Positions 1 through 64,000 of a stretch of DNA of 64,000 bases are shown here, one piece after another. Within the stretch, counting starts at the first letter, position 1. Each line of letters opens with the position of its first letter. Origin of the DNA: Vibrio chagasii. GTDB lineage: Bacteria; Pseudomonadota; Gammaproteobacteria; Enterobacterales; Vibrionaceae. The notes under the pieces were generated by a model. That model made no database searches. It worked only from the letters and a program-made list of their open reading frames with translations, and was not told the DNA's origin. Both the position numbers and the translations under genes were made by a program. The stretch covers positions 558,001-622,000 of the forward strand of contig NZ_AP025466.1 of the NCBI RefSeq assembly GCF_024347355.1. Direction: 5' to 3'.

Positions 1-651
1 GACATTGCTAAATTGGCAAAACTGCACAACAAGACTGTCATTCTTGATGCAATGTCGAGCTTTGGTGGCCTCCCTATGGATATTGCTGACTTAGGTATTG
101 ATTACATGATCAGCTCAGCTAACAAGTGTATCCAAGGTGTGCCAGGCTTCGGCTTTGTCATTGCTAAGCAATCAGAACTAGAAAAGTGTCAAGGCCAAGC
201 TCGCTCGTTAAGCCTTGACCTGTTTGATCAATGGCACTGCATGGAAATCAATCACGGTAAATGGCGCTTCACCTCCCCGACTCACACGGTGCGTGCTTTC
301 TACCAAGCACTGCTTGAGCTTGAACAAGAAGGCGGTATCGAAGCTCGTCATAATCGTTACCAAACCAACCAAAAAACGTTAGTTGCTGGCATGCGCTCCC
401 TAGGGTTTGAACCACTGCTTACTGATGAACTTCACTCTCCTATCATCACCTCTTTCTATTCTCCAACACACAGCGATTACCAATTTAAAGAGTTCTATGA
501 GCGCTTGAAAGAACAAGGTTTTGTGATTTACCCGGGCAAGGTCTCAAACGCAGACTGCTTCCGCATTGGTAACATTGGTGAAGTTTATCCGTCTGATATT
601 GAAGCTCTCATTGGCGCTGTTAAGAATGCTATGTACTGGGACATTAAGTAA
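1..651 (+). CDS. phnW: 2-aminoethylphosphonate--pyruvate transaminase, 5' end outside window
   Basis: PLP enzyme that moves the amino group of 2-aminoethylphosphonate (AEP) to pyruvate, giving phosphonoacetaldehyde and alanine; first step of AEP breakdown in the cytosol. The reading frame is open from base 1, so the N-terminal part (about 150 residues of a normal ~370) lies upstream. The Asp of the LDAMSSFGG motif (codon at 46-48), which contacts the PLP ring nitrogen, and the SSANKCIQG motif with the Schiff-base Lys (codon 124-126) are both visible. The stop codon overlaps the next start by one base (TAATG), showing translational coupling to pbfA. The family call is firm from the motifs and from the neighbours pbfA and phnX. 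Confidence 0.95.
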
Positions 652-2090
652 TGACAATAATTAACCAAGAGCCAGCACCAAAGGCAACGCACTTTCGAAG
701 TGAAGGCGATGTGAACACCACACCCGCACGTGAAAAGTTGAATGAGTCGTTAAACGATGAGGCGACTCAAGCGATGTTAAAACGCGACTCAGACGTGTTT
801 CTCCATCAAGCGATGTCAACACCTTGCCTAGACACACTTGAAGCCGCTAAAGGCATTTATATTCAAGATGCGACGGGCAAAAAGTACATGGACTTTCATG
901 GCAATAATGTCCATCAACTAGGTTATGGCCACCCACACATCATCAATAAAGTGACTCAACAAATGGCGTCATTACCGTTTTCACCACGTCGCTTTACCAA
1001 TGAAACCACCGTTCAATGCGCTGAAAAGCTAACACAGATCTGCGGTGGTGATTTAAATCGCGTGCTGTTTGCACCGGGTGGTACTTCGGTTATCGGCATG
1101 GCACTCAAACTGGCTCGACATGTCACCAACAACTTCAAAGTCGTTTCATTGTGGGACTCCTTCCATGGCGCATCATTGGATGCGATTTCTGTCGGTGGTG
1201 AAGCCTGTTTCCGTGAAGGTATGGGCCCGTTAATGGCTGGCGTAGAACGTATCCCACCAGCAGTCTCTTATCGTGGTGCTTTTTCGCTTCGCGCTAGTTT
1301 TCCGTTAAGTGAGTGTAGCTCAAGCGATAACAATGAGACGGCATGCGATGTTCACTACGCCGATTACCTTGAGTACGTCATTGAAAAAGAAGGTGGTATT
1401 GGAGCCTTCATTGCGGAAGCGGTTCGTAACACAGACGTTCAAGTGCCAAGTAAAGCTTACTGGAAACGCATCCGTGAAATCTGCGACAAGCACAACGTCA
1501 TGTTGATCATTGATGACATCCCAAATGGCATGGGTCGTAGCGGTGAATGGTTCACACACCAAGCGTTTGATATCGAACCTGACATCCTATGTATCGGTAA
1601 AGGCTTTGGCGGCGGCTTGGTTCCAATTGCAGCCATAGTCACTAAAGACAAATACAACACGGCAGCGCAAGTTTCACTGGGTCATTACACCCATGAGAAA
1701 AGCCCTATCGGCTGCGCGGCGGCACTGGCTACCATGGAAGTGATTGAGCAAGAAAACCTACTTGAAAAAGCGCAAGCAGACAGCGTATTCGTTCGTGAAC
1801 AACTGCTACAAATGAAAGAGAAATACCCAGTTATTGGTGACGTTCGCGGCATCGGCCTGCTTTGGGGTGTGGAATTGGTCACCGACCATATCACCAAAAC
1901 CCGAGCGTTCGATGAAGCAGAAGCCGTACTTTACCAATGTCTGAACGATGGCCTGAGCTTCAAGGTGTCACAAGGTAACGTGATTCAATTGAGCCCGCCA
2001 TTGATCATCAGCCGCAGTGAACTAGAAGTCGCTCTGTCTGTCTTCGAAAACGCGATAGCAAAAGTCTGTAAAGACTTTGAATACCTTTAA
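651..2090 (+). CDS. pbfA: (R)-1-hydroxy-2-aminoethylphosphonate ammonia-lyase (class III aminotransferase fold)
   Basis: A 479-residue class III aminotransferase-fold protein between phnW and phnX. The PLP Lys is about residue 317 in CIGKGFGGG, preceded by the LIIDDIPNG segment that supplies the Asp to the pyridine nitrogen. The gene in this exact position is known from vibrios as PbfA. That enzyme is a lyase rather than a transaminase: it removes ammonia from (R)-1-hydroxy-AEP to give phosphonoacetaldehyde, feeding the same intermediate as PhnW. The function is inferred from the operon position and family. By sequence alone it could be called a generic aspartate aminotransferase family protein. 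It overlaps phnW by one base and is followed 80 bases later by phnX. Confidence 0.85.
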   Translation: MTIINQEPAPKATHFRSEGDVNTTPAREKLNESLNDEATQAMLKRDSDVFLHQAMSTPCLDTLEAAKGIYIQDATGKKYMDFHGNNVHQLGYGHPHIINKVTQQMASLPFSPRRFTNETTVQCAEKLTQICGGDLNRVLFAPGGTSVIGMALKLARHVTNNFKVVSLWDSFHGASLDAISVGGEACFREGMGPLMAGVERIPPAVSYRGAFSLRASFPLSECSSSDNNETACDVHYADYLEYVIEKEGGIGAFIAEAVRNTDVQVPSKAYWKRIREICDKHNVMLIIDDIPNGMGRSGEWFTHQAFDIEPDILCIGKGFGGGLVPIAAIVTKDKYNTAAQVSLGHYTHEKSPIGCAAALATMEVIEQENLLEKAQADSVFVREQLLQMKEKYPVIGDVRGIGLLWGVELVTDHITKTRAFDEAEAVLYQCLNDGLSFKVSQGNVIQLSPPLIISRSELEVALSVFENAIAKVCKDFEYL

Positions 2091-2170
2091 ACCAACATGA
2101 ATCCAATAACCTAAAACATCATTAGCCCCTCCCGTGCTTTTAAATGGGAGTGGCAAAAAAGGACACCACT

Positions 2171-2989
2171 ATGAACACAACATCACCTATCCAAGCGGTT
2201 ATCTTTGACTGGGCTGGCACTATCGTAGATTTTGGTTCGTTTGCTCCAACCAGTATCTTTGTTGAAGCATTCAAGCAAGGTTTCGACTTTAACATCGACT
2301 TAGCAGAAGCGCGTGAACCTATGGGTATCGGTAAATGGGATCACATCCAAGCGGTGGGTCGAATCCCTGCTGTCGATGCGCGTTGGAACGCACAATTCGG
2401 GCGTTCGATGACCAGTGAAGACGTTGATGCAATCTACGCGGCATTTATGCCTCTTCAAAAAGCGAAAGTAGCCGACCACGCAGCGCCAATTTTAAACGCG
2501 ATTGAAGTCGTAAATAACCTAAAAGAGAAAAGCGTAAAGATCGGTTCTTGTTCCGGTTACCCACGTGAAGTGATGGATGTTCTGATTCCTGCAGCAGCAG
2601 ATTACGGCTATCGTCCAGACAATGTCGTTGCAACCGATGATTTACCTCAAGGTGGTCGCCCTGCACCATTCATGGCACTTAAAAACGTGATTGATCTAGG
2701 CGTAACAAACGTTGCAGCCTGTGTAAAAGTGGATGATGCAGCCCCGGGCATTGATGAGGGTCACAACGCAGGCATGTGGACGGTAGGCCTTGTTTTATCA
2801 GGCAACGAAGCAGGATTAACTTACCAAGAATACTTAAACGCAGATGAAGCAACGCTTACAGCAGCTCGTGAAAAAGCGAGCGTTAAGCTAAACAAATCAA
2901 ACCCACACTATCTAATCGACACCATCGCCGACTTGCCTGAAGTAATTGCTGCTATCGAAAAGCGCTTATTGGCTGGTGAGCGTCCTTAA
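2171..2989 (+). CDS. phnX: phosphonoacetaldehyde hydrolase (phosphonatase)
   Basis: HAD-superfamily enzyme that cleaves the C-P bond of phosphonoacetaldehyde to acetaldehyde and phosphate, completing the AEP pathway. With the ATG at 2171 the protein has 272 residues. The nucleophile Asp13 is in the IFDWAGT motif and the Schiff-base Lys55 in MGIGKWDHI, matching the catalytic Asp/Lys pair of characterised phosphonatases. A further in-frame ATG at 2144 exists, but it has no ribosome site. The 2171 start has AAAGGA seven bases upstream and begins right before the conserved motif, so it is preferred. It is the third gene of the operon and no terminator with a T-tract is obvious after it. Confidence 0.95.
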
Positions 2990-3390
2990 TCTCAAGTTCT
3001 TTCTGTTTCAGGAAAGCAAATGTTAATTCCTTGTTTAAGCAATATATTAAGCGATGTACTCATTCAAAAGAAGCATATTAGGTGATGTTTCAGTCTAAAG
3101 CATGATGAGGAACAAATTTTCTAAGAGTTTTCATCAGACTAACTGGCAAATATACAAAACTAGGCTATAGCTTAAATATAACCATCCTCTAAACAATAAA
3201 GGTCACGTAAATATATAATATCTAACAAATTGATTGACTCCAACACTCAATCAAGCCAACCATTTAAGTAACGATAAACATATATGTTCAACTGAACACA
3301 CCTTGATTCACTTATTTCAGCAGTGTCTCCCCTTATTAAGTGATGGTTTTGGTGAGTTCAAACAACAAGAGTTAATCCAAGGACAAAATT
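2990..3390. other. intergenic region, ompA leader
   Basis: No gene seen in 400 bases. The stretch is AT-rich and should hold the promoter and leader of the OmpA-type gene. Two inverted repeats are visible: TTGATTGA / TCAATCAA at about 3228-3252, and a TCACTTA / TAAGTGA pair that could fold the leader just upstream of the ribosome site. The open frame 3234-3485 here has no family resemblance and overlaps the real gene start, so it was not called. Confidence 0.5.
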
Positions 3391-4440
3391 ATGAAGAAAC
3401 TCTCGAAAATCATGAGTGCTATTGTTGCCGCTTCCAGTCTAGCAGCAGCACCTTCAATCGCAGCTACGACTTATGTCGGCGGTAAGTTAGGCATGGGCTG
3501 GCTAGACAGCGCGTGCGTTAGCGGTGAAAAGTGTGATGATGATGCTATCGGTGCAGGAATCTATTCTGGATACAGACTTAATGAGAGACTTGGTATCGAA
3601 CTTAGTTCCGACTTCTTGGGTGACTACAAGACGAGCTTTTCAAAAAATGGAACAACAGCTACATTCAGTGACCCTTTGATCGCGATATCACTAACACCAA
3701 TGTACCGTCTACCTATACAACAAAAGTTTGATGTCTTTTTCAAAGCAGGTCCTGCATACATTTCACACGGCGGTGAAGATGATTTTGTATTATCCGCTGG
3801 TATTGGTCTAGAAAAGCAATTATCCCCTGATTGGGCGCTTCGTCTTGAATACCAATATTTTGATGATTTCGACGACAAATTTGTACAAAACCTAAACTCA
3901 AATCTCCTATCTATAGGCATAAGTTACAGTTTTGGCACAGGTACTGCCACAGCGGCGGCAGCAGTAACTCAAGCCCCGTCTGAACCAATCACAGAGCCAG
4001 AAACTGTGGTTGTTGAAGAGGAAGCTGAGGTAGTAGTTACCAAAGCACAAACTGAGAGCTTCTCTCAAGGCACATTTGCGACTAACAGCGCAAAGCTTTC
4101 AGACGAAGGTAAAGCCGCTATACAGCCAATTGTGGAAGTCTTACAGACATACCCTCAGTCTACCGTTAACATTGTTGGTCACACAGATTCAACAGGTGCA
4201 GCTGAGTACAACATGATGATCTCTAAGAAACGTGCGGCAGCAGTAGCAGCATACATCGAAGAGCAAGGCATTGAGTCAAGCCGCATTACCGCTTCTGGTG
4301 AAGGGGAAGAAAACCCAATCGCATCCAACGATACGGCTGAAGGTCGTGCACAAAACCGTCGTGTCGAAGCAACAATTCCAAGCTTTGAGTACCAGGAAAA
4401 AGTCCAAGTTGAAGAAGTAATCGTAGAGACAGTGGAATAA
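3391..4440 (+). CDS. OmpA-family outer membrane protein
   Basis: 349 residues. An N-terminal signal peptide (Lys-rich start, hydrophobic stretch, AxA-type cleavage near residue 25) is followed by an eight-strand OmpA-like beta-barrel of about 170 residues. Next comes an acidic Pro/Glu-rich linker (about residues 190-215) and then a C-terminal OmpA/MotB peptidoglycan-binding domain with the VGHTDSTG and QNRRVE motifs. The role is a structural porin tying the outer membrane to the cell wall. The start is supported by CCAAGGAC eight bases upstream. It is a single gene closed by a strong terminator. The barrel has two Cys in a short loop (CVSGEKC), which could form a disulfide. Confidence 0.9.
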   Translation: MKKLSKIMSAIVAASSLAAAPSIAATTYVGGKLGMGWLDSACVSGEKCDDDAIGAGIYSGYRLNERLGIELSSDFLGDYKTSFSKNGTTATFSDPLIAISLTPMYRLPIQQKFDVFFKAGPAYISHGGEDDFVLSAGIGLEKQLSPDWALRLEYQYFDDFDDKFVQNLNSNLLSIGISYSFGTGTATAAAAVTQAPSEPITEPETVVVEEEAEVVVTKAQTESFSQGTFATNSAKLSDEGKAAIQPIVEVLQTYPQSTVNIVGHTDSTGAAEYNMMISKKRAAAVAAYIEEQGIESSRITASGEGEENPIASNDTAEGRAQNRRVEATIPSFEYQEKVQVEEVIVETVE

Positions 4441-4478
4441 TCGCATCCCGCCGCAATCACGATATCTTACTTAATAAT

Positions 4479-4513
4479 AAGGGCGGAGCACTGATAAGTG
4501 CTCCGCCCTTTTC
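4479..4513 (+). terminator. intrinsic terminator after ompA-like gene
   Basis: Perfect 11-bp stem GGGCGGAGCAC / GTGCTCCGCCC with a 6-base loop, followed by TTTT. It can also be read from the opposite strand because of the flanking AA/TT pairs. Confidence 0.9.
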
Positions 4514-4573
4514 TATATCTGTTTGACACTGAAGATAGTGGTCTAACTCTAATGCGCTGTCATTTGCTCAGAA

Positions 4574-4972
4574 TTAAACAATTTCCCAGCTTTGCGTCAT
4601 TTCTATGCCTGCACCTAGCATTAGGCACACTGAACAGTACTTTTCCAATGAATCAGCGCATACTTTTGCAACTAACTCAGGATCAAGGTTGTCACCTGAA
4701 ACTTCAAAGTGAATGTTAATCGCAGTAAAGATTTTTGGCGCGGTTTCACGACGTGTAGTTTCAAGCTTTGCGTTACAACCTGTAATGTTTTGACCAGCAG
4801 ATTTCAAGCCATCTACCACATCAACAGAGCTACATCCACCAGCGGCCATAAGGACCATTTCCATCGGGCTTGGTGCCGTTGCACCACCGCTGCCATCCAT
4901 AACAATAGAGTGGCCTGATTGAGATTGACCCAAGAATTTAAAACCTTCGACCCATTTAACTTCTGCTTGCAT
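4574..4972 (-). CDS. OsmC family protein
   Basis: 132 residues from the ATG at 4972. The family reduces organic hydroperoxides with a pair of Cys. Here the candidate Cys are in AAGGCSSVDVV and in SVCLML, the spacing and context of the YhfA-like branch of OsmC proteins. The longer frame begins at 5005 (MMAVIGHLRNS), but the internal ATG has AAGGA five bases upstream and begins at the conserved MQAEVKWVEG start, so 4972 is preferred. The gene is convergent with the OmpA-type gene and divergent from msrAB, another oxidative repair gene. This suggests, but does not prove, a shared stress role. Confidence 0.88.
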   Translation of the reverse strand: MQAEVKWVEGFKFLGQSQSGHSIVMDGSGGATAPSPMEMVLMAAGGCSSVDVVDGLKSAGQNITGCNAKLETTRRETAPKIFTAINIHFEVSGDNLDPELVAKVCADSLEKYCSVCLMLGAGIEMTQSWEIV

Positions 4973-5174
4973 GCTGTTCCTTAGATGACCGATAACCGCC
5001 ATCACTGTCTGTTATTTATTGTTAGTATCGACACCCTACTACTGGTAGCATTCATGAGCAAGATTTTCTCTGACACATATTTTTTTCATGAATAGTGCAA
5101 TTTTTTCCATCTAAAACCTGTCTCTATTCGTACATTCAAAATCGAATGAAAAAGAACGTCAAGATGAGGTATCT

Positions 5175-6317
5175 ATGAATAAATTATCTAAAATATTGGT
5201 ATCACTCGTGGTTGCACTACCACTGATTTCGTTGTTTGTCAGCCAAACTGGCACTGCCAATACAATGGATAAAACGGCTAATTCAGGGAAAAGTGAAATC
5301 GCGACACTCGCGGGTGGTTGTTTTTGGTGTACAGAGTCTGACTTAGAGAAACTAAAAGGCGTAACAGACGTTATCTCTGGATACTCTGGTGGCGAGCTCG
5401 AAAACCCAACCTATAAACAAGTTTCTTCAGGTAAGTCTGGTCACATCGAAGTGATCAACGTGACCTATAACCCTGATGTTGTTAGCTATGAAAAGGTACT
5501 TGACCAATTCTTCCGACATATCGATCCAACCGATGACAAAGGGTCATTCGTAGACCGTGGTCCGCAATATCGACCTGCCATTTTCTATCATAACCAAGAG
5601 CAAAAAGACGTTGCTCAGAACTTTATGATGGAGATCGACAAGGCTCAAATCTTTGGTGCACCACTAAAAACAGAACTGATCAAATTTGAGAAGTTCTGGC
5701 CAGCAGAAGATTACCATCAAGATTATTACAAGAAGAGTAAGGTTCGTTATAACTACTACCGCTACGCTTCAGGTCGTGATCAGTATTTAGATAAAATCTT
5801 CGGTGATGATAGAAAGGACAACCCTAAAACACTACGTCAGATCATCGACAGTAAAAATGCGACAGCGAATGCTAAAACATACGTAAAACCGTCTGATGCA
5901 GAGATCAAAGCGAAGCTTACAGCACTTCAATACGATGTAACGCAAGAAGACGCTACTGAGCGCCCATTTGACAACAAATACTGGGATAACAAAGAGGAAG
6001 GTATCTATGTTGATATCGTTACCGGTGAGCCTTTGTTCTCGTCAAAAGACAAATACAAATCAGGTACGGGCTGGCCGAGCTTTACCCAACCAATCAACGA
6101 AGCTTACGTAGTGACAACCACAGACTACAAACTGTTGTACCCACGCACAGAAGTTCGTAGCCGATTTGGTGATTCTCACTTAGGTCATGTCTTCAAAGAT
6201 GGTCCTAAACCAACAGGCTTACGTTACTGCATGAACTCAGCGGCGATGCGCTTTATCCCAGCAGATAAACTGGATGAAGAAGGCTATGATGAATATGTAG
6301 AGATGTTTGAGGGCTAA
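5175..6317 (+). CDS. msrAB: bifunctional peptide-methionine sulfoxide reductase MsrA/MsrB
   Basis: 380 residues repairing both S and R methionine sulfoxide in proteins. An N-terminal hydrophobic signal or anchor (about residues 1-28) implies a periplasmic or membrane-bound location. The MsrA domain follows (GGCFWC catalytic motif near residue 48), then the MsrB domain ([14 protein letters not shown] and RYCMNSAAM with the catalytic Cys). The MsrB part has YVDIVTGEP where zinc-binding forms have a CxxC, so this is the metal-free type seen in other fused MsrAB proteins. It is a single gene with its own promoter region, ended by a bidirectional terminator shared with ktrB. Confidence 0.93.
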
Positions 6318-6350
6318 GCATTCAGCGATTAACGCTACACCTATAACAAC

Positions 6351-6373
6351 AAAGCCAGCATAACGCTGGCTTT
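6351..6373. terminator. bidirectional terminator between msrAB and ktrB
   Basis: 9-bp perfect stem AAAGCCAGC / GCTGGCTTT around a 5-base loop; T-rich run on the plus side and A/T-rich on the other, between two convergent genes. Confidence 0.8.
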
Positions 6374-6400
6374 ATGTTTTCTGATTCATTAACAAACGCG

Positions 6401-7768
6401 CTAGCCTGTTAGAACAGTGTCTTCTGGGTATTTGAGCAGTGAAGGCTCTGGGCGAGCTAACATATACGCCAACGTCAAAGGACCGATACGACCAATAACC
6501 ATCACAACAATCATAATGTATTTGCCAGGTTCGGTTAGATTTGCGGTTAACCCAGCCGTCAATCCTACCGTTGCAAAGGCAGAAATCACCTCGAACATGA
6601 CTCGATCAAACGCGGCTTTTTCGGTAAGCATTAACAAAAACATCGCCGTAGTTAATAACGCCCCACTGACCACGATAATGGCCAATGACTTGGTGACCGC
6701 CTGCCATGTAACCGTACGTTTAAACATCACGACGTGCTTTTTCTGACGTAGGAATGTCCAAGTCGCGACAAAAGCAACTGCAAAGGTCGATACCTTAATA
6801 CCGCCACCGGTTGAGGTAGAACCAGCACCAATCAGCATTAACACAATCATCACCAATAAAGCAGGCTGCGTGTACTGAGACAAATCCACACTGTTAAAGC
6901 CAGCGGTACGAGCGCTTGCTGATTGAAAAAACGCCGCCAGCCATTGGCCTTGAGTTGATAACCCTTCCATAGTCGCAGAGTTATTTCTCTCCAACAGCCA
7001 GAATAATACCGTACCTACCAACAATAGAGTCGGAGTTGCGGTTAGCATGATCTTGGTATGTAAATGTAGATGCTGAAAGCCTTTGCGCCAGTTACTCGAT
7101 AAGTCACCGACCACCGTGAAGCCTAAGCCACCAAAAATGAACAGAGCCGCTAAGGTAAAGATCACCAATGGATCGTCAACAAAGCTCATCATGCTATCTG
7201 AGAACAGAGCGAAACCTGCGTTATTGAAGGCTGATATCGCATGAAACAGTGCGTAAAAGCTTCCGGTTGCCCAGCCCATTTCAGGCACCCATCGGAAGCA
7301 GAGCAATACAAAACCAATAAATTCAGCCACTAATGCGAAGACGATTATCTTCTTGACCAATTTTCGAAGGTTAATCTTACGATCTTGTCCCAATGCTTCT
7401 TTCGCCAATGCCTGCTGCTTCAAGCTTAACCTAACACCAAACATGTAAAGCAGTACCGCAGATAAAGTCATCTGCCCTAGCCCACCTACCTGCATCAAGA
7501 ACATCAGCAAGATTTTTCCAGCTAAAGTAAAGTGCTCGCCCGTATCGACGACACCTAAGCCTGTCACACTGATTGCAGAGGTCGCAGTAAACAGCGCATC
7601 CGTAAAACTGAGCCCCGTGACAGAGAAAACAGGCAACGTCAGCAAGATGGCCGAGGGAATTAGAACGCCTAAGAAACTGGTCAGGATTATCTTAGGTTCA
7701 GAGCCCTTACGAGGCTTTTCATCTCTCTTAAGGGTATAAAAAGTACCTTTTCGTTGAAACGAATTCAT
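6401..7768 (-). CDS. ktrB: Na+-dependent K+ uptake channel subunit KtrB (TrkH/Ktr family)
   Basis: 455 residues, an integral inner-membrane protein with about ten hydrophobic segments. The four P-loop selectivity-filter repeats of the family are readable: SAISVTGLGVV, SAFNNAGFALF, SARTAGFNSVD and SAFATVGLTAG. KtrB forms the K+ pore and works as a dimer on a ring of KtrA subunits. It is the second gene of ktrAB, 24 bases after ktrA. The system is important for osmotic adaptation in salt-water vibrios, and the MscS-type channel gene divergent from ktrA fits the osmotic theme. Confidence 0.94.
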   Translation of the reverse strand: MNSFQRKGTFYTLKRDEKPRKGSEPKIILTSFLGVLIPSAILLTLPVFSVTGLSFTDALFTATSAISVTGLGVVDTGEHFTLAGKILLMFLMQVGGLGQMTLSAVLLYMFGVRLSLKQQALAKEALGQDRKINLRKLVKKIIVFALVAEFIGFVLLCFRWVPEMGWATGSFYALFHAISAFNNAGFALFSDSMMSFVDDPLVIFTLAALFIFGGLGFTVVGDLSSNWRKGFQHLHLHTKIMLTATPTLLLVGTVLFWLLERNNSATMEGLSTQGQWLAAFFQSASARTAGFNSVDLSQYTQPALLVMIVLMLIGAGSTSTGGGIKVSTFAVAFVATWTFLRQKKHVVMFKRTVTWQAVTKSLAIIVVSGALLTTAMFLLMLTEKAAFDRVMFEVISAFATVGLTAGLTANLTEPGKYIMIVVMVIGRIGPLTLAYMLARPEPSLLKYPEDTVLTG

Positions 7769-7792
7769 ACTGTTACCTTATTGCAGTTACCA

Positions 7793-8449
7793 TTACCAAT
7801 TACGTAATTTTCTAGATAAGGTCTCTTTAGGCCCGGCGATGATCACCACATCCCCAATTTCTAAACTCACTTCCAGTTCAGGCGCTTTAGTCAGATTCGG
7901 TCCGCGTTTAAAACCAAGAACTTCAACACCCACCTCTTTGCAAAGCTTCAAATCACGAAGTTGTTTACCCAAGAGTTTTGAGCCAATGACAATTTCAGTC
8001 ATCGCCAAATCACTGCCAAGGTCAATAAATTCAAGAACGCGCCTGTCTAGCATCTTACGCGCGACCCGAATTCCCATGTCTCGCTCCGGCATAATAATGT
8101 GGTCAGCGCCAATTTTAGAAAGGATCTTGCCGTGGAATTTATCGTTCGCCTTAACCCAAACCGTTTTAGCCCCCGACTCTTTTACGACGAGAGTAGTCAA
8201 AATGCTCGAGTTCACATCAGAACCAATCGAAACCATTACCATATCGTACTCGTCGAGCCTGAGCTCTTTAACCGTCTCTTCACTCGTACAGTTAGCAACA
8301 ATCGCTTGTGAAACAATGGCCGCGGCTTCTTTCACTCGCTCTTCATCAATATCGACGGCTAATACCTGCGCGCCAGAACTTTGCAGCTCTTTACACACAG
8401 ATAAACCAAAACGCCCTAAACCGATAACTGCATATTGTTTGTCGCTCAT
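7793..8449 (-). CDS. ktrA: K+ uptake regulatory subunit KtrA (RCK protein)
   Basis: 218 residues, cytosolic. The N-terminal RCK Rossmann domain has the GLGRFGLSVC nucleotide loop and the ATP/ADP-binding acidic residue in LAVDIDEERV. The C-terminal RCK_C domain (about residues 135-218) has the VVIIAGP end. It assembles into a ring that gates KtrB in response to nucleotides. Order and spacing (ktrA then ktrB) match the known Vibrio operon. Its promoter must lie in 8450-8635, shared head-to-head with the mechanosensitive channel gene. Confidence 0.95.
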   Translation of the reverse strand: MSDKQYAVIGLGRFGLSVCKELQSSGAQVLAVDIDEERVKEAAAIVSQAIVANCTSEETVKELRLDEYDMVMVSIGSDVNSSILTTLVVKESGAKTVWVKANDKFHGKILSKIGADHIIMPERDMGIRVARKMLDRRVLEFIDLGSDLAMTEIVIGSKLLGKQLRDLKLCKEVGVEVLGFKRGPNLTKAPELEVSLEIGDVVIIAGPKETLSRKLRNW

Positions 8450-8635
8450 TTGAAATCCTATTTAGAAATTTTAATAACACGTGATAGTCAAACCTACATT
8501 AGTTTCTATCTCAAAAAAAGTTAGTTCTGCAATAATAAGGTTATACTATTGTCATAATCGCTTGATTTATAAAGGTAGAGAACAACTCGAGTTTCTGCTA
8601 ATTTCCAATTCATAATTTCTGCGGCAGCACACACA

Positions 8636-9751
8636 ATGAATGAATTCTTAACCCAAGTACAAACCTACATTAACCAGAGCCATAGTGATTGGGCCAACAG
8701 TGTCCTATTCATCACTATTGCGAGTTTTCTCGCTTGGGTAGCTTGGCGAATTATCCACAATCGCTTAGAAATTCTGGTACAGAAAACCCCTTTTCACTGG
8801 GATGACCTGCTACTAGCAGCACTGAAAACTCCAGTCAGTACGCTACTATGGTGTTGGCCGGCGACTGTCTCTATTGGGTTGATCCTTCAAGACCAATTTG
8901 GTAACGAAATCAACTGGTTAAAAACGCTAAAACACATTTTAATCATATGTACTTTCGTTTGGTTCACCTTGCGAATGATCACCAATACTGAAACATACGT
9001 CTTAGAACAGAAAAATAGAGATGAAACGACAGTACAGGCGATCGCAAAAGTAGCTCGCCTGTTCTTTATGGTCATGGGTGGCCTGACGATCATGCAAGCA
9101 TTCGGTCTCAGCCTATCAGGCTTGCTGACCTTTGGTGGTGTAGGTGGCTTGATTGTCGGTTTAGCAGCAAAAGATCTACTCTCGAACTTCTTTGGTGGCA
9201 TGATGATCTACTTTGACCGACCTTTTAAAGTCGGTGATTGGATTCGCTCTCCTGACCGTCAAATCGAAGGTACCGTCGAACGTATTGGCTGGCGCATGAC
9301 CATCATTCGTACATTCGATAAACGCCCGCTGTACGTGCCAAACTCGGTATTCAGTAACATTGTGGTGGAGAACCCATCACGAATGCTAAACCGCCGCATC
9401 AATGAAACCTTTGGGCTTCGTTACGAAGACGCGAGCAAGTTAGCTGTTATCGTGAATGACGTAAAAGCCATGCTTGAAACGCACCCAGACATCGATGCTA
9501 AGCAGACGCTCATCGTGAACTTCGATAAGTTTGGCCCATCAACACTGAACTTCTTTATCTACACCTTCACTAAAACCGTCAATTGGGTGAGATACCATGA
9601 AGTGAAACAGGATGTGCTACTGCAGGTGCTAGCAATTATTCATAAGCACAATGCGGATATCGCTTTCCCAACTCAAACACTAAAAATCGATCCGCAAGGT
9701 TTGAGTGAAGTTCAGGATGTGGCACTTCCTAGCGTAGAAGGACCTCGATAA
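8636..9751 (+). CDS. MscS-type mechanosensitive ion channel
   Basis: 371 residues. Hydrophobic segments are near residues 20-40, 65-85 and 95-115. The conserved Gly/Ala-rich pore helix follows (LLTFGGVGGLIVGLAAKD, about residues 160-180), then the MscS beta-domain start FDRPFKVGDWI and a cytosolic alpha/beta cage. The channel opens on membrane tension and releases solutes on osmotic downshock. The transmembrane part is larger than that of E. coli MscS (286 residues), so it belongs to the medium-size YbdG-like forms. It is divergent from ktrA; coordinated control in osmotic stress is an inference. Confidence 0.9.
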   Translation: MNEFLTQVQTYINQSHSDWANSVLFITIASFLAWVAWRIIHNRLEILVQKTPFHWDDLLLAALKTPVSTLLWCWPATVSIGLILQDQFGNEINWLKTLKHILIICTFVWFTLRMITNTETYVLEQKNRDETTVQAIAKVARLFFMVMGGLTIMQAFGLSLSGLLTFGGVGGLIVGLAAKDLLSNFFGGMMIYFDRPFKVGDWIRSPDRQIEGTVERIGWRMTIIRTFDKRPLYVPNSVFSNIVVENPSRMLNRRINETFGLRYEDASKLAVIVNDVKAMLETHPDIDAKQTLIVNFDKFGPSTLNFFIYTFTKTVNWVRYHEVKQDVLLQVLAIIHKHNADIAFPTQTLKIDPQGLSEVQDVALPSVEGPR

Positions 9752-9857
9752 AACAACGGCTCTACTGTTTATCGACAAGTAAGTGGCTTATCGATAATTA
9801 AAAAGTGTGAAGCGTGGTAACATGGCGCCAGAATTTTAATGCACCCTGTACCACGCT

Positions 9858-11342
9858 ATGATTTTACCTGTCATTCTAGCTGGCGGCTCTGGTAGCCGCC
9901 TCTGGCCCCTCTCTCGCGAGCTTTATCCTAAGCAGTTCCTCAATATTGCTGGCGAACAATCGATGCTCCAGCAAACCCTTTTGCGTCTTCAAGGTCTTGA
10001 AGCGCACTTGAGTAATGCAGAATGTGCGGCTCCCTTCATTATCTGTAATGAAGAGCACCGCTTTATTGCTGCGGAACAGGCTCGCTCGGCCAACATAGAA
10101 CACAGTGGTATTTTGCTAGAACCTGTCGGAAGAAACACAGCTCCCGCCATCGCACTCGCTGCATTACAGGCTTTAAATCACACCAGATGTAACCAACAAA
10201 ATGAGTCAGATCCAATATTATTGGTACTGGCTGCTGATCATCACATCGCTAAAACAGCGGAATTTCAGCAGACGGTGGCGAGAGGTGTTGAATACGCAAA
10301 ACAAGGTAAACTGGTTACTTTTGGTATTACTCCAAGCGCACCAGAAACTGGCTATGGTTATATAAAACAAGGAGAACCACTCTCCCATCATGCTTTTGCC
10401 ATTGAATGTTTCGTTGAAAAACCCGACCTAGCCACCGCAGAACAATACATTAGCTCAGGGCAATACCTCTGGAACAGCGGCATGTTTATGTTTAAAGTAT
10501 CACGCTACTTAGAAGAGCTAGCAAAGCATCATCCACAGATCCTTGAGGCCTGCAAAAGCGCGCTCGAAAAGCAAAATACCGACCTCGACTTCATCCGTAT
10601 TGACGCCGAGGCATTCCAAAGCAGCCCGAGCGACTCTATCGACTATGCCGTGATGGAAAAAACGTCGGATGCTGCGGTGATCCCTATGGATGTTGGTTGG
10701 AATGATATTGGTTCATGGTCTGCAATCTGGGATGTCAGTGATAAAGATGAACACAACAATGTGATTGAAGGCGATGTGTTAACTGTCGATTCTCAGCACA
10801 ACTATATCCACGCTGAAAACAAACTGGTTGCGACTGTAGGTGTCGAGAATCTCATTATTGTCGAAACAAAAGACGCCATACTCGTCGCGAACAAAGACAA
10901 AGTTCAAGACGTGAAATCGATTGTCAGCCAACTGAATCAAGCAGATCGCACAGAACATGTTCATCACCGCGAAGTGTTTAGACCTTGGGGTAAATACGAT
11001 GTAATTGACCTAGGCAAACGCGACAAGGTTAAACGCATCACCGTTAAACCCGGTCACAAGTTATCCCTACAGATGCATCACCATAGAGCAGAACACTGGG
11101 TTGTTGTAGCAGGTGTTGCGAAGGTGACCAATGATGAGAAAACCTATCTCGTTGAAGAAGACCAATCCACTTATATTCCGCTAGGACACATACATAGCCT
11201 AGAAAATCCAGGGGACGCTCCACTCGAAATGATCGAAGTACAAACCGGTAGCCATTTGAGTGAAGACGACATTATTCGATATCAAGATAGTTACGGGCGA
11301 AGCGAACAACCTAGCTCACCTCAAATCAACAAATCGAACTAA
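9858..11342 (+). CDS. manC: mannose-1-phosphate guanylyltransferase / mannose-6-phosphate isomerase
   Basis: 494-residue type II enzyme. An N-terminal nucleotidyltransferase domain makes GDP-mannose from Man-1-P and GTP (signature GGSGSRLWPLSRELYPKQF, starting at residue 8). A C-terminal cupin domain of about 110 residues (RPWGKYDVID, HHHRAEHW, HIHSLENPG metal and substrate motifs) interconverts Fru-6-P and Man-6-P. It is followed 15 bases later by manB, so the pair covers the whole route from Fru-6-P to GDP-mannose. No glycosyltransferase or capsule genes are next to it, so the polysaccharide served must be encoded elsewhere. Confidence 0.95.
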   Translation: MILPVILAGGSGSRLWPLSRELYPKQFLNIAGEQSMLQQTLLRLQGLEAHLSNAECAAPFIICNEEHRFIAAEQARSANIEHSGILLEPVGRNTAPAIALAALQALNHTRCNQQNESDPILLVLAADHHIAKTAEFQQTVARGVEYAKQGKLVTFGITPSAPETGYGYIKQGEPLSHHAFAIECFVEKPDLATAEQYISSGQYLWNSGMFMFKVSRYLEELAKHHPQILEACKSALEKQNTDLDFIRIDAEAFQSSPSDSIDYAVMEKTSDAAVIPMDVGWNDIGSWSAIWDVSDKDEHNNVIEGDVLTVDSQHNYIHAENKLVATVGVENLIIVETKDAILVANKDKVQDVKSIVSQLNQADRTEHVHHREVFRPWGKYDVIDLGKRDKVKRITVKPGHKLSLQMHHHRAEHWVVVAGVAKVTNDEKTYLVEEDQSTYIPLGHIHSLENPGDAPLEMIEVQTGSHLSEDDIIRYQDSYGRSEQPSSPQINKSN

Positions 11343-11357
11343 AGCAGCGACGATAGA

Positions 11358-12782
11358 ATGAAACAGAATTTAGATCTCAGCTGCTTTAAAAATAACGATA
11401 TCCGAGGAATCATTGGTAAACAAATCAATGAGCGCCTAGCTTACCTGCTTGGTATAGCATTTGCCGAATATGTCCTTGCAGAAACATCTAAAACGTCATT
11501 CGATGAGCTGGCTCAAGTAGTCATTGGTCGTGATAATCGTGGAACCTCATTGCCACTGCAGAAAGCGATGACCAAGGGTTTGATTGAATCAGGGATAACC
11601 GTGGTAGATCTCGGTATGACAGGCACAGAAGAAGTCTACTTTGCGACTCGCCACCTACAAGCCATTGGCGGAGTCCAGATTACAGCAAGCCACAATCCAA
11701 TCAATTACAATGGTATGAAGTTAGTCGGTCTAGACGCTAATCCGATCAGTAAAAACAATGGGTTAGATGTAATTAAACAGCGTATTGAAGCTCTACAGTA
11801 TGAGGGCGTAAGCGAACAACCGATCAGCCATGAACAAGCCGATAATTCCATTAGAGCGACCAGTATCCTAGCTCCTTATGTGAATCACCTACTCTCTTAC
11901 ATAAAGCCGTCAAAGCTATCACCGATGAAGATTGTCGTTAACGCGGGAAACGGCGTTGCTGGGCATGTCATTGATGCGTTAGAGACCAAATTCAATGAAC
12001 TGAATGCTCCAATCACCTTCATCAAGGTTCACCACATTCCTGATGGGATGTACCCAAATGGCATCCCTAACCCTTTACTCAAAGAAAACCAAGCTGCGAC
12101 TCGCGATGCTGTTTTAGAGCACTCCGCAGACCTTGGCATCGCCTGGGATGGTGATTTTGATCGTTGTTTCTTCTTTGATGAAAAAGGTAATTACATTGAG
12201 GGTTACTACATCGTCGGTCTGCTAACCGAAGCCTTCTTACTGAAGGATTCCAATGCAACTGTACTACACGACATGCGCATGACATGGAATACAATAGAGG
12301 TTGCCGAGAGATTAGGTGGAAATGCAGTGGGCGTAAAAGCTGGGCATGCTTTGATCAAAGAGAAAATGCGAGAGCTCAACGCTGTGTACGGTGGAGAAAT
12401 GAGCGCACATCACTACTTCCGTGATTTTGGATATTGCGACTCAGGGATGATTCCTTGGCTACTCGTCATCGAACTGATCAGTAAGACTCAACAATCGCTT
12501 CATCAACTTATCAGCTCTAGCGTAGAAAGATTCCCCTCTTCTGGAGAGATCAATCGCAAGGTAGCAGACCCAGAACAAGCTATCGTTCGTGTACTTTCAT
12601 GCTACCAAAAGCGTGCTGTAAACATAGATCATACCGACGGTATTAGCATGGATATGGGTACTTGGCGCTTTAACTTAAGGAAATCCAATACCGAGCCACT
12701 AATCCGCCTTAATGTAGAAACCAAGCAAGATAAAGATTTGTTGTCACTTAAAGTCGACGAGCTAGTGTCTTTCCTAGTTTAA
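11358..12782 (+). CDS. manB: phosphomannomutase
   Basis: 474 residues. Alpha-D-phosphohexomutase converting Man-6-P to Man-1-P for ManC. Catalytic phosphoserine loop TASHNPINYNGMK (Ser about residue 113), metal loop DGDFDRCFF, sugar-specificity loop GGEMSAHHYF and phosphate-binding loop RKSNTEP are all present and in order. It forms a two-gene operon with manC and ends at a bidirectional terminator facing aroG. Confidence 0.95.
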   Translation: MKQNLDLSCFKNNDIRGIIGKQINERLAYLLGIAFAEYVLAETSKTSFDELAQVVIGRDNRGTSLPLQKAMTKGLIESGITVVDLGMTGTEEVYFATRHLQAIGGVQITASHNPINYNGMKLVGLDANPISKNNGLDVIKQRIEALQYEGVSEQPISHEQADNSIRATSILAPYVNHLLSYIKPSKLSPMKIVVNAGNGVAGHVIDALETKFNELNAPITFIKVHHIPDGMYPNGIPNPLLKENQAATRDAVLEHSADLGIAWDGDFDRCFFFDEKGNYIEGYYIVGLLTEAFLLKDSNATVLHDMRMTWNTIEVAERLGGNAVGVKAGHALIKEKMRELNAVYGGEMSAHHYFRDFGYCDSGMIPWLLVIELISKTQQSLHQLISSSVERFPSSGEINRKVADPEQAIVRVLSCYQKRAVNIDHTDGISMDMGTWRFNLRKSNTEPLIRLNVETKQDKDLLSLKVDELVSFLV

Positions 12783-12823
12783 AAATACAGGTCACTTCCT
12801 ATTAGCGATTAGAGACTATTAAA

Positions 12824-12855
12824 AAGCCCTTACTCACAAAAGCGAGTAAGGGCTT
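12824..12855. terminator. bidirectional terminator between manB and aroG
   Basis: 12-bp perfect stem AAGCCCTTACTC / GAGTAAGGGCTT with an 8-base loop, flanked by A-runs on the left, which read as a T-tract for the minus-strand aroG transcript. Confidence 0.88.
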
Positions 12856-12897
12856 CAATTGTCTAAGTCGTTCTAGAGACTAATTAAAGTCACTAAT

Positions 12898-13950
12898 TTA
12901 CTTGTTACGGCGAGCTTCAACTGCATCTGCCAGTTGACGAAGTACTGTTTCAGTATCTTCCCAACCAATACAAGCGTCAGTAATTGACTGGCCATATGTT
13001 GGAGCTTTGCCGTCAACCAAATCCTGGCGGCCTTCAACTAGATGAGATTCGATCATCACACCAAAGATAGCTTTGTCACCACCAGAGATCTGTGCGCTCA
13101 CGTCATCCGATACGTTCAGTTGGCGCTTAAATTGCTTAGAGCTGTTTGCGTGGCTAAAGTCGATCATTACTTTCTGTGGTAGGCCTGAGGCTTCAAGCTC
13201 TTGCTTGATCTTACCAACGTGCTCTGCGCTGTAGTTTGGCTCTTTACCACCACGTAGGATGATATGACAATCAGGGTTACCAGCCGTTTCAACGATAGCT
13301 GAATGGCCATACTTAGTTACAGACAAGAAGTGGTGAGAAGCACTTGCAGAGCGGATTGCGTCTGTTGCGATCTTGATGTTGCCATCAGTACCATTCTTGA
13401 AACCAACAGGGCATGAAAGACCAGAAGCTAGCTCACGGTGAACTTGAGATTCCGTAGTACGTGCGCCAATTGCACCCCAGCTAATTAAGTCTGCTACGTA
13501 TTGAGGCGTGATCATGTCTAGGAATTCACTTGCCGTCGGCATACCCATGTCTGTTAGATCAAGCAATAGCTTACGTCCAAGACGTAGACCATCGTTTAGC
13601 TTGAACGTGTCATCCATGTACGGGTCATTGATCAGGCCTTTCCAGCCAACGGTAGTACGTGGTTTTTCAAAGTAAACACGCATTACGATTTCTAGCTTAT
13701 CGCCTAGTTCGTCACGCAGAACTTTCAAACGCTTACCGTATTCAAGAGCGGCTTCTGGATCATGAATAGAACATGGACCAACGATAACCAATAGGCGGTC
13801 ATCTTTGTCTTCTAGAATGTTGTGAATTGCTTTACGGCTTTCAAAGGTTGTAGAAGAAGCAACTTCTGTCGCTGGAAACTTTTCTAAAACAGCAACAGGG
13901 GGTAATAACTCTTTTACTTTGTTAATTCTTACATCATCAGTCTGGAACAT
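12898..13950 (-). CDS. aroG: 3-deoxy-7-phosphoheptulonate (DAHP) synthase
   Basis: 350 residues, the length of the E. coli type I AroG/F/H enzymes. It condenses PEP and erythrose-4-P in the first step of aromatic amino acid synthesis. Recognisable blocks are VIVGPCSIHD-like (VGPCSIHDPEAALEY), KPRTTVGWKG, GARTTESQVHREL and the metal residues in DFSHANSSKQ. The sequence is closest to the Phe-sensitive AroG form in my reading. The assignment of the isoform is less certain than the family. Two TyrR-type boxes lie 150-190 bases upstream. It stands alone, with its own terminator shared with manB. Confidence 0.93.
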   Translation of the reverse strand: MFQTDDVRINKVKELLPPVAVLEKFPATEVASSTTFESRKAIHNILEDKDDRLLVIVGPCSIHDPEAALEYGKRLKVLRDELGDKLEIVMRVYFEKPRTTVGWKGLINDPYMDDTFKLNDGLRLGRKLLLDLTDMGMPTASEFLDMITPQYVADLISWGAIGARTTESQVHRELASGLSCPVGFKNGTDGNIKIATDAIRSASASHHFLSVTKYGHSAIVETAGNPDCHIILRGGKEPNYSAEHVGKIKQELEASGLPQKVMIDFSHANSSKQFKRQLNVSDDVSAQISGGDKAIFGVMIESHLVEGRQDLVDGKAPTYGQSITDACIGWEDTETVLRQLADAVEARRNK

Positions 13951-14098
13951 TGCTTACTTCTTCCTATATCTATCCTTGAGCTGAATGTACGTTATCTCAC
14001 GTAACTTTCCATCAGCACATATCTTCTTGTTCCCTGTAACTTAACTAGTAAAAACGCCAGTTTCAATCACTAATTTAAAAAGAACGCAATTTTTTTTG

Positions 14099-14137
14099 TG
14101 TTTTATATTTAAAACACCCTGTATAACTTTATTTACA
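14099..14137. promoter_or_regulatory. pair of TyrR-type boxes upstream of aroG
   Basis: 14120-14137 reads TGTATA-N6-TTTACA, 11 of 12 matches to the TyrR consensus TGTAAA-N6-TTTACA. Three bases away, 14099-14116 reads TGTTTT-N6-AAAACA, a perfect palindrome with only the outer TGT/ACA of the consensus. A strong plus a weak box side by side is the classic TyrR arrangement. The location upstream of a DAHP synthase gene supports control by aromatic amino acids. Confidence 0.7.
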
Positions 14138-14224
14138 CGCTATCGATTGCGCAATTTCAATAGGATAACGTTGAATGTTTTTTCACCCATCACTTGTCAA
14201 CAAAACTGTTCTATCAACAGAAAC

Positions 14225-14253
14225 AAAAAAGCCCACGCTGTTAACGTGAGCTT
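14225..14253 (-). terminator. terminator of the DUF3820/DUF3313 transcript
   Basis: On the minus strand a 9-bp stem (one G-U pair) AAGCTCACG / CGTGGGCTT with a 7-base loop is followed by six T, ten bases after the DUF3820 stop. Confidence 0.8.
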
Positions 14254-14262
14254 TATAATTAA

Positions 14263-14478
14263 TTACATTCTTTTCAATGGCTTGACGACACTGTCGAGCC
14301 CTTCTATTTTTAGCGCTAGGCACAGTTTGAGCAGGTCACCTAGCTCACCGTTTGGGAACCCTTTCTTGTCAAACCACAACAAATATTCTTCAGGTAAGTC
14401 AATTAGTGTGCGGCCGGTGTACTTTCCAAATGGCATCTGCATTCGAGCCAACTTAATCAGGTTCTCTTTCTCTAGCAT
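14263..14478 (-). CDS. DUF3820 family protein
   Basis: 71 residues. Carries the family signature MPFGKYTGRTLIDLPEEYLLWFD near the middle of the protein. The family is listed as a putative quorum-sensing-regulated virulence factor type in Pfam, but has no clear biochemical role. It starts 12 bases after the upstream lipoprotein stop, so the two are probably one transcript. The length is normal for the family. Function unknown. Confidence 0.85.
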   Translation of the reverse strand: MLEKENLIKLARMQMPFGKYTGRTLIDLPEEYLLWFDKKGFPNGELGDLLKLCLALKIEGLDSVVKPLKRM

Positions 14479-14490
14479 TGTTCGGTCTTT

Positions 14491-15162
14491 CTATGCGTCA
14501 TCGATGTTCTGTAGAGTATCACCTAAACGTTCAACCCAATAGTTGATTGCATCTTTGGCATCATCAAGTGAATCGATCATAGTTGAAAAGTCCTTATTTC
14601 CGGCTTCACGATCGATCGATGCGAACAGTGGTGTGCCATCTTGAGCGTCACTCACCAGCAGCTCGACACTCGCACTACCAACATTGGTGTGCTCTCCTGT
14701 CGCAACTTTTGAGATGGTCGACATGGCAAGACCAAAAGGTAAGACACTACTGGTAACGGCTAAGATAGGATTTGGCGTTTCAACGTTACTCAATGCGATA
14801 CTCAGGCGTAACGTTTTGCCCGTCGGCTCACCAACGATCACTTTGTGAGGTGATATTTTCTCTTCTAATCGGTTCACCATGTGGTCGGTAAGTTCCTGAA
14901 TTTCTTCTTGATCTAACGAACCTTCTTCGGCAAGCACAAAGATTTGGTCAATGACGACAGAATCATAGTCATCCAACTTACTCTTCAAGCGGTCGGCGTC
15001 ACGCAGCCCTAATCTTGCCCAAACGAGGTCAACTCCCCCGTCAGGGCCAGGCTGAAAATCTTCATAAGTGGTGAATTTGGTAGCAGTCTTGATTGGGCCG
15101 CCTGCACAACCAAACAAAAAGATGCTGGTTGCGACAAGCAAAAATAGTTTTAGAGGATTCAT
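14491..15162 (-). CDS. DUF3313 family lipoprotein
   Basis: 223 residues from the ATG at 15162, which starts a typical lipoprotein signal (MNPLKLF, hydrophobic run, lipobox LFGC at about residue 20). The longer frame from 15189 adds residues that would spoil the signal, so the shorter start is preferred. The mature part has the DUF3313 pattern of an exported protein of unknown role, probably in the outer membrane or periplasm. It is the first gene of a two-gene unit with the DUF3820 gene. No regulator was seen. Confidence 0.82.
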   Translation of the reverse strand: MNPLKLFLLVATSIFLFGCAGGPIKTATKFTTYEDFQPGPDGGVDLVWARLGLRDADRLKSKLDDYDSVVIDQIFVLAEEGSLDQEEIQELTDHMVNRLEEKISPHKVIVGEPTGKTLRLSIALSNVETPNPILAVTSSVLPFGLAMSTISKVATGEHTNVGSASVELLVSDAQDGTPLFASIDREAGNKDFSTMIDSLDDAKDAINYWVERLGDTLQNIDDA

Positions 15163-15258
15163 AGCGCACTTAGGTTGGAAGAAAAACACCCAAGTATGCT
15201 ATACCATATGTAAAAAGTTTGTAGAAAAAGGGGCTATAACTCAGAGCTAACTCTAAAA

Positions 15259-15612
15259 TTAGTTGTGTTGAACAGTGTGAGCATACTCTACGATAACTTG
15301 ATTTCCTTCGATGTAAGCATTTTGGATCTCTCCATCAACACTCATTCTACTTTTCAGATAGACCACTTTAGGACCAGAGTCATTTCCTTCTTTAAGTGAC
15401 GGGAATACGTTTCTCGGTTCCAAGTGAAGTAGACGACAGAAATGGCTCACAAATGACATAGTCAGCGGCGACTCCCCTCGCAACATATTTGAGAAATCAA
15501 GCTGACTCATTCCAAGCTTCTTTGAAAACTCCATCTGCGTGATTCGCATTCGCGATTTTTGTGACATCCACGTTTGGTACAACGCTTCTCTATCTTGTTC
15601 AGTGAATTCCAT
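15259..15612 (-). CDS. small helix-turn-helix (XRE-type) transcriptional regulator
   Basis: 117 residues from the ATG at 15612, chosen over an upstream in-frame ATG at 15660 because AAAGGAG sits five bases before it. Residues about 20-75 form an XRE-like HTH (ITQMEFSKKLGMSQLDFSNMLRGES). The rest has no recognised domain. It is a single gene between the DUF3313 gene and the gbpA riboswitch. A triple inverted repeat 65-95 bases upstream looks like an autoregulatory operator. Targets unknown. The same type of gene lies beside gbpA in my reading only by position; no functional link is shown. Confidence 0.75.
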   Translation of the reverse strand: MEFTEQDREALYQTWMSQKSRMRITQMEFSKKLGMSQLDFSNMLRGESPLTMSFVSHFCRLLHLEPRNVFPSLKEGNDSGPKVVYLKSRMSVDGEIQNAYIEGNQVIVEYAHTVQHN

Positions 15613-15676
15613 ACTGACTCCTTTATATAATTCATACCAATTAATTGTCCGGTTTTTCATACATAACGTGTCAGGG

Positions 15677-15706
15677 TTTGGTTAGTGGAAACCAAAGGTT
15701 TGGTTT
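15677..15706. promoter_or_regulatory. triple TTTGGTT/AACCAAA operator-like repeat
   Basis: Three half-sites alternate in orientation: TTTGGTT (15677-15683), AAACCAAA (15689-15696) and TTTGGTTT (15699-15706). The middle one pairs with both neighbours. It lies just upstream of the XRE-type gene, in the place expected for its promoter or operator. Confidence 0.5.
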
Positions 15707-15933
15707 TGATATGCGCTCAATCGTTATCAGCAACTAAAGTTAAGCACCCAAACCATTCATAAAAACAATTAGAGCAAATGCTTTCTTAATTTATTTCAAT
15801 CACTTATAGGTAAATAAAGAATACATTTAGCAAGTTAATTTGTGACAAGAATTAAAAGTTCGAGATTAGCATTCCACATTTCAATCTATTCATTCGCATT
15901 TATAAAACGCGTTGACTACATTTCGCTTGCTTA

Positions 15934-16026
15934 AACGCACTTCTGGCAAACTATTTGAAAGAATAGGACGCAAAGCCACCGCTCTGTCGACAATTATTCT
16001 GTCTATGATAGCGGAGCTGCCACTTA
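15934..16026 (+). ncRNA. cyclic-di-GMP-I (GEMM-I) riboswitch
   Basis: The conserved GEMM-I core is readable: AACGCAC, then GGCAAAC, a GAAA tetraloop on a CTATT / AATAG stem, then GGACGCAAAGCC and a CCGCT / AGCGG second stem ending in GAGCTGCCA. This RNA senses c-di-GMP and is known upstream of gbpA in Vibrio cholerae (Vc1). Here it lies 70 bases before the gbpA start. A CACTTAA / TTAAGTG hairpin at 16021-16040 overlaps its 3' edge and is the likely expression platform. Confidence 0.92.
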
Positions 16027-16096
16027 ATAGGATTTAAGTGCAAATGCGTGCCGGAGTGTTCTCTTTTTTGTCGGCCAAATACAGTAAGGACAAATA

Positions 16097-17563
16097 ATGA
16101 AACAACTCCCAAAAAAATCACTCATCGCTCTGTCGCTACTAAGCGTTAGTGGTGCAAGCTTCGGTCACGGTTATGTCTCGGCATACAATAATGGCGTAGC
16201 TGAAAGCCGTGTAGCGCTGTGTAAGTTCCCTGCGAGTGATACACAAGAGAAGAACACCAACTGTGGTGGTATCCAATACGAACCGCAAAGTGTGGAAGGC
16301 CCTGAAGGCTTCCCAGAGGTTGGCCCTGCTGATGGAAAAATCGCTAGTGCGCAATCTTCTTTAGCGGCTGCGCTAGACGAGCAAACGGCAGACCGTTGGG
16401 TTAAACGCCCTATCCAATCTGGCTCTCAGTACTTTGAGTGGACATTTACAGCAAACCACGTGACTCACGATTGGAAATACTACATTACAAAACCAGACTG
16501 GAATCCAAACCAGCCTTTGGCTCGCAGTTCTTTTGATCTAACACCATTCTGTGTAGTCGAAGGCAATATGGAACAGCCACCAATGCAAGTAAGCCACTTG
16601 TGTAATGTCCCTGAGCGTGAAGGCTACCAAGTGATTCTTGCTGTTTGGGATGTGGGTGATACTGCAATGGCTTTCTACAACGTTATTGATGTGAAATTTG
16701 ATGGCGATGGCCCGATCATTCCTGATTGGGACCAAGGCGGTCAAATCAACCCAACTCGCGACCTAAACATCGGTGATGCCGTTTACACTCGTGTCTTTGA
16801 CCAATCTGGTGAGAACGCTTCATACAGCACAGAGCTAGTCATTGAGAACAACGAACAAGGTAAAGCGAATAACTGGTCTTATGCATTGGCATCAAAGATC
16901 AACCAAGAGCAGACGCAAATCAAAGCGGGTCAATTGAACGACCAAGGTGATTTCGCTCCTGTATACGGCTCAAATCCAGTTTACTTAAAAGCAGGTTCAG
17001 GCTTTAAGAGCGTAGAGATCGGCTACAAGATTGATACTCCAGAGCCAGAGCATGAAGTTGAAGTAACAGGTTTAGAATCAGAGTACATTATCGATGAGAG
17101 TCAACCGACTCAACTTGATCTTACTCTAGCGGCAACAGGCGATGTTCAAGCAGAACTCACGGTATACAACCACCATCGTGAAGCACTTGCGTCTCAGAAA
17201 TCTGAACTTAAAGACGGACAAGTTGAAGATGTTCAGTTGACTCTGTCTAAATCTGAAGCTGGCCACCACATGCTTGTGGTTGTAACTAAGGATGACCAAG
17301 GCAACTTAGTTGACCAAAACACGCTTGATTTCCACCTTATGGACGAGCAAACACCGCCACCAGCAGGCGATTACGATTTCGTATTCCCTGAAAGCATTGA
17401 ATCTTACACTGAAGGTACAAAAGTACTGAGCAGCGACGGTAGCGTTTATCAGTGTAAAGAGTTCCCATACTCTGGTTACTGTATTCAGTGGGCACCAACG
17501 GCAACTCAGTACGAACCTGGTGTAGGCTCACACTGGCAAGATGCTTGGTACAAAGTCGACTAA
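16097..17563 (+). CDS. gbpA: GlcNAc-binding protein A, chitin-active AA10 lytic polysaccharide monooxygenase
   Basis: 488 residues, secreted. The signal peptide (residues 1-23) leaves His24 as the new N terminus. With His121 in NHVTHDW it forms the copper histidine brace, at the same positions as in V. cholerae GbpA. The AA10 domain (about 24-200) is followed by two smaller domains that bind the cell surface and by a C-terminal chitin-binding domain (about 425-488, Trp-rich YCIQWAP and HWQDAWYKV). The protein cleaves chitin oxidatively and mediates attachment to chitin. Expression is under the c-di-GMP riboswitch just upstream. It ends at a strong terminator. Confidence 0.96.
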
Positions 17564-17616
17564 TTGATCGCTCTGTGCTTACTTTCATGATAGTGAAACT
17601 AAGCAATCAGCCAAAC

Positions 17617-17645
17617 AAAAACGGATGCCAAGCGCATCCGTTTTT
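17617..17645. terminator. terminator between gbpA and ctaB
   Basis: AAAAACGGATGC paired with GCATCCGTTTTT around a 5-base loop; symmetrical A and T runs make it work for both convergent genes. Confidence 0.9.
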
Positions 17646-17673
17646 TATTCAGTATTCATCTACAAGTCTGATC

Positions 17674-18612
17674 TTAAAGGAGGTAATGGTCTGCCAGCAA
17701 AGCAACAAACAAAATCATGAGATGATAAATAGAAAACTTGAATGTCTTCATCGCCATGTTAGGCTCATCACGATACTTCAATACCCAGGCATGATAAACA
17801 AACCCACCGTTGAGCACCAAAGACGCGCTCAGGTATATCCAACTGCTCATTCCAACCAATACTGGCAGCACACACACGATGCTCAGCAATAGTGTATACA
17901 GCAGAATTGAAGTCTTGGTGTAAGTTATCCCATGTGTCACAGGCAACATCGGGATATCTACCTTGGCATATTCGTCACGACGATGAATCGCAAGCGCCCA
18001 AAAGTGAGGAGGTGTCCAGATGAAGATGATCATCACCAGTAGCCATGCGTTGGAGTGCAACTCGTTAGTCACTGCCGTCCAACCCAATAAAGGTGGCATT
18101 GCCCCTGCGATCCCTGCAATGACAATGTTCTGTGGCGTCGCTCGTTTTAAATACATGGTATAGATAACCGCATAACCTAATAAGCTCGCAAAGGTTAGCC
18201 AAGCCGTAAGCGGGTTAACTAACAAGGCTAAAGTCACAAAGCCAAGTAAACCGATACCTGCTGCAAAGGCGAATACTCGTACACTGCTGAGCTCACCCGA
18301 TGGTAAAGGACGACGATTAGTACGAGACATTTGCCCGTCGATCTTCTTGTCGATCAAGTGATTAAATGCAGCGGCTGAACCCGCCATCAACCCTATCCCT
18401 ACCATGCCAAATAATGCTTGCTGTAATGGCAATCCATTAGGCACCGCTAAACACATGCCGACTAATGCTGTTAACAACATCAAAGCAACCACTTTAGGCT
18501 TAGTCAGTGTTAAATAGACCTTCCAAGCTGCTTTGTTTTGAGCAGCAACTTCATGACTTGAAGCGGTATCTTGAACCACAATTTGATGCTGTGTTGAAGT
18601 TCTACTGACCAT
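17674..18612 (-). CDS. ctaB: protoheme IX farnesyltransferase (heme O synthase)
   Basis: 312 residues from the ATG at 18612. UbiA-family membrane enzyme with about nine hydrophobic segments that adds a farnesyl group to heme B. The two Asp-rich motifs are present: [15 protein letters not shown] and, later, [13 protein letters not shown]. The start at 18612 is set by AAGGAGG five bases upstream. A longer frame to 18654 lacks such support. It overlaps the ctaA stop by 11 bases, so ctaA and ctaB are coupled. It is the last gene of the cytochrome oxidase island and makes heme O for CtaA to oxidise to heme A. Confidence 0.93.
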
Positions 18613-19657
18613 GATTACCTCCTTGTAATACACTGTTCTTTGCCAAGCGCTCACTTGGTTTTCGTTGCCACACTACAAAGTTTGTCGCAACCAGACTGAC
18701 AAGCAGCATCGCCGCAACTAAGTTATGAAGCACTGCCACTGAAATCGGTAGATGGAACCACACGTTACTGATCCCTAAACTGACTTGCACGGCTAATACC
18801 AATGCCACAATGACACCCAGTTTTTGGTGCGCTGTTTGACCAAGCTTCCACAACTGATACACGACCATTAGCACCGTTATCGTTGCCACAATAGCGCCAA
18901 ACCTATGCATGACATGTATGGTGAGCCTTGCGGGATACTCGAGCACACCAAACTCATAGTTATCATGCCCATGCTGTGCAAAGTCGAACGCATTCTTAAA
19001 ATCTAGGTAGCTTATCCAATTACCTTCACAGATAGGCAGTTGAGTACATACCAGCGCGGCATAATTTGAAGACGTCCAACCGCCAAGTAAGATCTGTCCA
19101 ATTACAACCATCAGGCCAAGTAACGCAGCAAACTTGCTCGTCGCCGAGTATGTCGTTTCACTGAACCGAGTCTGGAAATTAGAGAGGCGACAATACAGTA
19201 GGCAGAGCAGAGACAGCAGAGTGAACCCTCCCATCAAGTGCGCCATCACCACAACAGGCATCAGTTTGAGAGTCACTGTCCACATCCCTAACAAAGCTTG
19301 AAAGATCACCGTTGCTGCAATAAGTAACGGTAGTCCAGCAGAAGTGATGTTCTTCTTAATACACCAAGCAACTACAACAAAGATGAGAAGCCCTAATGAA
19401 CCAGCAAAGTAGCGATGTATCATCTCTATCCAAGCTTTATTAGCCTCAAGAGCACGTTCAGGGAATTGGAGGTTAGCTTGGTTCACTGCTTGTGCATCAG
19501 ACGGTACTGTGAGCTTTCCATAACACCCAGGCCAGTCAGGGCAACCAAGCCCAGCATCCGATAATCGGGTATAAGCACCGAGCACAATCACTGTCAGCGT
19601 CAGTAAGATAGTCACTCGCATCACGAGCATGAGTAAATCAGGGGCTTTGTTCTGCAT
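18602..19657 (-). CDS. ctaA: heme A synthase (COX15/CtaA family)
   Basis: 351 residues, eight hydrophobic segments in two four-helix halves. Conserved motifs: [21 protein letters not shown] at the first helix end and paired His in EMIHRYFAG and MHRFGAI. It oxidises the C8 methyl of heme O to a formyl group, making heme A for the oxidase. In an operon with the oxidase subunit genes on the same strand, and coupled to ctaB by overlap. Confidence 0.93.
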
Positions 19658-19731
19658 CGTTTATCTCCCTATACTTATTCCCTTTCGCTGCCAGAGTTCA
19701 GTCACCACAGTCAAACCGATTCGCTTATCAA

Positions 19732-20340
19732 CTATCCAACACGTGATAGCTTTAGAAGCTTTCTGAGGTCATGAACCATGCCTTTGGACTGCCCGACTAA
19801 CTGCGACGGTTCTGAGACACTTTTGTATTCCATAACGAGTTGCCCAAGGGGATCAATGATAACAATCGAAGCTGGTGCAAACTTAGTGCTCAACTGCTCC
19901 CCACCAGACAGAAATGACAAATCAGGTTTGTTAAATGCTCCTGGTAATGCATCCCCTTCAGAAACAAAAACCACAGCTGTCACTCGTTCTTTGTTCTTCC
20001 CTAGCGCTAAGTAGCTTTGGTTCAAGTAATGGAGTTGTTGTTCGCATAAGCTATCGCAGTCCGTTGGCGCAATGTAACCCACCAACCACCCTTCTCCTTC
20101 CATCGGCGTCGTCAGCCCAAAATCTTGTAGAGTCACTCTTGGCTCAACTAACTCCCCACTGTTTGTCACACCAGATGTGTACCAATTCTGCTCTAATACA
20201 GTTTTAGCAATAATGGCAGGTAAGGCGAAGACCAAGATCAACCCGATGAAGATAAGTCGACCACGTGAGCGGCGCTGTTTAAACGCAGCAAGATTAGCAT
20301 CGGTACTTTCCTTTTTAGTTTGTGTTTGAGACTTATCCAT
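19732..20340 (-). CDS. membrane-anchored thioredoxin-fold protein of the cytochrome oxidase cluster
   Basis: 202 residues. A basic N-terminus, one membrane anchor (about residues 30-48) and a periplasmic thioredoxin/SCO-like fold. The GYIAPTDCDSLCEQQL segment has two Cys spaced CxxxC as in SCO copper chaperones, where a third ligand is a distant His. Such a His is not obvious here, so copper binding is unproved. Genes of this type sit between SURF1 and ctaA in related clusters. A likely role is in assembling the CuA site, inferred from position and fold only. Confidence 0.72.
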   Translation of the reverse strand: MDKSQTQTKKESTDANLAAFKQRRSRGRLIFIGLILVFALPAIIAKTVLEQNWYTSGVTNSGELVEPRVTLQDFGLTTPMEGEGWLVGYIAPTDCDSLCEQQLHYLNQSYLALGKNKERVTAVVFVSEGDALPGAFNKPDLSFLSGGEQLSTKFAPASIVIIDPLGQLVMEYKSVSEPSQLVGQSKGMVHDLRKLLKLSRVG

Positions 20341-20399
20341 TTTGATTCCCTGTATTAGTCGCTGCCGATCACTAACCGTGTTTATGTCGTTACAAGCAT

Positions 20400-21209
20400 T
20401 TACTTCTTATTCATGTGACTATGTTTCTTCAAGTATCTGAACCCAATCAACAACATCAGCGAAAGCAATACTGCAGCCATCACAAACCATTGAAATGAGT
20501 AACCGAAGTGCTTCTCAGACTTCATCGCAGTCGGGCGCCATAGCATTTCATAAGGCCATGAATCTAAGCTCTGAGGTTGAAAAACGAACGGTAACACCTC
20601 TTGCCCTGTGTATTGTGATAACGCTTCTATGTTGATATTTTGAATCCTTTTCGGCGTCGTGTTTTCTAGCCCAAGTTCCTGACTTAACGGATTCACCGAA
20701 CGTGTGTACAAGCGACCAGACATCTCGATTGGTAGCGTGATCTTTCCTATTCCTGGTAGCTCTCTTCTGTCATTACTTGCTGCAACGAATCCAAGATCGA
20801 TCAAAAGCTGTTTTCTTCCATCTTGAGTTTGAACCTCGCCCAGCATGTAAATCACATACCCCACCGTTCCTTGATTGATTTGATTGTCCAGCAAGAGAAT
20901 TAAACCACTCGATTTCACTAATTCGACGTCAGCGTTCAAGCCATTTAAGGTCGAAGGGGGCACCGACTGCTGAGTTCCAACGCTTGCCTCTCGCCATTCA
21001 GTGAGCACTGCATCTAGTGGTTTAGAAGGTTGCACAGATCTCTGCGATAGCTGCTGCTCATAACGTAGTTTCTCGTTACCTCTGTCTAACTGCCATAAAC
21101 CCAACTTGATTAAAGTGCCGACTGAAACCAAAGTTAAAGCAACCGCAAACCAAAAACCTTTACTGCGGAACGTTCGTTCATCATGATTCAAACGGTTTGG
21201 AGTTATCAC
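20400..21209 (-). CDS. SURF1 family cytochrome oxidase assembly protein
   Basis: 269 residues from a GTG at 21209. Two membrane segments, one near the N terminus (KGFWFAVALTLVSVGTLIKLG) and one near the C terminus (WFVMAAVLLSLMLLIGF), bracket a large periplasmic domain, the SURF1 layout. It helps insert heme A into subunit I. The frame is open to an ATG at 21299, but that would overlap the opposite-strand DUF2909 gene. The GTG has AGGTGA seven bases upstream and fits the family length. The two start codons are then one base apart on opposite strands. The exact start is the uncertain part. Confidence 0.85.
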   Translation of the reverse strand: MITPNRLNHDERTFRSKGFWFAVALTLVSVGTLIKLGLWQLDRGNEKLRYEQQLSQRSVQPSKPLDAVLTEWREASVGTQQSVPPSTLNGLNADVELVKSSGLILLLDNQINQGTVGYVIYMLGEVQTQDGRKQLLIDLGFVAASNDRRELPGIGKITLPIEMSGRLYTRSVNPLSQELGLENTTPKRIQNINIEALSQYTGQEVLPFVFQPQSLDSWPYEMLWRPTAMKSEKHFGYSFQWFVMAAVLLSLMLLIGFRYLKKHSHMNKK

Positions 21210-21210
21210 T

Positions 21211-21441
21211 ATGGCGTCACCTACCTTTATCCTGTTATTCAAAGTTGTGTTAGTTGCCCTGCTATTTTTCATCGCATTCAACTTAATGAAAGGGCTCATT
21301 CAAATCGCTTCTAGCAAACACAATGGCAAAAAGCTGAGTCACTTCTTGGGGCGTCGAGTCATGTGGTCAGCCGTTGCTGTGTTACTGCTATTGCTTGCTT
21401 TAGGGTCAGGAGTGATAACTCCCAACCCTCGTCCTTATTAA
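21211..21441 (+). CDS. DUF2909 family small membrane protein
   Basis: 76 residues with two transmembrane helices (about 8-28 and 48-66), the DUF2909 twin-helix pattern. The gene lies on the plus strand inside a minus-strand oxidase operon, between ctaE and SURF1. GGAG is eight bases before the ATG. The same family is found at this place in cytochrome oxidase clusters of other gammaproteobacteria. Its role is unknown, probably linked to oxidase assembly. If transcribed, its message is antisense to the ctaE-SURF1 intergenic stretch. Confidence 0.82.
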   Translation: MASPTFILLFKVVLVALLFFIAFNLMKGLIQIASSKHNGKKLSHFLGRRVMWSAVAVLLLLLALGSGVITPNPRPY

Positions 21442-21463
21442 GCCCTTTAGCTCTGTCGCTTCG

Positions 21464-22348
21464 CTAAAGTACGTATACAAACACGAATAATCCTAACCAC
21501 ACCACATCAACAAAGTGCCAATACCAACTGCCGGCTTGGAATGCAAAATGGTCTTTGGGTGTAAAATGATCTTTGGCAACCCTAGCCAACAGCACGATTA
21601 AAAAGATCGTCCCTAAGCAGACATGTAAACCATGGAAACCCGTCAGTAAGAAGAAGGTGTTGCCATAGATTCCCGATTGAAGAGTAAGGCCCATATCTTG
21701 ATAAGCATGGATATACTCTTCAACTTGGAAAAATAGGAAGAACCCAGCCAGAACGATGGTGATCTCTAACCAAACGATTAATGCCATGCGCTTGTTTTGT
21801 TCGAGGCTTAGATGGGCCATATGCAGCGTGATGGACGAAAGCAATAGGATAATGGTGTTTTTGAGTGGAATTCCTTGCCATGGCATAGCTTGTGTTGTTA
21901 CGCCATCCGGTGTCGTAGTCAGCGGCCACATTGATTGGAACATTGGCCACAATACTTCATGAGTCATTTCATTGTTGCCCGCCCCGCCAATCCATGGGAC
22001 AGAAATCATACGAGCGTAGAACAGCGCGCCAAAGAAAGCACCGAAGAACATGATTTCAGAAAAGATGAACCAACTCATGCCTTGCCTGAAAGAGCGGGAT
22101 ATTTGCTCAGAATAGAGGCCGCTCAAGGATTCTGTAATCACGTTGCTAAACCAACCCGCAAGCATGTAAAGCAACACCGCAAACCCGACGAACAACACAG
22201 CCTTACCGAACACACCGCCAGCGGCATCAGTGCCCATGTTTTGCACGGTTAACCCTGCTCCAACCGCAACAAGAAATAGCGCAACGGCACCGACTAATGG
22301 CCAATGGCTTTGATGTGGAACGAAATAAACTTCCTTTTTAGAACTCAT
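21464..22348 (-). CDS. ctaE: cytochrome c oxidase subunit III
   Basis: 294 residues with seven predicted membrane helices, the normal subunit III size. Motifs: the FFGALFYAR helix, the HMAHLSLEQ helix and the C-terminal GSWYWHFVDVVWLGLFV. The subunit supports proton uptake and stability of the heme-copper oxidase. It lies between the Cox11 gene and SURF1 and is convergent with the opposite-strand DUF2909 gene (22 bases). Confidence 0.95.
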   Translation of the reverse strand: MSSKKEVYFVPHQSHWPLVGAVALFLVAVGAGLTVQNMGTDAAGGVFGKAVLFVGFAVLLYMLAGWFSNVITESLSGLYSEQISRSFRQGMSWFIFSEIMFFGAFFGALFYARMISVPWIGGAGNNEMTHEVLWPMFQSMWPLTTTPDGVTTQAMPWQGIPLKNTIILLLSSITLHMAHLSLEQNKRMALIVWLEITIVLAGFFLFFQVEEYIHAYQDMGLTLQSGIYGNTFFLLTGFHGLHVCLGTIFLIVLLARVAKDHFTPKDHFAFQAGSWYWHFVDVVWLGLFVFVYVL

Positions 22349-22377
22349 CGCTCAACTCCTTTTGTTGATTCTGGTTC

Positions 22378-23001
22378 CTAGTTACTCGCGATTACATTAG
22401 GCTCGGCACTACTTGATTCCCCGACCACCTCATTCGTAATGTTAAATAGCGTATAAGAGAGCGTCAGTGTGTGAATCGATTCTGGAATATCTGGCTCTAT
22501 GTAAAATATCAAACCCATTTCAGCGCTTTTATGCCCCTCTAATGGCTGCTGGTTAAAGCAGAAGCATTCCATCTTATTAAAGTAAGTCGCCCCCATCCCT
22601 GGAGATACTGAAGGCACAGCCTGCCCCACTAGAGAGTTTCCTGATAAATTTTTGGCGATGTAATTCGTTTGAATTACCTCACCAGGGTGAACCTCTAACA
22701 CACGATCTTCAGGAACGAACTGCCAGGGCATATCAGGTTTGATGTGCGACATAAACTCCACACGAACTGTGCGAGAATAATCTGGCTGCATCCCACGTGG
22801 CTGTACCGCAGACACGGTATTAGTTTTGCCGTTGATTCCCAAAGCCTCGCACATCACATCGTAGAGTGGCACCAAAGCAAAACCGAAGCCAAACATCGCT
22901 ACCACACTCAATACCAAGTAACCCGTTAGCTTTTTAGTTGATCGCTTCTTGGTTGACCGCTTTGGTTGGTTTTTATCTAGTTCGCTTTGCTTATCACTCA
23001 T
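22378..23001 (-). CDS. ctaG: cytochrome c oxidase assembly protein CtaG/Cox11
   Basis: 207 residues. One N-terminal membrane anchor (about residues 25-45) and a periplasmic copper-binding domain with the family motif ECFCFNQQPLEG, whose paired Cys bind Cu(I), and the DYSRTVRVEF segment. Cox11 delivers copper to the CuB site of subunit I. It is located between the subunit I and subunit III genes, 11 bases from ctaD. Confidence 0.95.
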   Translation of the reverse strand: MSDKQSELDKNQPKRSTKKRSTKKLTGYLVLSVVAMFGFGFALVPLYDVMCEALGINGKTNTVSAVQPRGMQPDYSRTVRVEFMSHIKPDMPWQFVPEDRVLEVHPGEVIQTNYIAKNLSGNSLVGQAVPSVSPGMGATYFNKMECFCFNQQPLEGHKSAEMGLIFYIEPDIPESIHTLTLSYTLFNITNEVVGESSSAEPNVIASN

Positions 23002-23012
23002 AGCCCATCTCC

Positions 23013-24674
23013 CTAATCGACTTTAGGCGGATGAGTAAAAGTATGATGAGGCGCAGGGCTTGGTACCGTCCACTCTAACCCTTCAGCACGTTCCCATGGC
23101 TTGCTTGGTGCTAGCTCGCCGCCTTTCACACACTTGATAACTAGCCACAAAAAGATGAGTTGCGATAAACCAAAGGCGAAGCCCCCTATCGACACCACTT
23201 GGTTAACGTCAGCGAACTGGATAGCGTAGTCTGGAATACGACGTGGCATCCCCGCTAAACCTAGGAAATGCATAGGGAAGAAAAGAACATTCACTGAGAT
23301 TACTGACGTCCAGAAATGCCATAGACTGAGCTTGTGGTCGTACATATGACCAGTCCATTTAGGTAACCAATAATAAGCGGCGGCCATTATCGAGAACACG
23401 GCACCAGTCACCAGAACGTAGTGGAAGTGAGCCACTACAAAATAGGTGTCGTGGTATTGGAAATCTGCAGGAACAATGGCGAGCATCAATCCAGACAAGC
23501 CACCTATCGTGAACAGAACGATAAAGGCAATGGTGAACAGCATTGGGGTTTCGAAAGTCAATGCGCCTCGCCACATGGTTGCGACCCAGTTAAAGACTTT
23601 CACGCCTGTCGGCACAGCAATCAACATGGTGCAATACATGAAGAACAGCTCTGCAAAGACGGGCATCCCCGTGGTGAACATATGGTGTGCCCAAACTAAG
23701 AAGGACAAGATTGCGATACTACAGGTCGCGTACACCATTGAGTGATAACCGAACAAACGCTTGCCACTAAATGCAGGGATAATTGCTGAAACAATACCAA
23801 AGGATGGCAAAATCATGATGTAAACTTCAGGGTGCCCAAAGAACCAAAATATGTGCTGGAACATGACGGGGTCACCGCCACCGGCCGCATCGAAGAAGCT
23901 CGTCCCAAAGTATTTGTCGGTCAACACCATGGTCACGGCCCCTGCGAGAACTGGCATTACGGCTATCAGCAAGAAAGCGGTAATTAACCAAGTCCAAACA
24001 AACATTGGCAATTTAAACCAAGTCATACCCGGAGCTCTCATGTTCACGATAGTCACGATAACGTTGATCGCGCCCATGATTGAGCTAATACCCATGATGT
24101 GAACAGAGAATACAAACAAAGCTGTGCTATCTGGGCCATACGTCGTTGAGAGCGGTGCGTAGAATGTCCAACCAAAGCTAGGACCGCCCCCTTCAGTAAA
24201 CAAAGATCCAATCAAGATTAGGAAGGCGAAAGGTAGAATCCAGAAACTGAGGTTGTTCATTCGAGGTAACGCCATATCTGGAGCGCCGATCATCATAGGG
24301 ATCATCCAGTTGGCGAGCCCTGTGAATGCAGGCATTACCGCGCCAAATACCATGATCAAGCCATGGACTGTGGTCATCTGGTTGAAGAAATCAGGCTCAA
24401 CAAGCTGCAGACCCGGTTGGAATAGCTCCGCACGGATCACCATCGCCATCGCACCGCCAGTTAGGAACATGGCGAAACTGAACCACAGATATAGCGTACC
24501 TATGTCTTTATGATTGGTTGAATACAGCCAACGCGCCCATCCTTTAGGAGCGGCATGGGAATCGTGATCGTCCGAAGGTAAGTCATGGCTGTCTAAGGTA
24601 CCATCTAAAGTATGACTTAGAGCCTGGTCTTCTGCAGGCGCCGATTTCACCGGCTTTTCGATTGGTGAACTCAT
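23013..24674 (-). CDS. ctaD: cytochrome c oxidase subunit I
   Basis: 553 residues, twelve membrane helices. Heme and copper ligands are visible: TTVHGLIM (low-spin heme), GHPEVYIMILPSFG (CuB His and cross-linked Tyr), WAHHMF (CuB) and VVAHFHYVL (both hemes). The helix with the GHPEVY motif shows a type A heme-copper oxidase. The N terminus has an extra hydrophilic stretch of about 40 residues before the first helix. Its ATG overlaps the ctaC stop by four bases (ATGA). It catalyses O2 reduction coupled to proton pumping. Confidence 0.97.
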   Translation of the reverse strand: MSSPIEKPVKSAPAEDQALSHTLDGTLDSHDLPSDDHDSHAAPKGWARWLYSTNHKDIGTLYLWFSFAMFLTGGAMAMVIRAELFQPGLQLVEPDFFNQMTTVHGLIMVFGAVMPAFTGLANWMIPMMIGAPDMALPRMNNLSFWILPFAFLILIGSLFTEGGGPSFGWTFYAPLSTTYGPDSTALFVFSVHIMGISSIMGAINVIVTIVNMRAPGMTWFKLPMFVWTWLITAFLLIAVMPVLAGAVTMVLTDKYFGTSFFDAAGGGDPVMFQHIFWFFGHPEVYIMILPSFGIVSAIIPAFSGKRLFGYHSMVYATCSIAILSFLVWAHHMFTTGMPVFAELFFMYCTMLIAVPTGVKVFNWVATMWRGALTFETPMLFTIAFIVLFTIGGLSGLMLAIVPADFQYHDTYFVVAHFHYVLVTGAVFSIMAAAYYWLPKWTGHMYDHKLSLWHFWTSVISVNVLFFPMHFLGLAGMPRRIPDYAIQFADVNQVVSIGGFAFGLSQLIFLWLVIKCVKGGELAPSKPWERAEGLEWTVPSPAPHHTFTHPPKVD

Positions 24675-25873
24675 AGCTGCTCCTTAGCATCACTTTGTGC
24701 TTCATCCGCAGAGCCTTCCGCTCCACCCGACTGTTTAACCTTATAGGCATTAACATCTGAAGCTTGAACCACATCGCCAGTGTCATTCCCCCAAGCATTT
24801 CGTTGGTAGGTCACGACTGCTGCAATCTCTTTCTCAGTCAACTGATTGTCGAAGGCTTGCATTGCCGTGCCTCCTCGACCGTAAACAATAGTGTCGATAT
24901 GAACATCTACATCTCCAAGAGCAACTGGGCTACCTTTGATAGCAGGAAACGCTCCGGGTATACCTTCACCGTTTGCTTGATGACATACGGCACATCGAGT
25001 TTTGTATACCTCTTCACCTATGGTGTTCAACTCTTCCAAAGAAAGTGACGCGTCTAACGCATCTTGAGCCGCTTGTTGTGCGGCAATCGTTAGCTCTTTC
25101 TGTTCTGCTAACCATGCGTCAAACTCATCTTCTGCCATGGCATGCACTACTATCGGCATGAAGCCGTGAGCACGACCACAAAGCTCTGCACACTGTCCTC
25201 GGTAAACGCCTGGTTCATCAATTTTTGTCCAAGCTTCGTTAATGAAACCCGGAATGGTATCTTTTTTAACGGCAAAGGCCGGAACCCACCAAGAGTGAAT
25301 CACATCATCTGAAGTCATCAAGAAGCGAACTTTTCGATCGACAGGAAGGACGAGTGGTTTATCAACCTCTAGCAAGTAATGAGCGCCTTTCACTTCAATG
25401 CCTTCGATTTCTTTATCACTGGTTGCCAGCAAGCTGAAGAATTCAACATCTTCGCCAAAATAACTGTAATGCCATTTCCATTGTGAGCCAGTAATTTTAA
25501 CTGTGAGTTCAGATTGGGAGGTGTCTTCCATCGCTATCAAGGTTTTAGTAGCGGGAATCGCCATTGCGATAAGAATAATGATGGGGATAATGGTCCAGAG
25601 AATTTCGACTTTGGTACTTTCATGAAAGTGAGCGGCCACCGCGCCCTTCGACTTTCGGTGCCTTAGAATCGAATAAAACATCACCCCGAACACAACGAAG
25701 GCGATTGCACAGCAGATGTAGAAGATCAACATGTGAAGTTCATACACTTGACCACTGATCTCTGTTACACCTTGTGTCATGTTATATTCGCTACTCGCAT
25801 TCACCCACGGCGAAATCGACAGCACAACAAAACTGTTCAAAAGCCACGCTAGCCTAACCAGTAATCTTTTCAA
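24671..25873 (-). CDS. ctaC: cytochrome c oxidase subunit II with fused cytochrome c domain (caa3 type)
   Basis: 400 residues. Signal peptide, two helices (about 45-65 and 90-110), a CuA cupredoxin domain ending in RGQCAELCGRAHGFM, and a C-terminal cytochrome c domain with CAVCH (about residue 305). The fused c domain defines a caa3-type oxidase. The start is a TTG at 25871-25873 supported by AGGAG seven bases upstream; no ATG is available before the signal peptide. It is the first gene of the oxidase operon, so the promoter lies in 25874-26250. This oxidase is in addition to the cbb3 type that vibrios normally carry. Confidence 0.93.
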   Translation of the reverse strand: MKRLLVRLAWLLNSFVVLSISPWVNASSEYNMTQGVTEISGQVYELHMLIFYICCAIAFVVFGVMFYSILRHRKSKGAVAAHFHESTKVEILWTIIPIIILIAMAIPATKTLIAMEDTSQSELTVKITGSQWKWHYSYFGEDVEFFSLLATSDKEIEGIEVKGAHYLLEVDKPLVLPVDRKVRFLMTSDDVIHSWWVPAFAVKKDTIPGFINEAWTKIDEPGVYRGQCAELCGRAHGFMPIVVHAMAEDEFDAWLAEQKELTIAAQQAAQDALDASLSLEELNTIGEEVYKTRCAVCHQANGEGIPGAFPAIKGSPVALGDVDVHIDTIVYGRGGTAMQAFDNQLTEKEIAAVVTYQRNAWGNDTGDVVQASDVNAYKVKQSGGAEGSADEAQSDAKEQL

Positions 25874-26252
25874 AAGATCTCTCCTTATCCTTCCTAATTG
25901 GATACATGCGACCTAAATGTCGTTGCGAACACAACAGCACTCATTGCTGTACCGGCTTCGCATGAAAAGGCTGAATCTCAATCTACTACTCTCGTGAGCA
26001 CAGCCTATAACGGGCTGCTAGATCCTCTTAACTTACCGACTTATACGTCTATCAAAGTCTGGAGGTTTCAACGAAAGATTCAAAAACGGCGAAATTGTTC
26101 AATTTTGTTATATTTATGTAAAAGGCTAGTTAGTGATATCCAATTGTTCAAGGTAAGTTTACTTACAAAATAGTCAATTATTTAGAATGGCTTAGCCCAC
26201 TTGTCTTTGTCGTTGGAATTTATTTTTAATCGAGTTTTACGATTGCTTTCAT
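25874..26252. other. intergenic region between ctaC and the hexose-phosphate mutase
   Basis: No convincing gene in 380 bases. The open frame 25898-26173 has low complexity and no family match. It must hold the oxidase operon promoter (minus strand). No clear regulator site was recognised in it. The Fur-type site begins right after, at 26253. Confidence 0.45.
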
Positions 26253-26271
26253 GGAAATGATAATCAATATC
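26253..26271. promoter_or_regulatory. Fur-box-like site
   Basis: GGAAATGATAATCAATATC matches the 19-base Fur consensus (GATAATGATAATCATTATC) at 16 of 19 positions, with an intact central ATGATAATCA. It is 54-72 bases upstream of the mutase start, where it would cover its promoter. Confidence 0.6.
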
Positions 26272-26324
26272 ACTTAAATTAATCCCAACAGTAAGTCATA
26301 CCGACATAAAAAGGTTCAGTGATT

Positions 26325-28031
26325 ATGCAAGATGCTATGAATTGGTTAGCGAGAGACCCAGATCCAAGAACTCGTGAAGAGCTACAACACCTCATTGATG
26401 AGGGAATGCACGACGAATTGAAAGACCGCTTTACGCAGCGATTAGAATTCGGAACAGCGGGTCTTCGAGGTAAAGTAGGATGTGGCCCAAACAGAATGAA
26501 CCGCTTAGTCATTCAAGAAACCGCGACTGGGCTTGGTCACTATCTAATTGAACATGTAGCAAACGCGACCATGAGAGGTGTCGTTGTGGGCTATGATGGC
26601 CGATTAGATTCAAAGCAATTCGCGATTGATACCGCTTCAGTACTGACGGCTTTAGGCATCAAGGTTTATCTAACATCGAATGTAGCTGCGACCCCTATCG
26701 TTGCTTTTGGTATCGAGCATTTCAACGCAGCAGCGGCCGTTGTGGTGACAGCTAGCCACAACCCACCTGAATATAACGGCTTCAAGGTATACTGGGAAAA
26801 TGGCGCACAAATTATACCGCCTCATGATGCAGGTATTGCCGCTGAAATTGACTCCGCAGCGACTAAGCCTATCCCTTTGATGAGCCTCAGTGATGCGGAA
26901 ACGCAAGGCAAGTTAGTGTGGCTCACCGAGGGTTACTATCAAACCTACCGCGCTGCGATCAACAAAAGCCCATTTGTAAAGAACGATATAGAGTCTGCTA
27001 ATACCACCATCGCTTATACAGCAATGCATGGGGTGGGCGCACAGATGGCAGAAGATCTTCTGCACGACTCGGGTTTCCATAAGGTATTCAGCGTTGCAGA
27101 GCAAAGAGAACCTGATGGCCACTTCCCAACGGTGAATTTCCCTAACCCAGAAGAAAAAGGGGCAATGGATCTTGTGGTTAATCTAGCAAAAAGCGTCGAT
27201 GCAGATATTGCTTGTGCTAATGACCCTGATGCGGACCGATTTGCGGTTGCAGTAAGAACAGATGACGGCTCATACAAAATGCTGACTGGCGATCAGGTCG
27301 GTGTGCTATTCGCGCATTACTTGTTATCAAAACCTCACACCAAAAATCAATTGGTGGGTAACAGTATCGTATCGTCTACCCTCCTTGAGAAAGTCGCTAA
27401 TTCTCACGGTGCTACCTACTTCCAAACGCTAACAGGGTTTAAGTGGCTAGCTAACATTGGCATGCAGTTGGAAGATGAACAAGACGAATTCCTATTCGCC
27501 TATGAAGAGGCGCTAGGCTACACGATTGGAACTCAAGTCCGCGATAAAGATGGTTTGTCAGCCATTGTCGTTTTCGCACAACTGGTCGAGGAGCTAAAAT
27601 CTCAAGGTCGAACAGTATGGGATCTTCTGGCTCAGATTTCCTTTGAACATGGTGTTCATACCAATGCGCAGCGTAGTATCGCGCTGGACCCAGATTCACC
27701 TTCAATTGGCTCTAAGCTTCGCGCAGCACAACCAAAAACAATCAATGGCATTGCGATATCTGTGATTGAAGATCTTCACTCTTCGCTACGCTTCATTACT
27801 GGTGGTGCAACAGAGGCGATAAACCTCCCTGCGAGTGACGTACTCATCTATCATCTCGAAGATGGTTCTCGCATTATCGTCCGCCCATCGGGCACAGAGC
27901 CAAAGGTTAAGGTTTATTACGAAACCGTGACAAAATTTGAGGGGACAGAAACCTATGACGACACTCGTCAGCGAGGTGAAGAATATATGGATAAGCTCAT
28001 CGAACAACACCAGAAAGAGCTGAACTCTTAA
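26325..28031 (+). CDS. phosphoglucomutase/phosphomannomutase family protein
   Basis: 568 residues from the ATG at 26325 (a GTG at 26319 is the alternative; AAGG is upstream of both). Long-form alpha-D-phosphohexomutase with the catalytic TASHNPPEYNGFK loop (Ser about 145), metal loop NDPDADRFAVA, sugar loop FAYEEALGY and phosphate loop RPSGTEPKVK. The sugar loop EEALG is that of the PGM2-like group, which also acts on pentose phosphates in other organisms. The exact substrate cannot be read from the sequence. It is a single gene with a terminator. A Fur-like site precedes it, which is not usual for this family. Confidence 0.9.
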   Translation: MQDAMNWLARDPDPRTREELQHLIDEGMHDELKDRFTQRLEFGTAGLRGKVGCGPNRMNRLVIQETATGLGHYLIEHVANATMRGVVVGYDGRLDSKQFAIDTASVLTALGIKVYLTSNVAATPIVAFGIEHFNAAAAVVVTASHNPPEYNGFKVYWENGAQIIPPHDAGIAAEIDSAATKPIPLMSLSDAETQGKLVWLTEGYYQTYRAAINKSPFVKNDIESANTTIAYTAMHGVGAQMAEDLLHDSGFHKVFSVAEQREPDGHFPTVNFPNPEEKGAMDLVVNLAKSVDADIACANDPDADRFAVAVRTDDGSYKMLTGDQVGVLFAHYLLSKPHTKNQLVGNSIVSSTLLEKVANSHGATYFQTLTGFKWLANIGMQLEDEQDEFLFAYEEALGYTIGTQVRDKDGLSAIVVFAQLVEELKSQGRTVWDLLAQISFEHGVHTNAQRSIALDPDSPSIGSKLRAAQPKTINGIAISVIEDLHSSLRFITGGATEAINLPASDVLIYHLEDGSRIIVRPSGTEPKVKVYYETVTKFEGTETYDDTRQRGEEYMDKLIEQHQKELNS

Positions 28032-28065
28032 CGGATTAACGCATTAAGAATGCATCAGTTAAATT

Positions 28066-28094
28066 AAAAATGGACGCTCTAAGCGTCCATTTTT
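28066..28094. terminator. bidirectional terminator after the hexose-phosphate mutase
   Basis: AAAAATGGACGCT pairs with AGCGTCCATTTTT around a 3-base loop; works for both the mutase and the convergent LysE gene. Confidence 0.9.
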
Positions 28095-28135
28095 CTTTAA
28101 ACATCTGGTTGCGGATAATCGCGTTTGGTTGTTAC

Positions 28136-28780
28136 TTATGAAGTGAAGAAAGAAGACAGCATCCAAACCGCTAATACAACAAATACGCCACCCATCACTT
28201 TCTGTTGATAGGTACGAAACTTAGCATTTTCTACCAGTGACTTACCGATGGTACCTACCAGAGCTACAAGCAAGAAGTTGAACGTTAAGCCTAACACATT
28301 GAGTAATAAGCCTAGCACCAACATCTGTTCGCCCGATGTCGCCTCAATATTTGTCGACACGAACTGAGGTAAAAACATCACAAAGAATACCAAGGCTTTA
28401 GGATTCAGCAGGTTACTGATCAGCGCTCTTTGGTAGTAAGCCTTTGCAGCGAAATTATCAGTCAGTTCAGGCGCATTGCCCTGCTCTGTTCGCAGGCAGT
28501 CCCACCCCATTTTTAGCAAGTATGTACCACCTAATAGGTGGAGAGCATTCAAAGCAACAGGGCTCATTGCAATTAATGCAGATACGCCCATCGCCGCTAA
28601 AACAGTAAGAATGATGCCTGAAGTCGCGTTACCTAAGCTCGCAAAGACACCAACCTTGCGACCATAACTCATGCTTGAGCTAGCAATCAGCAACATATCA
28701 GGACCAGGTAAAAGGAGAAGAGCGACGACGGCAGTCAAGTAAACAGGCAGAATGGTTAAATCGATCATAGGGTTTAGCAT
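28136..28780 (-). CDS. LysE family amino-acid exporter
   Basis: 214 residues with six hydrophobic segments. The family signature LLPGPDMLLIASSSMSYGRKVG is at residues 23-45 and LLNPKALVFFVMFLPQF in the fourth helix. The family (LysE/RhtB) exports amino acids or related metabolites out of the cytosol; the substrate is unknown. Start codons at 28780 and 28768 (MIDLTILP) are both possible. The gene is alone. A second LysE-type gene lies at 51839. Confidence 0.88.
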   Translation of the reverse strand: MLNPMIDLTILPVYLTAVVALLLLPGPDMLLIASSSMSYGRKVGVFASLGNATSGIILTVLAAMGVSALIAMSPVALNALHLLGGTYLLKMGWDCLRTEQGNAPELTDNFAAKAYYQRALISNLLNPKALVFFVMFLPQFVSTNIEATSGEQMLVLGLLLNVLGLTFNFLLVALVGTIGKSLVENAKFRTYQQKVMGGVFVVLAVWMLSSFFTS

Positions 28781-28918
28781 TGATAAAAATGGAGACGGAT
28801 TTTATATCAATTACCAACACCCTTCCAGATGCAATTAGTTGTACCATAGCTAAAATTTCGAATTAAAAACTAACATCATAAAATTAGCCAAAATTATTAA
28901 CTAAATAGACAACTTTAG

Positions 28919-29551
28919 TTAACTCGCAACCCACTCTATCTCTATCAATGTTGTCTCACCACACTTAAGGCGACCTAGGAAAATATCACCTTGATGTACT
29001 TCTCCGACACCTTTAGGGGTGCCCGTCATCACTACATCGCCATCTAGCAAAGTCGTGTAAGAAGAGAGCTCTTCGAGGATTGTTTGTGGGGAATATAGCA
29101 TTTGCTCAACGTGTCCTTTCTGAACACGAACACAGTTAATAAACAGCTCTAGATTTAAGTCTGCGAGATCCAAGTTTGTTATTGGAACAAAGCGGCTAAG
29201 AACGGCAGAACCATCAAATGCTTTAGCACGCTCCCAAGGCAAGCCTTTCGCTTTCAAGCTGCTTTGCAGCTCGCGCTTAGTCAGATCTAACCCTAAACCT
29301 ACTGCTGAATATTGACCGTTTTCAACGATGAAACAAATTTCTGCTTCATAGTGCAGGGCTTCCTGATGAAAAGAAGAGAGGGAAGAAGTTACGCTAGTAC
29401 AGGGTTTATTGAACACCACCATAACGTCTGGAATCGCGTTGTTAAGTTCTTCAATATGATCGACATAGTTACGCCCAACACACAGTACTTTCGTCGGTGT
29501 CGCTGTTTGTTTCGAATTCATTAACTTTTCCTGATCTACAACACTGCTCAT
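28919..29551 (-). CDS. fumarylacetoacetate hydrolase family protein
   Basis: 210 residues, FAH-fold hydrolase or decarboxylase of the YcgM/FahD group. Motifs: CVGRNYVDHIEEL at the start, HYEAEICFIV with the metal Glu pair, GLDLTKRELQ and DVVMTGTPKGVG at the end. Members act on acylpyruvates or oxaloacetate. The substrate here is not determined. An alternative ATG at 29521 (MNSKQT) has AGGA seven bases before, and the 29551 start also has AGGGA, so the N terminus is uncertain by ten residues. A terminator-like structure of another transcript lies about 165 bases upstream. Confidence 0.88.
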   Translation of the reverse strand: MSSVVDQEKLMNSKQTATPTKVLCVGRNYVDHIEELNNAIPDVMVVFNKPCTSVTSSLSSFHQEALHYEAEICFIVENGQYSAVGLGLDLTKRELQSSLKAKGLPWERAKAFDGSAVLSRFVPITNLDLADLNLELFINCVRVQKGHVEQMLYSPQTILEELSSYTTLLDGDVVMTGTPKGVGEVHQGDIFLGRLKCGETTLIEIEWVAS

Positions 29552-29715
29552 AGTTTATCCCTGAACTATTTTGGAATGCGGAGTTTACCTCATCCCAAAG
29601 ATAGAATCTTCGACAAGCTGGCGACTGATCTCTAAATTCTGATCTTTAGCTCAATTCGCTCATTGGGAAATTTTCATAAGGAAATCGGGGCATTCTGAGG
29701 TGGTCATTCAAAACG

Positions 29716-29753
29716 AAAAAAGCCCTCTCCAACCAAAAGGTTTGAGAGGGCTT
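29716..29753 (-). terminator. orphan intrinsic terminator, minus strand
   Basis: 10-bp perfect stem AAGCCCTCTC / GAGAGGGCTT with a 14-base loop. On the minus strand it runs into six T. No annotated gene ends here, so it must end a short RNA or act as a leader attenuator for the FAH gene. Confidence 0.8.
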
Positions 29754-29911
29754 AGCATGGTGTCTAGGACAGTATCCTAAAAGGTAAACCTAAGGAGTAA
29801 ACACTATGCTAAATCAGTCTGAGACTTATAGGTAATAGCGGGCATCAGTAGCCACCAGTAGTCTGCGTTACCGAAATCAAAAGTATCTCAGTAGTTCACC
29901 GTTTCTTCCAT
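29716..29911 (-). ncRNA. candidate structured small RNA or attenuator leader
   Basis: Upstream of the orphan terminator (minus strand) an 11-of-12-bp long-range stem joins 29801-29812 and 29752-29763. It encloses two perfect small hairpins, AGGT/ACCT (29782-29791) and TAGGA/TCCTA (29765-29779), giving a three-way junction. The multiloop contains CTCCTTA, complementary to a Shine-Dalgarno sequence. Further upstream lies a 36-codon frame (29911-29804) interrupted by one UGA at codon 8, and within it a 13-residue frame beginning at 29845. The 5' end and promoter are not determined. No known family was recognised. Confidence 0.45.
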
Positions 29912-30126
29912 ATTAGTCAGTACCTAGTTAGCGAACTCCTCGTAGATGACAACGTTCATGAATGAGTTTGGCGTATAAGAAAAGTTGTAACAATATTCTA
30001 TTGAGATGGACAAAAATCAATTACAAAGAAGAGATTCAAAGCTGGAAGTAAAATACCCCCTACTTTCAGTACCAGTTAAAAGTACATGAGAAATGAGTAT
30101 AGGGGGTGATTTCTCGATGGCTCTCC
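29912..30126. other. intergenic, probably 5' control region of the RNA locus and 3' region of the TelA-like gene
   Basis: No gene seen. The minus-strand promoter for the 29716-29911 RNA should lie about 29930-30030; -35/-10 pairs there are weak (TTGTTA, TAGAAT), and none stands out. GGGGGTATTTTAC and its neighbours next to the TelA-like stop form no clear terminator except a CCCCCTA / TAGGGGG inverted repeat spanning about 30055-30106. Confidence 0.4.
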
Positions 30127-30633
30127 TTACAAGGTTTGCTCAAGCGCTTGTTTAAGTTCTGCTTCTGCTCGCTCAATCACTTGTTGAGCCTGCTCGCGTT
30201 GCGCTCTGCCTTCCTTGACTCGTAATAGCGTATTGTTCAACGTTTCTATCGTCAGTTGATTCACGGTCTCTAGAGAATCAAGGTCGAGAATGCCACGCTG
30301 GTCATTTTCTGCTATTTGCTCTTCTAACGCCTTCAGTTTCTCTGCGTTTTGCACATATTGCTTATTGGTATAATCCTTCACCGCGCGCGTTACCTTTAAC
30401 GCTTTCTCTTTTTCGTAATTGGAAATCGCAATCAAGAATTGGCGCTTCCACAATGGGAAAGTGTTGTGCACGATATCTTGAATGTCTTCCATCAGCATTT
30501 TATTGCCTTCTTGAGACAATCGAATCTGAGGTGCGGTTTGGATAGCAGCAAGGCGAGTGAGCTCAAGGTTATGTACTCGCTTTTCTAAACGCGCAACGGC
30601 TTGGGTGGCATCACGGTATTTCTGAGCATCCAT
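30127..30633 (-). CDS. TelA-like protein, C-terminal part only
   Basis: 168 residues that correspond to the C-terminal half of the toxic-anion-resistance (TelA) family. Recognisable stretches are HNLELTRLAAIQTAPQIRL, DIVHNTFPLWKRQFLIAI and RGILDLDSLETVNQ. Full family members are about 380 residues, so the N-terminal half is missing. The in-frame codon shortly before the ATG is a TGA and the next 230 bases contain no matching half. It may be a remnant or a small stand-alone paralogue. Mostly helical and cytosolic. The start lacks a strong ribosome site. A 75-bp tandem repeat lies 30-105 bases upstream. Confidence 0.7.
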   Translation of the reverse strand: MDAQKYRDATQAVARLEKRVHNLELTRLAAIQTAPQIRLSQEGNKMLMEDIQDIVHNTFPLWKRQFLIAISNYEKEKALKVTRAVKDYTNKQYVQNAEKLKALEEQIAENDQRGILDLDSLETVNQLTIETLNNTLLRVKEGRAQREQAQQVIERAEAELKQALEQTL

Positions 30634-30663
30634 AGTATTTCAGCCTGTAAGAACGAGCAGGGC

Positions 30664-30738
30664 AATTAACAATTAACAATTAACAATTAACAATTAACAC
30701 ATTAACACATTAACACATTAACACATTAACACATTAAC
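30664..30738. repeat. composite microsatellite: five 7-mers then five 8-mers
   Basis: Five perfect copies of AATTAAC (30664-30698) are followed without a break by five perfect copies of ACATTAAC (30699-30738). All ten units share ATTAAC. The array lies between the TelA-like gene and the upstream lipoprotein stop, i.e. in the TelA-like promoter region. Such arrays change length by strand slippage. Confidence 0.95.
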
Positions 30739-30864
30739 AATATTCAATGTAAATATATCTCCCCCCTTCTTAATATAAAAGAATAAATAAGCAAGATAAC
30801 TACATTGAAAGCCCGGAATCATAATTTGAAGCCAGGCCAACTGTATTACTCAATAACTAATTAA

Positions 30865-31677
30865 TCATTCAGTGATCTCAACACCAAAATGCTCGGTACA
30901 AGTCACTTGGCTAGGCTGACCGCCTGAGTCATAGCCACAAAAGTCTTCCTCAAGAATAGCGTAATCGGCACGCGTATCTGCCAATTGCTGCATAAATTCT
31001 TCTTTGGTAACTTTCTTTTCTCGGTAGAAACTTGCATAAGTTGGCTGGTCCATAAAAAAGCCTTGAGCTGTACGCACTCTCGTATCATTTGGTGGGAGGG
31101 TCGTTAACTGGTTTTGCATGATACTTCCGTCAGGCAAATACACTTGGTATAGAACACTGTTTTCCCCCATCAAAGTGGTTGAGGTGTCCACCATCATTCC
31201 ATAAGCTTCGTAAGAGCCAGCTAACCCCCCATTACAATCCGATGCACTTTGATCGGCACTAAAGATCTTTTCATTACCATTCGTTCCACAAATTCCCGAA
31301 CCAACAACATCTTCACCGCTTGTACATTCTGTTAGGTCCTTCGGAGGGTAGAGGAACACATTTCGCTGCTTAATGCTGTTCCCAACAACTTCTAGATGAA
31401 TGAAACCTTTGTAGTGATCGTAGCGGTAGGGCCAACTGGAGGATACATTGGGGTTACCATCGCTTCCTAAAAAAGTATACTCACCAACCCACCACCCCTC
31501 TTCTCTTTGCCAAGCTTCAAAATCAAGCAAGTTTACTGACTCTAAATCACAAGAAGAGTCAGAAATAACAGTCTCGACTTCCGAACTACCCTCGACTTCC
31601 GCACTAGTGTCATTATCGTCATTGCAAGCGGCTATTAAAGTACATGTAACAATGACAAATGTTGTACGTAAAAACAT
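30865..31677 (-). CDS. hypothetical lipoprotein
   Basis: 270 residues from the ATG at 31677, chosen because GGAGG lies four bases before it; a longer frame to 31719 does not have this. The N terminus is a lipoprotein signal with lipobox LIAAC near residue 17, followed by an Asp/Glu/Ser-rich spacer (about 18-40). The mature part has six or more Cys, suggesting disulfides, and no domain I recognise. It probably sits in the periplasm or outer membrane. No operon partner; the next gene on this strand is 230 bases downstream. Function unknown. Confidence 0.75.
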   Translation of the reverse strand: MFLRTTFVIVTCTLIAACNDDNDTSAEVEGSSEVETVISDSSCDLESVNLLDFEAWQREEGWWVGEYTFLGSDGNPNVSSSWPYRYDHYKGFIHLEVVGNSIKQRNVFLYPPKDLTECTSGEDVVGSGICGTNGNEKIFSADQSASDCNGGLAGSYEAYGMMVDTSTTLMGENSVLYQVYLPDGSIMQNQLTTLPPNDTRVRTAQGFFMDQPTYASFYREKKVTKEEFMQQLADTRADYAILEEDFCGYDSGGQPSQVTCTEHFGVEITE

Positions 31678-32004
31678 AGAACCTCCATATCGGAATAAAC
31701 TTTGTTCAACAAACAACACATAAGCATATTTTATACCCTATGTTACTTATTTTTCACATCAATCATTGTTGACGTTAACTCATAGCCTCCAACCCTACGC
31801 AACCTTTAAGAGTTCATATACTTAAATCTATTTGTAACTCAGAACTCATTACTGGATGTAGCGAGAATCATTTTTACGATGGTACAAAACACTGCAATCA
31901 TTTTTAAAATTGATAGTATTGCCAACATTTCCTCCTCTTGTTTTTATTTTGATTCTCTAAAAGCAAAGTGAGTATTGAAATAATACAAATATCCGTAGAA
32001 TTCT
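31678..32004. other. intergenic region, lipoprotein promoter
   Basis: AT-rich stretch of 327 bases upstream of the lipoprotein gene and downstream of yegD. No gene, terminator or recognised operator seen. Confidence 0.4.
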
Positions 32005-33369
32005 CTAAGATCCATTTTTACTGAAGCAAACCTCAGCCCAACGAGCTAAGCCCGCCGTTACTGAACCGAAATAGTTGCCACTCACAATAGGCACATTCGG
32101 TACGGCTTGTTGAACCGCTTCTCTAAGGATAGGTGAACGTGCTGAACCACCCGTCATATAGATAACATCTGGTTTCTTTTCGCCTTGTTGAATAGCCTCT
32201 TTAACCAACTCAATCATCTTAGACTTTGGCGTATCGATAGCATCCACCATCTGTTCAACTGAGATATCGACTTCGATCAACTCGGAAGCAACATTCATCG
32301 CTGCGCGATACTCTGAAGATTCCGCCAACGCGATCTTAGCTTCTTCAGCTCTACGTACGATGCCGTAACCCAAAGTATCGTGATAAACCTTGAGTAAGCG
32401 GTCTAGCTTCTGTGGTTCAGCAGCTTCTTTACGAAGTAACTTCAGTGCTACAAGGTTTTCTCGCGAGTAAAAATTCTTTTGAGCTTCTACATTGTTGATG
32501 GCTATTGGGTTCCAGAATTGGGTCAATGGCATATCAATACCGGAAATCGCTTTACTGCTCATACCGAAAGGTGACATCAGTTGTTTGAAAGCCAGGTAAA
32601 TATCTAAGTCATTACCCCCTACCCTTTGACCACTGTGCGCTAATAAGCTCTGGCTACGATCGGCTTTCCCAGACCAACTCGGGCCCATTTCTAGTAGAGA
32701 ACAGTCGGTCGTACCACCACCAATATCAACAACCAATACCGTTTGGTTTTCAGTCAGAGTGCTTTCATAATCTAAGCCAGCAGCTACAGGTTCAAATTGA
32801 AATGCAATATCTAGGAAGCCCGCACGCTTCGCCGCGCGAGATAAGATAGCTTCAGCTTGTCTGTTTGCTTCTTCACCACCGCGACCGTGGAAGTTAATTG
32901 GTCGACCAATAACCGCTTGTTTGATTTTTTCTTGAGTAGTGAGCTCAGCTTGCTGCTTGATGTTGGCCATCATGGCACATACTAGATCTTCAAAGAAGCT
33001 AACCTGAACGTCATGTAGCCCACTTGCGCCTAGGAAAGACTTAGGAGACTTTACATAATAGACATCACGCGGATCTTCTAAGTAGAGATCTAACGCTGCC
33101 TGACCAAATGCCATTTCTTCTGGCACAAGGTCGATACTCTCTTCGCGGTTGAGGGCAATGGCACGTCGTAGCACTTGCTCACCGACAGCATCGCTCGGTT
33201 TGATGTTCAGGTGGCGAAATAAATGTTCAGATACACTCTCACGAGTAGGAGCAAATACGGTTGAGGGAATATAGTGGTTGTTACCTTCTAACGGTAACAA
33301 GCTTGGTTCTCCATTGACCATTGCAGCCACAGAACAGTTTGCTGTTCCATAATCAAATCCAATAAACAT
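32005..33369 (-). CDS. yegD: YegD-type Hsp70 family chaperone
   Basis: 454 residues from the ATG at 33369, with GGGGGAT four bases upstream (an upstream GTG at 33381 is weaker). Actin/Hsp70-type ATPase fold: FIGFDYGTANCSVA phosphate-1 loop at the start, VLVVDIGGGTTDCSLLEMG phosphate-2 loop, and IYMTGGSARSPIL adenosine motif. It lacks the substrate-binding and lid domains of DnaK, as usual for YegD. It is a predicted cytosolic ATPase with an unsettled role. Single gene. Confidence 0.92.
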   Translation of the reverse strand: MFIGFDYGTANCSVAAMVNGEPSLLPLEGNNHYIPSTVFAPTRESVSEHLFRHLNIKPSDAVGEQVLRRAIALNREESIDLVPEEMAFGQAALDLYLEDPRDVYYVKSPKSFLGASGLHDVQVSFFEDLVCAMMANIKQQAELTTQEKIKQAVIGRPINFHGRGGEEANRQAEAILSRAAKRAGFLDIAFQFEPVAAGLDYESTLTENQTVLVVDIGGGTTDCSLLEMGPSWSGKADRSQSLLAHSGQRVGGNDLDIYLAFKQLMSPFGMSSKAISGIDMPLTQFWNPIAINNVEAQKNFYSRENLVALKLLRKEAAEPQKLDRLLKVYHDTLGYGIVRRAEEAKIALAESSEYRAAMNVASELIEVDISVEQMVDAIDTPKSKMIELVKEAIQQGEKKPDVIYMTGGSARSPILREAVQQAVPNVPIVSGNYFGSVTAGLARWAEVCFSKNGS

Positions 33370-33527
33370 AATATCCCCCACTCAACAAAAGGGGCGAGAT
33401 GCTACATGAAAAGCCTTTCAATTACGAGGTCATTTACTATTTTTCAGAGTCAATTTTTAGTGAGTTTTCTCTTAAAACAGATACAAGTGTGTTACATTTC
33501 AGCCCAAACAAATCAAGGGTCAGATAG

Positions 33528-33836
33528 ATGAAAACACCTTGCCGAGCGGCTTGTAAAAATAATGGTGGCATGTGTAGCGGCTGCTTCAGAACCATGGACG
33601 AAATTATAGGTTGGAAAGGCTTATCTGAGAATGAAAGAGAATCTGTGATGAATAACCTTAGCGGTATTAGCTCTACCCACCAATGCCCGCAATGTAACGA
33701 GCCTGCTCAGTGCGATATTAGCGTAGGTAAAGAGACGTGCTGGTGCTTTGAGCTAGAGAAAAGAGACACGAGCTCTATACCCAAAGTTGGAGTATGTATG
33801 TGTCGTAAATGCTTGTCTGAATTCCCAATTCAGTAG
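33528..33836 (+). CDS. DUF1289 and cysteine-rich CWC domain fusion
   Basis: 102 residues. The N-terminal third has the DUF1289 pattern CRAACKNNGGMCSGCFRTMDEI, a putative small zinc-binding Fe-S-like knuckle. The second half has CPQC...CWCF, the signature of the cysteine-rich CWC family. Twelve Cys in 102 residues point to metal binding. Both domains occur as separate small proteins in other bacteria; here they are joined. Function unknown. The gene is divergent from yegD, with a stem-loop 28 bases after its stop. Confidence 0.8.
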   Translation: MKTPCRAACKNNGGMCSGCFRTMDEIIGWKGLSENERESVMNNLSGISSTHQCPQCNEPAQCDISVGKETCWCFELEKRDTSSIPKVGVCMCRKCLSEFPIQ

Positions 33837-33864
33837 CCTGTCGGTATTGAAAGATCTAAGAAAT

Positions 33865-33888
33865 AAGCGAGATAAGCTCATCTCGCTT
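33865..33888. terminator. stem-loop between the DUF1289-CWC and HopJ genes
   Basis: 9-bp perfect stem AAGCGAGAT / ATCTCGCTT with a 6-base loop between convergent genes. The T-tract is imperfect on both strands, so termination is likely but not certain. Confidence 0.65.
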
Positions 33889-33936
33889 CATGGTCTTAAT
33901 GTTTAAGTAAGTATTTACTTCACCATTGAACCCTAT

Positions 33937-34287
33937 TTACTTGGACTTTAAGACCAACGCCGGCTGGGAGAATTCAACCCCACTCCAGCCATGAACCATA
34001 AAGTTTCGGATGTTCTGGTGATCAGTGTTCTCTGGAAAACCTAGTACATCATTACGGTAGTATTGGCCAAAGCACGCTAGTGTTTGCTCTGCTGAAAGCC
34101 CTTGATCTTGGCCGAACGCAAAAATTTTGCATGAACCGTTGTTCTTCCCTGCCTCATTCACCACATCTCCATTGCGAAATTCGCACTCAGAAAAATCATA
34201 ATGAGCTTCAATTACCTGCATTGTATCTTCAAATTGAACACTTTCAGGTGATTCAGACAGGGTGTTTAACAAGGTTTCTAGTTCCAT
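33937..34287 (-). CDS. HopJ type III effector family protein
   Basis: 116 residues matching the HopJ family. Conserved stretches: VIEAHYDFSECEFRNGDVVNEAGKN and ACFGQYYRNDVLGFPENTDHQNIRNFM. Although named after a plant-pathogen effector, the family is widespread in non-pathogenic marine bacteria and has no secretion signal here. Role unknown. Single gene. Confidence 0.88.
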   Translation of the reverse strand: MELETLLNTLSESPESVQFEDTMQVIEAHYDFSECEFRNGDVVNEAGKNNGSCKIFAFGQDQGLSAEQTLACFGQYYRNDVLGFPENTDHQNIRNFMVHGWSGVEFSQPALVLKSK

Positions 34288-34483
34288 TTACTCTTTCTCC
34301 TTTGATTAGATTATGGGTAGCAGTGTAACGCGTTTTTTGCTCAGAGTAAGCCGCTGTTTGAGTGACAAACCATTTCCACTTTTTTCATTCAGATATCTTC
34401 ATTTCCTTAGTGAAAGTAATGATATAGTTCTATTGGGACGTTATATTATTTTCAATATATGGTTAACATTTTCATTGAAGAAC

Positions 34484-35142
34484 ATGCATAAAGATAAAAC
34501 GTAGAACTGTTTAGATACCTGAAACCCGGTACAAAAGCACCAGGTGTATTAGAGTTTGGCCCCGACGACTCAATTCAGATCAGTACTCTATATATTGGGC
34601 ACAAAGAAGAGCAGTACCTTATCTTAGAGCTGTCACAAAAAGCGACCGAGGCACTGACGTTAAGAAAACTCATCAACGTCGATATCATCGTTCGAGCGAT
34701 TACAGACACAGAACTTGGGCACATCGTCGCATTCAAAACCAATGTACTTGCTCATATCACCTCCCCTGCGCATCTTCTATTTCTTCGTCCGCCAACGAGC
34801 TTTGCAACAAAACCAATCCGCGAACACGAAAGATACAAAGTGCGCCTCAACTGCGAAGTTACCTTTGACACCTTGACGCTAAACGCTGTGTTAGTCGATT
34901 TCTCTGTTTCCGGCTGTGGTATCTACATTACACAACTATCCGATATTGATGTGGGATGGAAGGTAAAGGTGGATTCAATATTGAGTGAGCACTTAGATAG
35001 TGAATTGGTTTACAAAGTCGTGAGTAAGAAAAGACAAGGCCAAGGCTGGGTGCTAGGAATTCAATTCCCTGAACACCTAGACATGAGTGATGAGCTTAAA
35101 ACATTACTGTTAGAACAAGCTTTCGTTGCTGGCTTTGTATAG
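34484..35142 (+). CDS. PilZ-domain cyclic-di-GMP-binding protein with an apparent frameshift near the start
   Basis: A continuous coding frame runs from 34498 to 35142 (about 214 residues). An N-terminal YcgR-like domain is followed by a PilZ domain with the c-di-GMP motifs REHER (about 34817-34833) and DFSVSG. No ATG, GTG or TTG exists in frame before the GTG at 34840, which is already inside the PilZ domain. An ATG at 34484 begins MHKDK in the next frame and meets the stop TAG at 34502. One extra A in the AAAA run at 34496-34499 would join the two frames. So the gene is either frameshifted, misread at a homopolymer, or uses a rare start. c-di-GMP-binding residues are intact. Confidence 0.7.
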
Positions 35143-35221
35143 TTGTTCTCGGATGTTCAGGATGCAGCTCTCGAAACCACTCGGTGTGGCACAGCCTTGC
35201 ATTCAAAGAGTTAAAGAAAAA

Positions 35222-37791
35222 CTAGAGTCTGTTTTGATCCCAGTATGATTTTTTGAAATGGACAAAAGCTTGATGCAATGACTCTTCTTTAATCGGTTTA
35301 ACAATCACATAGTTGGCACCTGCAGCCATAAAACTATCCCTTGTCGATTCTTGAGCATCTGCAGTACACGCATAAATCGGGGCTAATACACCGATTTCCT
35401 CTCGCAACTGTTGTGTCGTTTCAACGCCGCCAAGATTAGGAAGTTGATTATCCATTAGAATGAGGTCATAAGTGGTTGCTTTTGCGAGCTCTATGGCCTC
35501 CAGACCATCTTTCGCCCAGGTCACCACCATGCCATATTTTTTACAAAAAGCCTGTGCGATGAAAGCATTGGTGTGGTTATCTTCCACCAGCAACACCTTC
35601 AAAGAGCGATCGAATAGCGCCTCAGGTTCTATACCTGTTTGCTGCTTAACATCAATTAGCGTCTTAGAGTTCAGTTCAACTGGGATTTCGATAATGAATT
35701 CCGAGCCTTGATCTTTAGCACTGCGAACCTGAATATCGCCTTCCAGCATGTCGACCAAGTTTTTAACAATGGTTAACCCTAACCCAGTCCCGCCGTACTC
35801 ACGTGTTGTCGTTTCTTCGGCTTGGACAAAGGGTTCAAAAACGGCATCAATTTTACTCCCATCAATACCAATACCGGTGTCTTTAACGCGAACGATCAAG
35901 CTGGCTTTATTCGCATTGAAGATACTTTCAAGTTCAAAGCTAACAGAGATACCACCTTGATGCGTAAATTTTAGGGCGTTACTCAACAAATTAAACATAA
36001 TTTGGTTCAAACGCACTTGGTCGGTATTGATTTCAATGTCGTCAGCCAGATGATTCACGATCGTGAATGTGATCGATTTATCCTCACAAAGTGGACGGTA
36101 GATGCTGTCTAGAGTGTTAATCAACTCCGCCAAGCGGAAGTCTTTCTTTTGAATATTGAATTGCCCTTGCTCGATCTTTGAAAAATCCAAAATGTCGTTC
36201 AATACCGCTAGCAAGTGTTCTGCACTGTTACAGAGTACATCGACCTGCTCTTTATTATCTTCATTGTGCATAGAGCGTTTAAGAAGCTGAGATACACCCA
36301 AGATGCCATTGAGTGGTGTACGAATTTCGTGGCTCATCTTCGCCAAGAAATCAGCACGAACGTTCGCAAGATGCTCGGCCTCTTCTCTGGCACGATCGGC
36401 TTGTCTCTCCGCTTCAACCAACTTGGTTATGTCTTGTCCTTGTACTACGACGCCTGTGATGCCATGTTCAACCCGAATCGCCGACATATTCCAACGAAAC
36501 ACCTTTTCGCCAATTGGTACGTTAATGCCCGTCAACTTGGCCCCTTGAACCACCATTTGTATGTTTGGCAGCATACGATGTTCGAACTCATGTGCAACGG
36601 CACCATAATTATCATCTTCATCAAACAGCGTCATACGCGCTGCTGGATTCATTTGAATCAAGTCGCCTTTTTCAGACCAAACCAAAATAGGAGAATGAGC
36701 AAAGTTAAACAGGTCTTGGAATTTTTGATTTTGTTCAGATAGACGTTCAAAGGTATCCTCAAGAGTACAGCCTATGTGATGAAACTCGAAAATATTAGAG
36801 CCATCAAATTTGTTGTACTCTTCGCTATCACTAGCTGAGCGAGTGAAGTCCATGAGCTTATCAAGTTCAGCAGAAACTCTTCTCTGAATCCAAGAACGGG
36901 CAAAGAAAGACATGAAAACGATCACAACAATGACAACGATGATCGCACGCTCATAGTTCTCTTCTAAGGCGATGACATTACTGTTCTTTTGAACGGCACG
37001 AATGATAAGAGGCGTTTCTACCGCGTTGATTTTAATCGTGGTGATAGTGACAAAATGACGAGGTAATTGCTCGTAGATTCTGTAATTGAGGATGTCTGTT
37101 ATCGAGTAACTTTCATCACCACTGAAGGTTGAAGTGACAGGCGTACCGTGCGCTTCAATCACGATATTTTCGCAGTTACTGCCCTGCAGGATAGACTCTG
37201 CGAGAGAAAAATTATTATCAAGGACAATGGCTATATACAGCTGTCCGAGTACTTCGCCCGTTTTACTGTCAACAATCGGAGTACGACGAGCTAACAAGTG
37301 ACGCTTACCAATCTCGGTCATTACCTGGATGAAGTGCCAGTTGCTGCTAAAAGAGACCTCATCAGAAATATGCTCTAGGTTGTTTCCATCTAAACCATAA
37401 AACTGAGCGTTGCCATCTTCCCATACCAACCCATCGTGCGTTGAGACAAAGCGAAGATCAGGAGCGTGATCGGGCTCTCGCTGATCTACGCCAAAGAAAA
37501 AGTAGTTCAACACCTCTTCGTCGCCTGTAGCAAAGTACTCGCGTAAAGTGTCACTGTGTGAGCTACTGTCTTGATGAATCTGTAAGACAGACAGACGATA
37601 ATCGAACATGTTTTGAATCAGACTCGACGTCTGTTGAACCGTTCGATTAGTCTCTTGTTTTACAATGTTACTGCTGGTTTCATAATTATGAATAAGCACG
37701 CCAAGTGCCATCACGCCTATCACTAAAATGATGATACGCGTAATAAGCTTAGCTAATGTGTTCCTAGGTGTACTGGCGTAGCTTTTCTTCA

Positions 37792-37792
<1 letters not shown>
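35222..37792 (-). CDS. luxQ: AI-2 sensor hybrid histidine kinase/phosphatase LuxQ
   Basis: 856 residues. Two membrane helices (about 12-35 and 275-297) bracket a periplasmic sensor domain that sits on LuxP. Then come a PAS-like domain, a HisKA domain with phospho-acceptor His488 in [12 protein letters not shown], an HATPase domain with GGTGLGLTI, and a C-terminal receiver with Asp781 in LMDNQLPN. Without AI-2 it passes phosphate through LuxU to LuxO; with AI-2 it acts as a phosphatase. The ATG overlaps the luxP stop by one base (TAATG). A Qrr gene, a target of LuxO, is in the same window at 61680. Confidence 0.96.
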
Positions 37793-38898
<1,106 letters not shown>

Positions 38899-38902
38899 TT
38901 AT

Positions 38903-38927
38903 ATGAGCTACTTTGGCTCATTTTTTA
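38903..38927 (+). terminator. hairpin with T-tract antisense to the luxP leader
   Basis: ATGAGC / GCTCAT with a 7-base loop, then six T on the plus strand. It could stop plus-strand (antisense) transcription out of luxP, or fold in the luxP 5' leader about 20 bases before the start. Confidence 0.5.
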
Positions 38928-39193
38928 ACCTAGCATGACACCATCTCTTTGAATGGCTGAAAGATATTATGTAGGACAACGAGGATAAATGATAGCGGCT
39001 AGAGCTAATTAGAACGACATTCCAAATGAGTGATATATCAAATGAGAGCGGTAACAGAAAAACTTTAGTGTCACGTGGCTAAACACGCATTCCTAATTTT
39101 ATATTTTTCAAATAAAAATCAACTATTTAATAAAACCCTCTCGGAATTTTTAATTATTACGATTTTATCAGTAGTCACTATTTTAGGTATGAA
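38928..39193. other. luxPQ promoter region
   Basis: About 270 bases with no gene, AT-rich, between luxP and the GIY-YIG gene (both minus strand, so this is also the region after the GIY-YIG stop). It should hold the luxPQ promoter. No clear operator was recognised. Confidence 0.4.
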
Positions 39194-39508
39194 TTATGAG
39201 ACTTCGATATATTGAATGTTGTCGTCTTGCCACTCAATGATAAGTTTTAGTGATACTAACTTTTCTTTACGTAACTTAGGTAATTGTTTGATCGCGTATT
39301 CGGTTTTCAGAGCCTCACTTTTCGACTGGGTCTCCATACTCCAAACTAACTTCAGCGGCCCCTTGCCTTTTAGGGCTTTGGCACCTTTACCAGTTTGGTG
39401 CTGCTCAAAGCGACGTTGTAGATTATTGGTGACACCACAATACAAAGCGTTATGACGATTGCGGATCAGGTACACGACCCAATCCGCCTTGTTCTCAGAT
39501 TCAGACAT
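39194..39508 (-). CDS. GIY-YIG nuclease family protein (YhbQ-like)
   Basis: 104 residues. Motifs VVYLIRNRHNALYCGVTNNLQRRFEQH supply the GIY-YIG-type core (here VYLI...LYCGV) and the catalytic Arg. The C-terminal Glu follows in the ALKTEYAIKQL segment. UPF0213/YhbQ-type proteins are DNA endonuclease-like with unsettled roles. Its ATG follows the YceH stop directly (TAAATG), so the two are translationally coupled and the ribosome site lies in the yceH end. Confidence 0.9.
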   Translation of the reverse strand: MSESENKADWVVYLIRNRHNALYCGVTNNLQRRFEQHQTGKGAKALKGKGPLKLVWSMETQSKSEALKTEYAIKQLPKLRKEKLVSLKLIIEWQDDNIQYIEVS

Positions 39509-40165
39509 TTAAAGCAGAGATTCAACCAGAGCTTTCAACTCGGCTACTTCAGCCCTTAGGCTTGCAACTTCAGACTCTAGCTCTTGCAGCTTCTCACTCG
39601 ATGCTGACGGTGCTGCAACACCTGCAGATGCCGTCGCAAACGCTTCAACATCGACTTCACCGCTGAGTAAATGCTGATAACGTGACTCACGCTTACCTGC
39701 TTCACGCGGCAGTTTAACAACCAAGGCGCCAGCTTCACGGGTCGCTAGCTTTTCGAGCGTTGCTTCCACCTCTTTTACATCAGTGAAATTCGCCAAGCGC
39801 CCTGTCCTCGTACGTAATTCGCCCGGCGTTTGTGGACCACGCAGTAACATACAACAGATGATCGCGCGCTCTTGTTCTGTAAATTGCAGATCACCAAATT
39901 CAGTATTGCAGAAGCGATGCTGGTACTTATTAACACGACTATTAAAACTACTTTCGTCACTCACCATGCGGCGAGCAATCAAGCCATCAACGGCATCTAA
40001 TACTTCTGACTCAGACAACGACAGAACAGGCTCACGATTGCTTTTCTGATTACAAGCAGTGGTCAGACTGTTCAACGTAAGTGGGTAATGATCGGGAGTC
40101 GTCACTTCTTTTTCGATCAAGCAACCAATGATTCTCGCTTCAATTGGGGAAAGTACTGTGTTCAT
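39509..40165 (-). CDS. yceH: YceH/UPF0502 (DUF480) family protein
   Basis: 218 residues. Two winged-helix-like repeats of DUF480: [39 protein letters not shown] at the start is the most conserved. The C-terminal tail (about 180-218) is a heptad-rich coiled coil ([19 protein letters not shown]). Cytosolic, probably DNA-binding-like; role unknown. Upstream partner of the GIY-YIG gene. Confidence 0.92.
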
Positions 40166-40228
40166 CGTTATTCCTTTTTATTATTTTGGTGATTCCGTCT
40201 CAGCACTAAACAATGCATTCACCTAGGA

Positions 40229-40429
40229 CTAGTGCTCAGACAAAATTGGTACTCGTTTCTTTCTACCCTGTTCATCAATCATTATGATCTTAGAACGGTT
40301 TAGCTCTATTTCCACGACTTCCAAATAAGTACGCTCTTTTACATACGCATCACGAAGCTTGTTTTGCTCTGCTGAAGGTTCAGTCGCTTTATCACCTGAA
40401 TCTTCGGTTTCCAATTGTTGTTGATTCAT
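40229..40429 (-). CDS. small hypothetical protein
   Basis: 66 residues from the ATG at 40429 (MNQQQLETEDSG). A longer frame to 40528 adds Cys-rich residues unlike a real N terminus. Acidic N-terminal half, then a more conserved-looking C-terminal part ending RKKRVPILSEH. No domain recognised; no strong ribosome site. It is placed between yceH and a divergent gene. Could be real because of the codon-like composition, but the support is modest. Confidence 0.5.
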   Translation of the reverse strand: MNQQQLETEDSGDKATEPSAEQNKLRDAYVKERTYLEVVEIELNRSKIIMIDEQGRKKRVPILSEH

Positions 40430-40624
40430 TTCACATTTCGTATCAATGCAGTATCTACATGGGATACTAACTTGAACGGCGAGATAAAAACAATCACACA
40501 TCGGTGAGAGTGACGAATAATTAAACAACCTTACTTTTGCTTTGATCTAAAGACTGTTACATCATCAATTGATGTGCTTTAATCAGAACCAGATAACGTA
40601 TTTGACGAATAGGAAAAGGAATCT

Positions 40625-40939
40625 ATGAGCAGCGTATTTGAAATTGTTAACCAAGCACGACGTAAGAACAAACTTAAGCGTGAACTGCTAGACAACGAAA
40701 AGAAAGTTCGTGACAACCGTAAGCGTGTCGACCTTCTTGATAACCTACTTGATTACATCAAGCCAGAGATGACTCACGATGAGATTCTAGGCATCATCAA
40801 AAACATGAAAGCTGACTACGAAGATCGTGTTGATGACCACATCATCAAGAGCGCAGAGATTTCTAAAGCTCGTCGCGACATCAGCCGTCGTATCCGTGAG
40901 CTGACAGAAGAAGACAAGCAAATCCAAGGTAAGAAGTAA
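40625..40939 (+). CDS. conserved coiled-coil protein of unknown function
   Basis: 104 residues, highly charged, almost entirely helical with heptads (residues about 10-45 and 65-100). No signal or membrane segment, so cytosolic. The ribosome site AAGGAATCT is strong and the codon use is that of a well-expressed gene (runs of CGT, CTT and AAA/AAG choices). It is followed by a terminator after 29 bases, so it is monocistronic. I do not recognise a family. Confidence 0.8.
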
Positions 40940-40967
40940 TCTTACAAAGTTGGATGACTTGTTTAGT

Positions 40968-40994
40968 AACCCACTCTTTGTAGTGGGTTTTTTT
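40968..40994 (+). terminator. terminator after the coiled-coil gene
   Basis: 8-bp perfect stem AACCCACT / AGTGGGTT with a 6-base loop and seven T. Confidence 0.92.
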
Positions 40995-41084
40995 GTACCT
41001 AAATTCCAGTGTCTATACTTAAGCCTACGTATTTAATGATTCAAATATCATTATCAAGGTCAACGTAAGAAATGGAGTCAACTT

Positions 41085-41711
41085 ATGTACTCAACCATTC
41101 TGATTACCTTAGCGCTGTCATCAACTCAACCCTATCCACAAGAGTTTGAAAGGCTTTATACCGAAAATACCGAAATCACTTATGACGATCTCGTGGTCGA
41201 CGTTCATGGCTACAAGGTTCCGACTCGTTCGGCATTTCGAGGCTGGATGCTACTTAATCACGCTGAAGACAAAGTAAGAGAGATTGGACAGCAGCTCAAA
41301 GATGCTGGAATCACCCAAAGCATGCCTTTGCATCTGGTGCTATTACAAGGAACAGACTGGGCGATGAGCAACACCACCTTGTTTACTCTTCCTGATAAGA
41401 AGAACGTGCCGAATATGATCAACACCTTGAAATACATTCAACAATACATTGAGCCTGAAATCGGTGTGGTGATTCCTGTATCTGGTGAAAGAACTCAGCT
41501 TTATAACCAACAAGCTGGCGGTGCACTACGAAGTAAACACTTAGAATTCTGCGCCTTGGACCTAGTCCCAGCGAATGACCTTACTCGAGAACAACTACAC
41601 GTAAAACTCAAAAAAATTCATGCTGAGTTTGGGCAGAAAAATAACGTTGGTCTGGGTTTGTATTCTGGTGTTCGTTTCCATATTGATACTTGTGGCTTTA
41701 GACAATGGTAA
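41085..41711 (+). CDS. M15-family D-Ala-D-Ala carboxypeptidase-like protein
   Basis: 208 residues. The C-terminal half has the peptidase M15 zinc pattern: SGERT, then GGALRSKHLEFCALDL (His and Asp ligands) and VRFHIDTCGFRQW (third His). The N terminus is a short weak hydrophobic stretch, a possible signal. Predicted to trim peptidoglycan peptides in the periplasm. The substrate is inferred from the family. It is a single gene; a 13-bp inverted repeat follows its stop by 14 bases. Confidence 0.82.
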   Translation: MYSTILITLALSSTQPYPQEFERLYTENTEITYDDLVVDVHGYKVPTRSAFRGWMLLNHAEDKVREIGQQLKDAGITQSMPLHLVLLQGTDWAMSNTTLFTLPDKKNVPNMINTLKYIQQYIEPEIGVVIPVSGERTQLYNQQAGGALRSKHLEFCALDLVPANDLTREQLHVKLKKIHAEFGQKNNVGLGLYSGVRFHIDTCGFRQW

Positions 41712-41724
41712 AAACACACTTAAA

Positions 41725-41763
41725 AGTCAAAAAGACATATAAATTGCAAGTGTCTTTTTGACT
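41725..41763. repeat. 13-bp perfect inverted repeat after the M15 gene
   Basis: AGTCAAAAAGACA and TGTCTTTTTGACT, separated by 13 bases. The T-run is in the stem, so it may serve as a terminator in either direction. Confidence 0.7.
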
Positions 41764-41876
41764 ACAAAAGAGCAACGCCTAAAGTTAAAACACTGATAAT
41801 CAAGAGTTTTAAATCTTGGAACACTAATTGCTACTAGTTAAATATCAAAACAACTATTAGTAACTAGGAATTCAAT

Positions 41877-42113
41877 ATGAAGACGATGACTCAACGCTTT
41901 CAAACTCTACTTTCTGTATCTAACTTCAGCCTAGCAATCACCACGTTGCTTATGCTACTCAGCATAATTATCGCTTACCCAATGGCGGACCATTTCTCAT
42001 TACCGATTCAGATCGTTGCGCATATCAGCACTATCATTGTGGCGGCTTTCGTCAAAATCAGTTATGTCGGTCGATGCCTTGCGCAATACAACCTTGGAAT
42101 GGAAGTGCGTTAA
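41877..42113 (+). CDS. small two-helix membrane protein, unknown function
   Basis: 78 residues with two hydrophobic segments (about 17-35 and 43-62) and short polar ends. The length and layout are those of a small inner-membrane protein. CTAGGAATTCAAT precedes the ATG, a weak ribosome site; an internal ATG (residue 4) is possible. No family recognised. It lies between the M15 gene and a convergent hybrid kinase. Confidence 0.65.
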   Translation: MKTMTQRFQTLLSVSNFSLAITTLLMLLSIIIAYPMADHFSLPIQIVAHISTIIVAAFVKISYVGRCLAQYNLGMEVR

Positions 42114-42144
42114 ATATCGGTAGATTCGTTCTAAAACTCAAAGC

Positions 42145-42169
42145 AAAAAAGCTCAACGACTTGTTGAGC
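42145..42169 (-). terminator. terminator of the second hybrid kinase gene
   Basis: Minus strand: GCTCAAC / GTTGAGC 7-bp stem, 5-base loop, six T; 18 bases after the kinase stop. Confidence 0.85.
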
Positions 42170-42186
42170 CTCGAGTGAGATATCCA

Positions 42187-44811
42187 TTAAACAATATCAA
42201 GACTGCTAAACAGATCATAGAGTTGGTGAGATTTATAAGGTTTAGGTAAATAAGCATTCATGCCCGCATCAAAACAATCTTTGATGTCTTCTTCTAACAC
42301 ACTTGCAGTTAAAGCAATAATGGGTAGTGGTGTCGCTTGTTGTTCAAGCTCCCACTGCCGGATTGCTCTGGTCGCTGTTATCCCATCCATGACTGGCATC
42401 ATGCAATCCATCAACACGGCATCAAATTGCGCGCCCTGAGTGATAACATCAACCGCCTCTTGCCCATTACTAGTAATTAGATATTCATAACCAGCTTGTT
42501 CAAGAAAGAAGCTCGCTATCTTCTGATTCATCAAGTTATCTTCGACAATCAAGATACGTCGATTCAGAGGACGCACTTCTTCTTTTTCTGATTTGGCTTC
42601 AGGTACTGGCTCTTCATTCGCATCAAGTGACAATAGACTATTCAAGAAACGCCGTCCCAAGAATGGTAGTGTATGAGTTGAATGAACAGACTCTGTAATC
42701 AGATTAGTTTTGAATAAGTGGTGCTGACAAACAATCACGCGGTCTAACGGGTACTGTTCTTTCAACGCAGCTAAATCACTCTGCAGTGAGTGATGTAAGG
42801 TATGGCAATACAGAACAAAGTCGCTCTCTTTGATCTCTTCGTCTAGCGACGATATCGACCCCACCACCTTAGGTTTTATATTGAGGCGCTCACACTCTTT
42901 GGCTAATTGGTCGAGATAGTTAAAAGAGTTGGAAATGATCGTTGCACGATTTAAATTTTCGAAGCTTTGAACTTGCGTCTCTACCACATCGACATACAGA
43001 CAAAACGTAAAGGTAGAGCCTTCACCTTTTACTGAACGGGCAGTGATGTATCCACCCATTAAATCAACAAGCTGCCGACAGATTGCTAACCCAAGCCCTG
43101 TGCCACCAAACTGACGCGTGATATTGCCATCCTCTTGAGTAAAGGGCTCAAATATGGACTCTAGTTTCTCTGGTTCAATACCAATGCCTGTATCCGAAAC
43201 ATTGCACTCGAGTTTACCTCTACCCATCGACATTGGCGTATAGGCGATGTCCGTTGTGATGGTACCGTTAGAGGTGAACTTGATGGCATTCGACAATAAG
43301 TTCGTCAGCACCTGCCTAACACGATACTCATCGAAGAATAGTTGCGGTGGTGTTTGAGAATCAATGTTCACATCGAGCTCAATGTCTTTACTGATCGCCT
43401 TAGATAAAATCACGCTCACAGAGTCATAGACGGCTTCACGTAAGTCAGCATTGTGTGGAGAGAGCATAAGGTTACCCAACTCAATCTTAGACAAGTCGAG
43501 AATGTCATTCAGTAGCACCAGTAATGAGTGCGACGATGACTCAATATCCCCAAGCACCTCTTGTTGGTTAGGGCTTAGCTTACTCTGCGATAAAATCTCC
43601 GCCATACCAATGATCCCATTTAAGGGAGTTCGGATCTCATGAGACATATTGGCGAGGAATGCACTTTTCGCTTTATTAGCTGATACGGCATCTTCTTTGG
43701 CTTCAATAAGCTCTTGATTACGTAGGTAGTTACGTTCCATCACCCTATTTAAGGTTTCAGTAAACTCTGCTAGCTCATCATTGCCCTCAATTTTTATGGT
43801 GTTCGGCTTACCATCGTTATCAGCGCACTCCGAAACGCCCTTCAAGATCATTGATAGATTTCTGTTCAAGCGTATAGAGATCATGGCTCCCAACCACAAC
43901 AACACTCCCGAAACAGCAAGGATCAAGAACGAGATCACTAAAGTTTGTCTTTTCTGCAATGCAATATTGTTTGTTAAATCAAACTGCAATTGCTTGGTGT
44001 AAGCACTGATCGCTTGAGAAATGGCTCGCTTTTTGACCTCTAGACTTTTTAGGTGCTCATATACTTCGGGCAATGAAAGTTCTCCTTCGAGAATTCGTGT
44101 TGCAAACTTGCCCTGAAACTCATCTTGAGAAACTGTATTAAGAAGTTGCCTAATACTTGGAGAGCTCGTATCCGATTGGAAAAAGGTCTCTAATAACTGC
44201 TGCTGTCGATCTAACGCACTAATGTAACTCAGAAGATATTGATTTTTTTGTTCAGGCGAGCGGTACAAGCTGTAGCTCAACCATGCTTCTCGCTGGCTCC
44301 AAAACACGTAGTTAGTGAGGTGGACGAACATCGCATCAGCTTGACTAATATCTTCATCCAATAAAGCCACCCGATATTCGGATAACTGAAGCAACACGCC
44401 TTTTAATAGTCCGAAAGCCTTATCTATTAACGCCTGATTGCCAGAACCTGGCGTCACATTAGTCAGGCTCATTATCACATTCTTCAGTTCGGTCAGCAGA
44501 GGCTCAATATTCAGGTTTTCATCAGACTGCTTTAGTCGAGCCCCGTACTGAGAAAGCCTATCCAATTCTGATTGCAGGGTTAAAAGCAACTGGCCTTTCT
44601 CAGAGGAGTCATTAGACAGAACTAACCATCGATGGGCATTTCTTGAAACCGTGTTAAAAGATTGAAGAGCTTCAACCTTAACTCGTGTAGTTTCAAGATT
44701 ATTCATCTTCGTGTCGTTCTTGAACACTTGGTTTACTGTAAACCCAAACATGATGATTACAGACACAGTGGTAAGAAGAATTAGACGCCATCTAATTGAC
44801 ATGTTTATCAT
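42187..44811 (-). CDS. hybrid sensor histidine kinase/response regulator, ligand unknown
   Basis: 874 residues. Membrane helices at about 8-26 and 288-312 bracket a long helical periplasmic sensor. This is followed by a HAMP-like linker and a HisKA domain with phospho-acceptor His391 ([13 protein letters not shown]). An HATPase domain ([13 protein letters not shown]) follows, then a degenerate receiver-like segment (about 640-730) and a C-terminal receiver with Asp802 ([11 protein letters not shown]). The inner degenerate receiver lacks the phosphorylatable Asp motif. It has no response regulator partner next to it, so it may feed a shared phosphotransfer protein. A Cra-like palindrome lies 170 bases upstream. 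Confidence 0.9.
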
Positions 44812-45599
44812 TTTTATAACTACTCCCTTCCCGAAAGTAATTTAACCTAGCCCAAGTAAAGAATAGGACATTAACAGCGGTTATTGATCAAATTGGATAT
44901 GAACAAACGATACTCTGAGTCCAGAAAGGCAAATAATGTGCAGTGTACAAAGCAAACGTTGGTATCAGGATAGCAAATCAATGAAACGTTTCATTTCCGA
45001 GAGAGAGTTATTATCGCTCACATAACAAGTAAAGAAGTCACATTGATAAGGCAGAAAGGCAGCAAGTCACGGTGCTAGGTACGAACAAATTCCCAAATTA
45101 AGGTTAAATTTGTGAGATCCAAACGTTTGCGCCCTGCATTTTTTTCACGCAACGATGGCTTATTTGAAGGTTAAACAACAAAACAGACTGATTAGCTTGT
45201 TTGTTGTTTACCATTTACGTGTAACTTGTATTGATGATCACAGTTTTACTGATCACTATGACTTTCATTACATATCATATTTTGATTTGAGTATTTTTTG
45301 TCGGAAATTAAGTGCTACAGATTGTTAAAGTCAATAGCCTTTACCTACGCATAAAACTTGATTAATGGCTAATATCACACCAACTTACAGATAATTTATC
45401 TGCATTTATTTTTCCTAGCAGAATAACCAGTCGTACCTTACAATCCTGCCACATAAAAATTACAAGTTACACACAACGCATATCAAGCACATTTAAGTGG
45501 CACAAAAGACCACCGCTTGATAGCTCAACCCCCTATGCTGATTGGCTTCCCTACAACCGCCATGACTGCAGAACTTAACGTGAAAGGTCCCGAGTAAAG
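44812..45599. other. long intergenic region between the hybrid kinase and gap
   Basis: 788 bases with no gene seen on either strand. It holds several operator-like elements: ATGAAACGTTTCAT (44981-44994, perfect palindrome, Cra/FruR-like), CAAACGTTTG (45120-45129, PurR-like), a direct repeat of TGATCAC (45235-45241 and 45250-45256), and GTGTAACTTGTA (45219-45230) with its exact complement TACAAGTTACAC (45461-45472). The gap promoter and a long leader should lie here. Confidence 0.55.
44981..44994. promoter_or_regulatory. Cra/FruR-like palindrome
   Basis: ATGAAACGTTTCAT is a perfect 14-base palindrome matching the Cra core TGAAACGTTTCA. It lies 170 bases upstream of the hybrid kinase and 600 bases upstream of gap. 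LacI-family regulators in general use such a CG-centred palindrome, so the exact regulator is open. Confidence 0.45.
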
Positions 45600-47036
45600 A
45601 TGAGTCCCGAAAAGCACCTCCTAGACTGGCAAACTAGTCAAACTATTGCTGAATCCATCGCTCCAACTTTAGGTCAGTTATACCGCCAAAAAGGCGTAGA
45701 AGTTATCCTCTTCGGTAAGACCTTAGTCAACGCAACAACGATCGACATCATCAAAGCTCACCGCATCGCAAAACGCTACACAGGCTCACCGCTAACCGCA
45801 GAACAAACTCAACCAATTGTCCAACACCTACTATCAATGCGCTTGTCTCCTTGCCGCGTGGATGTTGGTCGTCTAGCAGCTCAGTACTGGGAAAACCACG
45901 AAGATCTCAGCGCGATGGATGATTTCCTTCAAACGGCTCTAATGGGTTCATTAGAAGGCGAAGCGATGACCACACCTCGCGACGTTGTGTTATACGGTTT
46001 TGGTCGTATCGGTCGTCTACTAACTCGTATTCTTGTAGAGAAAAGCGGTCCAGGTTACCCACTTCGTTTACGTGCAATTGTGGTTCGTGGTGGTAAAGAC
46101 GGTGATTTAGAAAAACGTGCAAGCCTACTACGTCGTGACTCAGTTCATGGCCAATTCAACGGCAGCATCGTTGTAGATCAAGAGCGCAAAGCGATCATCG
46201 TTAACGGTAATTTCATCCAAGTTATCTACGCAAATAAACCAGAAGACGTGGATTACACGGCTTACGGCATCGACAACGCACTGGTTGTTGATAACACAGG
46301 TGTGTGGCGCGACGCAGAAGGCCTAAGCCAACACGTAGCGTGTAACGGTGCAAGCAAAGTGCTGCTTACTGCACCTGGCAAAGGTGACATCAAAAACGTT
46401 GTGTTTGGTGTAAATGAAGATGTGATTCAACCTGAAGACACCATCATTTCTGCGGCAAGCTGTACAACGAACGCGATTACACCAGTGTTGAAAGCAGTTC
46501 ACGACAAGTTTGGTGTTCTATCTGGGCACATCGAAACAGTTCACTCATTCACCAATGACCAAAACCTGATTGATAACTTCCACTCAGGTGATCGTCGTGG
46601 TCGTGCTGCTTCATTGAACATGGTACTGACATCAACTGGTGCTGCAAAAGCAGTATCAAAAGCAATGCCAGAGATGGAAGGTAAGCTAACAGGTAATGCG
46701 ATTCGTGTCCCTACGCCGAATGTTTCAATGGCAGTAGCAAACCTAAATCTTGAGAAAGGTACCAACAAAGACGAGCTAAACGCGTACCTACGTGAAATGG
46801 CGCTGTCTTCTGCCCTATCCGCTCAAATTGATTACACCGATTCAACTGAGATTGTATCTACTGACTTGGTTGGCTCTCGCCATCCTGGCGTCGTTGACGG
46901 TGTTGCAACTATCGCGCAAGACAACCGCGCTGTTCTTTACATCTGGTACGACAACGAGTTTGGCTACAGCTGCCAAGTTGTTCACTGTATGGAACAGATG
47001 ATGGGTGTTCGCTACAAGACTTACCCAGCGGTTTAA
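45600..47036 (+). CDS. glyceraldehyde-3-phosphate dehydrogenase, long form
   Basis: 478 residues. The GAPDH core starts near residue 128 (LYGFGRIGRLLTRIL, NAD-binding) and has the catalytic Cys in SAASCTTNAITP (about residue 297). The first ~125 residues are an extension not found in normal GAPDH (about 330 residues), of the kind seen in a long GAPDH group in Pseudomonas and other vibrios. The role of the extension is unknown. It may direct the enzyme to gluconeogenesis or to a complex. Single gene with a terminator and an unusually long upstream region. Confidence 0.9.
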   Translation: MSPEKHLLDWQTSQTIAESIAPTLGQLYRQKGVEVILFGKTLVNATTIDIIKAHRIAKRYTGSPLTAEQTQPIVQHLLSMRLSPCRVDVGRLAAQYWENHEDLSAMDDFLQTALMGSLEGEAMTTPRDVVLYGFGRIGRLLTRILVEKSGPGYPLRLRAIVVRGGKDGDLEKRASLLRRDSVHGQFNGSIVVDQERKAIIVNGNFIQVIYANKPEDVDYTAYGIDNALVVDNTGVWRDAEGLSQHVACNGASKVLLTAPGKGDIKNVVFGVNEDVIQPEDTIISAASCTTNAITPVLKAVHDKFGVLSGHIETVHSFTNDQNLIDNFHSGDRRGRAASLNMVLTSTGAAKAVSKAMPEMEGKLTGNAIRVPTPNVSMAVANLNLEKGTNKDELNAYLREMALSSALSAQIDYTDSTEIVSTDLVGSRHPGVVDGVATIAQDNRAVLYIWYDNEFGYSCQVVHCMEQMMGVRYKTYPAV

Positions 47037-47079
47037 TATCTCTGAGTAAAACAAGCTCCACAACATAATAACTATATCT

Positions 47080-47111
47080 GCGAAGCCTGTTTCAGGCTTC
47101 GCAACCCCTTT
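47080..47111 (+). terminator. terminator after gap
   Basis: 10-bp perfect stem GCGAAGCCTG / CAGGCTTCGC, 3-base loop, then AACCCCTTTTG and a T-rich stretch. Confidence 0.75.
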
Positions 47112-47142
47112 TGTTTTACTCCCCCGTATAAACAGAAGGGTT

Positions 47143-47187
47143 GCCACTTAGATCTGCTATCTCTAACGGATCTGAGTGGCCTTTTTA
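47143..47187. terminator. terminator between gap and hcr
   Basis: GCCACTTAGATC pairs with GATCTGAGTGGC (one mismatch), followed by CTTTTT. It may serve the plus-strand gap message as a second stop or the minus-strand hcr message. Confidence 0.65.
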
Positions 47188-47214
47188 TATCAGAAGTTCT
47201 GATACACATCTCTT

Positions 47215-48270
47215 CTAAAGCTCTACCTCAACATCCGACTGAATCGAGCTTGAACATGCCAGTACATAACCTTGCTCTACCTCCTCTGTTGTCAGAGTTT
47301 CTTGGCTGCTTGATTCCACCGAACCTTTGGTCACTTTGCATTTGCAAGAGCCACAAATACCGCTGCGACACGCGATAATAATTGGCACACCCGCTTGCTC
47401 TAGTGAATCAACAAGTGGCGTACCCGCTTCTGCTTCCACTTCTTTGCCAAACGTTGGGATAAATACTTTGACTGCACTGTTCACATTGTCAGCAACTTCA
47501 GTTTCAGGCTCTTCTGAATGAGCGTTCTGAGTAGCCGGTGTAAAGCTTTCCTGATAGAAGTTATCCATGTTGAACTCAAGTTCTTTTAGATAGCTTTCTA
47601 TGTCGTGCATGAAACCAACTGGGCCACACAGATAGACGGTGCGATCTAAAATGTCAGGGCTTAGACTGACCAGCCAATTCTTATCCAATCGACCTTGAGG
47701 GGCCGTGGTGCCTTGATTGTCTTTGAGTAATAGCTTCAGATTAAAATTAGAGTAAGTTTCATCAAGTTGGTGTAGCTCTTCAAAATAAATCGTCGCTCGC
47801 TTATTACGCGCCATATGGATGAAGTCAATTTCAACGCCGCTATCTTGAGACAGCCAATACTTCACCATCGCCATAACAGGTGTGATGCCGCAACCAGCAC
47901 TCACTAGCGTCACTTTGTTACTCGCCGTTGGCGTGCAATCAATACAGTTAAAACCACCAGCAGGCTTTAAAACAGCAACCTCATCGCCTTCATCAAGCTC
48001 ATCGACAATAAAGTTCGACACCAAGCCACCTTCAACACGTTTAACCGTCAGCTTTAGGCGATTATCCTCTGGGCAAGAAGCAACAGAGTAAGCTCGATAA
48101 TCGGTTTTTGTTGGCATATCTAAGCCCAAAGTGATGAATTGCCCCGGCTTGAAATTGAAGTGCAAGTCTTGTGGGATACTCCCCAACTCAAAGCTGACCG
48201 TATCTGGTGTTTCGTGCCATTTCTTTAAGCACACTAAATTGATTGAATCGCTATCCGACCATGCATACAT
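47215..48270 (-). CDS. hcr: NADH oxidoreductase for hybrid-cluster protein (HCR)
   Basis: 351 residues. FAD domain (RAYSVASCPED), NAD domain (VSAGCGITPVMAM, YLCGPVGFM) and a C-terminal plant-type [2Fe-2S] ferredoxin with CRSGICGSCKCKV and a last Cys in VLACSSS. It gives electrons to Hcp, the NO and hydroxylamine-detoxifying hybrid-cluster protein encoded just upstream. The gap between them holds a terminator-like stem, which probably makes hcr less expressed than hcp. Confidence 0.94.
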   Translation of the reverse strand: MYAWSDSDSINLVCLKKWHETPDTVSFELGSIPQDLHFNFKPGQFITLGLDMPTKTDYRAYSVASCPEDNRLKLTVKRVEGGLVSNFIVDELDEGDEVAVLKPAGGFNCIDCTPTASNKVTLVSAGCGITPVMAMVKYWLSQDSGVEIDFIHMARNKRATIYFEELHQLDETYSNFNLKLLLKDNQGTTAPQGRLDKNWLVSLSPDILDRTVYLCGPVGFMHDIESYLKELEFNMDNFYQESFTPATQNAHSEEPETEVADNVNSAVKVFIPTFGKEVEAEAGTPLVDSLEQAGVPIIIACRSGICGSCKCKVTKGSVESSSQETLTTEEVEQGYVLACSSSIQSDVEVEL

Positions 48271-48303
48271 CGTAGGTTTACCTTGCTCTAAAGATTAAAA
48301 TCG

Positions 48304-48353
48304 AAAAAGCCCCGCCGTTGTCGCTTTTATAAAACGTTACAACAACGGGGCTT
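48304..48353 (-). terminator. stem-loop between hcp and hcr
   Basis: Minus strand: AAGCCCCG / CGGGGCTT, a 2x2 internal loop, then GTTGT / ACAAC, followed by five T. It is 16 bases after the hcp stop and 34 bases before hcr, so it should act as a partial terminator. Confidence 0.75.
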
Positions 48354-48368
48354 AGGAGTTGGCTTACA

Positions 48369-50030
48369 TTAAGCCGCTAGGATTGTTTTAAGATCTTGCT
48401 CTGGCGTTGAGATAGCACGCATGTCGAACTCATCTTGAATAATCTTAAGTAGGTTTTCTGTTAGGAATGCTGGCGCTGTTGGGCCTGTGTAAATGCCTTT
48501 CACACCTAGCGCAAACAAAGTAAGCAGAATAACAATCGCTTTTTGCTCAAACCAAGATAGAACCAGCGTTAGTGGTAGTTCGTTAATGCCACAGTCAAAC
48601 TCTTGAGACAGTGCAAGCGCAAGCTGAATCGCTGAGTACGCATCGTTACATTGACCCACATCTAACAGACGAGGAATGCCATTGATGTCACCAAACTGGT
48701 TTTTGTTGAAACGGAACTTACCACACGCCAAAGTTAGGATAACTGAGTCTTCTGGGGCTTGAGCAGTGAAGTCTGTGTAGTAGCTGCGCTCAGATTTGTC
48801 ACCGTCACAACCGCCCACAAGGAAGAAGTGTTTGATGTTGCCTTCTTTCACTTGTTCAACAACCGCAGGTGCTGCTTCCATCAGTGCATTACGACCAAAG
48901 CCGACAGTGATCACTTGCTCGATCTCGTCATGCTTGAAGCCTTCTTGTGCAAGTGCACAATCGATTACTGCACTGAAATCGTCGCCTTCAAGGTGAGCAA
49001 CACCCGGCCAGCCAACAATGCTACGTGTAAACAGACGGTCAGCATACGCCCCCACATCTGGGTTAAGCAGACAGTTAGACGTCATCACAATCGCACCAGG
49101 GAAGTTCGCGAACTCTTTCTGCTGGTTCTGCCAAGCGCTACCGTAGTTACCCGCAAGGTGTGGGTATTTGTGCAGTTCAGGGTAACCGTGTGCAGGTAGC
49201 ATCTCGCCGTTGGTGTAAACGTTGATGCCCTTGCCTTCCGTTTGTTGAAGGATCTTCTCGAGATCATGCAGGTCATGGCCAGAAACAAGAATACAGTGGC
49301 CTGCCTTAGTCTTCACATTCACGATTGTTGGTTGAGGGTGACCAAATGTGTCTGTCTCACCCTTGTCTAGCATTTCCATTACTTTGTAGTTCATCAAGCC
49401 GATCTGCATTGATGTATCCAGTAACTGTTTTAGGTCAGTTGGATCGGTACCTAGGAAAGCCATAATCTCATGGTATTCAGCAAAGATAGCATTGTCTGTT
49501 TGCCCAAGAACACGAGCGTGCTCCATATACGCAGCTGCACCTTTTAAGCCGTATAGACAAAGAAGACGAAGACCAATCACATCTTCATGTTGAGATTCAT
49601 GACCACGGTTAACCGCAGCTTGTGGTGCAAGCGCTAAAAGCTCTGAAGAGTCCGTTGGAAGATCGAATTGCGCGGCAGGAGAAAGCGCTGGGATTTCGAA
49701 ACCGATTAACGTAGCAGCTGCACGAACTTTTTGCTCTAGACGCTGTTTAAATTCTTGAGATTGCTGAGCAAATTCAATGATACGAGCAGGGTCGAAGTTC
49801 ACGTTAGTGAGTGTCGCGAAGAACGCTTTTGGCGCCCACTCATCGATTTCAGTATCAATAACATCGCAAGTGCGACCTAAGTTTGCCCAAAAAGAAACAC
49901 CTTTAAGAGAATACACCAACACATCTTGAAGGTCGGATACTTCCGATGTTTTTCCACACATACCTTGTGCGAAAGAACAGCCTTTTACAGTGGGTGTTTG
50001 AATAGTTTGTTCACATTGAATACAGAACAT
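48369..50030 (-). CDS. hcp: hybrid-cluster protein (hydroxylamine reductase / NO reductase)
   Basis: 553 residues. N-terminal Fe-S Cys motif CIQCEQ...[11 protein letters not shown], then His, Glu and Cys ligands of the hybrid Fe-S-O cluster in the second half ([45 protein letters not shown]). It reduces NO or hydroxylamine under anaerobic nitrosative stress. It is transcribed before hcr. No FNR, NsrR or NorR site was confidently recognised in the 260 bases upstream. Confidence 0.96.
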
Positions 50031-50303
50031 ATAGGGGCTCCAGTAATTTTTATTAGCTGTAAGTACTTCGCTTACAGTGACTTATTCCAAATCCTATAGA
50101 GCATCAAGCGTGTCAACTCTTAATCATTTGATTTTTAAGGAGTTAATCATAACCCGTAGTTTTAGTGCGTGATTATGACTACATTTTACGAGCCAAAGCA
50201 AACACACACGTGTCATAGTGACTCTCGACAATTATTTTACGGCGTTCATGTTTCGTTCAGAAAAGGAGCGATAAAGTAACAACATAGAAAAAGAGGAATG
50301 AAT

Positions 50304-50534
50304 ATGAAAAATATATTAGTTACGATTGTTGCGCTGTTTACTGGCCTTTTGGCGCTATTCACAAGCTTGCTCCTTGCTATTCCTTTGGCTATTGCAGCAT
50401 TAATCACAGGCAAGCGCATTCAAAATCAAATGAAGAAACAAGGCTTCGCAGCTCATATGAACACTCATCACTCATCAACATCTGATGCTGGTGTTATTGA
50501 AGGCGAATACGAAGACCTTTCAAATAGAAAATAG
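50304..50534 (+). CDS. small membrane protein, unknown function
   Basis: 76 residues from the ATG at 50304 (AGAGG seven bases upstream; an ATG at 50298 is possible). One long hydrophobic segment about residues 5-35, then a basic patch (GKRIQNQMKKQG) and a short acidic tail. Probably a single inner-membrane anchor with a cytosolic tail. It is 47 bases before the lipoprotein hydrolase gene, on the same strand. No family recognised. Confidence 0.7.
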   Translation: MKNILVTIVALFTGLLALFTSLLLAIPLAIAALITGKRIQNQMKKQGFAAHMNTHHSSTSDAGVIEGEYEDLSNRK

Positions 50535-50581
50535 TCTAAGCTTTTGCTTCAAGACAGCAACGATAGAGACTACACCAAACA

Positions 50582-51745
50582 ATGCACAGAAAGACCATTC
50601 TAACTCTGCTCGCTAGTACGACTTTAGGTCTCGTTGGATGCTCTAACGAGACCATCACTCCAGCTTACGAAGCTTCGCCAAGCCTACCTGAATATCAGCA
50701 AGACAGCTTCGATGCCTATGTGACCGAAACTCAAGACTGGCTATTAAAAAACCGTGTATTCATCACCGAAGACAAGCAGCTAGAGGTTCAACTTAATTCA
50801 CCTACTGAGTACAAACCCACCTCACCTAATGGTAAAGCAGTTCTGTTGGTCCATGGATTAGGTGACTCGCCGTATTCGTTCAAAGACATTGCAGAACATT
50901 TAGCCGACCAAGGTTACTTGGTGAGAACCGTGCTGCTTCCAGGTCACGGCAGCCGAGCAGGTGACTTAATGCGACCGCATCTCGAAGATTGGCAAGGCGT
51001 GGTGGCTCATCATACTAAGTTACTTGAGCAAGAGTACGATTCAGTATGGCTAGGCGGTTACTCTACCGGTGCAAACCTTGTGACTTCACAAGCGATGAAG
51101 GATTCAAAGATCGCAGGATTACTGTTGTTTTCACCTGCATTTCAACCGAATTCATCGGCCGTGCAATACGCGGGGCTAGCGAGCTATTTTGTGACTTGGG
51201 CGGACCAAGATCCTGAAGACAACATACTGCGTTATAACTCACTGCCAATGAACGGAGCATCGGTATACTACGAGACCTCAGAAATCGTTCGTGACGAATT
51301 AAAAGAGAAACAATTCGACAAGCCAGTGTTCATTATGATGAGCGAAGGCGACAGTGTGATTGACACTAATTTCGTTCAACAGGCGTTTACTGAATCTATG
51401 CCGAACCCGAATAACGTATTGGTATGGCAAGGGGAAACTAAGCTCGATGACCCTCGCGCTGTACAATACAGCATGAAAATCCCAGAGCAACGTATCTCAA
51501 ACGGTTCTCACATGGGCTTGTTGTTCTCACCAAACAATCCGTATTACGGTATCAATGGTAGTGAGAAAATCTGCTCTAACGGGCAAGAAGAGGGCTTTGA
51601 GGAAAAGTGTAATGCGAACAGCGAAGTGTGGTATTCAGCATGGGGATACCGTGAAGAAGGTAAAAATCACGCTCGCCTAACGTATAACCCTTACTTTTCC
51701 GACTCAATGGCCAAACTAGATTCAGTGCTAAACTCGGCAGGTTAG
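50582..51745 (+). CDS. alpha/beta-hydrolase family lipoprotein
   Basis: 387 residues. Lipoprotein signal with lipobox LVGC at about residue 20. Hydrolase core: oxyanion HGLGDSPYSF (about residue 91) and nucleophile GYSTG (Ser about residue 160), with the catalytic His near the C-terminal NGSHMGLLF. The domain resembles carboxylesterases or lysophospholipases. The substrate is unknown and it acts in the periplasm or outer membrane. It probably shares a transcript with the small membrane protein gene before it. Confidence 0.85.
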   Translation: MHRKTILTLLASTTLGLVGCSNETITPAYEASPSLPEYQQDSFDAYVTETQDWLLKNRVFITEDKQLEVQLNSPTEYKPTSPNGKAVLLVHGLGDSPYSFKDIAEHLADQGYLVRTVLLPGHGSRAGDLMRPHLEDWQGVVAHHTKLLEQEYDSVWLGGYSTGANLVTSQAMKDSKIAGLLLFSPAFQPNSSAVQYAGLASYFVTWADQDPEDNILRYNSLPMNGASVYYETSEIVRDELKEKQFDKPVFIMMSEGDSVIDTNFVQQAFTESMPNPNNVLVWQGETKLDDPRAVQYSMKIPEQRISNGSHMGLLFSPNNPYYGINGSEKICSNGQEEGFEEKCNANSEVWYSAWGYREEGKNHARLTYNPYFSDSMAKLDSVLNSAG

Positions 51746-51766
51746 CCAGACAAACTCATAAAAACT

Positions 51767-51801
51767 AAAAAGCTCACTAGCGATTCGCTGTGAGCTTTTT
51801 T
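51767..51801. terminator. bidirectional terminator after the hydrolase gene
   Basis: AAAAAGCTCAC pairs with GTGAGCTTTTT, extended inside by AGCG / CGCT; between the convergent hydrolase and LysE genes. Confidence 0.9.
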
Positions 51802-51838
51802 AATACATCTCTTTTTATTGCGAGTCGGTTGTCTAACG

Positions 51839-52456
51839 CTATATGGTCCACACCACACGCACAGCAAGCAAAATCAAAACGATACCTGAAAGACGATCAA
51901 TCAACTGCGCTTTTGAACGGATTCGTTCAACAATGAGAGGGCTAGATAGCACCAATGTGATAAAGGTGTACCATAAGCCATCAACAATCAGCGGAGTCGA
52001 GACAATAATCACTTGGTTGGTCAGCTCATTGCCAAGTGCAACAAACTGGCTAAACAGAGCGATAAAAAACAGTGCGATCTTTGGGCTCAAGATAGAGATT
52101 AAGAAAGCTTCACGGGCAGACTGCATGTAGCTCATCTGTTCACCAGCTTCTAATTTGGCAGCTACACCACCTTTCGAACGCAGAGCATTGACCCCCAAGT
52201 ACAACAGATAAGCTGCACCCGCCAAGCTAATACCTTTAAATAACGTTGGAGATTGCTCCAATACCACTGCTAAGCCTACGATGGTTGCAAACGCATAAAT
52301 ACCAATACCCGCAGCGTGTGACCAAGCAGCGATAAGCCCGTTGATACGACCACCAGCTAAGCTGTGTTTAGCGATCATTGCTAAACTTGGCCCCGGAGAC
52401 ATTGCTCCCAATAGGCAAATCGCCAATAAAGAAAACCAAATTGTTACCGTCATCAT
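51839..52456 (-). CDS. LysE family exporter
   Basis: 205 residues from the ATG at 52456 (or 52453, MTVTIWF), with AGGA close upstream. Six hydrophobic segments and the signature GAMSPGPSLAMIAKHSLAGGRINGL near the start, then SPKIALFFIALFSQF in the fourth helix. A metabolite or amino-acid exporter of unknown substrate, different from the LysE gene at 28136. It is divergent-free: the LysR-type gene lies next on the same strand, 110 bases upstream. Confidence 0.88.
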   Translation of the reverse strand: MMTVTIWFSLLAICLLGAMSPGPSLAMIAKHSLAGGRINGLIAAWSHAAGIGIYAFATIVGLAVVLEQSPTLFKGISLAGAAYLLYLGVNALRSKGGVAAKLEAGEQMSYMQSAREAFLISILSPKIALFFIALFSQFVALGNELTNQVIIVSTPLIVDGLWYTFITLVLSSPLIVERIRSKAQLIDRLSGIVLILLAVRVVWTI

Positions 52457-52566
52457 TCCATTCCTAGTCAAACCATGCGTTCTAGTTGAACGCTCTACCA
52501 TTGATAGTTAGCATAATTATCACTGGGTATTATTTGAAATCAAAGATAATCATCATGGTTATGATT

Positions 52567-53487
52567 TTAAGTCATACTGATATTGTAACTCGACTTTTGC
52601 ATTGCCTCGAACGCCTTTTCTCGAGCCCATTTATGTGCAGAGTCGTTGTCGTACTTCGGGTGCCACATTAACCAATAGGTGTGCATTTCGGTTTCGAATG
52701 GCAATGGGAAGTACTTAACCTCCAGGTGCCTACCTAGGTTATAGGCGATGCGTTCCGGTACGATCATCAAATAATCGTCTTGCATTAACACGTTACTTGC
52801 CGATGAAAAGAAAGGAACCTTAAATGCCACTCTGCGTTTCAGCCCTTGCTTTTTCAATGCAATATCGGCGTAGCTGTCTTTGTCCCCTCCTCCAGTCACC
52901 TTGATATGAGAGTACTGGACAATATCTTCGGAACTTAACGCCTCTTGCTGAGCCAATGGGTGTGATTTGCGCATTAAACACACCGATTTGTCCTCTCCAA
53001 GCTTGGTGCTCGAGACATGCTCCGGCTTTTTAGGAAACATGCTGGAAGCCAAGTGGATTCCTGATTCATTGAGTGATTCAAGGTAGTTTGGCTGCCACAA
53101 ACGGTAGGCCAAATTGATGTTCGGCGCGTCTGCTGATACCTCGGCAACAATCACTGGCAAAATATACTGAGCAACATAGTCACTCGAAGACAATACAAAC
53201 TCACCCTGCCACTCTTGAGGTTCAAATGGTTTGTCACCTAGCAAGTGGTCAAATTCACCGAGTAGGTCATCGAGTTTCTCTTTAAGCAAAATAGCTCGAT
53301 TGGTTGGCACCAGCTTATTGCCATCACGCACTAACAAAGGATCACCACATAAATCTCGTAGCTGGCTAATTTGGCGGCTCACCGCGGATTGCGTGATATG
53401 CAGACGTTGGGCGGCGCGGCTCACATGACACTCTTCAAGAAGGACATGCAGTGAACGCAGTAGGTTTAAGTTGATATTGCTTAACAT
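52567..53487 (-). CDS. LysR family transcriptional regulator
   Basis: 306 residues. HTH at residues 18-60 (CHVSRAAQRLHITQSAVSRQISQLRDLCG), followed by the two-lobe effector domain. LysR regulators bind a small metabolite and activate nearby genes. Likely targets are the LysE gene downstream or the YjeH-type gene, but nothing here proves either. Its start overlaps the stop of the upstream Lrp-type gene by seven bases, so the two regulators are on one transcript, which is unusual. Confidence 0.9.
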   Translation of the reverse strand: MLSNINLNLLRSLHVLLEECHVSRAAQRLHITQSAVSRQISQLRDLCGDPLLVRDGNKLVPTNRAILLKEKLDDLLGEFDHLLGDKPFEPQEWQGEFVLSSSDYVAQYILPVIVAEVSADAPNINLAYRLWQPNYLESLNESGIHLASSMFPKKPEHVSSTKLGEDKSVCLMRKSHPLAQQEALSSEDIVQYSHIKVTGGGDKDSYADIALKKQGLKRRVAFKVPFFSSASNVLMQDDYLMIVPERIAYNLGRHLEVKYFPLPFETEMHTYWLMWHPKYDNDSAHKWAREKAFEAMQKSSYNISMT

Positions 53488-53942
53488 GAATGTACCGTCG
53501 GACTCAGCTTATTAAAAAACTCGGTCAACACGGTATGAGTCATTAAATGGCGAAGCTCTGGATAGCTTTGCAACTGATCGCGAACTTGATTTAGACGTTC
53601 CATACTCTCGACCTCGACGTACAGCATCATATCGGTCTCTCCACTAATTGAGTGGCACCATTGCACACCATCAATACCATGAATTTGGTTCGCGTAAGAC
53701 TCGCAACTATGGTCACTGCTCGACAGGTCGAACTTCAACGAAATATAAGCGCATACATTCTTAGTTTGGTTGGGCTCATCAACCAAAGCGCAGTAACCTT
53801 TGATGACTTTGTCACTTTCCAACTTCTTAATTCTCGCATTCACCGCCGAACGAGAGAGGCTCACTTCTCTCGCAATATCGCTCACTGAGCAACGAGCATT
53901 GGTTTTTAGGATATCCAAAATTTGGCGATCAAATTTATCCAT
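53481..53942 (-). CDS. Lrp/AsnC family transcriptional regulator
   Basis: 153 residues from the ATG at 53942 (MDKFDRQILDILKTNARCSVSDIAREV is the standard family start; the longer frame to 53960 is not needed). HTH at about 20-55 (SLSRSAVNARIKKLE), then the RAM effector domain with GETDMMLYVEV. Regulates amino-acid genes in response to an amino acid. It faces a YjeH-type amino-acid exporter across 240 bases, the standard layout for a regulator and its target. Confidence 0.92.
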   Translation of the reverse strand: MDKFDRQILDILKTNARCSVSDIAREVSLSRSAVNARIKKLESDKVIKGYCALVDEPNQTKNVCAYISLKFDLSSSDHSCESYANQIHGIDGVQWCHSISGETDMMLYVEVESMERLNQVRDQLQSYPELRHLMTHTVLTEFFNKLSPTVHSC

Positions 53943-54180
53943 GCTTTTGATTCTTCCCATTTATTGTTCTATTTATCACGCCTAATTTGACACAACTCTT
54001 GCACTTATAACAGTCGCTGTTTGCGACAGCCGACACTTTGACACTTAATCCACGAAATACCGTTAAAATGGCGGCGGCTTACGACGTTTCGCTAGCTGTA
54101 TTATTGATGACGACAATGTATGCTTTCATTCACACTCTTTTCCATTTCCAGATCAAAATCGTCACAGGCTAGGAGAGCGA

Positions 54181-55446
54181 ATGACCCAGCTAAAACAAGA
54201 AATCACGCTAATGTCCGGCATCGGGCAACTTTCAACGACCTTGCTTGGTACTGGGCTATTTATGATTCCCGCTATCGCTGCAGGTATTGCAGGTCAATTA
54301 TCACTGTTAGCCTGGTTAATCCTGTTTATCGCTATTTGCCCTATTGCTCTCACTTTCGCCGCACTAGGTAAACGCTACCCGAACGCGGGAGGCACTGCCT
54401 ATTTTGTTCGCCAAGCGTTTAGTGAACGATTGGAAACGAGTGTTGCTTGGTTATTTGTGAGTGTAGTACCCGTGGGTATTCCAGCGGCTATCGCATTGGC
54501 TGGCGGCTTTGCCCAACAGTTATTACCAGCACCGCTCGACACACCACTCGGAGCTCAGTTCTTTACCGTAGCGCTACTGATTGCGGTCAATCTTATGGGC
54601 AGCAAATCTTCCGGCCGCCTACAAACCGTGATTGCCTTGTCAATCTTTGCCTTAGTTAGTGCTTTCGTTTGGAAGGCTGAGATCACTGTAACCGATATAG
54701 CGATACCGAGCCTATCCTCTGACTCTATGTGGTCTATTGGCGCCGCACTGGCCGTGATGTTTTGGTGCTTTGTCGGGATCGAAGCTTTTGCTCATATGGG
54801 GGAAGAATTCAAGAACCCTCAACGTGATTTCCCTATCGCTATCGTTGTTGGTTGTTTCGTTGCTGGCTTAGTGTATTGGGCCTGTTCAGTGGCAATCCTA
54901 AAGCTAGGCGCGTATGGCTCAACGGAGTTTGATGCCGCATCAATCCCATGGGTAACTGAACAACTATTTGGTAATGGGTTTAAAGCTGTTATCAGTGTGC
55001 TTGGTTTCTTTGCCTGTTTCGCTAGCCTGAACCTATACACACAAAGCTTGTCACGAATGGTCTGGGCTCAGGCTCGTCAGCATCGACCGGATGGCAAAAT
55101 GGCACAGCTCAATAGCCGCGGAGTGCCGCTCTACCCAACGTTAGCAATCGGCGTTATCGCACTGATTTCATGTGTGATTGGCGATCTGTCCAATCTAGAC
55201 CTTGAGTTCTTTCTAAAGCTCGCTAACGGTATTTTTGTGCTGGTTTATCTACTCGCAATGCTAGCCGCTTGCCGACTTCTGAAAGGTACTTCTAAATACA
55301 CTGCGATGCTTTCATTGGTTATCTGCACTATCGTGTTTATCTGTCTAAGTTGGTCAATGCTGTATGCTGTGACGATTTTTGTGACATTGTCACTCCCTTG
55401 GCAAAAATGGTTCGGTAAAGCCACCGTTTCTATCGATAAGTTATAA
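54181..55446 (+). CDS. yjeH: APC-family amino-acid transporter, YjeH-like (methionine/branched-chain export)
   Basis: 421 residues, twelve hydrophobic segments. High similarity in pattern to E. coli YjeH, which exports methionine and branched-chain amino acids: LSTTLLGTGLFMIPA, NAGGTAYFV, MFWCFVGIEAFAHMGEEFKNPQRDFP and FACFASLNLYTQS. The ribosome site GGAGAG is before the ATG. It is the presumed target of the divergent Lrp-type regulator. Substrate inferred from the homologue. Confidence 0.88.
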   Translation: MTQLKQEITLMSGIGQLSTTLLGTGLFMIPAIAAGIAGQLSLLAWLILFIAICPIALTFAALGKRYPNAGGTAYFVRQAFSERLETSVAWLFVSVVPVGIPAAIALAGGFAQQLLPAPLDTPLGAQFFTVALLIAVNLMGSKSSGRLQTVIALSIFALVSAFVWKAEITVTDIAIPSLSSDSMWSIGAALAVMFWCFVGIEAFAHMGEEFKNPQRDFPIAIVVGCFVAGLVYWACSVAILKLGAYGSTEFDAASIPWVTEQLFGNGFKAVISVLGFFACFASLNLYTQSLSRMVWAQARQHRPDGKMAQLNSRGVPLYPTLAIGVIALISCVIGDLSNLDLEFFLKLANGIFVLVYLLAMLAACRLLKGTSKYTAMLSLVICTIVFICLSWSMLYAVTIFVTLSLPWQKWFGKATVSIDKL

Positions 55447-55461
55447 GAACTACAGATACCT

Positions 55462-56922
55462 TTACTGATAAAAAAGCCGAGCGATCGCTTTGATCTTCGG
55501 CTTTATTTCTGCCAAACGAATATTCCCAAAACCCAATAACGCCCCATTCCAAACACGCTCAACACTCGAGCCATATTCGTAAAAAGAAAATGGGCGAATA
55601 ATAATATTGTCGAGTTCAGCTCTTCGGCTCCATTCATGTTCAGAAATACCACCATCCCATTTGACGGTTACATGCAGTCCCGCCGCTTGGCTTATCACCT
55701 CAAGGTCGCCATTAAACTCACTTTCAATGGCATCGATCATCGCTTCGTATTTGAGTTTGTACGAACGACGCATCTTCCTGATATGTCGTAATAAATCACC
55801 TTCACGAACAAAATCAGCCAATGCTTCTTGAGTATGGCTTGCGGTGTCTCCACTGAGCGCATCTTTAATCTCGAGACACTTAGCAACCAAGTGTTCTGGA
55901 ACCACCAAATAACCCAAGCGAAGGCCATTGAACATCACCTTACTTAGTGAGCCGACATAGATAATACGATCATCCAAGCCAAGCTTGCCCGCTAGCCCTT
56001 GCATACTGGTATATGGACGGTGAGCGAACTGAAACTCGCTGTCATAGTCATCCTCTATGATCCAAGATTGGTTTTGGTTCGCCCAATCAATCAGCTTAAG
56101 GCGCTGCTCAGTATTAAGCGTAGTCCCCATCGGGTATTGGTTACTTGGAGTGACGTACAAAGCCTTGGCTTTACTGGAGAGGACTTTATCGATATCAAGC
56201 CCAACCTTTTCTCGCACCGCCACACCGTCTAATTTGAGCTTTAACAGATCAACGATTTTATGGACTTGTCGATACCCAGGTTCTTCCATCAATAGTTCAT
56301 CCCCCATCATCAACGTTGCCATCAAACCAATGGAAATCGCTTGTTGCGCCCCCGCCGTGATAATAACTCGATCAACGTGACAGCGAACTGAGCGACTGCT
56401 CGCGAGATAGCCACTGAGCGCATCTCGTAAAGCCACACTCCCTTGGACGTCTTGGTTGCCTGCAATGTTTTGACGCGTTGAATGTCGCTGCAGTAGCCTT
56501 TGCCATTTCGCAAAAGGGAAAGCGTTGAGATCAGGCACTCCGGGGGCAAAGCCACTATTGATATCATGCGTTGTCGCTATGGCTCTAGGTACTACCGAAG
56601 CCTGTGCAGCCACCTGACTCGTCTTTTGAACAAGGTTAGGTTGAGACGAGTTCAAGAAATGTTCGGGCTGTTCGACCGACACATAAAAGCCAGATCCCTT
56701 ACGACTTTCGATATAGCCCTCCGTGACTAACTGCTCATACGCGTAGATCACCGTATTTCGGCTCACCGATAACTCAACAGCCAACTTGCGCGTTGAAGGT
56801 AACTTGCTGCCTTTACTCCATAAATCTTGAACGATCTTCTCTCTGATCGCATGGAATAAAGCGGTTTGACGCGTGTCATGTTGCTCACTAAGTTGTAGGT
56901 CACCGACATCGATAGGCTGCAT
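55462..56922 (-). CDS. MocR/PdxR-type GntR-aminotransferase regulator
   Basis: 486 residues from the ATG at 56922 (GGA seven bases upstream; an upstream TTG is weaker). N-terminal GntR winged helix (about 20-90: KLPSTRKLAVELSVSRNTVIYAYEQL), then a linker and a class I aminotransferase-like domain with a PLP Lys in YVGSLSKVMFNGLRLGYL. Such regulators sense PLP-linked metabolites. It faces the FMN oxidase-like gene across an inverted repeat, so it likely controls that gene. The intrinsic terminator stem at 55473-55504 lies inside its last codons. Confidence 0.92.
   Translation of the reverse strand: MQPIDVGDLQLSEQHDTRQTALFHAIREKIVQDLWSKGSKLPSTRKLAVELSVSRNTVIYAYEQLVTEGYIESRKGSGFYVSVEQPEHFLNSSQPNLVQKTSQVAAQASVVPRAIATTHDINSGFAPGVPDLNAFPFAKWQRLLQRHSTRQNIAGNQDVQGSVALRDALSGYLASSRSVRCHVDRVIITAGAQQAISIGLMATLMMGDELLMEEPGYRQVHKIVDLLKLKLDGVAVREKVGLDIDKVLSSKAKALYVTPSNQYPMGTTLNTEQRLKLIDWANQNQSWIIEDDYDSEFQFAHRPYTSMQGLAGKLGLDDRIIYVGSLSKVMFNGLRLGYLVVPEHLVAKCLEIKDALSGDTASHTQEALADFVREGDLLRHIRKMRRSYKLKYEAMIDAIESEFNGDLEVISQAAGLHVTVKWDGGISEHEWSRRAELDNIIIRPFSFYEYGSSVERVWNGALLGFGNIRLAEIKPKIKAIARLFYQ
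55473..55504. terminator. terminator embedded in the end of the MocR gene
   Basis: AAAGCCGA / TCGGCTTT stem (8 bp) with a 16-base loop between yjeH and the MocR gene, with T-runs on both sides. The MocR stop lies at 55462-55464, so the stem and the six-T run are coding. Confidence 0.7.
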
Positions 56923-56952
56923 AACTGGATCCAAATAGTGTTTAAAAGTGGC

Positions 56953-56965
56953 TCTATTTAATAGA
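56953..56965. promoter_or_regulatory. palindrome in the MocR divergent promoter
   Basis: TCTATTTAATAGA, a perfect 13-base palindrome flanked by TGGC and CCA, in the 90-base space between the divergent MocR and FMN-oxidase genes. It is the likely MocR binding site. Confidence 0.5.
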
Positions 56966-57012
56966 CCAGTTAATCGCTACATTAATCAAAAGGCAATGAT
57001 TAAGGAGCGATT

Positions 57013-57672
57013 ATGTTATCTAACACGAAAAGAACCACTATTAAGAAAGGGGCTCATAAAGCGGTATTTGAACAAGAGAAACTGCATCAAATCATTGATG
57101 AAAGCTTAATCGCACATATTGCTTTGCAGGGCGAACAAGGGCCGATGGTGATACCAATGTTGGCATGGCGAGTGGGTGACATGGTCTACATTCATGGTGC
57201 AAAAAACAGTCGCTTGCTTAGAGGGCTTAAAAAGGGTGAACCAACCTGTTTAACATTCACGCTATTTGATGGCTGGGTGTTGGCTCGTTCAGCCTTTCAT
57301 CACAGCGCACACTACCGTTCAGCGGTTATACTGGGTTCATTTTCAGTCATCGACGACAATCAAGAAAAGGATCGCTTGCTGAATATCTTCATTGAGCAGA
57401 TAGCCCCTGGTAGAACCGATGAGGTTAGGCTGAGCAATGAAAAAGAGCTCACTGCGACTGAGTTATTGGCGATACCATTAACTGAAGCATCGGTGAAAAT
57501 TGGTAAGCATGGTGTGAATGACGATCTGGCTGATATGGATATCCCTGTATGGGCTGGGGTACTTCCCTATCGAACCGTTGTGGGCCCACTAGAAACGGTA
57601 CCCGAGCAAGAGGGGTTCATTGAAAAGCCTGACTACCAACAAGCTTATGGTGAACGTTGGTATCAGAATTAG
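57013..57672 (+). CDS. pyridoxamine 5'-phosphate oxidase-like FMN-binding protein
   Basis: 219 residues with the split-barrel FMN fold of the PNPOx family: MVIPMLAWRVGDMVYIHGAKNSRLLRGLKKG, then TFTLFDGWVLARSAFHHSAHYRSAVILG. The family includes FMN reductases and flavin-linked oxidoreductases; the substrate is unknown. The gene is divergent from the MocR-type regulator (90 bases), a known arrangement of regulator and target. AAGGAGCGATT before the ATG is a good ribosome site. Confidence 0.85.
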   Translation: MLSNTKRTTIKKGAHKAVFEQEKLHQIIDESLIAHIALQGEQGPMVIPMLAWRVGDMVYIHGAKNSRLLRGLKKGEPTCLTFTLFDGWVLARSAFHHSAHYRSAVILGSFSVIDDNQEKDRLLNIFIEQIAPGRTDEVRLSNEKELTATELLAIPLTEASVKIGKHGVNDDLADMDIPVWAGVLPYRTVVGPLETVPEQEGFIEKPDYQQAYGERWYQN

Positions 57673-57755
57673 CACGATAGGGTGGTCAGTAGAGGATAGT
57701 TGTATACAATCTGGTTTATCAAAATTTTAACATTAGTAAATAACGTAGCCAGACG

Positions 57756-58682
57756 ATGAAGACGAATAAGGACTTTCAACAACATCAGGGCTTGCTCAAT
57801 GGTATTGGGCAAGTCTATTTCACCCCTTCTCTCGTGACGTCGGTTCTACTATTGTTTGCGATCTCAATGGAGTCACTTCCGCTGGCTTTACTCACCTTGC
57901 TTGGCGCGAGTTGCAGCTACACATTGGCTCGTGGTGTCTATACCTTTAGTCATACCAACAGCAAACCAAATCATCACATAAACAGTGGAATGTATGCGCT
58001 AAACGGAGCGCTGATTGCTCTGTTCATCGGAAATTTTTTTGGTGTGACGCCACTATTGGCGGTAGTAACAATATTCGGTGCACTACTCACCGTACCTATC
58101 GCTAATATCGTATTCAGATTTAATAAATATCGAGGTTATACCAGCGCGTTTATCCTTATTGCTTGGCTGATTTATGCACTTCAATCGAGCTTGGCGCTTT
58201 CGGTCATTTCTCCATCAGACTCTAATCGGATACCGCTGATAAATATTGATGTCGATTTTGGAACTCTGCTACCCACTTTTATTCTGACCATACTTAAAGG
58301 GATCAGCCAAGTCAGCTTTATCAACAACGAATGGACAGGGCTGATTATTTTAATTGCTATCGCGCTCCACAGCGTCAAATACGCAGTTTGGATCGTGTTG
58401 GCTGCAGTCATCAGCACTCTGTTTAGCGACATGATTGGTGCTGATGACACACTGATTTCTCAAGGGTTGTATGCTTACAACGCCATTTTAGCGACATTGG
58501 CACTCGTTCTCTATCCAACAAGAGTTACATGGCAGTTGGTTATCGCGGGTATGCTCTGCAGTTGCCTAATCACCCTTATTTTTCATCGACTAGAACTCAT
58601 CCCGTTAACGGCGCCTTTCATTCTCAGCACCTGGCTAATGGTTTATTGTTCGGGCAAATTACAAAACCCGAACGTCGACTAG
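57756..58682 (+). CDS. urea transporter family protein
   Basis: 308 residues, membrane. The Pfam urea-transporter pattern shows as two repeats: NSGMYALNGALIALFIGNFFG in the first half and SQGLYAYNAILATLALVL in the second, with LTAPFILSTW at the end. It forms a channel for urea in other species. No urease or nickel gene is near, so the physiological partner is elsewhere or the substrate is different. It ends eight bases before the convergent AraC-type gene. Confidence 0.85.
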   Translation: MKTNKDFQQHQGLLNGIGQVYFTPSLVTSVLLLFAISMESLPLALLTLLGASCSYTLARGVYTFSHTNSKPNHHINSGMYALNGALIALFIGNFFGVTPLLAVVTIFGALLTVPIANIVFRFNKYRGYTSAFILIAWLIYALQSSLALSVISPSDSNRIPLINIDVDFGTLLPTFILTILKGISQVSFINNEWTGLIILIAIALHSVKYAVWIVLAAVISTLFSDMIGADDTLISQGLYAYNAILATLALVLYPTRVTWQLVIAGMLCSCLITLIFHRLELIPLTAPFILSTWLMVYCSGKLQNPNVD

Positions 58683-58690
58683 TCATACAG

Positions 58691-59698
58691 CTATAGATCG
58701 CTCCTGAACCTTTCTATGTATTGCTTCGGTGTTAAACCTCGATGTTTCTTAAACATTCGATTAAAACTCGCGACATTGGTATAGCCTAGGCGTTTCGCAA
58801 CCTCTTCAATGGACAATTTATAACTCAACAACTCCACAGCAACATTGCTTAATGCATAACCCATAATGGTAGAAAAGTTGACACCCAATTTATGCAAGCG
58901 CCGTTGAAACTGTTGCTCAGATAACCCCAGTAAACTCGAGACCTTGTACAAGGTCGGCAACCCAAAGTGGCGGCTGTAGTTGATCATCTCATACGTCACT
59001 TTATGTTCATCACCGGCATCTGGCATATTGAGGTAATTGTCTAGATCATGAAAATTCATCGCCAAACCCATTTTCCCAACACTCGGTGACTGATTAATCG
59101 ATAGTCTCGACTTACTTGGAATCCAAACCTCGGTGCGGGGTTGGCCCCATTGAATATTGCAACCGAAGTACTTTTCATAAAGGTCAACGTCCTCACGATA
59201 CCCTGCGATAGAAACGAACGCTGGTTTGAAATCAGGCCCTAAATATCGCCTAATAATCTTCATCATGAAAATTGCGATACGCACTGAGTCATGAACCTTA
59301 CCAACTTCAGAATACTCAGGATTATCGTAACACCACTTAATTAAGCTCCCAGCCTGAATTCCATAGAGAAAAGCCCCCGACTGTAAACAGTGCAGTCCAA
59401 TATTGACTCTACGAATAGTTGAAGCTAAGTCGTGCCCGGAGAAGAACCAGTTAGCAAGTGGCCCTAACCTCTCAATGTCCACCCTATCGGCAAGCTTCAA
59501 AATAATGTCGGGATCGTTCGTTTGCTGCTCGAGTAAGCCGTACCATTTATCCACTTCATTGACAGGAATCAGGTTCAAAGCGTTAGCGAAGACTGACTTG
59601 GGAATGCCTAAAGAATCCATATCTATGTCGCGGTTAGCCGCCGCATACTGATAAATACCTAAAATTCCTAATGCTCTTAAGAAGTTACAATTGTTCAT
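58691..59698 (-). CDS. AraC family transcriptional regulator
   Basis: 335 residues. N-terminal ligand-binding domain of the Arabinose-binding-domain type (about 1-200) and a C-terminal double HTH (about 235-335) with IEEVAKRLGYTNVASFNRMFKKHRGLTPKQYIERFR. It is divergent from the DUF3302-like/HlyD pair (133 bases), so it may regulate that. The urea transporter gene is convergent. Effector unknown. Confidence 0.9.
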   Translation of the reverse strand: MNNCNFLRALGILGIYQYAAANRDIDMDSLGIPKSVFANALNLIPVNEVDKWYGLLEQQTNDPDIILKLADRVDIERLGPLANWFFSGHDLASTIRRVNIGLHCLQSGAFLYGIQAGSLIKWCYDNPEYSEVGKVHDSVRIAIFMMKIIRRYLGPDFKPAFVSIAGYREDVDLYEKYFGCNIQWGQPRTEVWIPSKSRLSINQSPSVGKMGLAMNFHDLDNYLNMPDAGDEHKVTYEMINYSRHFGLPTLYKVSSLLGLSEQQFQRRLHKLGVNFSTIMGYALSNVAVELLSYKLSIEEVAKRLGYTNVASFNRMFKKHRGLTPKQYIERFRSDL

Positions 59699-59830
59699 TC
59701 GTGATAAAACCCTGAAATGTAATTACAGATCAAATCATTTACCTGCCATTATTGAAGTAATTGGTAAATTTGCAACCTATAAATCGGATATCTATCACAC
59801 TCAGCGCTCAATTTAGCTTAGGGTTTATCA

Positions 59831-60181
59831 ATGAGTTTAGTAAGTGTCCCATTTGTCGGAACTGGCGCTGATACAGCGCTACACGTAGTTGCGGGGGTTG
59901 TATTGGTCGCAACCATTGCCGCCGCATGTTACGGGTTCTGGCGTGTTCATGAATTACCAATCAATAAAGCTCACAGTAAAGAGCATCAACAACTCGGTTT
60001 GATCACAGCACTCACATGGATTGGATTTTTATGGCACTGGGTATGGGTACTCGCCGTGATCTTAGCATTCGTTGATATGGAGAAAGCCATTATCAACCTG
60101 AGAGATACATGGAAAGCACCACCAACACCAAAAGATTCAACCACGACTAAAACTAAAGGTGAGGAGAACCAAACATGTTAG
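59831..60181 (+). CDS. DUF3302/YibI-like small membrane protein
   Basis: 116 residues with two hydrophobic segments (about 17-38 and 58-80) and the pattern HELPINKAHSKEHQQ..ALTWIGFLWHWVW, like E. coli YibI. Its stop overlaps the next start by seven bases. In E. coli yibI also precedes the HlyD-type gene yibH, so this is a conserved pair. Role unknown, probably a partner of the membrane-fusion protein. Confidence 0.75.
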   Translation: MSLVSVPFVGTGADTALHVVAGVVLVATIAAACYGFWRVHELPINKAHSKEHQQLGLITALTWIGFLWHWVWVLAVILAFVDMEKAIINLRDTWKAPPTPKDSTTTKTKGEENQTC

Positions 60182-61398
60182 AAGGTTTAGCAATTTGGGC
60201 GCTGTTCATCTATTTATTGAGACTGATTGGTATGCCTTGGAACAAAGGCACAAAAGCGTTTGCTTACCTTGGAGGTACATCATGGCTGATGTTTGTATGG
60301 GTCGGACTGATTAACTTAACGCCAATGGATTTGTCTGGGGGCTCTGTGGTTCAATCGCCACACATTCAATTGCGTCCAGATTCAACCAATGTGTCTGGGA
60401 AAACCACGAAGGTACATATTCACCCGAACCAAGACGTGGCTGAAGGGCAATTGATCTACGAGATCGACGACACCAAATATGTGATCGCTCGAGACAAGGC
60501 ACAGGTTCAGTTAGAGTCAGCAGAGGTCGCTCTAGATACCGCTCGTCAAGAAGTCAGTATCGCAAAAGTCAGCTACCAATCAGCGCTTGAAGACATCAAA
60601 GCTTCGATAGCACAAATTGAGTCAGCAAAGACCGACTTAGTTTTGCAGTCTAAGACACTGGATCGTTATCAAAAGCAAAACAGTGTGGCTGAACACACCA
60701 TTACAGAGTCTGACATCGACCAACAAACCGCAAAGGTGGACTTAGCAACACACAACGTCACTACGCTTGAATCTCAGTTGAGTAAAAAAGAAGTAGATGC
60801 GGAAAACGCCAAGTTAAACATCCATAAAGCAGAGACCAACGTTAGTAAGCAAAAAACGGAAGTCGAATCTGCAAAAGCGACACTGGCACAAGCGCAATGG
60901 GACTTAAATAGTACCAAAGTAACGGCGCCATCAGATGGCTTTGTTACCAACTTTATTCTTCGTGAAGGGCAACGTGTTTCGATGATGCCTCGTATACAAA
61001 TGTATACCGAAGAGAAATACGTGTTAATGCGAGTAAACCACCAAGCGATTCGCAACATCAAAGTCGGTCAGCCTGCGGAGTTCGCAACAGCGGTATACCC
61101 AGGGAAAATCTTCTCTGCGACAGTAGAAGGAATTGTGGAAGCAACGGGTGAGGCACAAGCCAGCTTATTAGGTATCGATGAACAGGTTCGAGTAACCACA
61201 GGTCGAAACCTTCAGAACAAGCACCACTTCGTTCGTTTGAAGATTGATGAAACAGAAGGTTACGACATCCCTGTCGGCTCAGTAGGGCTTGCTTGGGTTA
61301 GTGGTGAGAAGCCAATTAGCTTTATGGCCTTCCTGGATGTTATCCGTGGCATCATCATCAGAATGAAGTCTCAGCTATACTTCTTCTACTCTATCTAA
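60175..61398 (+). CDS. HlyD/YibH-type membrane-fusion protein
   Basis: 407 residues. N-terminal helices (about 5-25 and 32-52), biotinyl-lipoyl-like beta segment (about 70-105), a long coiled coil (about 105-235, Ala/Gln/Lys-rich), and the second lipoyl half VTAPSDGFVTNFILREGQRV. It belongs to the periplasmic adaptor proteins of efflux and type I secretion. No transporter or outer-membrane channel gene is adjacent. Translationally coupled to the DUF3302-like gene. Confidence 0.85.
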   Translation: MLEGLAIWALFIYLLRLIGMPWNKGTKAFAYLGGTSWLMFVWVGLINLTPMDLSGGSVVQSPHIQLRPDSTNVSGKTTKVHIHPNQDVAEGQLIYEIDDTKYVIARDKAQVQLESAEVALDTARQEVSIAKVSYQSALEDIKASIAQIESAKTDLVLQSKTLDRYQKQNSVAEHTITESDIDQQTAKVDLATHNVTTLESQLSKKEVDAENAKLNIHKAETNVSKQKTEVESAKATLAQAQWDLNSTKVTAPSDGFVTNFILREGQRVSMMPRIQMYTEEKYVLMRVNHQAIRNIKVGQPAEFATAVYPGKIFSATVEGIVEATGEAQASLLGIDEQVRVTTGRNLQNKHHFVRLKIDETEGYDIPVGSVGLAWVSGEKPISFMAFLDVIRGIIIRMKSQLYFFYSI

Positions 61399-61422
61399 CC
61401 ACCTTCATGGATTAGAAACACC

Positions 61423-61457
61423 AAGCCCGAGTGATCACTGATCACTCGGGCTTTTCG
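61423..61457 (+). terminator. terminator after the HlyD-type gene
   Basis: 13-bp perfect stem AAGCCCGAGTGAT / ATCACTCGGGCTT with a 5-base loop and a TT-C-G-TTT run. Confidence 0.85.
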
Positions 61458-61544
61458 TTTCTTGAATACAAACCAATAAGCTTAACTCAGAAAGAAGAGC
61501 CAACAGCTTGCCCCCCTACCATTTATCGTCAAACTAATACCAAT

Positions 61545-61570
61545 TCGCAAAATGCATTCGCATTACGCAA
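61545..61570. promoter_or_regulatory. two LuxO-like boxes upstream of qrr
   Basis: TCGCA-AAA-TGCAT (61545-61557) and TCGCA-TTA-CGCAA (61558-61570), each close to the LuxO consensus TTGCA-W3-TGCAA. They are adjacent and about 85-110 bases upstream of the sigma-54 promoter, as expected for an enhancer-binding protein. Confidence 0.65.
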
Positions 61571-61654
61571 AAACTCAATTTCAAAATGCTAAGAAAGCGC
61601 TTAAATACGCACCAAATTGCTATCAAACAGCCGATAATCAAGGTTATTAGAGTT

Positions 61655-61668
61655 GGCACACTAACTGC
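61655..61668 (+). promoter_or_regulatory. sigma-54 promoter of qrr
   Basis: TTGGCAC-N5-CTGCA: GG at 61655-61656 and GC at 61667-61668 are exactly 10 bases apart. The +1 falls about 61680, where the RNA body begins. Confidence 0.88.
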
Positions 61669-61679
61669 AATGTAATCTA

Positions 61680-61790
61680 GTGACCCTTCTTAAGCCGAGG
61701 GTCACCTAGCCAACTGACGTTGTTAGTGAACCTATTCTTGTTCACAAAATATATAAGCCAATCGCGATTATTGCGGTTGGCTATTTTTTT
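61680..61790 (+). ncRNA. qrr: Qrr quorum-sensing regulatory RNA
   Basis: About 111 nt. A 5' stem-loop (GACCCT...AGGGTC), then the conserved Qrr core TCACCTAGCCAACTGACG and TTGTTAGTGAA that pairs with target mRNAs such as luxR-type messages, and a terminator of AGCCAATCGC / GCGGTTGGCT ending in seven T (61784-61790). It acts with Hfq in the Vibrio quorum circuit downstream of LuxPQ-LuxU-LuxO. Which of the several Qrr copies this is cannot be said from the core alone. Confidence 0.95.
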
Positions 61791-61894
61791 ACCTGTCGTT
61801 TGGCTAACCAATCCCCCCTCGATACAGACACCCATTCAATCGCATAACAATCAACATTCATAGTCAACCATCACTAGTAGACACCCAATACGCT

Positions 61895-61912
61895 ATAGAA
61901 AACGTTTTCTAT
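61895..61912. promoter_or_regulatory. 18-bp LacI/PurR-type palindrome upstream of codB
   Basis: ATAGAAAACGTTTTCTAT is a perfect 18-base palindrome with the CG centre typical of LacI-family operators. It is close to the PurR half-site AAAACGTTTTC. E. coli codBA is under PurR, so PurR is the natural candidate. Confidence 0.6.
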
Positions 61913-62009
61913 TAATTTCTACGAAACAAATCATAAAAATTACCGTATGTTTTATATAGAAATTGACAAGAAAACTGATTTTAAGCCGGCTCTATTGACA
62001 AAATTAGCA

Positions 62010-62037
62010 TTGACTATGTGATTTATATCACCATAAT
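62010..62037 (+). promoter_or_regulatory. codB promoter with a CRP-like site
   Basis: -35 TTGACT (62010-62015), 16-base spacer, -10 CATAAT (62032-62037). The spacer contains TGTGA-N6-TCACC (62017-62032), 9 of 10 matches to the CRP core; a site so placed would repress. Confidence 0.55.
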
Positions 62038-62102
62038 GCGCACGTTTGCCTGCAATACGGCGACCGTTAATTTTAATTTTGATCATTTGCGGAGGTTAAA
62101 AA

Positions 62103-63341
62103 ATGGCTGCTGATAATAACTACAGTCTAGGGCCGGTTCCAACATCGGCTAGGAAAGGAGTTGCTTCACTCACCATGGTAATGCTTGGACTCACTTTCTT
62201 CTCTGCAAGTATGTGGACAGGTGGTTCACTCGGGACAGGCCTTTCATTCAACGATTTCTTCCTCGCCGTTCTCATCGGTAACCTAATTCTCGGTATTTAC
62301 ACTTCTTTTCTTGGCTACATCGGCTCATCTACTGGCCTCTCTACTCACCTCCTTGCTCGTTTCTCTTTCGGTACTAAAGGCTCATGGCTTCCTTCTGCTC
62401 TACTTGGTGGCACACAAGTCGGTTGGTTTGGCGTAGGTGTAGCGATGTTCGCGATTCCAGTACAAAAAGCGACAGGCATTGATACCAACACCTTAATCAT
62501 CGTATCTGGTTTGCTAATGACAGGTACTGTGTACTTCGGTATTAAAGCGCTCATGGTGCTGTCAGCGGTCGCCGTTCCCGCTATTGCTATTCTGGGTGGT
62601 TACTCAGTACTGACAGCCGTAGACAGTGTTGGTGGTTTAGAGCAGCTACAACTTATCAAGCCAGAAACGCCAATGGACTTCTCAATGGCCTTAGCTATGG
62701 TTGTCGGTTCATTTGTTAGTGCAGGTACATTAACGGCTGACTTCGTGCGCTTCGGTAAGAAACCAGCGAGCGCAGTACTGATTACCATGGTCGCGTTTTT
62801 CATCGGTAACTCGCTGATGTTCATCTTCGGTGCGGCTGGTGCAGCAGCAACAGGTCAAGCGGACATTTCAGATGTGATGATCGCTCAAGGTCTACTACTG
62901 CCTGCGATTATCGTACTAGGTTTAAATATCTGGACGACCAACGAAAACGCGCTTTACGCATCAGGCCTAGGCTTCTCTAACATCACAGGCCGCTCAAGTA
63001 CTACAATGTCTATCATTAACGGCATTATCGGTACGATTTTCGCGCTGTGGTTATACAACAACTTTGTTGGCTGGTTAACCTTCCTTTCGCTAGCGATTCC
63101 ACCAATTGGTGGCGTTATCATCGCCGACTTCTTCGCGAACCGTAAACGTTACAAAGATTTTGCAAATGCGGAGTTCCAAACCGTTAACTGGGCTGGCATT
63201 ATCGCGGTTGCAACAGGCGTAGCAGCAGGTCACTTCCTCCCTGGCGTTGTTCCTTTGAACGCCGTGTTAGGTGGTGCAATCAGTTACCTAGTGCTAAACC
63301 CTCTATTGAATAAAAAAGCTCTGAAATCTCAGGCCGCTTAA
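62103..63341 (+). CDS. codB: cytosine permease
   Basis: 412 residues, twelve hydrophobic segments, NCS1 family. Strong agreement with E. coli CodB: GPVPTSARKGV at the start, FFSASMWTGGSLGTGLSFNDF, GGTQVGWFGVGVAMFAIPV and GLNIWTTNENALYASGLGF. It imports cytosine for CodA. CGGAGG is before the ATG. It is separated from codA by nine bases. Upstream elements: LacI-type palindrome and a CRP-like site. Confidence 0.96.
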   Translation: MAADNNYSLGPVPTSARKGVASLTMVMLGLTFFSASMWTGGSLGTGLSFNDFFLAVLIGNLILGIYTSFLGYIGSSTGLSTHLLARFSFGTKGSWLPSALLGGTQVGWFGVGVAMFAIPVQKATGIDTNTLIIVSGLLMTGTVYFGIKALMVLSAVAVPAIAILGGYSVLTAVDSVGGLEQLQLIKPETPMDFSMALAMVVGSFVSAGTLTADFVRFGKKPASAVLITMVAFFIGNSLMFIFGAAGAAATGQADISDVMIAQGLLLPAIIVLGLNIWTTNENALYASGLGFSNITGRSSTTMSIINGIIGTIFALWLYNNFVGWLTFLSLAIPPIGGVIIADFFANRKRYKDFANAEFQTVNWAGIIAVATGVAAGHFLPGVVPLNAVLGGAISYLVLNPLLNKKALKSQAA

Positions 63342-63350
63342 GGACACACT

Positions 63351-64000
63351 ATGACAACCTTATTAATCAAGAACGCGAAACTTCAAGACCAAGAAGGCTT
63401 GAAACAGATTCTGATTGAAAATGGTCAATTTTCTCGCATTCTCGATAATGACGCGCAAATCAATCATCAAGGCGATATCCTTGATGCAGAAGGCGGTATT
63501 GCGGTTTCTCCTTTCTGTGAACCGCACATTCACCTTGATACGACTCAAACTGCTGGTGAGCCAAACTGGAACATCTCTGGCACTTTGTTTGAAGGCATTG
63601 AGCGTTGGGCTGAGCGTAAAGAGCTGCTGTCGATTGAAGACGTTAAATCTCGTGCTAAGCAAACATTGAAATGGCAAATTGCTAACGGTGTTCAACACGT
63701 TCGTACTCACGTAGACGTGTCTGATCCAACGTTAGTCGCGCTAAAAGCGATGGTTGAAGTGCGTGAAGAGATGAAAGAGTGGGTCGATATCCAAATCGTC
63801 GCATTCCCTCAAGAAGGCATTCTTTCATACCCTAACGGCAAAGAACTTCTTGAAGAAGCTGTGAAGATCGGTGCTGACGTTATCGGTGCTATCCCACACT
63901 TTGAGTTCACTCGTGAATACGGTGTTGAATCGCTGCACTATGTATTTGAACTTGCACGTAAATACGACTGTCTCATCGACGTTCACTGTGACGAAATCGA
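63351..64000 (+). CDS. codA: cytosine deaminase, 3' end outside window
   Basis: The first 216 codons are in the window. Metal-binding motif EPHIHLD (two His) at about residue 59 and the third-ligand segment DVHCDEID at the window edge. Deaminates cytosine to uracil and ammonia. AAGGA is six bases before the ATG at 63351. Second gene of codBA. The reading frame is open to the last base, so the C-terminal half lies downstream. Confidence 0.95.

Follow-up and report, generated by a model that had tools for sequence, protein, structure and literature searches.

A conserved structured RNA in Vibrio chagasii as the probable 3'UTR and terminator of a porin gene replaced in this strain

The stretch of Vibrio chagasii DNA analysed here (64,000 nucleotides, called the window below) carries on its minus strand a structured RNA element which, to judge from its place in related genomes, is the 3'UTR and terminator of a general porin gene and not an orphan gene. 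The reading we favour, at about an even chance, is that the element is the stranded tail of a porin gene that has been replaced in this strain, a tail that in relatives would be cut from the porin mRNA into a base-pairing RNA and that persists here as a relic. What points this way in the sequences is the position of the element after a porin in relatives, the loss of the porin here, the degree to which the RNA is conserved, which is strong, and the failure to find a copy outside the genus. The initial annotation described an orphan RNA. That description is replaced by one of a porin 3'UTR, the porin being present in 39 of 40 relatives with a strong copy, and the apparent orphan can be explained as what remains of a porin gene after its deletion.

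The structured minus-strand RNA with its own terminator is real; the exact fold of its junction is unproven. The 105 nucleotides at 29716-29820 (-) fold with -40.2 kcal/mol, compared with -22.6 ± 3.2 kcal/mol for shuffled sequences (z -5.6), and none of 200 dinucleotide shuffles was as good. For the full interval reported initially (29716-29911) the folding z is -4.5; its part at 29829-29911 is mostly decayed porin coding sequence and lies outside the RNA. The intrinsic terminator at 29716-29751 (-) consists of a stem at 29722-29751 (12 pairs with one internal mismatch and a 4-nucleotide loop) and a U-tract at 29716-29721. It is absent from the list produced by a simple terminator scan of the window, and its stem carries that internal mismatch. 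In relatives the same structure is the terminator of the porin mRNA. The terminator was seen correctly at the outset, and the statement that it ends no gene needs amending: the gene is lost, and its stop codon (TAA) remains at 29826-29828 (-). Between stop codon and stem is a short lead, 29813-29825 (-), with an invariant ATT at element columns 12-14; a cleavage site may lie in this lead.

The conserved junction RNA occupies 29752-29812 (-). Its outer stem pairs 29801-29812 with 29752-29763 over 12 positions with one A.C mismatch, and encloses a 3-bp hairpin (29782-29791) and a perfect 5-bp hairpin (29765-29779), just as the initial description of an 11-of-12-bp stem around two small hairpins had it. 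The junction block CATAGTGTTTACTCC is invariant in 41 sequences. CTCCTTA, an anti-Shine-Dalgarno-like motif, lies at 29791-29797 (-). No Rfam family reaches the gathering threshold on 29716-29911, in agreement with the early remark that the RNA matches no known family; in a permissive Rfam search of the element all matches were far below threshold, the best being PyrR with 24.6 of 54 bits. Elsewhere in the window, matches at gathering score are a Qrr sRNA at 61681-61790 (+) and a c-di-GMP-I riboswitch at 15935-16024 (+).

The three-way junction with CTCCTTA exposed, proposed at the outset, has the motif in place but is not the minimum-energy fold. One GGA (columns 53-55) is contested between the UCC of CTCCTTA and the UCC of the 29765-29779 hairpin, and may pair with CUCC instead of closing that hairpin. 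Mean pairing probabilities over the 41 sequences are 0.50 for the masked CUCC and 0.34 for the 5-bp hairpin, and the partition function prefers the masked form in 32 of the 41. The pairings are kept in other Vibrio: across 39 distinct sequences 94.0% of alignment cells pair with the three-way junction and 94.1% with the masked alternative. The three stems were to be looked for by covariance, and two-sided changes were found at 4 pairs with either fold, all of them in the terminator, where 466 of 466 cells (100%) are paired, and none in the junction. Covariation cannot decide the junction fold, since the junction hardly varies and the two-sided changes are confined to the terminator. A switch between two states is conceivable within a clade-specific porin 3'UTR RNA: the invariant GGA would hide an anti-Shine-Dalgarno seed by pairing with the upstream UCC and leave it free by pairing with the downstream one. 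Such an RNA would have outlived its parent gene in two genomes and be on the way to becoming an sRNA gene in its own right. All three triplets are invariant in the 41 sequences and the pairing probabilities are nearly equal, which fits such a switch and is not proof of it; we regard this combined proposal as improbable.

Conservation of the element exceeds neutral expectation, as for a 3'UTR-derived sRNA. Mean pairwise identity in the 41 sequences is 87% for the whole element and 93% for the junction part, against 71% for the spacer to the next gene, which encodes an FAH-family hydrolase, and 48% for the fourfold sites of that FAH gene (40 sequences). By column, in the 39 distinct sequences, conservation is 96% in unpaired and 95% in paired junction positions, 93% in the terminator stem, 74% in the terminator loop and 81% in the lead. 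Unpaired junction columns are thus conserved as well as paired ones, which points to a sequence-specific use.

The parent gene can be recognised in relatives. A BLAST search of 61 genomes with 29700-29980 gave matches in 9, every one in the genus Vibrio, and there the matched block runs from the final codons and the stop codon of a gene through the element into the terminator. In V. chagasii (LC2-408) the gene preceding the element encodes a 356-residue porin. It is identified as such by weak but consistent PDB similarity to OmpF, PhoE, OmpK35 and OmpC; no Pfam family passed on the V. chagasii porin, and its match to the PhoE model is far under the cut-off. All 9 relatives share the gene order HSP70-like chaperone, porin, FAH, LysE, phosphomutase, and the element sits in the gap that separates porin from FAH. 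A porin lies directly upstream in 39 of the 40 genomes with a strong copy, so that the element is encoded between an mRNA stop codon and a terminator, as a 3'UTR-derived sRNA would be; the exceptions are the window, with gene relics only, and Vibrio sp. HI00D65 (G189), with no porin there. The last porin codon is 3 bases from the element in 31 genomes, 2 in 3 and 18 in 5. The porin match is free of stops in 38 of 39. The remaining one (L051, which is G128) has an in-frame stop, possibly a second, independent case of gene decay with the element kept.

Even where the porins diverge the element is still recognised; for example, nine porins are only 58-62% identical to that of V. chagasii. Porin proteins average 80% identity in 39 sequences, and porin fourfold sites 69% against 48% in FAH. 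In the last porin codons the synonymous choice is fixed (positions 389-393 at 1.00), and constraint on the element may reach into the end of the coding sequence. High conservation is seen in the porin 5'UTR too, where the 39-genome alignment shows a long inverted repeat, AGGTAACAAC ... GAGGTTGTTA (in L012, about 140 bases before 3962).

The element appears restricted to a clade, with no copy found outside the genus in the sampled genomes. A covariance model built from 10 sequences found one match each in 41 of 227 Vibrio genomes, 40 of them at 89-137 bits and one at 29 bits; the last (G195) has none of the neighbour genes and is omitted from the 40. FAH is downstream of the element in 40 of 40 strong-copy genomes and LysE is next in 39, the L051 contig ending first. 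In an order-wide sample of 247 genomes from 87 genera there were 4 model matches, all in Vibrio. An exact-pattern scan of contigs gave 11 stretches, 10 from Vibrio (including V. chagasii, V. lentus, V. splendidus, V. crassostreae and V. fortis) and one from Vibrionales bacterium SWAT-3. Since each species is represented by a single genome in these collections, and Infernal was run with its stricter filters in both model searches, weak copies could be missed. The literature search turned up no description of the element among the results listed. A weak model match in the window at 12818-12901 (-), with 28.8 bits, is probably similarity to the terminator only.

In the window the porin has been displaced. 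Alignment with V. chagasii runs at 98% through the chaperone gene to its last codons (to 32022) and resumes at 94% from 29854 down. The place of the porin is taken by a 284-residue ORF without a Pfam match, a 168-residue ORF (30127-30633) containing only the second half of TelA, and degenerate pieces of the porin itself. Beside the stop codon these relics include the decayed last porin codons at 29829-29854 (-), one base shorter than those of relatives, and a degenerate porin-interior fragment at 29863-29976 (-) with 69-72% identity to the porin DNA of 5 of the 9 relatives; at this threshold the other 4, V. chagasii among them, gave no match. In HI00D65 a TelA operon replaces the porin, as in the window. 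That operon (L075 7605-14246) encodes TelA (352 aa), a PLD-like protein (234 aa) and a DUF3686/AAA ATPase (1620 aa), and is longer than that of the window, where about 9 kb of it is missing between 30630 and 30632. Near the deletion junction is a tandem repeat of ATTAACAC, in about 10 copies (30665-30739). HI00D65 has no other porin copy at E 1e-30, and among the 41 sequences it and the window strain are the two that have kept the tail without the porin.

Expression of the element in these porin-less strains is doubtful. Downstream of the truncated TelA gene a stem-loop with a U-rich tail (30055-30107 (-), z -2.5) is probably the terminator of that gene, and a scan for one promoter type found no sigma-70-like site on the minus strand of the window from the element to 30750; with this stem-loop and no such site, transcription of the element in the window is questionable. 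Because the porin promoter region is gone, the element is probably little expressed in this strain, a relic with intact structure. Over 112 positions it shows one difference from the V. chagasii element and one from the HI00D65 element. This similarity is no sign of selection after porin loss, since the flanks are nearly as close.

In relatives, the favoured reading would have the tail cut from the porin mRNA and accumulate as a stable RNA of about 100 nucleotides, whose invariant CAUAGUGUUUACUCC block would pair with the ribosome-binding sites of other mRNAs and so couple porin expression to them. Of the initial proposal of a trans-acting sRNA, the base-pairing RNA remains plausible and the free-standing gene is disfavoured, 39 of 40 copies following a porin. 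A U run of at least six ends 14 of the 41 sequences, the window having six U; a U-tail with interruptions is ill suited to classical Hfq binding. RNase E would be the usual enzyme for the cut, though its motif lends no support here. The consensus, RN|WUU as given in the accessible part of PMC7398697, is found where it would be expected in 21 of 41 sequences, among them the window, and occurs in 486 of 984 22-nucleotide spacer stretches, which is the background rate, and the invariant ATT before the stem was accordingly dropped as support for an RNase E site. In V. chagasii a sigma-70-like site was found upstream of the porin gene and none inside its end.

Searches for a partner, covering the porin's own 5'UTR, exact seeds and seeds with mismatches, gave no conserved target and at most weak leads. 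Autoregulation of the porin was rejected: pairing with its own 5'UTR scored z -1.6 to +1.8 in 39 genomes, and GAGTAAACAC, complementary to the element, is in the 5'UTR of 2 of the 9 relatives (L019, L020) and absent in the other 7. The exact seed AGGAGTAAACAC occurs at 20 places in 12 genomes, 10 of them the element itself, compared with 1 place for a backwards control; in the flanks examined, none of the other 10 places (8 genomes) precedes an ORF of more than 66 aa. When 16 bases were searched with two mismatches allowed, those 12 genomes yielded 41 places (12 being the element), and the backwards control yielded 31. The 16-mer AGGAGCAAACACAATG, a near-complement of the invariant block, is found in 6 of the 12 genomes, and the three copies read (L109, L113, L122) are the start region of one same gene, presumably batD. 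The window also holds a cytochrome c oxidase cluster at 18602-25873 (-) with COX2, COX1, CtaG, COX3, SURF1 and CtaA. Four start sites of this cluster are among the five strongest element pairings of 41 genes, perhaps reflecting only strong Shine-Dalgarno sequences; at ctaA the pairing is -13.5 to -18.1 kcal/mol in 8 of the 10 genomes matched and is not tightly kept.

The main rival is a purely cis-acting 3'UTR, whose fold would shield the porin mRNA from 3' exonucleases or aid termination without any trans activity. It is clearly less probable than the favoured reading but a serious contender. The element sits directly behind the porin in nearly all genomes, the codon constraint of the porin is as strong as for an abundant mRNA, and the background-level cleavage motif and empty target searches suit it as well. 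Yet a protective stem needs pairing and not sequence, and here unpaired junction bases are conserved equally; moreover, 11 genomes that lack the element carry a porin at this locus whose 3'UTR is unrelated. It is unlikely that the element is a free-standing sRNA gene acting in trans from a promoter of its own, even though its own terminator, its strong fold and its outlasting of the porin in two genomes would agree with such a gene, and the fixed synonymous choice in the last porin codons leaves room for an internal promoter. Against it are the 39 of 40 copies found directly after a porin and, for the one promoter type scanned, the lack of a sigma-70-like site both in the window up to 30750 (-) and at the V. 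chagasii porin end. A DNA site or a plus-strand RNA is very unlikely. The plus strand of the 105 nucleotides does fold well (z -6.9), and the cells of its outer stem are paired somewhat more often than on the minus strand (95.7% against 89.2%), a point we leave unexplained. The complement of the invariant block, at 29792-29835 (+), has the form of Shine-Dalgarno, spacer and ATG (AAGGAG-N8-ATG) and lies antisense to the end of the porin gene; all 41 sequences keep GGAGTAAACACTATG unchanged, and in 27 of them it starts a 9-codon frame. In the others that frame is broken or different (a stop after 3 codons in 8, a different 8-codon sequence in 5, a longer one in 1), and the porin end to which it is antisense constrains the frame. 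The terminator speaks for the minus strand, pairing in 100% of cells there against 92.7% on the plus strand and having its U-tract on the minus strand only.

Least probable of all is a cis-acting attenuator or leader of FAH (28919-29551 (-)), the next gene downstream, which we regard as a shared neighbour and not as part of the element. The initial annotation had suggested an attenuator for the FAH gene 165 bases on; the distance is right, falling within the 144-292 bases seen in 41 sequences, and the attenuation is not borne out. FAH does follow in all 41 sequences, and the element is partially complementary to the FAH start region. This pairing is generic, however: shuffles equal it in 1-52% of trials, depending on the genome, and FAH ranks only 12th of 41 window genes (41 of 53 ORFs used) for start-site pairing. 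FAH also occurs where the element is missing. Among 27 of the 28 Vibrio genomes without a match in the 61-genome BLAST, 23 have an FAH match (59-91% identical). In 11 of these 23 a porin of 46-58% identity lies upstream in the same orientation, mostly with a short stretch and a terminator-like hairpin as 3'UTR, unrelated to the element; two more have a match of 22-25% identity in the opposite direction. The covariance model found nothing significant at the 23 loci (best E 0.54). A clean loss is seen in one genome (G025, L126), where porin and element are both gone and the chaperone is followed by FAH about 108 bases on, with the FAH-proximal sequence kept.

Porin 3'UTR RNAs of this sort can be set beside known systems. 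MicX of V. cholerae belongs to another locus. In the available part of PMC9438474 it is described as an sRNA at a 3' end with a promoter inside an ORF; the element is likewise a 3'UTR RNA in Vibrio, and differs in that a simple scan found no internal promoter. OppZ, CarZ and FarS are V. cholerae sRNAs derived from 3'UTRs and released by RNase E, according to the accessible sections of PMC7398697 and PMC9438474. As far as those sections describe them, the element resembles them in lying between an mRNA stop codon and an intrinsic terminator and in having a conserved stretch. It differs from them in having a porin as parent, in its restriction to a clade, in an RNase E motif not above background and in the loss of the parent gene here. 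MalH of Escherichia coli is, according to PMC9438474 and PMC8081044, a 3'-end RNA of malEFG that represses ompC and ompA. On that account MalH, like the RNA proposed here, is a 3'-end RNA of about 100 nucleotides tied to outer-membrane nutrient uptake; it comes from an ABC-transporter operon and acts on porins, whereas the parent of the element is itself a porin.

The element can be described as a clade-restricted, highly conserved porin 3'UTR RNA that falls below every Rfam threshold. This makes the group of V. splendidus, V. chagasii and V. crassostreae a candidate setting for a porin that regulates other genes via the tail of its own mRNA. Whether an RNA of this kind can survive the loss of its gene could be followed in the two genomes without the porin, which are a natural experiment on that question. 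Were the two-state switch true, this locus would be a case of a regulatory RNA that has survived the gene it came from.
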